From: a virus
IMG/VR virus record: IMGVR_UViG_3300030090_003321
Location: 1-32,853 of that record
Length of the DNA stretch: 32,853 nucleotides
Reading direction: 5' to 3' (one strand)
The notes below the pieces were generated by a model. The model was not told the origin of the DNA and made no database searches. It saw nothing but the letters and a program-made list of their open reading frames with translations. The first letter of the stretch is position 1. Every line of letters begins with the position of its first letter. Below, one piece after another: positions 1 through 32,853 of the stretch. The translations under genes were made by a program, and so were the position numbers.

Positions 1-474
1 GCTCCTCCCGACTTTACGGGTACCGTGAGCGAGTGGTACGAGACTTTGATGGAAACCATCAATGATGTCAGTGCTCGTATTCATCGTAAGACCCTCCGTG
101 GTGGCGCAAACTTTATTGTTTGTTCTCCCGAGGTCGCCAGCATTCTTGAGTTTACCGCTGGATTCCGTGCTTCGGTCGCTGTTGACGACGAAGGTGGATC
201 TTGGGGCGCTCAAAACGTTGGTTCGCTAAGCAAGAAGATGGACGTTTATGTCGATCCTTACTTCCCTCGTGGGTTGATTTTGGTCGGTCGTAAGGGTAAC
301 AGCTTCCTTGAAAGCGGCTATGTGTACGCACCTTATGTGCCACTGCAAGTCACGCCTACCATCTTTAATCCCGATACATTCGCACCTACCAAGGCTGTGA
401 TGACTCGGTATGCTAAGCAGATGGTACGCTCGGACATGTACGGTCTTGTTATCTGCCGTGATCTAGTCAACTAA
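1..474 (+). CDS. Major capsid protein, C-terminal part (T4 gp23-like), 5' truncated by window
   Basis: The frame is open from base 1, so the gene starts upstream and only the last 157 codons are present; the GTG at 25 is internal. The text matches the C-terminal half of gp23-type HK97-fold capsid proteins: a GGANFIVCSPEVASIL strand, then a segment on VYVDPYFPRG and GRKGNSFLESG, and the YAPYVPL motif typical of gp23, followed by a TRYAKQM stretch near the end. In T4 gp23 forms the hexamers of the head shell and is processed by the prohead protease; the N-terminal processing site is not in view. A strong terminator follows directly, so this gene ends its transcription unit. Its identity is well supported by these motifs and by the neck and tail genes downstream. 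Confidence 0.9.
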   Translation, partial: APPDFTGTVSEWYETLMETINDVSARIHRKTLRGGANFIVCSPEVASILEFTAGFRASVAVDDEGGSWGAQNVGSLSKKMDVYVDPYFPRGLILVGRKGNSFLESGYVYAPYVPLQVTPTIFNPDTFAPTKAVMTRYAKQMVRSDMYGLVICRDLVN

Positions 475-502
475 TAGTAGGCTAGTCAGATGATGACTCA
501 GG

Positions 503-535
503 AACCCCGCCCTTGTGGCGGGGTTTTCTGTTTTT
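503..535 (+). terminator. Rho-independent terminator after capsid gene
   Basis: A perfect 9-bp GC-rich stem (AACCCCGCC at 503-511 with GGCGGGGTT at 517-525, loop CTTGT) is followed by a T-rich tail. It lies 28 bases after the capsid stop codon and separates capsid from neck-gene transcription. Confidence 0.93.
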
Positions 536-559
536 ATAGGACAAGTTAACATAAAGGCA

Positions 560-575
560 AACTATTTAGTAAAGG
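560..575 (+). promoter_or_regulatory. Candidate phage-specific (late) promoter, AACTATTTA type, copy 1
   Basis: AACTATTTAGTAAAGG lies between the capsid terminator and the neck gene, 33 bases before the GGAGG ribosome site. Near-identical strings occur at 3348 and 8217, always in a gap before a gene. No sigma-70 -35 hexamer sits at the right distance. T4-like phages use a short -10-only late promoter read by a phage sigma factor, so this may be the equivalent here. That role is inferred. Confidence 0.5.
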
Positions 576-608
576 TTACTCCTACATTACTTGGAGGCTA
601 TTCATATT

Positions 609-1868
609 ATGGTAGCAAGAAACATAAGCCCAATCAGTACAACTAGTGCAAAAGTTTTACCGATAACTGGAACACATCAAAACGTGGCTAGTTCTTTAGC
701 TATCGGTGTTTATAGCGGATCTGCTGAGTTTGTTAGTGGTGCGGTTGATCAGGTAGCATATGTATTCAATAAGTTGGGCGGTAACATATTAGATATCGAA
801 CTGCAAGAAAGAAATGTTTATCAAGCGTATGAAGAGTCGTGTCTTGAGTATTCTTACATTCTTAACACGCACCAAGCTAAAAACGTTTTATCAGATATGC
901 TTGGTGGAGCCACTGGTTCCTTTGATGAGGATGGAGAGTTTACCTCTTATAGATCAGATACAAACATTAAACCCAACTTAAAGTTTCCACGATTTACTCT
1001 TGAAGCTCCAAGGCATATGGCAGAAGCTGTCGGTGTTCTTGCTGGAGTTGGTGGACACCAGTCCGCCTATTCGGCATCTTTTGATACAGTCGATGATCAG
1101 CAGGACTATGATTTACAGCAAGTGATATATTCGGCTTCAATTGATAGTTCATCTAGATTTTTCAACCAAGTTGGGGAGAACAAGGTTATTATTGAGCAAG
1201 TATATTATAAAACCCCTGCCGCAGCTTGGAGATTCTTTGGTGGTGGCACTTATGGTATTGTTGGTAACCTGTCAACTTATGGTATGTATTCAGATGACAG
1301 CACATTTCAATTAGTCCCAGTTTGGCAAAACAAACTACAGGCAAACGCCTATGAGGATAATATTAAAGTCCGTGGCTCTCATTACTCATATGAACTTAGA
1401 AATAATAAATTAAGAATCTTTCCTGCTCCTAAAGATGGTATTGCACCAGAAAAGTTCTGGGTTAAGTTTAGATTACCAGAGGAGAATTATGATGAAGAGG
1501 GTGATCGTAGATACGGTGCTGATGGTATCAACAACATGAACACGTTACCGTTTCCTAATGTGCCTTATAACAGAATTAACTCTATTGGCAAGCAGTGGAT
1601 TAGAAGGTTTGCATTGGCTTTGTGTAAGGAAACCCTGGGGCAGGTTAGGTCAAAACTAGGCAGCATCCCCATCCCAGGCAACGATGTAACGCTAAATGGA
1701 TCTGCGTTGATAAGTGAAGGAAAAGAAGAACAAAACGCTTTAAGAGAAGAGCTTAAGACAGTGCTTGATGAAATGACGTACTCCAAGCTTGCTGAAAGTG
1801 ATGCAGCCTTCCAGAACTCTCTTGGCGAAACACTTAAGGTTGTTCCTCACGGTATTTATGTGGGGTAG
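609..1868 (+). CDS. Neck protein, T4 gp13-like (head completion)
   Basis: A protein of 419 residues if it starts at the ATG at 609, which has GGAGG at 593-597 as its ribosome site; a TTG at 591 is in frame but overlaps that site. The C-terminal third resembles gp13-type neck proteins: a helix with CKETLGQVRSKLG, then IPIPGNDVTLNG, and a long helical segment (about residues 365-405). The N-terminal part has LQERNVYQAYEESCLEYSY, a helical segment likely to face the connector. In T4 gp13 and gp14 close the head vertex after DNA packaging and bind the tail. It is longer than T4 gp13 (309 residues). The place directly before gp14-, gp15- and sheath-like genes is the T4 order 13-14-15-(16-17)-18-19 without the terminase genes. 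Confidence 0.75.
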   Translation: MVARNISPISTTSAKVLPITGTHQNVASSLAIGVYSGSAEFVSGAVDQVAYVFNKLGGNILDIELQERNVYQAYEESCLEYSYILNTHQAKNVLSDMLGGATGSFDEDGEFTSYRSDTNIKPNLKFPRFTLEAPRHMAEAVGVLAGVGGHQSAYSASFDTVDDQQDYDLQQVIYSASIDSSSRFFNQVGENKVIIEQVYYKTPAAAWRFFGGGTYGIVGNLSTYGMYSDDSTFQLVPVWQNKLQANAYEDNIKVRGSHYSYELRNNKLRIFPAPKDGIAPEKFWVKFRLPEENYDEEGDRRYGADGINNMNTLPFPNVPYNRINSIGKQWIRRFALALCKETLGQVRSKLGSIPIPGNDVTLNGSALISEGKEEQNALREELKTVLDEMTYSKLAESDAAFQNSLGETLKVVPHGIYVG

Positions 1869-1873
1869 TTTAA

Positions 1874-2383
1874 ATGTCTGACTCCACTAAATCAAAACCC
1901 GACAATCTCTGGACACAACCCACTGCACCTCCACCACCAATGTTTGTTGGTGAGAAAGAGCGTGATCTTGTCAAACAAATCAATGATGAAATTATTGAAA
2001 ACGTTGTTGGACAGCAGATTCTGTATTTTCCGATTGACATGGAAGCTTCCAACTTTCACTCCTTATATGGAGAAGCGATCAAGAAAACCTTCCTGCCTCC
2101 AATTCGCATATATGCCCTGGTTGTGTGGGAGGGTTCAAATCAAACCAGTGAAAAATATGGTATTGATAGAGTTGCAAACATAACAGTTCATATGCACCAG
2201 CGTAGATTAACTGAGGATCAAGACCTGTTTGCCCGTATTGGTGATTATGTGCAGTATGAAAAACAACATTATGAAATTGTTAAATTATCCCAACCTAGAA
2301 GACTCTTTGGGCAAGATAACAAACAGGTTGAGGTTGTAGCTACTTGTAGAAAGGCAAGGGAGGGACTGTTCGATGCCTCGTAG
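1874..2383 (+). CDS. Neck protein, T4 gp14-like
   Basis: A 169-residue protein starting 5 bases after the upstream stop codon. After a proline-rich N-terminus (PTAPPPP, about residues 16-22) comes a segment similar in layout to T4 gp14: a VVGQQILYFPID strand, an acidic/hydrophobic GEAIKKTF turn, then RIYALVVW. The second half has GDYVQYEKQHYEIVKL followed by FGQDNK, which parallels the gp14 region on GDLIYFP and QLGQ. gp14 assembles with gp13 on the portal to form the neck that receives the tail. The protein is shorter than T4 gp14 (256 residues), mostly because it lacks a C-terminal extension. The family match rests on weak but ordered similarity and on position. Confidence 0.7.
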   Translation: MSDSTKSKPDNLWTQPTAPPPPMFVGEKERDLVKQINDEIIENVVGQQILYFPIDMEASNFHSLYGEAIKKTFLPPIRIYALVVWEGSNQTSEKYGIDRVANITVHMHQRRLTEDQDLFARIGDYVQYEKQHYEIVKLSQPRRLFGQDNKQVEVVATCRKAREGLFDAS

Positions 2384-3320
2384 AACCAAGACAAATGAGT
2401 TAACAGAAACCCAATTGCCGATCAACCCCTCAAGAATTGAGGATATTGACTTTGCTATGTTCAAATATATCAATGAAACTTTAGATATTCATTGCGATAC
2501 AAACAAGGGGTTTAAAAAAGTCCCCGTGCTCTTTTCCACACAAGAGCGGGCGCACATGATAAAGAATAATGTGAACCTTAGAGACAATAACACAACGTTA
2601 ATTTATCCTTTGATTTCTCTGGAGAGAACATCTGTGTCAAAAGACCCAGGTAACCGTGGCATATACCACGGTAATTTCCCAGGGGTCAATGATGAGAAGG
2701 GTGGCTCTATTACTATTGCTAGAAGGATAAAACAAAGCAAAACTTCGGTTAGAGCTAACGCCGATTCGATTAGAAGAAGCTTGTCTGGTGCGGACAAGTT
2801 CCGCAAAACGTTTCCTAGGGAAAACAGCAAAATTGTATACGAGGTGATCTCCATACCTCAGCCGGTCTACATTGATGTTTCTTATACGGTATCAATAACA
2901 ACTGAATATGTCCAACAGATGAATCAAATTTTAGCACCGATCATAACTGACAAGGGTGCAATCAATAGTTTCTTTATTACTCATGAGGGCAATAGATACG
3001 AGGCGTTTGTAGACGCTAGCTTTTCGTTGGCAAACAATGCTGCATCTCTTGGTGAGGACGAGAGATTATTTAAAACCGATGTGACAATCAATGTGCTCGG
3101 GTATATTATTGGTGGAGATAAGAATCAAGACAAGCCAAACGTTGTCATCAGAGAATCAGCAGCAGAAATTGTATTCCAAAATGAAAGAGCTTTAGTTGAG
3201 GAAGAAGTAGAGTTTGTTCAGAAGGTTGAGCTTGAAAGTGGAGTGTTCAGATTAGCTGATCAGGTGCGTGCAAGTAAAAAGATAATTCCCCGCAAAATTA
3301 AACCATTCGGAAAACCATAA
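2373..3320 (+). CDS. Tail terminator / sheath completion protein, T4 gp15-like
   Basis: A 315-residue protein whose ATG lies 11 bases inside the preceding gene; AGGGAGGG just upstream is a good ribosome site, so the two genes are translationally coupled. Features shared with T4 gp15 are an N-terminal helix, KKVPVLFSTQERAHM (the gp15 'VPITYASKEHF' region), a LIYPLISLER strand, and the YEVISIPQPVYIDVSYTVSI core followed by a helix with QQMNQILAPI. T4 gp15 forms a hexameric ring that ends the tail tube and sheath and binds the neck. The C-terminal 70 residues are charged and probably not part of the core. Located immediately before the sheath gene, as expected. Confidence 0.75.
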   Translation: MPRRTKTNELTETQLPINPSRIEDIDFAMFKYINETLDIHCDTNKGFKKVPVLFSTQERAHMIKNNVNLRDNNTTLIYPLISLERTSVSKDPGNRGIYHGNFPGVNDEKGGSITIARRIKQSKTSVRANADSIRRSLSGADKFRKTFPRENSKIVYEVISIPQPVYIDVSYTVSITTEYVQQMNQILAPIITDKGAINSFFITHEGNRYEAFVDASFSLANNAASLGEDERLFKTDVTINVLGYIIGGDKNQDKPNVVIRESAAEIVFQNERALVEEEVEFVQKVELESGVFRLADQVRASKKIIPRKIKPFGKP

Positions 3321-3347
3321 CACTGCGGGGAGTTTGCAATATCAAGT

Positions 3348-3362
3348 AACTATTTACTAAGG
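3348..3362 (+). promoter_or_regulatory. Candidate late promoter, AACTATTTA type, copy 2 (before tail sheath)
   Basis: AACTATTTACTAAGG sits in the 96-base gap before the tail sheath gene and differs from the copies at 560 and 8217 mainly at the variable base after TATTTA. No sigma-70 -35 box is visible at 16-18 bases. It is followed within a few bases by a stable stem-loop that would lie at the 5' end of the transcript. Confidence 0.5.
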
Positions 3363-3367
3363 AACGG

Positions 3368-3389
3368 CACTGGCGATTGCGCCAAAGTG
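3368..3389 (+). promoter_or_regulatory. 5' stem-loop in tail sheath leader
   Basis: CACTGGCG (3368-3375) pairs with CGCC (3380-3383) and AGTG (3386-3389) around an ATTG loop, with a two-base AA bulge. This gives 8 base pairs, about 28 bases before the sheath start codon and just downstream of the candidate promoter. It has no T-run after it, so it is not a terminator. A role in mRNA stability is a guess. Confidence 0.5.
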
Positions 3390-3416
3390 TAACTCGTCTT
3401 AGAGGAGAAAAGTTTA

Positions 3417-6400
3417 ATGGCTGAAAGAAAGTTTAAGTTTGTGTCTCCCGGCGTTTTCGTTAATGAGATCGACAACTCGGAGATCCCAAGAGAACCCGGT
3501 GATATTGGACCCCTAGTTATTGGTCGTATGCAAAAAGGACCGGCTATGACTCCAGTCAGAGTTGAGTCTTTCGCAGAATTTGTTGATGTATTCGGGGCAC
3601 CAGTTCCCGGCGGTCGTAGTGGAGATGTTTGGCGTGAAGGAAACATGACTTCCCCAACCTACGCTGCTTATGCTGCACAAGCCTGGTTAAGAAACAATCC
3701 TACTCTAAACGTTGTTCGCCTGTTAGGCGAAGAGGACCCCAATGCAACAGAAGCTAATGGCGGCAAAGCCGGCTGGAAGTTTGGGTCAATCAGTGCCACT
3801 GATACTGAGGGTGGTGCTTGGGGGCTATTTGTTTGGCCATCCGCTTCAGGACCAGCAACTGGTGCTCAAGTTCTCCAAGCAACGGGTACCCTGGCAGCTA
3901 TTTTCTACTGTGTAGACGATGATACTGCTGGTGGGCGTGTCCTCCTGTCAGGAACGACTGGTAACAATAGACAAACCCAGAGCCGTGGCTGTACTCTGAT
4001 TAAGAGTGATTCCAATGGTGAGTTTGTTGCTAGTATCACTGCTGGTGGCAGCGAAGTTGATAAGATTAGGTTCAACTTTAATCCCAACAGTGAAAGATTT
4101 ATCCGTAAGGTGTTTAACACTGACCCAACGCTAACAAACAGTGGTATCTCAACGGCTAAGTTCCCTGGGACTACTACAAACATTAACTATTTCTTGGGGG
4201 AAACCTTCGAGAGACACGTTAACCAGACTGATTTTGCTGAGTTGGCGATTACTGGTACTGTGCAGACTGCCGGTACCCTTATTGGCGCTGTCATGCCGCT
4301 CCGCAATGATCAGAATACCGAGCAAGAGCAAGCAGATCACCGCCAAGCAGCCTCTAAGGCTACAACTGGCTGGTACATCTCACAGGATCTAGGCTCTAAT
4401 ACTTCTGGCTTCAAGCCAGAGAATATGCAGAAGCTGTTTAGATTTGAAGCTATCTCCGCTGGGGAAAGCACGCAAAGAGAAATTAAAATTTCTATCACTA
4501 ACATCACTGCACCTACTAATGACTTTGATCCTTATGGTACGTTCTCTGTTGTTGTTCGTCGTCTGTCGGATAATGATAATAGACCAGTTGTGCTAGAGAG
4601 ATTTGATAACTTAAGTTTGAATCCTGCGGCTAGAAGATATATCGCTAGAGAAATCGGTGATCAGTTTGTAGAATATCAAACTTCAGAGGGTGCAAACCGA
4701 ACTTACGGCAACTATCCGAACAAGTCTCGCTACATTCGTGTGGTAATGGATGAGGATGTTGATCGTGCGGTAACAAACCCTGAGTATCTACCCTTCGGTG
4801 TGTTTGGTCCTATCAAATACAGAGACTTTGCAATCGTTAGTGGCGCTGCCAGCTTTGGTACCTTGAGTAATCCTGCTGCTGTCAGTCGTCACGTTATGGT
4901 TGACGGTGGCGAACAGTCAGCGTTCGGTGTTGTCGGTGGACACCTTGGCGGTGCAGCAACTGTAATCTCAGGAACGGAAGCCGCACAGCAGCTATCAGTT
5001 GTCATGCCAAGCTTGCCACTTCGTATTAGTTCGTCTGATGGTAGCCCGAATAGTCCAAAGAATATTTACTTTGGTGCTTACACTGGCAAAGCCTTTTCGG
5101 ACAATAGATTTAGCACAGAGGTTATTGACCTTCTAAGGTCTAGGGCTCAGGGGCTAAATGACTCGAACTCACCTACTACTAATCTTGACATTGGCGCAGA
5201 GCCAGGTGCCCAAGGGCGTAATGGTGGCTTCATTGGTCAAGATACAAACGCAGGATCAAGTCCATTGCAGCACATGTGGTGCTTCTCATTGGACGATGTT
5301 GGACCTGTTAGTGGATCGACGGATGCGGCTGTGTACCGACGTGGTAAGCGTGCTGCGGACTTTAGTTTCACGGCTGGTGCAAAAGTTCCAACTGAAAACG
5401 GACAAAACATCGTTTCCGCCTCGGCTGCGTCCGCCTCATACAAGCGAGTGTTGGAAAACAACTACAACCAGTTCACCACTTGCCTCCACGGCGGTTTTGA
5501 TGGCTTGGACATCACTGAGCGTGAACCTTTTGCAAATAGAAATATCGGCACATCAGAAAAAACAAGTTATGAACTCCATAGCTTGCGCCGAGCGATTAAT
5601 GTTGTAAGAGATCCAGAGGTAGTTGAATTTAATGTCATTACCGTCCCTGGTGTTACTGCCGTTGGTGTGACTGATTATCTCTTAGACGTAACTGAGGATC
5701 GTGGTGACGCTATCGCTATCATTGATCTCGAAAAGGTCTATGACGCACAAAGCGAAAATACTAAGAGCTACAAAGATCGTAACTCGTTCTCTATCAAGCA
5801 GGCAGTTGATTCGCTTCGTGAAAGAGGGCTCAACAATAGTTACGGTGCAGCTTACTATCCCTGGGTTCGTATCCAAGATACGGTTAGCGGTCAGGCTCTT
5901 TGGGCACCGCCTTCGGTTGCAGCCCTGGGTGCGTTCTCGTTCACTGATCGTGTCCGGGCTCCTTGGTATGCACCAGCCGGCTTTGCACGAGGTGGATTGT
6001 CTGAGGGTGCGGGTGGTGTACCAGTGCTTGATGTTTCAAGACGACTGACGTCTGACGAAAGAGACGAGTTGTACGCTGCTAACATTAACCCAATCGCACA
6101 GTTCCCAGCAGAGGGTATTGTGATCTTCGGACAGAAGACTCTACAGGTAACTCGATCAGCACTTGACCGTATTAACGTTCGCCGCTTGATGGTGTTCCTC
6201 AAGAAAGAGATTAGTTTCATTGCAAGTCGGATGTTGTTTGATCAAAACACTCAGTCAACATGGAACAGATTTATTGGACAAGCAGAGCCAGTTCTTCGGA
6301 GCGTTCAGTCGAGATTTGGTCTCGAAGAGTTCCGCTTGATTTTGGATGAATCAACAACGACTCCAGACTTAGTTGATAGAAATATTATTTACGCTAAGAT

Positions 6401-6482
6401 TTTGTTGAAACCAACCCGGACTGCCGAGTTCTTTGCAATCGATTTTGTGATTACAAATACTGGAGCATCGTTTGCGGATTAA
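3417..6482 (+). CDS. Contractile tail sheath protein, T4 gp18-like
   Basis: A 1021-residue protein with AGAGGAG upstream of the ATG. The start is typical of sheath proteins (FVSPGVFVNEIDNSEIP, then a GDIGPLVIGRMQKGPAM strand-turn). The C-terminal domain (about 800-1021) carries the conserved assembly region: RINVRRLMVFLKKEISF, then WNRFIGQAEPVL, and the last strand before the end (TAEFFAIDFVIT). Sheath subunits surround the tube and contract to drive it into the cell. It is much longer than T4 gp18 (659 residues); the extra length lies in the middle (roughly residues 110-700), rich in G, S, T and N, and probably forms surface-exposed protruding domains. It is followed by the tube gene, the usual order. 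Confidence 0.95.
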   Translation: MAERKFKFVSPGVFVNEIDNSEIPREPGDIGPLVIGRMQKGPAMTPVRVESFAEFVDVFGAPVPGGRSGDVWREGNMTSPTYAAYAAQAWLRNNPTLNVVRLLGEEDPNATEANGGKAGWKFGSISATDTEGGAWGLFVWPSASGPATGAQVLQATGTLAAIFYCVDDDTAGGRVLLSGTTGNNRQTQSRGCTLIKSDSNGEFVASITAGGSEVDKIRFNFNPNSERFIRKVFNTDPTLTNSGISTAKFPGTTTNINYFLGETFERHVNQTDFAELAITGTVQTAGTLIGAVMPLRNDQNTEQEQADHRQAASKATTGWYISQDLGSNTSGFKPENMQKLFRFEAISAGESTQREIKISITNITAPTNDFDPYGTFSVVVRRLSDNDNRPVVLERFDNLSLNPAARRYIAREIGDQFVEYQTSEGANRTYGNYPNKSRYIRVVMDEDVDRAVTNPEYLPFGVFGPIKYRDFAIVSGAASFGTLSNPAAVSRHVMVDGGEQSAFGVVGGHLGGAATVISGTEAAQQLSVVMPSLPLRISSSDGSPNSPKNIYFGAYTGKAFSDNRFSTEVIDLLRSRAQGLNDSNSPTTNLDIGAEPGAQGRNGGFIGQDTNAGSSPLQHMWCFSLDDVGPVSGSTDAAVYRRGKRAADFSFTAGAKVPTENGQNIVSASAASASYKRVLENNYNQFTTCLHGGFDGLDITEREPFANRNIGTSEKTSYELHSLRRAINVVRDPEVVEFNVITVPGVTAVGVTDYLLDVTEDRGDAIAIIDLEKVYDAQSENTKSYKDRNSFSIKQAVDSLRERGLNNSYGAAYYPWVRIQDTVSGQALWAPPSVAALGAFSFTDRVRAPWYAPAGFARGGLSEGAGGVPVLDVSRRLTSDERDELYAANINPIAQFPAEGIVIFGQKTLQVTRSALDRINVRRLMVFLKKEISFIASRMLFDQNTQSTWNRFIGQAEPVLRSVQSRFGLEEFRLILDESTTTPDLVDRNIIYAKILLKPTRTAEFFAIDFVITNTGASFAD

Positions 6483-6491
6483 TCGACAAAG

Positions 6492-6514
6492 GACTATATA
6501 CTTTAACAAGGGAG
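6492..6514 (+). promoter_or_regulatory. Candidate phage promoter, ACTATATAC type, before tail tube
   Basis: GACTATATACTTTAACAAGG followed by GAG aligns with a string at 17726 (AACTATATACATTACTAAAG followed by GAG) over 23 positions with few mismatches. Both lie in short gaps just before a gene. The last bases double as the ribosome site of the tube gene. The motif overlaps in pattern with the AACTATTTA elements. Promoter function is inferred. Confidence 0.35.
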
Positions 6515-6524
6515 TAAAATAAGA

Positions 6525-7085
6525 ATGGCAAATGCAGGTGAAGGAATTTTCTGGGGAGACGCTCAGGCAGATCCGAAAAGAAAATATAGGTTCTTCTTTT
6601 ATCTAGGTGGGGTTCCTGTTTGGGTAGTTAAGAGTGTTTCGGCTAAGCCGGAGGCAACCATTGCATCGCAGGAGCACCAATATTTGAACCATACGTTTAA
6701 GTATCCTGGGCGAGTTACTTGGAACTCTCCTATTAGTGTCACCATGGGCGATCCTGTTAATCCAGATCTTGCTAGAACTCTTATTAATATCATTAGAAAA
6801 TCAGGGTATGATTACCCAACTGGTCCCGGTGCGATTCGCACTACCAGTAAAGGTAAAGCGATTGAAGCTATCGGAGGCGCTGTTCGTATTGTGCAGCTTG
6901 ATAATAACGGAAGTGAAATTGAAGTGTGGGAACTTAAGAACGCTTGGATTGAGAAGGTGTCCTTTGGTCAGGGACTTGACTACGGTGATGACGGCTTGCA
7001 AGAGCTTAGCGTTGATATCTCATTCGACTGGGCAGAACTTACAAGGAGTGGTAACGCAGTGGCTGGCTATGCGGGCACTGTCTAA
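6525..7085 (+). CDS. Tail tube protein, T4 gp19-like
   Basis: A 186-residue protein, close to T4 gp19 (163 residues). The sequence is a beta-rich tube fold: an early FYLGGVPVWVVKSVSAKPEATIA segment, a strand region around YPGRVTWNSPISVTMGDP, a WELKNAWIEKVSFG strand pair and a final LQELSVDISFDWAEL strand that ends the core. Hexameric rings of this protein form the inner tube through which DNA passes. It is placed between the sheath and the gp26-like/chaperone region, as in most contractile-tail operons. The start ATG has GGGAG about ten bases upstream. Confidence 0.93.
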   Translation: MANAGEGIFWGDAQADPKRKYRFFFYLGGVPVWVVKSVSAKPEATIASQEHQYLNHTFKYPGRVTWNSPISVTMGDPVNPDLARTLINIIRKSGYDYPTGPGAIRTTSKGKAIEAIGGAVRIVQLDNNGSEIEVWELKNAWIEKVSFGQGLDYGDDGLQELSVDISFDWAELTRSGNAVAGYAGTV

Positions 7086-7115
7086 AATTTAACACCACAA
7101 TATTATTAGAGTAAA

Positions 7116-7132
7116 CTAGATACTACATCTAG
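7116..7132 (+). promoter_or_regulatory. Small stem-loop next to ribosome site of gp26-like gene
   Basis: CTAGAT (7116-7121) pairs perfectly with ATCTAG (7127-7132) around ACTAC, immediately before the GAAAGG ribosome site of the next gene. Six base pairs with low GC content make it weak. It may only reflect spacing, and no function is shown. Confidence 0.25.
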
Positions 7133-7146
7133 GAAAGGTTTTATTT

Positions 7147-7998
7147 ATGAGCAGAAACGAAGAGCGTATGGGCGTACCAGATCTACACGAGGGTAATAGC
7201 CCTGCTCCAACTCAAGCACCTGCCGCACAGATGGATTGGTCAGTTCCTACGGAAATGGTCAAATTGCCATCGAAAGGTCAAAGTTATCAAGATCCCCATC
7301 CTTTAGCTGGCGTTGGCGAAGTAGAGATTCGTTTTATGACAGCAAAAGAGGAAGATATTCTAACGTCTAGATCGCTATTGAAAAGTGGCATGGCTTTGAA
7401 TAGATTGGTTGACAGTCTTGTTCTTGATAAAAGAATCAGGGCAAATGACCTCTTGATCGGTGATAGAAATGCTATCTTGGTGGCAGCGAGAGTCACTGGT
7501 TATGGTGATGACTATGAAGTAAGAATGGTTTGCCCATCTTGTGGAGCAGCGGAAGAGGTTTCGTATAGCATTGAGAGAATCACGCAATTTAAAGAGCAAG
7601 ACTTAGATAGCCTAGGTGTTTCCAAAGGTTCAGCAAATGGATTGTATCTGACCACTCTCCCTAAAAGCGGTTACCCTGTTGAGTTTAGACTTCTTACTGC
7701 TGGGGATGAGGTGAAAGCCACAAAACAAAGAGAGCAAAAGAAAAAACATAAACTAGGTGAAACTCAATCAACCGACCTGCTAAGGTCAATCCTAGTTAGT
7801 GTCAATGGTTCAACTCAACCCGTTGATCTAGCTAGAGCAGTTGAGCTAATGCCAGCATTGGACGCTAGGCATATGAGAAAAGTATATAAGCAAGTGAATC
7901 CTGATATTGTCCTCAGTGATTACTTCGTGTGTAATAGTTGTGGACATGATGAGGAGATGGAGATCCCGCTTAGTGCGGAGTTTTTTTGGCCTGAATAA
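7147..7998 (+). CDS. T4 gp26-like baseplate/tail assembly protein with zinc ribbon
   Basis: A 283-residue protein. The core shows the T4 gp26-type baseplate protein pattern: VKLPSKGQSY near residue 38, GEVEIRFMTAKEEDIL (57-72), and a DLLIGDRNAILVAARVTGYG helix-strand (101-120). Two CxxC pairs (C129/C132 in CPSCG and C262/C265 in CNSCG) are set to form a zinc ribbon split by about 130 residues. In T4 gp26 helps assemble the baseplate hub and acts with the tape measure. It lies between the tube and tape measure genes, the usual place of tail assembly chaperones, and its last codons run over seven T bases just before the stop, with a conserved-looking frame continuing beyond (see next entries). 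Confidence 0.72.
   Translation: MSRNEERMGVPDLHEGNSPAPTQAPAAQMDWSVPTEMVKLPSKGQSYQDPHPLAGVGEVEIRFMTAKEEDILTSRSLLKSGMALNRLVDSLVLDKRIRANDLLIGDRNAILVAARVTGYGDDYEVRMVCPSCGAAEEVSYSIERITQFKEQDLDSLGVSKGSANGLYLTTLPKSGYPVEFRLLTAGDEVKATKQREQKKKHKLGETQSTDLLRSILVSVNGSTQPVDLARAVELMPALDARHMRKVYKQVNPDIVLSDYFVCNSCGHDEEMEIPLSAEFFWPE
7981..7987 (+). other. T7 slippery run: probable programmed frameshift site
   Basis: The gp26-like frame reads GAG TTT TTT TGG CCT GAA TAA. A Phe-tRNA on the run can re-pair after a +1 (or -2) slip and enter the frame that continues without a stop to 8173. The -1 frame stops within four codons, so only +1/-2 would make sense. Frameshifts that join a short and an extended tail chaperone between the tube and tape measure genes are a known feature of lambda, P2 and Mu-type tails. 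Confidence 0.55.
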
Positions 7999-8173
7999 CG
8001 CATATATAGAATCAGTGTATGAAGAGCTTTTCTTGTTGAAACACTATGGTGGATGGAGCTTCTTTGAATCTTATAATCTCCCAATTAAACTGAGAAGGTG
8101 GTTCCTAAAAAGATTACAAAAAGAAATTGAGGACACTGCCAAAGCGAGAAAGCGAGCCGCAAACAAAAAATAA
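7988..8173 (+). CDS. Frameshift extension of tail assembly chaperone (61 residues)
   Basis: This frame runs GLNNAYIESVYEELFLLKHY and then GGWSFFESYNLPIKLRRWFL, ending in a charged helix KRLQKEIEDTAKARKR. The 'YGGWS..E.YNLP...R.WFL.R' pattern is familiar from the small second part of tail chaperones in T4-like phages. No ATG or ribosome site is present after the upstream stop; the nearest in-frame starts (TTG 7907, ATG 7946) would add residues that are only an out-of-frame reading of the zinc ribbon. A fusion through the T-run would give about 341 residues. Independent translation by coupling from a poor start, such as GTG at 8015, remains possible. The protein would guide polymerisation of the tube around the tape measure. 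Confidence 0.6.
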   Translation, partial: GLNNAYIESVYEELFLLKHYGGWSFFESYNLPIKLRRWFLKRLQKEIEDTAKARKRAANKK

Positions 8174-8207
8174 AGGGGAGCCACAGGGTTCCCCTTTGTA
8201 TTTATTT
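8172..8207 (+). terminator. Probable terminator after chaperone region
   Basis: AAAGGGGA (8172-8179) pairs perfectly with TCCCCTTT (8190-8197) with a 10-base loop, followed by a moderately T-rich GTATTTATTT. It overlaps the stop codon of the chaperone extension and precedes the third AACTATTTA element, so one transcript ends and another begins here. Confidence 0.7.
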
Positions 8208-8216
8208 GACTATGCC

Positions 8217-8232
8217 AACTATTTAATAAGAG
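8217..8232 (+). promoter_or_regulatory. Candidate late promoter, AACTATTTA type, copy 3
   Basis: AACTATTTAATAAGAG lies between a terminator and a GGAGGG ribosome site, 38 bases before the start of the next gene. The position after a terminator is the same as that of copy 1. The following ACTTGGAGG string is shared with copy 1. Confidence 0.5.
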
Positions 8233-8254
8233 TTGTATACTTGGAGGGCAGACC

Positions 8255-8587
8255 GTGAAAGATATGATTGACTTTAATAAATTTGTTTTTGATCTGGACA
8301 GCGGTAATAAAGACCAGCTTGACGAGAACATGTTAAAGGTCTTTGGTGCCTGGATTCAATACTTGTTGGAGAAGATGTTTAAGGGTACAAGAGTACCAGT
8401 AAGAGTTGTTGGTAACAGGATTCAAGTTGATCGATTTACCTCCGCCTTGATTGGCGAGAAAAAGTATATGGACTCTATTAAGAGGCACGGTTTAGATAGC
8501 CCAATGACTTATAAACAAAGAGCTAAACTAAACCGCTCGATCCAAATGTTTGAAAAGGAAACGGGCATTTCGTGGCCTCTTAAATAA
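8255..8587 (+). CDS. Uncharacterised 110-residue protein before tape measure
   Basis: Starts at GTG with a strong GGAGGG ribosome site. I do not recognise the family. The sequence is soluble and charged: an acidic N-terminus (DFNKFVFDLDSGNKDQLDEN), a hydrophobic helix (WIQYLLEKMF, about 33-42), a basic strand region (VPVRVVGNRIQVDRFTSAL) and a helical C-terminus with Lys and Arg. The middle region could bind nucleic acid, but that is weak. It lies in the same unit as the tape measure, 19 bases upstream of it, so a role in tail assembly or as a minor virion part is a fair guess from position only. Confidence 0.75.
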   Translation: MKDMIDFNKFVFDLDSGNKDQLDENMLKVFGAWIQYLLEKMFKGTRVPVRVVGNRIQVDRFTSALIGEKKYMDSIKRHGLDSPMTYKQRAKLNRSIQMFEKETGISWPLK

Positions 8588-8606
8588 GAGTAGGAGTTAA
8601 TATAAG

Positions 8607-10769
8607 TTGGCTACTTTTGAAGAAGCAGTAGAAGAACGAAGACGATTACTTCAAGAGGCTCTCGATGAGATTGCTGATAGAACCAGAGAACAATTCGCAG
8701 AGAGAGAACAACAACTGCAAATTGAACTCCAAGGTCTTAATGCTCGCATTGAAGCTGAAAAAGAAGCCCTTGAGGAAGCCAGAGCGAGAGGCGAGGCGAC
8801 CGCAGAAATTGAGGCGGAGATTGCTGCTCTCAGGAGACAGTCTGAAGAAGAGCAAAGAGCCTACAACAATGAGGTTGCTGAATTTCAAGATGCTGAAGAA
8901 AAGAAAGCCAAGAAAAACCACGCAGCAGCCATCAGACGCATCCGAGCACTACAGGGAGCTTACGAGGGTGTTAAGGCTGTAGTCTCTAGTTTTGTTGGTA
9001 GCATAATTACAGCGACTTTAGAAGTAGAAAAACAATCACAGGAATTTAGAAAAGCTACTGGTGGTGCGATGGCTTTCACTGAGGAGCTTACCTTTGCTAA
9101 GAGAGAGTTAGCTTTATTTGGTGGCACCACGGAGCAAGCAGCGCAACTAGTTGGAACAATGAATGATAACTTTGCTTTCTTCCAGAGAGAATCAGCAGGA
9201 TTTCGTAAGTCAGCCATTGATCTTGCTGCGGACGTAAGTCAGCTTGGTATTGATGCCACAACAACGACTGAGGCGATAGACCAGATTGTTGGGACTTTTG
9301 GTGGAGGAATGAAGGAAGTAGAAGATTTTTCTATGACAATTCTTGGCACCGCTAAGAACATGGGGATGGACCCAGGAGCGTTGGGGAGAGCGACACTAGG
9401 GATGTCAAAATCTTTGGCAGAGCTAGGACCAAGGGCAATGGGAACCGCTTTGGAGTTTCAAAAGATGGGAAGACAATTTGGCGTTAACGCCGAAGCTTTA
9501 TTAGCTTTCTCTGATAAATTTGAGGACTACGACTCAGCGTCGGACGTGGTGTCTAAATTGAATGCCACGTTCGGGACACAACTTAACACGATAGAACTTA
9601 TGAAGATGAGTGAAACAGATCGTGCTTTAGCTGTTATGAACAATCTTAAGGCACAGGGAGTGCAGTTTGATCAATTAAGTAAGTTTCAGAAGAGAAACTT
9701 GGCTGGTATTACTGGACTTGAAGTAGCCGACCTTAAGAGACTTAGTGTAAGTCGAGAGGCTTTTGAGACAGAAAGGATGGAAAGGGAAGAGGCAGAAAAG
9801 AGAGGTAAAGATTATCTTTCTCTTATGGACAAGATCAAAGGTTTCTTCCAAAAGATGGTTCTTGATGTTAGCCCGTTGGTGACTAGTCTTATTGATTTGG
9901 GTACAAGAGTATTAACACCACTATTACAAAGGTCAGACAATATGTCAAAAGTTTATTTTGATCTATCAAAAAGAGTCTTTGCACCACTTGCAAATGTTAT
10001 TACACATATTGGTGATGTTTTGTCTGAGAGAGTTTTGCCACTGATGGACATGACCGGCGGCAGTGCTGGGCAGTTCGGCGAGACATTAGTGGGGATATCA
10101 AACTTCATCGCTGACAATTTAATCGCAGGTATTGACTACCTAGCTAATGATTTGTTCCCTACACTGATATCGATATTTAATTCTGAACCTGTGCAGGGTT
10201 TTATACGGGGTATAAAAGATACGTTTGGTATGATCCTTGAAGGGGATTTTGAGGGCGCTATGGATAAATTTCAATCCGCTGCTGTGCCTGCTTTGACAGC
10301 CATTGGAAAAGCCCTATTAGGTGTTATCAAAGGTGCTTTAACCAGCGGTGCCGGTACAGCAGCTTTGGTCGGCGGTGGTATGCTTAAGGGCGCTCAATTT
10401 GGTGCAGCAATCGGGTCAATATTCCCTGGTATTGGAACTTTAGTTGGTGGTGCCGTTGGTGCTGCTGCTGGTGGTTTGTTGGGATACTTTGGACCAAGAA
10501 TGCTTCTTGAACAAGGTGGTTTTGCCCACCAGGGGGGCACGACCATGGTTGGTGAAAGAGGACCAGAGCTTCTATCGTTACCCAGGGGTGCCTATGTAAC
10601 AAATAATGAAATGATGCGGGCTGGCGTCACTCCACCCGCAGCCCAAGCAGTTAATCCATCGGGCGGTGGCATAGGCGGCAAAGGTGAGATTCATCTTTAT
10701 ATGGACTCTAAGAAGTTTGCTAGTGCGGTTATTGATAACATTAACCAAAGGAATGCACTCTATGTGTAG
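8607..10769 (+). CDS. Tape measure protein
   Basis: A 720-residue protein read from a TTG start with TAGGAG ten bases upstream. Residues 1-120 are nearly all helical and highly charged (heptad-rich coiled coil). Then comes a helix-rich region with FGGGMKEVEDFSMTILGTAK, and later a Gly/Ala hydrophobic stretch near residues 570-630 that could insert in a membrane. It ends with the typical tape-measure box MVGERGPELLSLPRGAYV. Tape measure proteins set tail length and leave the tube before DNA. At about 1.5 angstrom per residue the tail would be near 100 nm. The T4 equivalent gp29 has 590 residues. The chaperone region upstream and the tube initiator downstream fit. Confidence 0.9.
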   Translation: MATFEEAVEERRRLLQEALDEIADRTREQFAEREQQLQIELQGLNARIEAEKEALEEARARGEATAEIEAEIAALRRQSEEEQRAYNNEVAEFQDAEEKKAKKNHAAAIRRIRALQGAYEGVKAVVSSFVGSIITATLEVEKQSQEFRKATGGAMAFTEELTFAKRELALFGGTTEQAAQLVGTMNDNFAFFQRESAGFRKSAIDLAADVSQLGIDATTTTEAIDQIVGTFGGGMKEVEDFSMTILGTAKNMGMDPGALGRATLGMSKSLAELGPRAMGTALEFQKMGRQFGVNAEALLAFSDKFEDYDSASDVVSKLNATFGTQLNTIELMKMSETDRALAVMNNLKAQGVQFDQLSKFQKRNLAGITGLEVADLKRLSVSREAFETERMEREEAEKRGKDYLSLMDKIKGFFQKMVLDVSPLVTSLIDLGTRVLTPLLQRSDNMSKVYFDLSKRVFAPLANVITHIGDVLSERVLPLMDMTGGSAGQFGETLVGISNFIADNLIAGIDYLANDLFPTLISIFNSEPVQGFIRGIKDTFGMILEGDFEGAMDKFQSAAVPALTAIGKALLGVIKGALTSGAGTAALVGGGMLKGAQFGAAIGSIFPGIGTLVGGAVGAAAGGLLGYFGPRMLLEQGGFAHQGGTTMVGERGPELLSLPRGAYVTNNEMMRAGVTPPAAQAVNPSGGGIGGKGEIHLYMDSKKFASAVIDNINQRNALYV

Positions 10770-10782
10770 CGGGAGCAAATAA

Positions 10783-11694
10783 ATGGCAGGAAGAACAAAA
10801 GAAAATATTCCAAACACTGAAGCGGAAAGAACTAAGGAAACCCCTGAAAAGTTAACGACCCCACGGGCACCCGTAGGGGCGATGAATAAAGATCCTCGGT
10901 TCCCTGGTGATGACTTCGCCGTCATACCGAGGCGATCTCTTGATGCCGGTATTACAAACTTGCGAAAAGATGGTGCGTATGATATTAGGATAATCCATGT
11001 GCCAACGGATAAGTCTGTGAGTTTTCCCGCATCCTTAACCTCTTTTTCAGATGGAACAGCGGCTGCCTATAGCTCAGAGACTTACTACGGCAGGATGGAC
11101 CCGGCTCCTATATATTCCAACACTACCAGAACGATTACAGTTGGGTTTGATGTCATCGCTTACAGTGAGGCAGAAGCTAAAAACAACCTAATACAAATGA
11201 ATCTGTTACAATCATTTATGTACCCAGAATACCGTGATGCCGCAGGGGGAGCAACAACCATTAAATCTGCCCCTTTGCTTAGAGTTAAGTTAGCTAATCT
11301 AATTTGTGATGCACAGACTGGTGGACCTCTCTTGTGCTACACACAACAGGTCAGCTTTGACCCTGACTTTAATACATATGGTGCTTTTATGGATGGGGCT
11401 AACCTTATTCCAAAAATGTATACTGTTACATTGTCGTTAAACATTCTTCATGAACATACGCTTGGATGGGGCACTAATGGTTTTGGCAACGGCATTGGCT
11501 CCAACTTCCCAAGAAGATTTGGTATACCACAACCACCATCAACCACACAGGAGCAAAATAGACAAGGGGTAGGAGTAGAGGCAGGCACACCAGCAGCGGT
11601 TGATCCCAATGCAGATGGTGTCGCCACAAGACAGCAGGGAACCGAGGAGCAGCGCCAAGCTTCAACAAACGAACTGTTAGAAAAGAAATTTTAG
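10783..11694 (+). CDS. Baseplate tail-tube initiator, T4 gp48/gp54-like
   Basis: A 303-residue protein with GGGAGC as ribosome site. The central region has a tube-like beta pattern: TNLRKDGAYDIRIIHVPTD, then SETYYGRMDPAPIYSNTTRT, a helix with AKNNLIQMNLLQSFMYPEY, and strands LLRVKLANLI and PKMYTVTLSLNIL. This is the layout of gp48 and gp54, which cap the baseplate and start tube growth, and of P2 gpU-like proteins. The size is close to T4 gp54 (320 residues). The N-terminal 40 and C-terminal 60 residues are polar and probably disordered. The order tape measure, tube initiator, LysM protein, hub is the P2/T4 baseplate order. Confidence 0.7.
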   Translation: MAGRTKENIPNTEAERTKETPEKLTTPRAPVGAMNKDPRFPGDDFAVIPRRSLDAGITNLRKDGAYDIRIIHVPTDKSVSFPASLTSFSDGTAAAYSSETYYGRMDPAPIYSNTTRTITVGFDVIAYSEAEAKNNLIQMNLLQSFMYPEYRDAAGGATTIKSAPLLRVKLANLICDAQTGGPLLCYTQQVSFDPDFNTYGAFMDGANLIPKMYTVTLSLNILHEHTLGWGTNGFGNGIGSNFPRRFGIPQPPSTTQEQNRQGVGVEAGTPAAVDPNADGVATRQQGTEEQRQASTNELLEKKF

Positions 11695-11703
11695 GAGATA
11701 ACC

Positions 11704-12048
11704 ATGGCAATCTCAAGATATGATGTTAGGTTAATTGTAACAAATGAGGATCAAGGATACCAAGAGGATATCTTGGATAGGAGAGGCATCAAAAAGATTA
11801 ACCATTTTTCCACACCTAAATTGAGATATCCAACACCTGAAGAAATTAATGATATGCAAATTGTTGCTGACACTTGGAAGAGGGGAGTCAGTCTTTCAAA
11901 ACTTGCGTCAAAACACTATGGCGACCCAAGGTTATGGTGGGTTATAGCGTGGTATAACAAAAGACCAACTGACGCACATTATAACTTAGGTGATAAAGTC
12001 TTCATCCCCAAGCCACTAGAAAAAATACTAAGAAACTTTAGGGTCTAA
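11704..12048 (+). CDS. LysM-domain baseplate protein, T4 gp53 / P2 gpX-like
   Basis: A 114-residue protein. The second half is a LysM-like fold: GVSLSKLASKHYGDPRLWWV, IAWYNKRPTDA and YNLGDKVFIPKPLEKIL. The 'YGDPRLWWVIA..N' pattern is characteristic of gp53 and gpX baseplate LysM modules. In T4 gp53 joins the wedge to the hub; small gpX-type proteins do the same in P2. The start is ATG behind AGGAGA. The next gene begins two bases after the stop, so the two are co-translated. Confidence 0.85.
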   Translation: MAISRYDVRLIVTNEDQGYQEDILDRRGIKKINHFSTPKLRYPTPEEINDMQIVADTWKRGVSLSKLASKHYGDPRLWWVIAWYNKRPTDAHYNLGDKVFIPKPLEKILRNFRV

Positions 12049-12049
12049 A

Positions 12050-14482
12050 ATGGCTAAATCAAGAAAAAAAGTAGAAGAAAGAGCAAGGACTAGAAACCCG
12101 GCTATGAACGCTGCAAGGCGCAGCGCCACTGCAAACTACGACGAACAATACATTTTGTTCAAGTACCTCTCAGAAATTCTAAAGGTTAAAAGAGCGATTA
12201 AAGATAGTGGAGAAGCCGGGAAAAAATCAATTCAATACCAGAAAATTGTGGAACTTGATATAAGACCCAGAGAATGTTCAAATTTATTTTATTTGCAAAG
12301 GGCAGACGAGGTAAAAGGATTCTTGGAAGCTTTGCCCGCTGACTACGCATATCTAGTGCCTAAGCTTGAATTATATAAACCCAAACTGAATACTGAAACA
12401 GGTGAACTAATTGACAGGCTTGTTTATATGCCAGACTACACGCTAGCCAGAAACACCATCGACGGCTTTGAAAACGATCCTCAAGCGTCACGAGAGATAA
12501 TAGAGGCATTTGCTGACCCTGACGATCCAGTAATTTATAGATCTCAATTCGGTATCAACTGTGGTATAACCAGTTTCACATTCGATGAGACACAAATTAA
12601 TTTTGGATTCAGTTCTTTTACTGGTAATTTGGTCATGAACTTTGCATCAATGAAAGATTTTAGAGATAGCAAATACATTGAGTTAATCGATCCAAGACCC
12701 GATGTTGACACACAAACAAACACTGGCGCACAGTTTGCATCCAAAGAGATGCCGGACAATCCTTCTAAAGAACAAATTCTAAGGCAAGAGCTAGACGCTA
12801 TTGATGCAGAGGCAGAAAATAGTAAATTTTTCAAAGCGAAACCACAAAATCCAACAGTAAAAATTGTTTGTGGCTGGGCAATTCCAAACACCACTAGTGA
12901 AAGTATGCCAAAAAATAAAGCTTTGTATGAATACATAAGAACCTCAAAAAGAACTTTGATGTTGCATTTGAAACAGTTTAAAACGAACTTTCAACAGAAT
13001 GGGCAGGTGTCTTTAGATTTTACTTTTGAGGCGTCCGTTGAGTCAAACCTGAAAAGACCTGATACTGACATATTTGGCACTGGTGGGAAAATAAAGCCCC
13101 GCTTTGTATCGATTTACTTAGATCAGTTGCCTGCTCGAAAAATTCAAAGGATTGCAACAGCGAATGAAAATCTAGAGGTCAGGAAAGAATATGATCTTGC
13201 AAAGAAGTCGGAGGCTAAATTTTTTGAGGTGACCAAGGGTTCACTAGAACGAGACTTGAAGAGGATAGAACTTTTATCTAAAGCATCAAAAGACGAAAAA
13301 CAAATTCAAGGTTTTAAAAGGCTAGTTGCTGTGATTAAGGACTTGCAATTGTTAGAGAAAGAGATTTCTATCACAGAGACCAGAAGAAGATTTATGGACA
13401 AGCTAGTTGGTAGGGCAACAAGAATAGGTGGTCGAGTAAACAAATTGTTTGAGTTTGCTGTGCCTGGTGCGGAGGTTGGCTTTGCTTACGACAGGGGCTC
13501 CCCAGTGAGACCTTACGATTTTGAGAAGATAAAAACCTCAGCGGAGTCTAGAAAATATTCAATACCTTTCATGTTTCTTGGGGACATTCTAGATGTAGCG
13601 GCTGAAGTCGGATTTGGTAAGGATGGCAATTTAGTTTTAGGGACAATCCCAGCCCCAGGTTTTCCCAAAAATAGAATTTCTATTGGAGACCTGCCGATCG
13701 CACTGGATACGTTTACAACTTGGTTTAATGATGTTATCGGAGACCCAGATAGAAGAACTATGCCCTTCCATTTATTTATGACTAGAATGCTTGAAAAGAT
13801 TATTGCAAAAAATGCTTTTAATCTTAAGGGGCTTAACCAACTCGGAGGGAGAATCCCAGATCTTGAATTCAACTCCGCCTCTGTTCCCACAGCTAAGTTT
13901 AAAAATATCTTTGTCGCAGGAGATCCTGTCAGGCGCTCCCAGCTTTTAACCCCAGATCGCAAGTCCATTAAAACTGGTTCTAATCAGAACGTTGAATCTG
14001 GTGATCGCATTGATCTAATCTTCATTACCACGGCGACATCAAGAAATGTAAAAGGTCTTGTGGGTTCATATGAACAAGACATTAGAAGAGGTATTTATCA
14101 TTTTACGGTAGGCTCAGACCGTGGACCATTGCAGACAATTACATTCACCGAAATGGAAAACAAAGAGCAATTAAACCACAACATAGTTAACAGCACGAAC
14201 AGGTCTGTCGATCTCGTATCTACGTTTGCCATGCCTCAAGACATAACTATGACTCTTAAAGGGAACAATCTATTAACCACAGGTGCATTTATTTTTGTAG
14301 ATGCTACGCTTGGTCTAGGACGCCGAGCCGCTGAAAGGTTAAGGTTGGGTGGTTATTACCGCATCACAACTGTTAATCAAACATTTTCCCCGGCGGGCTG
14401 GACAACAGACGTGGCAGCACGATGCGAAATAGATTCGCTTAATCTTGCAAACAGAATTAGAAAACAAGAGGGAACCGGATAA
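12050..14482 (+). CDS. Probable baseplate hub protein (gp27/gpD-like), large
   Basis: An 810-residue protein. The N-terminus is basic (KSRKKVEERARTR). Residues about 95-320 contain strands typical of hub domains, such as YAYLVPKLELYKP and INCGITSFTFDETQINFGFS. A helical, lysine-rich segment (about 360-460) looks like an insertion. The C-terminus (about 750-800) has a hub-like ending: GNNLLTTGAFIFVDATLGLG, then GGYYRITTVNQTF and a last strand after GWTTDVAARCEIDSL. Hub proteins form the centre of the baseplate around the spike. The identity comes mainly from gene order (tape measure, tube initiator, LysM, hub) and the C-terminal pattern; no spike domain is evident. Residue-level homology to gp27 cannot be shown by eye. 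Confidence 0.5.
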   Translation: MAKSRKKVEERARTRNPAMNAARRSATANYDEQYILFKYLSEILKVKRAIKDSGEAGKKSIQYQKIVELDIRPRECSNLFYLQRADEVKGFLEALPADYAYLVPKLELYKPKLNTETGELIDRLVYMPDYTLARNTIDGFENDPQASREIIEAFADPDDPVIYRSQFGINCGITSFTFDETQINFGFSSFTGNLVMNFASMKDFRDSKYIELIDPRPDVDTQTNTGAQFASKEMPDNPSKEQILRQELDAIDAEAENSKFFKAKPQNPTVKIVCGWAIPNTTSESMPKNKALYEYIRTSKRTLMLHLKQFKTNFQQNGQVSLDFTFEASVESNLKRPDTDIFGTGGKIKPRFVSIYLDQLPARKIQRIATANENLEVRKEYDLAKKSEAKFFEVTKGSLERDLKRIELLSKASKDEKQIQGFKRLVAVIKDLQLLEKEISITETRRRFMDKLVGRATRIGGRVNKLFEFAVPGAEVGFAYDRGSPVRPYDFEKIKTSAESRKYSIPFMFLGDILDVAAEVGFGKDGNLVLGTIPAPGFPKNRISIGDLPIALDTFTTWFNDVIGDPDRRTMPFHLFMTRMLEKIIAKNAFNLKGLNQLGGRIPDLEFNSASVPTAKFKNIFVAGDPVRRSQLLTPDRKSIKTGSNQNVESGDRIDLIFITTATSRNVKGLVGSYEQDIRRGIYHFTVGSDRGPLQTITFTEMENKEQLNHNIVNSTNRSVDLVSTFAMPQDITMTLKGNNLLTTGAFIFVDATLGLGRRAAERLRLGGYYRITTVNQTFSPAGWTTDVAARCEIDSLNLANRIRKQEGTG

Positions 14483-15667
14483 ATGGTAGCCAGATCCCCA
14501 GATAGACTTATGATTCTAGACAACCCCGAGTCTCGTCCTAGAGAGGCTTTTAACATGGAGGTTGAGTATGAGTCTCTTGTGGATCAGAGTGTTGTTCCCA
14601 ATGTGGTTGACTTCACGGGTATCGATCGGTATTACGGCAGTGTCGATAAAGACGGTGACATTATCTTATTGAAGCAAGATGCTATCTCACAGTTACGTTA
14701 TAGCAATGAGAACCAGACAAGGTGGGCAGTTAATTTTGTTGCGGACGCTTGGGCTGATTTAGCAGCTAAGATGAGATATTTTGCACAGAAGGGTAGGCTT
14801 ATCCCTGGTGGACCTTATGCAAACCCACAAGTTTTTGATTCATTTAAAAACGTAGACGTTGAATATGATATTTATATGAAATATACTTTGTTTCCGCTGT
14901 TAAGTAAGCATTTAGAGCAACGGAGGGAAAGTAAACACATAAGAAGCTTTCAGGACTTCTTAAGAAGTTACGCCAGATTTTGCAGGCTGCAAAGCAGGAG
15001 AACCCCAATTACACGGACTGGGTTTGCTGAAAGTAGATTCTACGATGTGGCTTGCACTGGTCTTGTGTTGAACCTAGCAGTCGCTCCAAAGGGTGATAGA
15101 GCCTCAGCGATAGAGGAATATGTTAATGATCCAAATTTTCAATTCTTTGCTGATGTGGCAAAACAGCATGGATTTTTAATAGATAAAAATAACCCAAGCA
15201 GAATAGCAGCAAACCTAAGATCCCCGGCTATGGAAAGATATATGCAGAAGAGGGGGTTTGATAGTGTTGCTGAATTCTTTGAGCAATCTTACGATAAGTC
15301 TCACTTATTTGACATGAGGGCTCTTGAAGTATATGCTAAGGATATGTATGAGACATTTCTGGTAGACAACCCCTATCTTTCAACGTATGAGATTAGTCCA
15401 CGGATTGGTTGCGATACTAAGACCGTGGCGTTAGCTCGCTCACTTGCACCAGCTAATTCTTTTGGCGAGGAAGATAGCATATTTGCTACAAGATGGTCTT
15501 TATCGACATACCTTTTCGTCAGGGCGAGCGAAAGAAATTTAAATATATCCCCAAATGAATATAAAATAACTCTGCGTACATTATACACGCTAAACGAGAC
15601 AGAGGGCGAAGGCTATGACGAAGCCTTTAGGTTTATAATCGATCGGATTATCGGACCAGTTATCTAG
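14483..15667 (+). CDS. Uncharacterised protein, probably tail/baseplate related
   Basis: A 394-residue protein starting on the base after the upstream stop, so closely coupled to the hub gene. I do not recognise the family. It is mainly helical with many aromatic and charged residues (for example NQTRWAVNFVADAWADLAAKM, split by polar turns, and SFQDFLRSYARFCRLQSRR). There is no signal peptide and no membrane segment. A stretch with FEQSYDKSHLFDMRALEVYA lies around residues 270-290. Position at the end of the structural run, with no terminator, supports a virion or assembly role, but this is inference only. Confidence 0.75.
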   Translation: MVARSPDRLMILDNPESRPREAFNMEVEYESLVDQSVVPNVVDFTGIDRYYGSVDKDGDIILLKQDAISQLRYSNENQTRWAVNFVADAWADLAAKMRYFAQKGRLIPGGPYANPQVFDSFKNVDVEYDIYMKYTLFPLLSKHLEQRRESKHIRSFQDFLRSYARFCRLQSRRTPITRTGFAESRFYDVACTGLVLNLAVAPKGDRASAIEEYVNDPNFQFFADVAKQHGFLIDKNNPSRIAANLRSPAMERYMQKRGFDSVAEFFEQSYDKSHLFDMRALEVYAKDMYETFLVDNPYLSTYEISPRIGCDTKTVALARSLAPANSFGEEDSIFATRWSLSTYLFVRASERNLNISPNEYKITLRTLYTLNETEGEGYDEAFRFIIDRIIGPVI

Positions 15668-15678
15668 ACGGAGGATAA

Positions 15679-16893
15679 GTGTTATTTCAAACACTAGACG
15701 ACAAAGATCAGTGTGTTGGCATCTACTATGACGGCAAACTCATCTTTAGTTTTGACGAATTTCCACAAGACCTGACAAGAACCTGGCGCTACAGTCCATA
15801 CCTGCTTGGGTATCGTGGAGTGGACTATGCAGAGATCTATGCTCAGGGTAAAACACTAGACGAAATGTGCCCAGAGTATCTCAAAGAGGACTGGGAAGAG
15901 GTGTGTGCAAAACTTAAGGCGTTTCTTTTGTCGTTTAGCTTTGCTAAAGTTAATATGAGGCATAATTGTTTCTTTGATCTGGTTCCGCAGAAGTTTTTGC
16001 GAGACTATTGTCAAATTAAGAACCAAATAACAAACCACGTCATCGAAAGTTATCCTAAACCATCAAACTATAAGCATCTTGCAGCAGTAAACGCTATGAT
16101 ACGAGACATCGAGTCACAGTCGCTGTGTGTCGAGTTGGACTCTCTGTTACCGAAGGTGGCTGATATCAAGGTGTCTAACTTTATTAAAAGAATCAAGGAG
16201 TGCGATAATTTTATCAAGTACAATCTGTTCGGGACTGTTACTGGTAGGTTAACGACCAGAAAGAAGTCCTTCCCAATCTTAACAATGAACAAAGATTATC
16301 GACATGTCCTGAGACCAAAAAATGATTGCTTCATAGAGTTAGATTACAATGGCGCAGAGCTTAGGGTGCTGCTCCATCTCTTGGGATACCACCAGCCCGA
16401 CTATGATGTGCATCGCTGGAACTTAGAGAATGTGTTTGAAAATAAAGTCACCAGAGCGGAGGCAAAGACACTGTTCTTTGCTTGGTTGTACGGTAGCAAT
16501 TCTAAGGAAGTCAGAGAACATTCGCCGCTCCTAAAAAAGAAATATAATAAAGAGACTTTAGTGGACAAGTATTGGGACGGTCACACAATTAGAACTCCTT
16601 TTGATAGGGATGTGGTTGCCCCTAGGCAAAAAACCTTGAATTATCTGATACAGTCTGTAACAGCAGATCTTGCATTAGAGCAGGCTACAAAAGTTTGGGC
16701 TTTACTAAAAAAGAGGCGGGCTAAATCAAGTGTGGCTTTTATTGTTCACGACGCTTTAGTTATTGACTTTGATTTAGAAGATAGGGAACTATTTAATGAA
16801 GTTCAAGAAATATTCAGTGTGACTAGGTTTGGTAAATTTCCTGTCAACAAGAGTATCGGAAAAGATTTTGGTTCTATGAAAGAGGTTATATAA
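15679..16893 (+). CDS. Family A DNA polymerase, polymerase domain only (no exonuclease domain)
   Basis: A 404-residue protein from a GTG start (GGAGG four bases upstream). All Pol I polymerase motifs are present: TGRLTTRKKSFPILTMN (188-204); motif A LDYNGAELRVL with D222 and the E227 steric gate; the O-helix with R259, K263, F267 and Y271 at the spacing of Pol I R754/K758/F762/Y766; N321/Q325; and motif C VHDA with H357 and D358. The residue after the catalytic Asp is Ala instead of Glu. There is no room for a 3'-5' exonuclease domain, and the N-terminal 150 residues show none of its motifs. The 5'-nuclease domain is encoded apart, at 20800. Likely role: replication, repair or primer processing. 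It sits directly behind structural genes, with no terminator between. Confidence 0.88.
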   Translation: MLFQTLDDKDQCVGIYYDGKLIFSFDEFPQDLTRTWRYSPYLLGYRGVDYAEIYAQGKTLDEMCPEYLKEDWEEVCAKLKAFLLSFSFAKVNMRHNCFFDLVPQKFLRDYCQIKNQITNHVIESYPKPSNYKHLAAVNAMIRDIESQSLCVELDSLLPKVADIKVSNFIKRIKECDNFIKYNLFGTVTGRLTTRKKSFPILTMNKDYRHVLRPKNDCFIELDYNGAELRVLLHLLGYHQPDYDVHRWNLENVFENKVTRAEAKTLFFAWLYGSNSKEVREHSPLLKKKYNKETLVDKYWDGHTIRTPFDRDVVAPRQKTLNYLIQSVTADLALEQATKVWALLKKRRAKSSVAFIVHDALVIDFDLEDRELFNEVQEIFSVTRFGKFPVNKSIGKDFGSMKEVI

Positions 16894-16894
16894 G

Positions 16895-17716
16895 TTGGAT
16901 AAAATTTTAGGTCTTGGCAGATCGGTAAAAAAGATATTGAATGCTTTTGCGATCTATCCTCAATATGAGATTTTTTATCTCAGCGAGGACGACCTTGGTG
17001 ACCACGGAGACATGGAGAGTTATGAGTCTGGCTTTTCTCCGCTAAGAATTGACAGCCGGCTGTTTAAGCTTAGGTATGAGGCTGAGATTTTGTTTGTTGT
17101 TTTTGGCGGTGCAGAGGTCAATGGGTGTTCTCTTCGTATACTTGAGATGTTGAAAGATAGTAAAATAACTATTTTATATATTGACCCAGACAGTGATTTA
17201 TTAACCAAGCGACAAAGAATGAACAACAGAATTTCTCTTGGGGTGTTACAAGAATACGCCAGGTCTGGTATGTTTGATATGCTTTACATTGTTTCGGAAG
17301 TTGAGATTAAGAAAGCGATGGGCGAGGTAAGTTTGTTGGAGTATGACGATAAACTGGCAGACTATCTTGTTTCAACTTTTGGCATGTTTAATTATTTCCT
17401 TCACTCTGATCCAATTAGGAAAGTTGAAAAAGAAATCAAAAAGGGTTTGAGGATTGGCACCCTTGGGTTTTTTCAAATGGGAGACAGTAGAGAGGAGCTT
17501 TGTTTAGCTCCACTATCTGACATAAAACAGAAGGTTTATTACTATGGGCTAACCTCGGAAGAGATAAGTAATCCAGGGTTGATGACGGAGATAAGAGAAC
17601 AACTAAGCCGGCAAAAAGAAACAGGGTTTGATTGTTCTTATGAGGTTCACGAAATAGATGGCTATCATAACTCAACCATTTTATGCGCCTACACTGACTA
17701 CACTCAGCAAGTATGA
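16895..17716 (+). CDS. Divergent FtsZ/tubulin-like protein lacking the GTPase signature
   Basis: A 273-residue protein from TTG, one base after the polymerase stop. The layout follows FtsZ/tubulin: an N-terminal ILGLGRSVKKIL loop-helix (4-15); strand and loop LFVVFGGAEVNG (66-77) in place of the GGGTGTG signature; ITILYIDPD (91-99) as the strand after it; a helix with LGVLQEYARSGMFDMLYIV (115-133) like the FtsZ helix-strand before the 'PND' turn; and a C-terminal domain with VYYYGLTSEEI (214-224) and YEVHEIDG followed by a final strand. The glycine loop is degenerate and the catalytic NxDxxD of the T7 loop is absent (SDPIRKVE instead). It may bind nucleotide poorly or not at all. Possible roles are inhibition of host FtsZ or a scaffold. 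The call is by pattern, not alignment. Confidence 0.6.
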   Translation: MDKILGLGRSVKKILNAFAIYPQYEIFYLSEDDLGDHGDMESYESGFSPLRIDSRLFKLRYEAEILFVVFGGAEVNGCSLRILEMLKDSKITILYIDPDSDLLTKRQRMNNRISLGVLQEYARSGMFDMLYIVSEVEIKKAMGEVSLLEYDDKLADYLVSTFGMFNYFLHSDPIRKVEKEIKKGLRIGTLGFFQMGDSREELCLAPLSDIKQKVYYYGLTSEEISNPGLMTEIREQLSRQKETGFDCSYEVHEIDGYHNSTILCAYTDYTQQV

Positions 17717-17725
17717 GACATGTCG

Positions 17726-17748
17726 AACTATATACATTACTAAAGGAG
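17726..17748 (+). promoter_or_regulatory. Candidate phage promoter, ACTATATAC type, before 17,788 gene
   Basis: AACTATATACATTACTAAAG followed by GAG resembles the element before the tail tube gene (6492) over its full length. It sits in the short gap after the FtsZ-like gene. No sigma-70 -35 box is evident. Confidence 0.35.
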
Positions 17749-17787
17749 CATGTTTGTTAGGTGTCAAATTTCAAAAGAGGGTGTTTG

Positions 17788-18186
17788 ATGGCTACCTTTG
17801 TACGAGGTAGCGAAGAGGAAGTAGAGCTAGTAATACAAAGCATTGTTAATAATGTTTTGCTAACTAATAAGTATATTTTTGTAATGAGCGACGAGGATGA
17901 TCCTGATAACAGGATTATTACTTACAATGCAGATGGGCACAACTCGGATATTAGAGAAGTTACTGGCGGTCACTTCACGCTGAGGTTGCACAGAAAAAAG
18001 AAAACAAATACTTTGTATACGATAAATGGGTTGAATCTAGCCATTGAGGACGAGCACGGTAGAACTGGCAGGGACTTGCAGTTAGATTGGGAAAAATATA
18101 GGAACTGTATTTTGCTAGCTAAGGCTGCCTCGCTCAAGGTTGTGCAAGCGAAACTAGAACAAATTTTAGAAGTAGAAAACTTGTAA
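17788..18186 (+). CDS. Uncharacterised 132-residue protein
   Basis: I chose the ATG at 17788 because GAGGG lies six bases upstream; an in-frame GTG at 17761 would add nine residues but has its ribosome site 12 bases away. The family is not recognised. The sequence is alpha/beta and soluble: an acidic helix (EEEVELVIQSIVNNVLL), a strand with TNKYIFVMSDEDD, a basic TLRLHRKKKTNTLYTINGL strand pair and a long C-terminal helix (YRNCILLAKAASLKVVQAKL). There are no Cys pairs and no membrane segment. It lies between the FtsZ-like gene and the hsp20 promoter, apparently with its own promoter-like element. Confidence 0.7.
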   Translation: MATFVRGSEEEVELVIQSIVNNVLLTNKYIFVMSDEDDPDNRIITYNADGHNSDIREVTGGHFTLRLHRKKKTNTLYTINGLNLAIEDEHGRTGRDLQLDWEKYRNCILLAKAASLKVVQAKLEQILEVENL

Positions 18187-18194
18187 TTTTTTTC

Positions 18195-18222
18195 TTTACA
18201 AATATTTTAAATCATGTATTAT
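18195..18222 (+). promoter_or_regulatory. Sigma-70-type promoter for hsp20
   Basis: TTTACA (18195-18200) and TATTAT (18217-18222) are spaced by 16 bases. The expected start of transcription is near 18229, giving a leader of about 86 bases. This is the first host-type promoter in the window and marks the switch to non-structural genes. Confidence 0.7.
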
Positions 18223-18233
18223 TTAATTGTAGA

Positions 18234-18307
18234 AAGCAAGTGGCTGTGCGGTGCTTGCATTCTTGACTGCCTTCGGGAGTCATAACAACCTTGCTTATTA
18301 AAGGAGG
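18234..18307 (+). promoter_or_regulatory. Structured hsp20 leader, candidate RNA thermometer
   Basis: AAGCAAG (18234-18240) can pair with CTTGC at 18254 or, perfectly over 7 bases, with CTTGCTT at 18290-18296. A second hairpin, TGACT/AGTCA (18264-18268/18278-18282), closes on a CTTCGG tetraloop with one bulged G. CCTT (18289-18292) can pair with AAGG (18301-18304) inside the ribosome site AAGGAGG. A TTGCT opposite the ribosome site is a mark of ROSE-type heat-shock thermometers. The alternative pairings suggest a switch between a closed and an open ribosome site. Confidence 0.5.
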
Positions 18308-18314
18308 AAACAAA

Positions 18315-18731
18315 ATGAGCAATTTAGTACGATACAACACACCTAGTCTTCTTGGACGTTCGATCTTTGATGAACTGTTTGGAGACTTCCAATCACTGGC
18401 GAGAAAGTCAACCTCGGGATATCCCGTAGCTGACATCTTCTCCAATGAAGACGGGAGCACAACTCTTGAGTTCGCTCTCGCAGGTTTTAGTAAAGAGGAT
18501 CTTAGTATTGAGATCCAACCAGAGAAAAGTAGTCTTACTGTGCGTGCGGAGGCTAACGGCGATGGGGACAGCAATAGACGTATTGCACGCCGCAGCTTCC
18601 AAAAGACTTTTGTGAACTATGATAGCAACCTAGACCTAACGGCTAGTACTGCTGAGTTTCACAACGGGTTATTGTCAGTCACTATCCCACGGAAGGCTGA
18701 GGTCCAGCCCGTCATTATTGATATCAACTAA
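18315..18731 (+). CDS. hsp20: Small heat-shock protein (Hsp20 / alpha-crystallin)
   Basis: A 138-residue holdase chaperone. The ATG at 18315 has AAGGAGG seven bases before it, and I prefer it to the in-frame TTG at 18291. An N-terminal IFDELFGDF helix is followed by an alpha-crystallin domain: VADIFSNEDG (38-47), LEFALAGFSKEDLSIEI (51-67), LTVRAEA, and the signature AEFHNGLLSVTIP (113-125), where Gly-Leu-Leu stands for G-V-L. The I-x-I motif at the end is represented by VIIDI. Such genes are common in T4-like marine phages and may aid capsid or scaffold folding. The single-gene unit is framed by a promoter, a structured leader and a strong terminator. Confidence 0.93.
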   Translation: MSNLVRYNTPSLLGRSIFDELFGDFQSLARKSTSGYPVADIFSNEDGSTTLEFALAGFSKEDLSIEIQPEKSSLTVRAEANGDGDSNRRIARRSFQKTFVNYDSNLDLTASTAEFHNGLLSVTIPRKAEVQPVIIDIN

Positions 18732-18755
18732 GAAGGTATCAAAATTCGCACAGCC

Positions 18756-18785
18756 AAAAGGAGGGGGGTAACCCCCTCCTTTTTC
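18756..18785 (+). terminator. Strong rho-independent terminator after hsp20
   Basis: AAAAGGAGGGGG (18756-18767) pairs over 12 perfect base pairs with CCCCCTCCTTTT (18772-18783), loop GTAA, then further T bases. It isolates hsp20 from the replication genes. Confidence 0.95.
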
Positions 18786-18815
18786 TTAGGAAACAAAAAA
18801 AGATTGAAAAAGTTC

Positions 18816-18843
18816 TTTACAGCATGTCGAAGTGGTGTATAGT
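18816..18843 (+). promoter_or_regulatory. Sigma-70-type promoter for replication genes
   Basis: TTTACA (18816-18821) and TATAGT (18838-18843) with 16 bases between, 37 bases before the ssDNA-binding protein start. Strong match to host-type promoters. It probably drives the ssDNA-binding protein and downstream recA-like genes. Confidence 0.7.
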
Positions 18844-18879
18844 ATGTTTAAGGTCAACTAACCAGCAAAGGAGAATACA

Positions 18880-19656
18880 ATGGGTATTGATCTAGATAAA
18901 ATGCGTGCCAAGTACCAGGCACTAACCAACAAGGGCGGTAGCAGCGACGACCGATTCTGGAAGCCAGAAGAGGGAACTCAAGTTATCCGTATTGTAGCCC
19001 CGGAGGATGGCGATCCCTTCCGTGACTACATGTACCACTATCGTTTGGGCACTGAGGGTAAGACCACCTTCATCAGTCCACGATCGTTTGGTCAGAAGGA
19101 CCCCATCGCTGAGTTTGGCAATCAGCTTTGGAACGAGGGCACTGACGAGTCAAAGGAAATGGCTCGCAAGTTTTTCCCTCGTATGCGTGTGTTTGCGCCA
19201 GTGGTTGTTCGAGGTGAAGAAGAGAAAGGTGTTCGCATTTGGGGTTTCTCAAAGACCACCTATGAAGCTCTGCTTCGCCTAGTGATTGACCCTGAGTATG
19301 GCGACATCACTGATGTACACACCGGCACTGACATTCGTGTTGATTACGGCAAGAAGGCTGGGCAAATGTACCCAACCACTGAGATCCGTCCAATGCGTAA
19401 GACGTCTGCCCTGGCAGAGAGCGATGATGCAATCAATGGGCTCTTGGAAACTATTCCTAACTTTGGAGAGTTGTTCCCAGAGACCACTTATGATCAAGCG
19501 CATCAGCTACTTCAGGAGACTCTTAATGCAGGTGTTGAGGACACCTCCGATGGAAGCACTCGTTATGCTTCGGAAACTACGGAGACCACCACCACCGCTA
19601 CGGACAGTAACGCAGTGACCAACATTGATCAGGCGTTCGACGAGCTTCTGGCGTAG
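18880..19656 (+). CDS. Single-stranded DNA-binding protein, T4 gp32-like
   Basis: A 258-residue protein (T4 gp32: 301) with AAAGGAG before the ATG. The N-terminal FWKPEEGTQVIRIVAPEDGDPF (25-47, read in two parts around the GTQ turn) and the following YMYHYRLG segment are typical of gp32 relatives, in which a short basic arm precedes an OB-fold core. In this protein the arm is GIDLDKMRAKYQAL. The core has a strand/loop region with RIWGFSKTTYEALLRL. The C-terminus is an acidic, Thr/Ser-rich tail ending in IDQAFDELLA, the usual partner-binding end. I see no clear zinc Cys set of T4 gp32. It coats ssDNA and recruits replication and recombination proteins. Its own sigma-70 promoter heads the replication group. 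Confidence 0.82.
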   Translation: MGIDLDKMRAKYQALTNKGGSSDDRFWKPEEGTQVIRIVAPEDGDPFRDYMYHYRLGTEGKTTFISPRSFGQKDPIAEFGNQLWNEGTDESKEMARKFFPRMRVFAPVVVRGEEEKGVRIWGFSKTTYEALLRLVIDPEYGDITDVHTGTDIRVDYGKKAGQMYPTTEIRPMRKTSALAESDDAINGLLETIPNFGELFPETTYDQAHQLLQETLNAGVEDTSDGSTRYASETTETTTTATDSNAVTNIDQAFDELLA

Positions 19657-19724
19657 TTGACCCGTCAGCCCGCAGGGAGGCACGGGGCTACAGGTGTCTC
19701 TCCATTTTGGACAAAGAGGTAATC

Positions 19725-20783
19725 ATGACTAAAACTCTCGCAGATGATCTGCGTAAAGAATTAAATAAAGCAGCGAAGGAAACTATCGCTTATGACTTGC
19801 ACGGGGACAACCCCACAGATGTGAAGACTTGGATCTCTACTGGGTCAACCCTTCTTGATTATATTATTTCTAATCGACGAGACGGGGGCATCCCTGTTGG
19901 TAAACTCACCACGATTGCTGGCGAGTCGGCTAGTGGTAAGAGTTTGCTTGTGACACAGATCCTGGCAAACACTCAAAAGATGGGCGGCTTGGCAATCTAT
20001 ATTGACACTGAGAATGCGGCATCTCCAGACTTCATGGGGCAACTCGGCTTGGATACAGAGAATAACTTTATGTATATCCAGCCCGGAACTATTGAAGAGG
20101 TGTTTGAGAGCATCGAGCGGTTGATCAAACTTGTTCGTGAAAAAGCGCCTGACCGCCTGGTTTGTATTGTGTGGGACAGCGTTGCTGGCACACCAGTCAA
20201 GGCTGAGGTTGAAGGGGATTACGATCCCAACAGTCGCATCGGTCTGACAGCCAAGGCACTAGCTAAGGGTATGCGGAAAGTTACCGAGACGCTTGGTAAA
20301 GAACAGATCGCTATGGTTTTCACCAACCAGTTGAAGACCAACATCGGTGTGATGTTTGGAGACAACCGAGTGGAGCCAGGTGGCAAAGCTTTGCCCTATC
20401 ACGCCTCTGCTCGTATCTGGCTTACCCAACACAAGGGTAAAGCCAACGGACAGATCCTAAACGAAAAGAAGCAGGTCATTGGTTTTCACACCAGTGCCAA
20501 GACGATGAAGTCTCGCTTCGGACCATCACCAAGGAGTTGTGAGTTTGATGTATTATTTGACCTTGCTAACGACCGTGTTGGCGTTGATGATGAAGGTTCC
20601 TGGCTTAGTGCTATCGCTGGCACGCCTGGGTGTATTCGCAGCGGCGCTTGGTATACTATCAATGTTGACGGGGATGATAAAAAGTTCCAGAGCAAAGACT
20701 TCTTAGAACTTCTTAAAGACCCTGCATTTAAGGAAAGAGTTCTTGACATCTTAGAAGATGAATGTAGGATAGGGAAGAAATAA
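19725..20783 (+). CDS. RecA/UvsX recombinase
   Basis: A 352-residue protein. The ATG at 19725 has AAAGAGG upstream; a TTG at 19707 is in frame but lacks a site. It is a RecA-type ATPase with Walker A GESASGKS (66-73), a YIDTENA strand (the RecA 'FIDAEHA' region), Walker B VCIVWD (146-151) and an L1/L2-like region with TNQLKTNIGVMFGDN (Gly-rich loop contacts DNA). The protein drives strand exchange and recombination-dependent replication in T4-like phages. It ends with a charged helix. It sits between gp32-like and exonuclease genes, in line with co-functioning recombination partners. Confidence 0.93.
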   Translation: MTKTLADDLRKELNKAAKETIAYDLHGDNPTDVKTWISTGSTLLDYIISNRRDGGIPVGKLTTIAGESASGKSLLVTQILANTQKMGGLAIYIDTENAASPDFMGQLGLDTENNFMYIQPGTIEEVFESIERLIKLVREKAPDRLVCIVWDSVAGTPVKAEVEGDYDPNSRIGLTAKALAKGMRKVTETLGKEQIAMVFTNQLKTNIGVMFGDNRVEPGGKALPYHASARIWLTQHKGKANGQILNEKKQVIGFHTSAKTMKSRFGPSPRSCEFDVLFDLANDRVGVDDEGSWLSAIAGTPGCIRSGAWYTINVDGDDKKFQSKDFLELLKDPAFKERVLDILEDECRIGKK

Positions 20784-20799
20784 GGAATGGTCGTGACTC

Positions 20800-21750
20800 A
20801 TGAAAAGAGTGCTAGTAATCGATGGAATGAACAACTTCACGAGGTCCTATGTTGTGGACCCAACTTTAGATACCAACGGCAACCCCATCGGCGGGTTGTC
20901 TGGTTTCTTAAAGATCCTACAAAAGAACATCAGAGAGATTAGACCCGACAAGGTAGTTATCTGCTGGGAGGGACCAAGTGGCTCACTTAAGAGAAGGTCA
21001 CTTAACAAAAATTATAAAGCTGGTAGAAAAGCACCAAGACTCAACAGGCAGTATGACTTAACACCTCAAGAGGAAAAAGAAAATAAAATACAACAACACG
21101 TCCGCCTATTGGACTATCTTGAGCTTTTACCTGTCACCCAACTTGTTATTGACAATGTAGAGGCAGATGATTTAATTGCTTGGGCTGTCAGAGCAAAGTA
21201 TTTTGACGGCTGGCAAAAAGTTATCCTGTCTAACGATAAAGACTTCTACCAGTTGTGCGATGATGATACTATTATTGTTCGACCAGTTACAAAAGAGATT
21301 ATGAACAAAGCTAGGATTATTGACGAGTTTAATATACATCCCGATAACTTCGGGTTGGCTAGAGCTATCGTTGGCGATTCGTCAGATAACATCGCTGGTG
21401 TCGCTGGCGTTGGATTACCGACCGTGGCAAAAAGGTTACCTTTTTTGAAAGAGCAGAAGTCTTTTAACATCTCAGATGTAATTGATTACTGTAAAGAAAA
21501 CTCGGGCAAAGTCAAAGCTTACTCATCCATCGCTGACAACCAAGAAATGATAGCGAACAACTATGAGTTAATGCAATTATATATTCCCAGTATTTCGACA
21601 CAAGGAATTAGTAAGTTGCATTGGGCAATGGAAAACACTGGAAACACTCTTAATAAAACTAAGTTCCGTGCTATGCTGATGAAAGATGGTCTAGGTGGGC
21701 TTAACCTAAATGAAATGTTGATGTATCTTTCTAAGCAAGGCACGGAGTAA
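20800..21750 (+). CDS. 5'-3' exonuclease / RNase H-like (FEN family)
   Basis: A 316-residue protein of the flap endonuclease family. All acidic motifs are visible: D8 in LVIDGMN; NYKAGRK (71-77) in the helical arch; EADD (121-124); SNDKDF (144-149); and GDSSDNIAGVAGVG (192-205) with the helix-hairpin-helix that binds duplex DNA. It removes RNA primers and 5' flaps during lagging-strand synthesis, the role of T4 RNase H. In cellular Pol I this domain is fused to the polymerase; here the polymerase domain is a separate gene at 15679. The ribosome site (AAGGA at 20782) is 13 bases away and weak, so coupling to recA is likely. Confidence 0.93.
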   Translation: MKRVLVIDGMNNFTRSYVVDPTLDTNGNPIGGLSGFLKILQKNIREIRPDKVVICWEGPSGSLKRRSLNKNYKAGRKAPRLNRQYDLTPQEEKENKIQQHVRLLDYLELLPVTQLVIDNVEADDLIAWAVRAKYFDGWQKVILSNDKDFYQLCDDDTIIVRPVTKEIMNKARIIDEFNIHPDNFGLARAIVGDSSDNIAGVAGVGLPTVAKRLPFLKEQKSFNISDVIDYCKENSGKVKAYSSIADNQEMIANNYELMQLYIPSISTQGISKLHWAMENTGNTLNKTKFRAMLMKDGLGGLNLNEMLMYLSKQGTE

Positions 21751-21752
21751 CA

Positions 21753-23228
21753 ATGACTAAAGAACAACAAACTTTCTCTCAGTTCGGAAAATCTTTCCAA
21801 GAGAAGCTGGGGCGGATCATATTACATGATCGTGTGTTTGCGAACCAGATGTATGAGGTGTTAGAATATAAACACTTCGATAAAAAATATCTACAGGCGT
21901 TTGTCCAGTCCGTATTTGACTATAAGGAAAAGTACGGAACTCATCCTACATTTGCGATTATGGTACCAGTCATTAAAGACGAGTCGCAGGATTATCCTGA
22001 GTTGGTTAAGCGACAAGTGTTTGACTACCTTTCACGCATCAAAAGTGGTGATGTAAGTGGTGATGATTGTGAGTATGTCAAAGAGAAAGCATTAGACTTT
22101 TGCAAGAAGCAAAAACTTAAGGCTGCGATTCTTACGTCTGTTGACTTGTTGCAGAGTTCTAGCTTTGAAGAGATTCAAAAAGTAATCAACGAAGCGATGA
22201 AGCTGGGCACTGATAATGATCATGGGCACGACTTCATCCAAGACTTTGAGGCTAGGTATTTGCCGAAGGCAAGAAGTCCAGTTATGACCGGGTGGCAAGA
22301 GATTGATAGTATTACTCGTGGGGGTCTTGGCAAGAGGGAACTTGGTGTTGTGGTAGCACCGACCGGTGCCGGCAAGTCTATGGCTTTGGTTCATCTCGGG
22401 TCCAGGGCTGTCTTGATGGGTAAGACAGTTGTTCATTATACTTTAGAGTTGGCTGAGACTACTATCGGTTTGCGATATGATTCTGCGATCACCGGGGTGC
22501 CGTTGAGTATGACCTTTGAATACAAAGATCAAATCAAAGAAAAAATTACAAATATTGAGGGCGGCTTGATCGTCAAAGAATATCCAACAAAGTCTGCGAC
22601 TACAAAGACTTTGGAGAACCATCTTGATCGTCTGCGGCAAAAAGGTGTCGAACCAGACATGATTATTGTCGATTATGCTGACCTTCTTCGTCCTGCAAGA
22701 ACTAGTTACAAACAAGAACTTCGTCACTCGCTCGGAGACATCTACGAGGAGCTACGAGGTATCGCACAAAAGTATGACATCCCTGTTTGGACCGCATCGC
22801 AAACCAACAGAGGTGGATTAAATGCGGAGGTTATTACTATGGAATCAATCAGTGAAGCCTTCAACAAATGTTTTGTTGCTGACTTCATCTGCACGATCTC
22901 CAGAACAGCCCAAGATAAGACAGAAAATACTGGTAGAATGTTTGTTGCTAAGAATCGCAATGGACCGGACGGCATGGTCTATCCAATGAATATGGATACT
23001 AGTAAGGTTTACTTAGAAGTGTTGCCTGTCGAAGAGGGTGGAACCATTGATTCAGTGGTTGCCAAGACAAAAGAAGAGCAACAAAAATGGTTGACCAACA
23101 AGTATAAAAAGTTTTCTGGTAACGGTAGTGACACCCGTAATCAAAAGCAGAGAGAGTTCAAAGATAATATGAAGAACGAGTTGCGTGCATTAAAAGAAAA
23201 GCTAGACAAGGAGAAAGAAGCATCATGA
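21753..23228 (+). CDS. Replicative DNA helicase, DnaB/T4 gp41-like
   Basis: A 491-residue hexameric helicase. An N-terminal helical domain (about 1-170) is followed by a RecA-like motor with Walker A APTGAGKS (202-209), Walker B MIIVDYAD (303-310) and sensor WTASQTNR (346-353); near residue 185 SITRGGLGKRELGVV is the typical entry to the motor. The C-terminal tail is Lys-rich. It unwinds DNA ahead of the fork on the lagging strand. It begins two bases after the exonuclease stop, and its own stop overlaps the start of the reductase gene by four bases (ATGA), so translation is coupled. No primase is visible in the window. Confidence 0.93.
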   Translation: MTKEQQTFSQFGKSFQEKLGRIILHDRVFANQMYEVLEYKHFDKKYLQAFVQSVFDYKEKYGTHPTFAIMVPVIKDESQDYPELVKRQVFDYLSRIKSGDVSGDDCEYVKEKALDFCKKQKLKAAILTSVDLLQSSSFEEIQKVINEAMKLGTDNDHGHDFIQDFEARYLPKARSPVMTGWQEIDSITRGGLGKRELGVVVAPTGAGKSMALVHLGSRAVLMGKTVVHYTLELAETTIGLRYDSAITGVPLSMTFEYKDQIKEKITNIEGGLIVKEYPTKSATTKTLENHLDRLRQKGVEPDMIIVDYADLLRPARTSYKQELRHSLGDIYEELRGIAQKYDIPVWTASQTNRGGLNAEVITMESISEAFNKCFVADFICTISRTAQDKTENTGRMFVAKNRNGPDGMVYPMNMDTSKVYLEVLPVEEGGTIDSVVAKTKEEQQKWLTNKYKKFSGNGSDTRNQKQREFKDNMKNELRALKEKLDKEKEAS

Positions 23229-25096
23229 GCGAGACTGATCTATCAACAGAAATCCTATCGGATATCACGGTGTATATGAAATACGCCCGTTATCTTCCCG
23301 AGAAGAAACGCCGGGAGACTTGGGATGAATTAGTATCTCGCAATATGGAAATGCACCTACGCAAATACCCAGAATTAAAAAAAGAGATCAAAAGCAATTA
23401 TGATTTTGTTCGGGGCAAGAAAGTGTTACCCTCGATGCGCTCTATGCAGTTCGCAGGTAAGCCCATTGAGATCTCCCCTAACCGTATTTTCAATTGTGCT
23501 TATGCTCCCGTAGATGATTGGCGTGTGTTCGGTGAGATTATGTTTTTGCTTCTTGGTGGCACAGGTGTGGGGTACTCTGTTCAGCAGCACCACGTTGATC
23601 AATTACCTGAGATCCGAAAGCCTAACCCAAAGCGCACAAGAAGATATTTAATAAGTGATAGCATTGAAGGTTGGGCGGATGCCGTCAAGTATCTTATTCG
23701 TAGTTACTTCTTTGGTGGATCTAAGTTACGCTTTGACTATAGCGACATCCGAGCTAAGGGTGCAAGACTTGTAACTTCTGGTGGTAAAGCCCCAGGTCCC
23801 CAACCTCTTAAGGAATGCTTGGTCAAGCTTGAGGGTATCCTATCTGAAAAGCAAGATGGTGATCGACTAAGTGCCTTGGAAGTTCACGACATGGTGTGCC
23901 ACGTCGCCGATGCTGTGTTGGCAGGAGGCATTCGTCGTGCTGCTCTTATCTCTTTGTTCTCCGCAGATGATAAAGAAATGATCTCTTGCAAGTCAGGTAA
24001 GTGGTGGGAGACCAACCCACAGCGTGGACGAGCCAACAACTCTGCTGTGCTTTTGCGGCACAAGGTAACAAAAGAATTCTTTCTAGACTTGTGGAAACGA
24101 GTTGAGGCATCCAACGCTGGCGAGCCCGGTATCTACTTGTCCAATGACAAGGACTGGGGAACCAACCCGTGTTGTGAGATTGCACTACGACCGTTTCAAT
24201 TCTGTAACCTAACCGAAGTGAATGTTAGTAATATTAAGGGGCAGAATGATCTTGAGCAGAGAGTTCGTGCTGCCTCATTTATTGGCACACTCCAGGCAGG
24301 TTATACAGACTTTCATTACCTTCGCCCGGTTTGGCAACGAACCACAGAGCGAGATGCTTTGATCGGTGTGTCTATGACTGGCATTGCTTCGGGACGTGTC
24401 CTTCAAGATGATATTGATTTGCGAGCAGCAGCGCAAGTTGTTAAGGAAGAGAATGCTCGTGTCGCAGAACTGATCGGTATTAATAAAGCCGCTCGAACGA
24501 CCTGTGTTAAGCCGGCTGGAACAACCAGTTTGGCGCTAGGCACCTCAAGCGGTATCCATGCTTGGCACAATGATTATTATATTCGTCGGATCAGAGTCGG
24601 CAAGAACGAACCTATCTATTGGCATCTATCGATTCATCACCCAGAGTTGGTTGAGGATGAGTATTTTAGACCTCACGATACCGCAGTTATCTCTGTTCCG
24701 CAAAGATCCCCGGAGGGTGCTATCCTGCGAACTGAATCAGCTTTCCAGCTTTTGCGACGGGTAAAGAAAATTACAAGGGAGTGGGTTAAGGCTGGTCACC
24801 GTAGCGGGCAAAACGCTCACAATGTTTCAGCTACTATCTCTCTCAGGCAAAACGAGTGGACCGATGCTGGCGAGTGGATGTGGGACAATCGAGAACACTA
24901 CAACGGATTGTCTGTGCTTCCATATGATGGCGGGACATACCAACAAGCACCTTTCGAGGATTGCTCAAAGGAAACATATGAAGCAATGATGGGCAATCTT
25001 GTGGGTGTTGATATGTCCACTATCGTTGAAGAGGAAGACAACACAGACCTCAAAGGCGAAGCAGCTTGTGCCGGCGGCGAGTGCGAAATCACTTGA
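23225..25096 (+). CDS. Class II (adenosylcobalamin-dependent) ribonucleotide reductase
   Basis: A 623-residue reductase, shorter than the monomeric class II enzyme of Lactobacillus leichmannii (739). The key cysteines fit that enzyme: C91 (NCAYAPV); catalytic NPCCEI with N314, C316 and E318; partner C327 eleven residues later (FQFCNLTEVN); and a C-terminal pair C615/C620 in ACAGGECEIT that shuttles electrons. The GGTGVGYSVQ loop (111-120) and VKPAGTTSLALGTSSGIH segment are also class-typical. It makes deoxynucleotides for phage DNA without oxygen or a small subunit but depends on B12. No nrdB-like gene is nearby. The ATGA overlap with the helicase places it in the replication operon. Confidence 0.92.
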   Translation: MSETDLSTEILSDITVYMKYARYLPEKKRRETWDELVSRNMEMHLRKYPELKKEIKSNYDFVRGKKVLPSMRSMQFAGKPIEISPNRIFNCAYAPVDDWRVFGEIMFLLLGGTGVGYSVQQHHVDQLPEIRKPNPKRTRRYLISDSIEGWADAVKYLIRSYFFGGSKLRFDYSDIRAKGARLVTSGGKAPGPQPLKECLVKLEGILSEKQDGDRLSALEVHDMVCHVADAVLAGGIRRAALISLFSADDKEMISCKSGKWWETNPQRGRANNSAVLLRHKVTKEFFLDLWKRVEASNAGEPGIYLSNDKDWGTNPCCEIALRPFQFCNLTEVNVSNIKGQNDLEQRVRAASFIGTLQAGYTDFHYLRPVWQRTTERDALIGVSMTGIASGRVLQDDIDLRAAAQVVKEENARVAELIGINKAARTTCVKPAGTTSLALGTSSGIHAWHNDYYIRRIRVGKNEPIYWHLSIHHPELVEDEYFRPHDTAVISVPQRSPEGAILRTESAFQLLRRVKKITREWVKAGHRSGQNAHNVSATISLRQNEWTDAGEWMWDNREHYNGLSVLPYDGGTYQQAPFEDCSKETYEAMMGNLVGVDMSTIVEEEDNTDLKGEAACAGGECEIT

Positions 25097-25121
25097 CATT
25101 ATATTAAAAATAATGTAGACT
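25093..25121 (+). promoter_or_regulatory. Sigma-70-type promoter overlapping the reductase stop
   Basis: TTGACA (25093-25098) and TAGACT (25116-25121) are spaced by 17 bases. The -35 box overlaps the TGA stop of the reductase gene. It would drive the small Cys protein, the GroES-like gene and what follows. Confidence 0.55.
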
Positions 25122-25147
25122 AATAAATATGAAAGGATGTTGTCGTT

Positions 25148-25381
25148 ATGGCTACTTTGAATTTTATTATGCCCGACAATTTGAAAGAGGGATTCTGCGA
25201 GAGAAAAGAAAAACAAAACAAAGTAAAACATAGCTGGGTCCCTACGGGGCAGACTAGAGCCATGTTTGGGGATCAGATTGCTATTGAGTGCTACTGCAAG
25301 CACTGCAACAAAAGAGAGTGGACCCAGACTTCTCGCTTTGAGTTTCAAATGTTACAAGACTTCTGGAAGGAATTAAGATGA
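25148..25381 (+). CDS. Small Cys-containing protein, unknown
   Basis: A 77-residue protein with AAAGGA upstream. The family is not recognised. It has four Cys: one in GFCERK and a cluster CYCKHC (three Cys near residues 48-53), a possible metal site, followed by NKREWTQTSRFEF. Compositionally it is basic and aromatic, without membrane segments. It overlaps the start of the GroES-like gene by ATGA, so the two are translated together, and it has its own promoter. Confidence 0.7.
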   Translation: MATLNFIMPDNLKEGFCERKEKQNKVKHSWVPTGQTRAMFGDQIAIECYCKHCNKREWTQTSRFEFQMLQDFWKELR

Positions 25382-25638
25382 AGCCATTTAATAAAAGAAT
25401 ACTTTTTAAAGATATTGAAAAAGACGAGCCAGAAAAGGGCAAGTTTTTATTGCCTGATGAATTGAAAAAGCCAGACCCTTATCGTTTAGTTGAGGTTATT
25501 AGTAGTGCATCAGACTGCTCCTCTAAACTTAAAAAAGGTGACAAAGTTATTATCTTATCCCACCTTGTTGAAGACGTGAAGGTTGAGGGTAATGAATATC
25601 AATTGGTCAGTGAAAATGCCATTGTGCTAACTGTTTGA
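25378..25638 (+). CDS. GroES-like co-chaperonin (T4 gp31 analogue)
   Basis: An 86-residue protein with the order of GroES (97 residues): a first strand RILFKDIE, a short acidic loop EKGKFLLPDEL that stands where the mobile loop with its hydrophobic tripeptide binds the chaperonin, then PYRLVEVISSAS, and LKKGDKVIILSH like the 'VGDIVIF' strand, ending in YQLVSENAIVLTV like 'VLIMSESDILAIV'. In T4 gp31 replaces host GroES so that GroEL can fold the large capsid protein gp23. Here it could serve the same need. The family match rests on ordered strand similarity and size; the mobile loop is shorter than in GroES. Confidence 0.75.
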   Translation: MKPFNKRILFKDIEKDEPEKGKFLLPDELKKPDPYRLVEVISSASDCSSKLKKGDKVIILSHLVEDVKVEGNEYQLVSENAIVLTV

Positions 25639-25669
25639 TACTTATTATAATAAAACAGGAGATTAGCAT

Positions 25670-26368
25670 ATGAAAAAGCTATTGAATGAGTGGAGAAAGT
25701 TTATCAATGAATCTGGTTTTAACCGGATCAAAAACATTCTTCAAGGCAAAGTGGCGTCCGTTAATACCGTTGGCTTCATGACTGCCGAGAATCCGATGGC
25801 TCAACAGCTTAGTCGCAAGGAAAACAAAGCATTAAATAAAGAGTTGATGGCTTTTATGCGTGAGCGTGGTTACGGACCAATCCGTATTCGTGGTAGGTTT
25901 GGTAATAAGGAACGATCCTTTATGATCCCTAATATAACTCGTGACGACATCGTGGAGGCAGGACAAAAGTTTGCACAAGAATCAGTTATCTTTGGCGAGA
26001 AGACTGGCGATAATGAGTTTGTCTTTCAGTACATCGAAGGGGATAAAACTATTCAGCGTAGAGACGTTGCTTTATTTGATGATGAGGTTCAGGCTCGTGA
26101 GGACTTTTTCTCGCAGGAGAGGCAGTCAGCAGGTAGAAAGTTTTATATTCCATTCTTTGATGATCAATATGACATGGATGAATCATATCAATATGAGTAC
26201 GACTTGCCTCAGCTAACTGAGCAACAAAGATTTGATAATCAAGATTTAATCAGTGAGATTAATGATAGAATTGAATACTCACTTGATCAAGGGACCACGC
26301 CAAAGCACAGATGGCATCACAGGCAAGTGCTTAAAGTTCGCCTTCGGGAACTAAAGAAGCGCCTATGA
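25670..26368 (+). CDS. Possible capsid-targeted protein with DUF3293-like core
   Basis: A 232-residue protein. The first 14 residues, MKKLLNEWRKFINE, are matched by the next gene (MKKLLEGFRGFLAE) and resemble the T4 capsid-targeting peptide MKTYQEFIAE, cut by the prohead protease after an (L/I)xxE site. The body has TAENPMAQQLSRKENKALNK, GYGPIRIRGRFG, ERSFMIPN and GQKFAQESVIFGE. This order (free N-rich helix, GY-x-x-x-x-G strand, S-F strand, FxQxSV strand) resembles DUF3293-type proteins, common in phages and of unknown function. If cleaved, it would be a protein packaged in the head. Strand and function are inference. Spacing and coupling to the next gene (ATGA) support co-production. Confidence 0.7.
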   Translation: MKKLLNEWRKFINESGFNRIKNILQGKVASVNTVGFMTAENPMAQQLSRKENKALNKELMAFMRERGYGPIRIRGRFGNKERSFMIPNITRDDIVEAGQKFAQESVIFGEKTGDNEFVFQYIEGDKTIQRRDVALFDDEVQAREDFFSQERQSAGRKFYIPFFDDQYDMDESYQYEYDLPQLTEQQRFDNQDLISEINDRIEYSLDQGTTPKHRWHHRQVLKVRLRELKKRL

Positions 26369-26844
26369 AAAAACTACTCGAAGGCTTCAGGGGTTTTCTT
26401 GCTGAAGAAAAAGTAAAGAAGGAGCGTTATGACCAAGGGGGCACCATGACTTTGTATCACTACGCTCAGTCTAGAGATGAGACACTTGTTCTAGATCCAA
26501 ACTTTAGAAGGGGCTCATACTCGACCAGAGAATATCAAAGGGCAACGACTCCAAGAGTATTTTTCTATGTAGACCCTGATCACCGAGAAAGTTTTTTTAT
26601 TAATAGAAAATTATATGAGGTTAACGTTCCGACAGATAAGGTGTATGATCTTAGTGCGGACCCGGAAGACATTATTGGTCAGGTAAGACATCCAGTCTAC
26701 GGTCTCCGAGATGGCGAAGAATGGAACACTTTGTTAGAAACCATTAGAGAGAAATATGACGGGGCTTATTACGATACTGGTCGTCTCCATATCGTAGTGT
26801 GGTTTAAGCCTATCGAAGTTCGGCAATCGGAAGAAGAAAGGTAG
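26365..26844 (+). CDS. Possible capsid-targeted, ADP-ribosyltransferase-like protein
   Basis: A 159-residue protein. Its leader MKKLLEGFRGFLAE is shared with the upstream gene and fits the T4-type capsid-targeting and prohead-protease pattern. The body runs LYHYAQSRDETLVLDPN (about 30-46), RVFFYVDPDHRES (64-76), KLYEVNVPTDKVYDLSAD (82-99) and YDGAYYDTGRLHIVVWFKP, an order like ADP-ribosyltransferase folds of the H-Y-[DE] type such as Arr (H-x-x-T near the start, a Y strand, a V-E-P strand). T4 Alt is a packaged ADP-ribosyltransferase, so the combination is meaningful. Key catalytic residues cannot be assigned with confidence. It overlaps the preceding stop by four bases. Confidence 0.6.
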   Translation: MKKLLEGFRGFLAEEKVKKERYDQGGTMTLYHYAQSRDETLVLDPNFRRGSYSTREYQRATTPRVFFYVDPDHRESFFINRKLYEVNVPTDKVYDLSADPEDIIGQVRHPVYGLRDGEEWNTLLETIREKYDGAYYDTGRLHIVVWFKPIEVRQSEEER

Positions 26845-26848
26845 AACA

Positions 26849-27166
26849 ATGAAACTTGAAGGCGAATCCTATGCCATTGATGTAGGAACGTTTGTGATGA
26901 ACTACCATCACGGGCTTCTACGATTTGGTATTGTTGAAGGAAAAACAAAAGACGAGCAAGGTAAGTGGACCTTGTTTGACGTTCACTTTTTTGAAGATCA
27001 CATCCACGAACGATTAGTTGAGTGGGACAAAAAGATGAACGCCTCTAAGAAACGCACAAATAGAATCCCAGGATATTGGCTTAGACCAGTTAGCACCAAG
27101 TGGTTGCGAAATGTTTTGCTAGCCCATGGAGAATACCAAGATGAGCGAAGACCAGAAGATTACTGA
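26849..27166 (+). CDS. Uncharacterised 105-residue protein
   Basis: Starts four bases after the ADP-ribosyltransferase-like gene, with AGGTAGAAC before the ATG. The family is not recognised. The first half looks like a small beta-barrel (YAIDVGTFVMNYHHGLLRFG, VEGKTKDEQGKWTLFDVHFF), which recalls SH3-like or KOW-like folds. The second half is basic (KKRTNRIPGYWLRP) and could contact nucleic acid. No Cys pairs or membrane segments are seen. Overlap of its 3' end with the next gene suggests coupled translation. Confidence 0.65.
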   Translation: MKLEGESYAIDVGTFVMNYHHGLLRFGIVEGKTKDEQGKWTLFDVHFFEDHIHERLVEWDKKMNASKKRTNRIPGYWLRPVSTKWLRNVLLAHGEYQDERRPEDY

Positions 27167-27482
27167 AGAGGTTGCTGATGATCTAATCCCAAAGCCACCA
27201 CCTAAATTGGCTCCAAGAGGGATCACTAGTTTCACAGTTTACCGCCAGCACGACGAGACAGGAGTCTCCGGCGACGGCGTAGTTATTGAAGGCGTCGTTA
27301 TGGCAACAGGTCAATGTGTTGTTCATTGGCTCTACCCACCACCTCGTGGAGGTATTGCGATCTTTGATAGTATGAGTGACTTTGTGAAGGTTCACATCGA
27401 ACCCCACCCAGCCAACCAAACTATTATTACTTATCAAGACGGCACCAAGGATGTGTTTGGGGACAAGAAAGAAGACGACTAA
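27141..27482 (+). CDS. Uncharacterised 113-residue protein
   Basis: The ATG at 27141 has GGAG at 27128-27131 and overlaps the previous gene by 26 bases; the ATG at 27126 is in frame but lies next to that site. The core reads FTVYRQHDETGVSGDGVVIE then a VVMATGQCVVHWLYPPP strand and HIEPHPANQTIITYQDG. The 'VYR..DETG.SG.G.V..G' layout is like short uncharacterised proteins found in bacteria and phages, but I cannot name a function. The N-terminus is proline-rich (IPKPPPKLAP). It is followed immediately by the membrane protein gene. Confidence 0.7.
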   Translation: MSEDQKITEEVADDLIPKPPPKLAPRGITSFTVYRQHDETGVSGDGVVIEGVVMATGQCVVHWLYPPPRGGIAIFDSMSDFVKVHIEPHPANQTIITYQDGTKDVFGDKKEDD

Positions 27483-27947
27483 ATGAGTAGAGAAAGAGAT
27501 ATTTACAGGAAGATGCGACAAGATGCACAGGAATCGATTAATAGTCAACCAGCATTCAAGCCTAAACCTGTTAAACCAAACTATCTTTCTGCTGTCGTTT
27601 GGACATCTGTTGTAGCAGCGATCGTTTGCACCATCTTCATGGGGATCTTGTTGTACTTGCTTAACGCTAGTAACATAGAGAGTAACCTTGAGGATGCTGC
27701 AAACCACGCTGTGTACAACTTGGAACAAATAGTAAGACAACAAAACTCTCAGTTACAACAACTTAAAGAAGAGAACAAAAAGATATATGATTATTTAAAC
27801 CTGTGGACCCCTATTGACTGTCGCACACAGAAAGAGAAGTGGGTGATCCCAGGATATGGGTTGCCAGAGGTAGTGCTCCCAGATCGTTTGGATGAGTCAC
27901 CTAGAAAATATAACTACGATTTACAATTATTACCATTGTGCGAGTAA
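27483..27947 (+). CDS. Small membrane-anchored protein, unknown
   Basis: A 154-residue protein starting on the base after the previous stop. A basic N-terminus (about 1-33) precedes one strong membrane segment near residues 34-60 (a hydrophobic run with AVVWTSVVAAIVCTIFMGIL), then a coiled coil (about 65-105, LEDAANHAVYNLEQIVRQQN and onward) and a C-terminal part with two Cys (CRTQKEK and the LPLCE end). The positive-inside rule favours a cytoplasmic N-terminus and a periplasmic coiled coil. It is not clearly a holin or spanin: one segment with no lipobox. It may act in superinfection control or lysis timing, but that is a guess. Confidence 0.7.
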   Translation: MSRERDIYRKMRQDAQESINSQPAFKPKPVKPNYLSAVVWTSVVAAIVCTIFMGILLYLLNASNIESNLEDAANHAVYNLEQIVRQQNSQLQQLKEENKKIYDYLNLWTPIDCRTQKEKWVIPGYGLPEVVLPDRLDESPRKYNYDLQLLPLCE

Positions 27948-27957
27948 AGGAAAAAAC

Positions 27958-28836
27958 ATGAGTCAGCAAAGTGTAACAATACCAGGGCATCTAGTATTAG
28001 ACCCGGAGGAATGCAACAAAGGTGGAGCACAAGAAGTTGAGGCTTTTTATCGTGCATTCGCCATCAGGAAAGTTGGATACGATATTCCCATCCCACAAAA
28101 CTATACACAGGGAGTTAACCAAGTCAGGCAAACTGGATACACAATTCTAAAAAACGTGTTTGATAAAGACCTTTTATTAAAGTTGAAAGATGAGATGGAG
28201 GGCTGCATTGAGCAGGGCGGAGATAATCTAAATGTTAATGATGATTACTACGCTACAGTAGAGCAGCCAATGATGCGTTGCCCCTCGGCAGTTCAGATCG
28301 CTTTCTCTGATCTGGTAAGAGACTTTTCTACTGAGTACTTTGAAGTGCAACCAGCCATTGGAACTTTCAATCTAAGAAAGAGCCGACTTAACGAGTCAGA
28401 GTCTCACGCTTTTAATAATCATGGTAATTTATTTTATCACTATGATAACAACAGCCCACACTTCTTGAAGTTCTTTTTTTATTTGAATGACGTTGATTTA
28501 AACGGTGGTCCGTTTACATATGTCATCGGCAGTCACAAGGAGAAGTTTAAAGGTTGGAAGCTAAGCAAGAGATTTTCTGATGAGCACATCGAAAGAGTTT
28601 ATGGAAAAGATAGAATTAAACACTTGACTGCAAACCTTGGTGATGTTATTGTGGCTAACACAAGGGGCATTCACAAGGGAACAAAGACGGTGGACAAAGA
28701 AAGAAACATGTACACCGTTGATGTAGTTATCCACCCGGAGAACTGGCAGCGTCCAAACTTTAAAATGCACCAAGATGATTTTGATTCGCTTGACGAAAAT
28801 GTAAAGCCATTCGCTGATTTCTTAGTAAAGGTTTAG
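27958..28836 (+). CDS. PhyH-like Fe(II)/2-oxoglutarate dioxygenase
   Basis: A 292-residue protein; the ATG at 27958 follows AAAGGA, and an earlier in-frame ATG at 27892 lies inside the membrane protein gene. The iron site is complete: H161 and D163 (YHYD) and the distal H239 (GIHKG), with R249 placed to hold 2-oxoglutarate. HFLKFFFYLNDVDLNGGPFTYV and GSHKEKF are also typical of phytanoyl-CoA dioxygenase-type proteins. Such enzymes hydroxylate small molecules, lipids, proteins or bases; the substrate cannot be read here. Related genes are frequent in marine T4-like phages. It lies just before the DnaE gene. Confidence 0.82.
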   Translation: MSQQSVTIPGHLVLDPEECNKGGAQEVEAFYRAFAIRKVGYDIPIPQNYTQGVNQVRQTGYTILKNVFDKDLLLKLKDEMEGCIEQGGDNLNVNDDYYATVEQPMMRCPSAVQIAFSDLVRDFSTEYFEVQPAIGTFNLRKSRLNESESHAFNNHGNLFYHYDNNSPHFLKFFFYLNDVDLNGGPFTYVIGSHKEKFKGWKLSKRFSDEHIERVYGKDRIKHLTANLGDVIVANTRGIHKGTKTVDKERNMYTVDVVIHPENWQRPNFKMHQDDFDSLDENVKPFADFLVKV

Positions 28837-28837
28837 A

Positions 28838-31800
28838 ATGACAAATAGAATAGAGTCGAAGATTCCCTTTGTTGGTCTCCACGCTCACTCAGGTCTCTCG
28901 CCCTTCGATGGTCTGGGGATGCCGGGTGAGCATATGGATTTTGCTTACGAGAACGGGATGAATGCTCACGCCCTAACAGATCACGGACATATGAACGGTC
29001 TGTCATTTCAGGTAGAGCACTTAAAGAAGATGCGAGCCGATGGCAAAGAGTTCAAGGCATTGTACGGGTGCGAGGCTTACTTTATTAAGTCTCATCGCAA
29101 GTGGCGAAAAATGTATGAGGAGCACAGAGCTAAACTCAAGCGGCAGAAGAAGGAAGAGTTTGGTATGGTTATCGAGGATGAGAACCGAGGCAAGCGGTTC
29201 AACCCTCTCAATATTCGCCGTCACCTTGTGATGATCGCCCAGAACCAGACAGGATTAAATAATCTTTTCAAGCTAGTGTCTGATAGTTATCAACCCGAGA
29301 ACTTTTATCGTTATCCTCGGATGGACTTTGAAATGCTGAGGAAACACAACGAGGGCTTGATCGTTAGTAGTGCTTGTATGTCTGGTCCTTTGTTCGGGGA
29401 CTTCTGGAAACACAGAGACCCCGAGACAGGCGACTATGACCCAGACCTAGTTTTGGCTGCGATGCGTAATACCATCGGTGAGTTCCAAGATATCTTCGGA
29501 GATAGGTTCTACGGCGAGATTCAGTGGAATGATATCCCAGAGCAACACATTGTCAACGCCCTGATCATTCAAGCATGTACTGAGATGGGGGCAGAGGTTA
29601 TTAGCACCTCCGATAGTCATTACCCACGACCAGAGTTGTGGAAGGACCGTGAGATGTATCGCCGCATTGGCTGGGCGGGCAAAGCTCCATATGAAGATCA
29701 GGATGCACACAGGCTTCCAGATTCAGTGGAAGAAGTCGGTTACGAGTTGTATCCTCGTAATGGGGATCAGATGTGGGAAGCTTACAAAAAGTACTCAAGC
29801 CGGACCAAGATACAGTATGATGATGATTTTGTTTTAGCTAGCATTGAGCGCACTCATCATATCGCTTACGATCGAGTAGAAGACTTCTTGCCTGACAGCA
29901 CAGTTCGTCTACCAGAGTTTGTTGTGCCTGAAGGCAAGACTGCTATCCAAGCTCTGACTGCTGACGCTTTGGCGGGGATGAAGAAAAAGAATATCACAGA
30001 CCCTGAGTATGTGGACCGCCTGAAGTATGAACTTAATATTATCAACGAGCGTGGGTTTGCCCAATACTTCTTGACGATGAAAGCCATTAGTGATAAAGCT
30101 CAGGAGGACATGCTAGTTGGGCTTGGCAGAGGATCTGCCGCTGGGTCATTGTTATCTTATGTTCTGGATATTACACAGGTTGATCCCATCAAGTATGGAC
30201 TTCAGTTCGAGAGGTTTCTAACCAAGGGAGGCAGCGGCTACCCTGACATTGACTTTGATGTTGAAGAGCCAATGGCACTCAAGGAGCAACTGGCAGAGGA
30301 GTGGGGACCAACTACGGTTGTGCCCATTAGCAACTTTAATACACTACAACTCCGTTCGCTTATTAAAGATATCGGTAAGTTCTATGGCATCCCGTTTGCT
30401 GAGGTCAACAAGGTGACTGGGGTTATGATGAAGGAGGCAACGCCAAAAGCTAAGGCAGCCAAAGGTCAGACTGCGGGAGTCTATACTCCAACGTTTGACG
30501 AGGTAAAAGAATACAGCGAAACACTTCAGGCTTTCTTCCGAAACCATCCCCACATTGAAACTCATGTTGATAACCTCTTTGGCAATATGCGGAGTATCTC
30601 TCGGCACGCTGGCGGGGTTGTTGTAGCAGAGAACCTTGATCGTCATATGCCTCTCATCAACTCCGGTGGTGTCATCCAGACTCCGTGGAGTGAGGGACAG
30701 AACGTCAGACACTTGGAGCCGCTCGGCTTTATTAAGTTTGACTTGCTCGGCTTGTCAACTCTCCGTATGATTTCGGGAGCAATCCGCCACATCCTCAAAC
30801 GCCATCATAATATTGAGGAGCCGACCTTTGAACAAGTGAGAGATTATTATAATACTAACCTCCACCCAGACACGATTGACTTCGATAATCAGGAAGTCTG
30901 GCGAGAGGTATTCCACAAAGGCAAGTGGGCTGGCATCTTCCAGATGACTAACGGCGGAGCCCAGAAGTTTTGCCAGCAAGCTCAACCAACATCATTGCTA
31001 GACTTCGCAGCGGTCACGGCTATCTTCCGCCCTGGTCCACTTAGCGCCAAGGCTCACAGCCTGTATGTTGCAAACAAGAGCAACCCTAGCCAAGTACACT
31101 ACGAGCATCCAATCATCAAAGAAATACTTGGAGACACATACGGGCTGCTGGTCTTCCAAGAACAGTTGGCTATGCTCGCTCACAAGTTGGGCGATGACCT
31201 ATCGCTGGACGAGGGGAACCTGCTCCGCAAAGTCTTGACGAAAAAGGGAACAGGTAAAGATGATATCAAAACCAAACTTTATAATAAGTTTGTAAAGGGC
31301 TGCGGTAAACATGGTTTGTCCGAAGAGGTAGCCAAGAACCTCTGGTCTAAGATGGAATACTTCTCAGGCTATGGCTTCAACTTATCTCACGCTGTGTCCT
31401 ACGGTGCGGTGTCCTTCCAGTGTGCTTGGCTCAGTTATTATTATCCTGTTGAGTGGATGGCTGCGTTCTTGGACAAAGAACCAGAGGACAAGAAAGCTGG
31501 AGCAATCAACACTGCTAAGTCATTTGGGTTTGACATTGTGCCGCCGAGCATCAACAAGTCAGGACGAGTGTGGGAGATCGGCGACGACGGCAAGACTTTG
31601 ATTCAGCCGCTCGCAGGCATCAAGGGTCTGGGCGATAGTGCCATTGATCAGATTGTTAACAACAGACCGTTCACTAGTATCGAAGAGTTTCTGTTCAACG
31701 AGAACATCACATACTCTAAGCTGAACAAGAAGGCATTAGATGTTCTGGTCAGGAGCAAAGCCCTTGACGAGTTGATGGACGATAGATTCACTGGAATGAA

Positions 31801-32263
31801 ACACTACTGGTCCGCTGTAGCATTGATGCGTCCTAGGAAAGAAAAGAATCTGATTGAGAATATTGAGATGTATGCGCCGGAGGGTGACTTTACAGACGAA
31901 GAAAAGCTAGAGCACTTTGCGTCGCTCACTGGTATCTTCCCGTTACACGAGATCATGCCACAGCACATACAAAACAATTTGATGCAGCGTGGTTGTCCAC
32001 CCATTAGTGAATACGACCCTGACCTTGAGTTAGTTTGGTTTATCCCTCGTGAGGTTATTCGTAGGAAGACAAAGAATGGGAAAGATTATTGGATTATAAA
32101 CACGACTGACAGCAACGCTTTCAACGCCCAGATAAGATGTTGGGGAGTTAAAGATACAGATAGGATTTCACTTAACAAAGTGTATGTTGCTAAACTAGAA
32201 TACAATGACAAGTGGGGCTTTAGCACCAGAAGCATTGGACGACACTTTAGGAGATTGAGTTGA
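28838..32263 (+). CDS. dnaE: DNA polymerase III alpha subunit (family C, DnaE), complete
   Basis: A 1141-residue protein (E. coli alpha 1160). The N-terminal PHP domain keeps all metal ligands I can place: H15/H17 (LHAHS), D48/H49 (TDHG), E79 (GCEAYF), H129, C180 and D259/H261 (SDSHYP), so it may have 3'-5' proofreading activity. The polymerase core has GRGSAAGS (430-437), the two catalytic Asp in YPDIDFD (D470, D472) and the third in KFDLLGL (D635). The C-terminal part includes a helix-hairpin-helix (GIKGLGDSAI) and an OB-like fold (about 1065-1135). I found no clear clamp-binding motif. It is probably the phage replicase, alongside the family A enzyme. It starts one base after the dioxygenase stop. 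Confidence 0.95.
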   Translation: MTNRIESKIPFVGLHAHSGLSPFDGLGMPGEHMDFAYENGMNAHALTDHGHMNGLSFQVEHLKKMRADGKEFKALYGCEAYFIKSHRKWRKMYEEHRAKLKRQKKEEFGMVIEDENRGKRFNPLNIRRHLVMIAQNQTGLNNLFKLVSDSYQPENFYRYPRMDFEMLRKHNEGLIVSSACMSGPLFGDFWKHRDPETGDYDPDLVLAAMRNTIGEFQDIFGDRFYGEIQWNDIPEQHIVNALIIQACTEMGAEVISTSDSHYPRPELWKDREMYRRIGWAGKAPYEDQDAHRLPDSVEEVGYELYPRNGDQMWEAYKKYSSRTKIQYDDDFVLASIERTHHIAYDRVEDFLPDSTVRLPEFVVPEGKTAIQALTADALAGMKKKNITDPEYVDRLKYELNIINERGFAQYFLTMKAISDKAQEDMLVGLGRGSAAGSLLSYVLDITQVDPIKYGLQFERFLTKGGSGYPDIDFDVEEPMALKEQLAEEWGPTTVVPISNFNTLQLRSLIKDIGKFYGIPFAEVNKVTGVMMKEATPKAKAAKGQTAGVYTPTFDEVKEYSETLQAFFRNHPHIETHVDNLFGNMRSISRHAGGVVVAENLDRHMPLINSGGVIQTPWSEGQNVRHLEPLGFIKFDLLGLSTLRMISGAIRHILKRHHNIEEPTFEQVRDYYNTNLHPDTIDFDNQEVWREVFHKGKWAGIFQMTNGGAQKFCQQAQPTSLLDFAAVTAIFRPGPLSAKAHSLYVANKSNPSQVHYEHPIIKEILGDTYGLLVFQEQLAMLAHKLGDDLSLDEGNLLRKVLTKKGTGKDDIKTKLYNKFVKGCGKHGLSEEVAKNLWSKMEYFSGYGFNLSHAVSYGAVSFQCAWLSYYYPVEWMAAFLDKEPEDKKAGAINTAKSFGFDIVPPSINKSGRVWEIGDDGKTLIQPLAGIKGLGDSAIDQIVNNRPFTSIEEFLFNENITYSKLNKKALDVLVRSKALDELMDDRFTGMKHYWSAVALMRPRKEKNLIENIEMYAPEGDFTDEEKLEHFASLTGIFPLHEIMPQHIQNNLMQRGCPPISEYDPDLELVWFIPREVIRRKTKNGKDYWIINTTDSNAFNAQIRCWGVKDTDRISLNKVYVAKLEYNDKWGFSTRSIGRHFRRLS

Positions 32264-32814
32264 CAAAGTATCAGATCATATATGCCGATCCACCTTGGGA
32301 TTACAAAGGACAACTTCAGCACACCGGTAAGGGCGGACCAGATAGCGGGGGTGCTGTACGACATTATGGTTGTATGAAGCTGCCTGAACTTAAAAAGTTA
32401 GATGTTCCTAGTTTGTGTGATGAAGACTGTTTGCTTTTTATGTGGGCAACGAGCCCACACCTTGACCAAGCCATTGAACTACTCAAGGCTTGGGGATTCT
32501 CCTGGGCAACCGTAGGGTTTGTGTGGGATAAACAAAAGGTAAACCCTGGCTTCTACACAATGAGTCAGGTGGAACTCTGCTTAATTGGTAAGCGTGGTAA
32601 GATCCCCAAGCCAAGAGGAGCCCGCAACATCCGCCAACTGGTATCAGAGATGCGAGGAAAGCACAGCGCCAAGCCGGCGGAAGTAAGAAAGAGGATCGAA
32701 GAGATGTTCCCAGAGCAAAACAAGATCGAGTTGTTTGCCAGAGAAGCACCGGAGGGTTGGGACGTTCACGGTAACGAGGTTGAATCAGATATTATTTTGG
32801 AGGCTAGTCTGTGA
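32260..32814 (+). CDS. MT-A70-like adenine methyltransferase
   Basis: A 184-residue protein from TTG; AGGAG lies six bases upstream and the start overlaps the DnaE stop by four bases (TTGA). The MT-A70 catalytic motif DPPW is at residues 10-13 (IIYADPPWDY), followed by a HYGCM loop and MWATSPHLDQAIELLKAWGF, a segment where the fold binds S-adenosylmethionine; a C-terminal KIELFARE is also typical. It likely methylates adenine N6 in DNA (protection or regulation). The target sequence is not readable. There is no nearby restriction gene. Confidence 0.88.
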   Translation: MTKYQIIYADPPWDYKGQLQHTGKGGPDSGGAVRHYGCMKLPELKKLDVPSLCDEDCLLFMWATSPHLDQAIELLKAWGFSWATVGFVWDKQKVNPGFYTMSQVELCLIGKRGKIPKPRGARNIRQLVSEMRGKHSAKPAEVRKRIEEMFPEQNKIELFAREAPEGWDVHGNEVESDIILEASL

Positions 32815-32853
32815 TTGACGGTAAAGAATTAGTAAAGGGTGAGGAAAATTGTT
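32811..32853 (+). CDS. Start of a further gene, cut by window end
   Basis: A GTG at 32811 overlaps the methyltransferase stop (GTGA) and has GGAGG seven bases upstream (32799-32803). Fourteen codons are visible (MIDGKELVKGEENC), and the frame is still open at the window edge. It is too short to identify. The strong ribosome site and overlap make it a real gene start. Confidence 0.7.
   Translation, partial: MIDGKELVKGEENC

What the first reader, a model, noticed from the sequence alone, without database searches (positions are those of the whole stretch)
25670..26844. Two adjacent proteins share an N-terminal leader that looks like a capsid-targeting peptide
MKKLLNEWRKFINE and MKKLLEGFRGFLAE start consecutive, overlapping genes whose remaining sequences are unrelated. 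Both resemble the T4 internal-protein leader (MKTYQEFIAE), which directs proteins into the prohead and is cut after an (L/I)xxE site. Here the sites would be FINE and FLAE. These may be proteins packed in the head and injected with the DNA, located far from the capsid genes.
Basis: partly seen in the sequence, partly recalled or inferred. Interest (0 to 1): 0.75.

Follow-up and report, generated by a model that had tools for sequence, protein, structure and literature searches.

The report
Shared head-packaging tag on phage effectors
Two neighbouring genes of an uncultured marine T4-like phage start with the same 14-residue tag, which relatives put on dozens of otherwise unrelated proteins and which looks like a removable signal for loading proteins into the phage head, so these proteins (here a probable SAM-destroying enzyme and a probable ADP-ribosyltransferase) are likely injected with the DNA.

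Summary
ORFs 25670-26368 and 26365-26844 share a leader (8 of 14 residues identical, ending FINE/FLAE) on unrelated bodies. The leader, consensus MKK-L/I-L-x-E-W-R/K-x-F-L/I-x-E, recurs in related marine T4-like phages: 155 proteins in 53 body families. A loose regex with shuffled controls gives 39 hits in nine contigs against about 1.5 expected; on T4 it returns exactly two genes, both with the MKTYQEFIAE leader of IPII/IPIII. Conservation stops at the Glu. W-x-x-F-L/I-x-E has the spacing of the residues that matter in the T4 capsid targeting sequence and fits the gp21 motif L/I-X-E. Relatives' major capsid proteins carry LL(K/R)E where T4 gp23 is cut, and they encode an S77 prohead protease. 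Body 1 is a probable SAM lyase (fold, active-site residues, Pfam in 16 of 18 homologues). Body 2 has an ADP-ribosyltransferase-like fold. Other tagged bodies include acetyltransferases, ARTs, a cyclic phosphodiesterase, a kinase-like protein and a NUDIX hydrolase. Best reading: a capsid-targeting leader on injected effectors. Virion presence and cleavage are untested.

The parts
25657..25662 (+). Shine-Dalgarno-like AGGAGA, 7 nt before the ATG of gene 1
   Evidence: read directly from the sequence
25670..26368 (+). Gene 1: 232-aa protein, leader plus SAM-lyase/DUF3293-like body
25670..25711 (+). Leader 1 MKKLLNEWRKFINE; predicted prohead-protease cut after Glu14 (I-N-E|S)
   Evidence: motif L/I-X-E from PMC9026906
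25712..26365 (+). Predicted mature SAM-lyase-like protein; putative active-site residues G75, E81, S83, Q103, E104, S105 (E81 codon 25910-25912, QES codons 25976-25984)
   Evidence: A2 alignment, fold match to T3 SAM lyase Z 8.7, residues from PMC7877911
26365..26368 (+). 4-bp ATGA stop/start overlap of the two genes; the same start spacing is kept in all relatives compared
   Evidence: start offsets
26365..26844 (+). Gene 2: 159-aa protein, leader plus ADP-ribosyltransferase-like body
26365..26406 (+). Leader 2 MKKLLEGFRGFLAE; predicted cut after Glu14 (L-A-E|E)
26407..26841 (+). Predicted mature ART-fold protein (H32, Y33, R64, Y68 invariant among 8 homologues)
1..474 (+). Context: C-terminal part of the gp23-like major capsid protein; its N-terminal propeptide and the protease gene lie off the window
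   Evidence: phrog_138 E=5e-31

Best explanation
The shared leader is the capsid targeting sequence (CTS) of this lineage of marine T4-like phages. During prohead assembly an amphipathic 14-residue N-terminal helix (MKKLLxEWRxFLxE) docks the carrier protein to the scaffold core. The S77 prohead protease then cuts after the terminal Glu (L/I-x-E), and the mature body stays in the head and enters the host with the DNA. In this window the two cargoes are a probable SAM lyase, which would lower host SAM at the moment of entry (against SAM-dependent restriction or BREX, or to reprogram metabolism), and a probable ADP-ribosyltransferase, comparable in role to T4 Alt. Shown here: the recurrence of the leader on unrelated bodies, its sharp end at Glu, the match to the known CTS spacing and protease motif, the homologous capsid site and protease in relatives, and the predicted folds. 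Inferred: docking, cleavage, packaging, injection and enzymatic activity.
For: 155 leader proteins in 53 body families. The loose-regex scan gives 39 N-terminal hits against about 1.5 expected; in T4 it gives only the two MKTYQEFIAE genes. Regex-free N-terminal clustering recovers the same leader de novo in G009, G011 and G016. Across 28 families information content falls to background from the second residue after Glu. W8/F11/L12/E14 match Y4/F7/I8/E10 of the T4 CTS, the residues shown to matter for targeting (4, 7) and processing (8, 10). The protease motif is L/I-X-E. Capsid LL(K/R)E aligns with T4 FLTE65|A. S77 protease is found in ten related contigs, with LLTE near its N-terminus in most. 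Synonymous codons differ at 166 of 394 identical residues. Body folds and families. DUF3293 also lies inside a 3694-aa protein annotated as structural in Flavobacterium phage elemo.
Against: No virion proteomics was found for any phage carrying this leader, and no cultured carrier was found in the phage collection. Sequence identity to the T4 CTS itself is low. The window contains neither the protease nor the capsid N-terminus. The SAM-lyase Pfam score of the window protein (20.1 bits) is under the cut-off of 28, and Phe77 stands where Svi3-3 may have Tyr58. The ART match is moderate (best Z 7.1) and has no Pfam support.
Confidence: 0.82

Rival explanations
1. The leader is an uncleaved amphipathic helix that anchors early proteins to the host membrane or to one shared phage or host protein (for example a replisome or RNA polymerase hub), and has nothing to do with the head.
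For: The sequence forms an amphipathic helix (hydrophobic positions 4, 5, 8, 11, 12; helix 2-13 in the low-confidence models). Most carriers are encoded away from the head genes.
Against: Conservation stops exactly at a Glu in an L/I-x-E context. The same regex finds only the MKTYQEFIAE genes in T4. The aligned capsid propeptide site has the same L-x-E. Leader-like N-termini also occur inside the head gene cluster (G009:148102, G012:170992, G011:3999).
Confidence: 0.08
2. The leader loads proteins into the prohead, but mainly to help build the core (as proposed for T4 IPIII), and the cargoes are not injected effectors.
For: Leader-like N-termini occur on a few proteins within the head operon. 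T4 IPIII mutants have head assembly defects.
Against: The bodies are enzymes with host-directed potential (SAM lyase, ART, GNAT, kinase-like, cyclic phosphodiesterase, NUDIX) and differ between related phages, which is typical of an arms-race repertoire rather than of structural parts.
Confidence: 0.07
3. The shared 5' ends are a by-product of recombination at gene starts or of selection on the mRNA (translation start), not a protein signal.
For: In G013 four leaders are nearly identical in DNA (16 of 72 codons differ), which fits recent copying of a 5' module.
Against: Elsewhere about half of the codons of identical residues differ (33 of 57 in G007, 29 of 53 in G002). The peptide is kept in about 50 families, and the conserved positions are those expected of a targeting and cleavage signal.
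Confidence: 0.03

Closest known systems
T4 capsid targeting sequence of internal proteins IPI, IPII, IPIII (MKTYQEFIAE)
   Same: Short N-terminal leader on otherwise unrelated proteins; aromatic-x-x-F-(L/I)-x-E with identical spacing; ends at an L/I-X-E protease site; T4-type S77 protease and gp23-type capsid in relatives.
   Different: 14 instead of 10 residues, Trp instead of Tyr, MKK-LL start; over 50 body families in the lineage against three IPs in T4; not yet tested experimentally.
T4 Alt (head-packaged ADP-ribosyltransferase)
   Same: A probable ART carried behind a short cleavable-looking leader.
   Different: A small 145-aa body whose closest folds are ParT, MbcT and AcrIF11, no Alt match listed; target unknown.
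Phage SAM lyases (T3 SAMase, Svi3-3; PF23780)
   Same: Fold (Z 8.7 to T3 SAM lyase) and the G, E-x-S and Q-E-S active-site residues.
   Different: T3 SAMase is the first protein expressed after infection (PMC8406200 abstract); this one would arrive pre-made in the virion behind a leader. It has extra C-terminal helices.
Polyvalent proteins of phages (Iyer et al. 2017, PMC5512222)
   Same: Effector repertoire delivered with DNA, including ART-PolyVal domains.
   Different: Here separate, mostly small effectors each carry their own leader instead of being fused into one giant polypeptide.
Cleaved head proteins of giant phages (SPN3US, phiKZ)
   Same: Head proteins cleaved after Glu by a prohead protease.
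   Different: Those propeptides are mostly 111-254 residues (two are 20 and 24); here a fixed 14-residue leader.

Membership tests
T4-type capsid targeting sequence | Short N-terminal leader common to otherwise unrelated proteins | tested here: met
   53 body families share it
T4-type capsid targeting sequence | Leader ends at L/I-X-E and conservation stops there | tested here: met
   28 unrelated families aligned on E (E itself required by the regex); information content is at background from +2
T4-type capsid targeting sequence | Spacing of the residues needed for targeting and processing (Y4, F7, I8, E10) | tested here: met
   W8, F11, L/I12, E14 with the same spacing; W in 27 of 28 where the regex allowed W, F or Y
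T4-type capsid targeting sequence | Phage encodes a gp21-type (S77) prohead protease and a gp23 capsid with an L/I-X-E propeptide site | tested here: met
   S77 protease in G002, G003, G004, G007, G009-G013, G016; capsid LL(K/R)E aligned with T4 FLTE65. Shown in relatives only: the window lacks that region
T4-type capsid targeting sequence | Protein found cleaved in the virion and ejected into the host | not testable with these tools
   needs virion mass spectrometry
Phage SAM lyase (PF23780) | SAM-lyase fold | tested here: met
   T3 SAM lyase Z 8.7, 119 residues, rmsd 3.4; the top four rows are SAM lyases, and so are the top three Foldseek hits; model pLDDT only 67
Phage SAM lyase (PF23780) | Active-site residues Gly56, Glu69, Gln104 (with Tyr58, Ser71, Glu105, Ser106) | tested here: met
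   G75, E81-x-S83, Q103-E104-S105 by motif order, G/E/S/Q invariant in 18 homologues; the Tyr58 equivalent is Phe in this subfamily or ambiguous
Phage SAM lyase (PF23780) | Score above the Pfam cut-off | tested here: inconclusive
   window protein 20.1 bits under 28 (E=6e-4); 16 of 18 homologues match, best E 4e-16
Phage SAM lyase (PF23780) | Enzymatic SAM degradation | not testable with these tools
   needs an assay
ADP-ribosyltransferase superfamily | ART fold | tested here: inconclusive
   the leading rows are nearly all ARTs (ParT Z 7.1, MbcT 6.4, AcrIF11 6.3) but all are below Z 8
ADP-ribosyltransferase superfamily | Sequence match to a curated ART family | tested here: inconclusive
   no Pfam ART hit for any of 8 homologues
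ADP-ribosyltransferase superfamily | Catalytic triad | not tested
   invariant H32, Y33, R64, Y68 noted, not mapped onto a triad

The most novel reading that the evidence does not exclude
Marine T4-like phages carry a large, quickly changing set of head-packaged effectors that can be read directly from the genome through two interchangeable N-terminal targeting leaders. Class A is MKKLLxEWRxFLxE. Class B is MKITKSQLRKIIKEE: a class-B-like N-terminus replaces class A on the DUF3293/SAM-lyase-like genes of G012 and G010, and a similar one is carried by the small head-cluster gene next to the protease. Among the effectors is a SAM lyase delivered pre-made in the virion.
Probability: 0.4. Interest if true: 0.85.

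Novelty: new variant of a known kind. Interest (0 to 1): 0.78.

Why it matters
If true, the injected proteins of a widespread group of uncultured marine phages can be listed from sequence alone. That gives dozens of candidate anti-defence and take-over enzymes, most without a family, and a ready-made tag for loading cargo into these heads. It also suggests a SAM lyase delivered with the DNA, that is, acting before any phage gene is expressed.

Tried and rejected
Near-identity search of the window's right half in the phage collection: nothing. Tblastn with a 20-aa leader query in the cultured phage collection: one meaningless hit at E=9. PDB sequence search with both profiles: no relative, so folds were used. 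The idea that the leader copies the LLxKW motif of the capsid propeptide was tested with a PSSM scan: in eight of nine contigs the best capsid window was the cleavage site instead, at rank 13-52 of some 15,000-55,000 windows; only in G009 was it the LLSKW stretch. This is weak support for a shared cleavage site and none for a shared docking motif. Search of bacterial genomes with the A2 profile found no relatives, so leaderless cellular homologues were not compared. In the cultured flavophage immuto the class-A regex is not enriched (1 hit, null 0.19); it has other short N-termini ending in [LI]-x-E (MENFDLKKFLVEN and similar). Literature: no paper in the library holds the leader strings, none mentions DUF3293, and the virion evidence behind the 'structural protein' label of phage elemo could not be traced.

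Full report
WHAT IS THERE. The window is a 32,853-bp uncultured viral contig with the end of a gp23-type capsid gene at 1-474 and a tail sheath, and further along a ribonucleotide-reductase-like gene (read by eye) and a GroES-like gene followed by the two genes of the finding. Gene 1 (25670-26368) starts MKKLLNEWRKFINE|SGFNR; gene 2 (26365-26844) starts MKKLLEGFRGFLAE|EKVKK. They overlap by ATGA, and the same start spacing is kept in the relatives compared (coordinates).

THE LEADER RECURS ON UNRELATED PROTEINS. Relatives of gene 1 led to longer contigs. A loose N-terminal regex found more carriers there: seven in the 190-kb contig G002 and five in each of G007 and G008. A strict DNA pattern for MKK-hyd-hyd-x-E-W-K/R-x-F-hyd-x-E gave 77 stretches in IMG/VR, and 116 distinct bodies in 45 families. 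With gene calls from nine contigs added, the total is 155 proteins in 53 families (some proteins are counted from both sources). These family counts rest on blastp clustering and would shrink somewhat if remote homology were merged.

CONTROLS. With residues 2-22 of every gene shuffled, 39 hits stand against a summed null mean of about 1.5; the rate inside proteins predicts a similar background. On T4 (247 called genes) the same regex returns exactly two genes, both starting MKTYQEFIAE, the leader of IPII and IPIII (gene identity from my own knowledge; their identical propeptides are stated in PMC9026906). An all-against-all comparison of N-termini without any regex recovers the leader as a top cluster in G009, G011 and G016, with 16-43 similar pairs of unrelated proteins in four contigs (both leader classes together) against 0-1 in null windows. 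Aligning one protein from each of 28 families on the Glu, every leader column is above background, the first residue after Glu is weakly biased (E, G, S, Q), and everything after is at background. The W, F, L and E columns were partly imposed by the regex; the MKK-LL part, the charged positions and the sharp end were not. Identical residues use different codons in 166 of 394 comparisons, so selection acts on the peptide.

COMPARISON WITH THE T4 CTS. In T4 only the first ten residues of IPIII are needed for packaging; residues 4 and 7 matter for targeting, 8 and 10 for processing, and the protease cuts after L/I-X-E. Y4, F7, I8, E10 of MKTYQEFIAE fall on W8, F11, L/I12, E14 of the new leader with identical spacing.

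CAPSID AND PROTEASE OF THE LINEAGE. S77 prohead protease is present in G002, G003, G004, G007, G009-G013 and G016, and gp23-type capsid in the contigs that hold that region. In a capsid alignment T4 FLTE|A (residues 62-65) falls on LLRE|T, LLKE|Q, LLKE|A, LLKE|S and so on. The protease N-terminus holds LLTE in most lineages. Three contigs have class-A-like N-termini on genes inside the head cluster.

THE TWO CARGOES. Gene 1: DUF3293 above cut-off and SAM lyase PF23780 at E=6e-4; of 18 homologues 16 match PF23780, best 4e-16. The model (mean pLDDT 67) matches T3 SAM lyase at Z 8.7, SAMH in complex with MAT at 8.4, and Svi3-3 at 6.3; no other row exceeds 5.5. The residues described for Svi3-3 (Gly56, Glu69, Ser71, Gln104, Glu105, Ser106) are found in order as G75, E81-x-S83, Q103-E104-S105. 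Gene 2: the model (pLDDT 78) matches ADP-ribosyltransferases in nearly all leading rows (ParT 7.1, MbcT 6.4, AcrIF11 6.3; that 6kyf is the ART AcrIF11 is from my own knowledge). This is a fold-level inference with no Pfam support. In G002 the pair is followed by a gene that looks like SAM synthetase (by eye), and the gene-2 homologue of the cultured Microcystis phage Mel-JY01 sits next to an annotated SAM synthetase. That homologue has a different short N-terminus, MSLINVIIE|A, which again ends in an I-x-E site.

OTHER CARGOES. Pfam names GNAT acetyltransferases (three families), ART-PolyVal (two, weak), a tRNA-ligase-type cyclic phosphodiesterase, a transglutaminase-like fold, ParB-like, kinase-like, NUDIX and WYL domains, several below curated cut-offs; most bodies have no family. 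This is the kind of repertoire described for proteins delivered with phage DNA.

A SECOND LEADER CLASS. The DUF3293/SAM-lyase-like genes of G012 and G010 start MNKENLKQMIKQVILES and MKLNKQTLKNMIQEVIEEG instead; in G012 the gene stands behind the RNR and GroES-like genes, as in the window. Proteins with MKITKSQLRKIIKEE-like starts occur 2-7 times in most of these contigs against an expectation near 0.05. A similar N-terminus is on the small gene beside the protease (G002:16814, G009:150350, G012:169546, G016:44579). This suggests a second targeting signal; it is a lead, not a result.

MECHANISM AND LIMITS. The likeliest mechanism is core docking by the helix, cleavage after Glu14, retention in the head and injection. 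Every step after the sequence evidence is inference from T4.

VERDICT. The finding is real. The interpretation as a capsid-targeting leader is well supported by sequence and is the best explanation. As a kind it is a variant of the T4 CTS. What is new, as far as the held literature shows, is the consensus, the scale of its use and the SAM-lyase cargo.

Noticed in passing
L018:16814, L040:15150 (G007:53150) and the other genes listed: A second recurring N-terminus, MKITKSQLRKIIKEE-like, on dozens of unrelated proteins of the same phages and, in related form, on a small head-cluster gene next to the prohead protease.
   Followed up: partly
L147:1-11085 (NC_055854.1 48851-59935): Flavobacterium phage elemo carries a DUF3293 domain inside a 3694-aa protein annotated as structural, with no other Pfam domain.
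   Followed up: partly
L143-L146 (NC_055915.1): Cultured Flavobacterium phage immuto has its own short N-termini ending in [LI]-x-E, such as MENFDLKKFLVEN on several genes; its prohead protease starts with a similar GLLTE site.
   Followed up: partly
L219 (G002:48432-50605) and L225 (PP395634.1 78787-80464): A SAM synthetase gene lies beside the ART-like gene in G002 and in Microcystis phage Mel-JY01; the window has none there.
   Followed up: partly
25378-25638: GroES-like co-chaperonin gene directly upstream of the pair; a gene of similar start also precedes the DUF3293 gene in G012.
   Followed up: no
32260-32814: ORF resembling an MT-A70-type methyltransferase (DPPW motif), read by eye.
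   Followed up: no
L217:7094-10399: An 1102-aa protein of G016 with a class-A leader, a weak WYL-domain match and a second leader-like stretch at residue 767 (VVKQFKKWKKFVKE).
   Followed up: no
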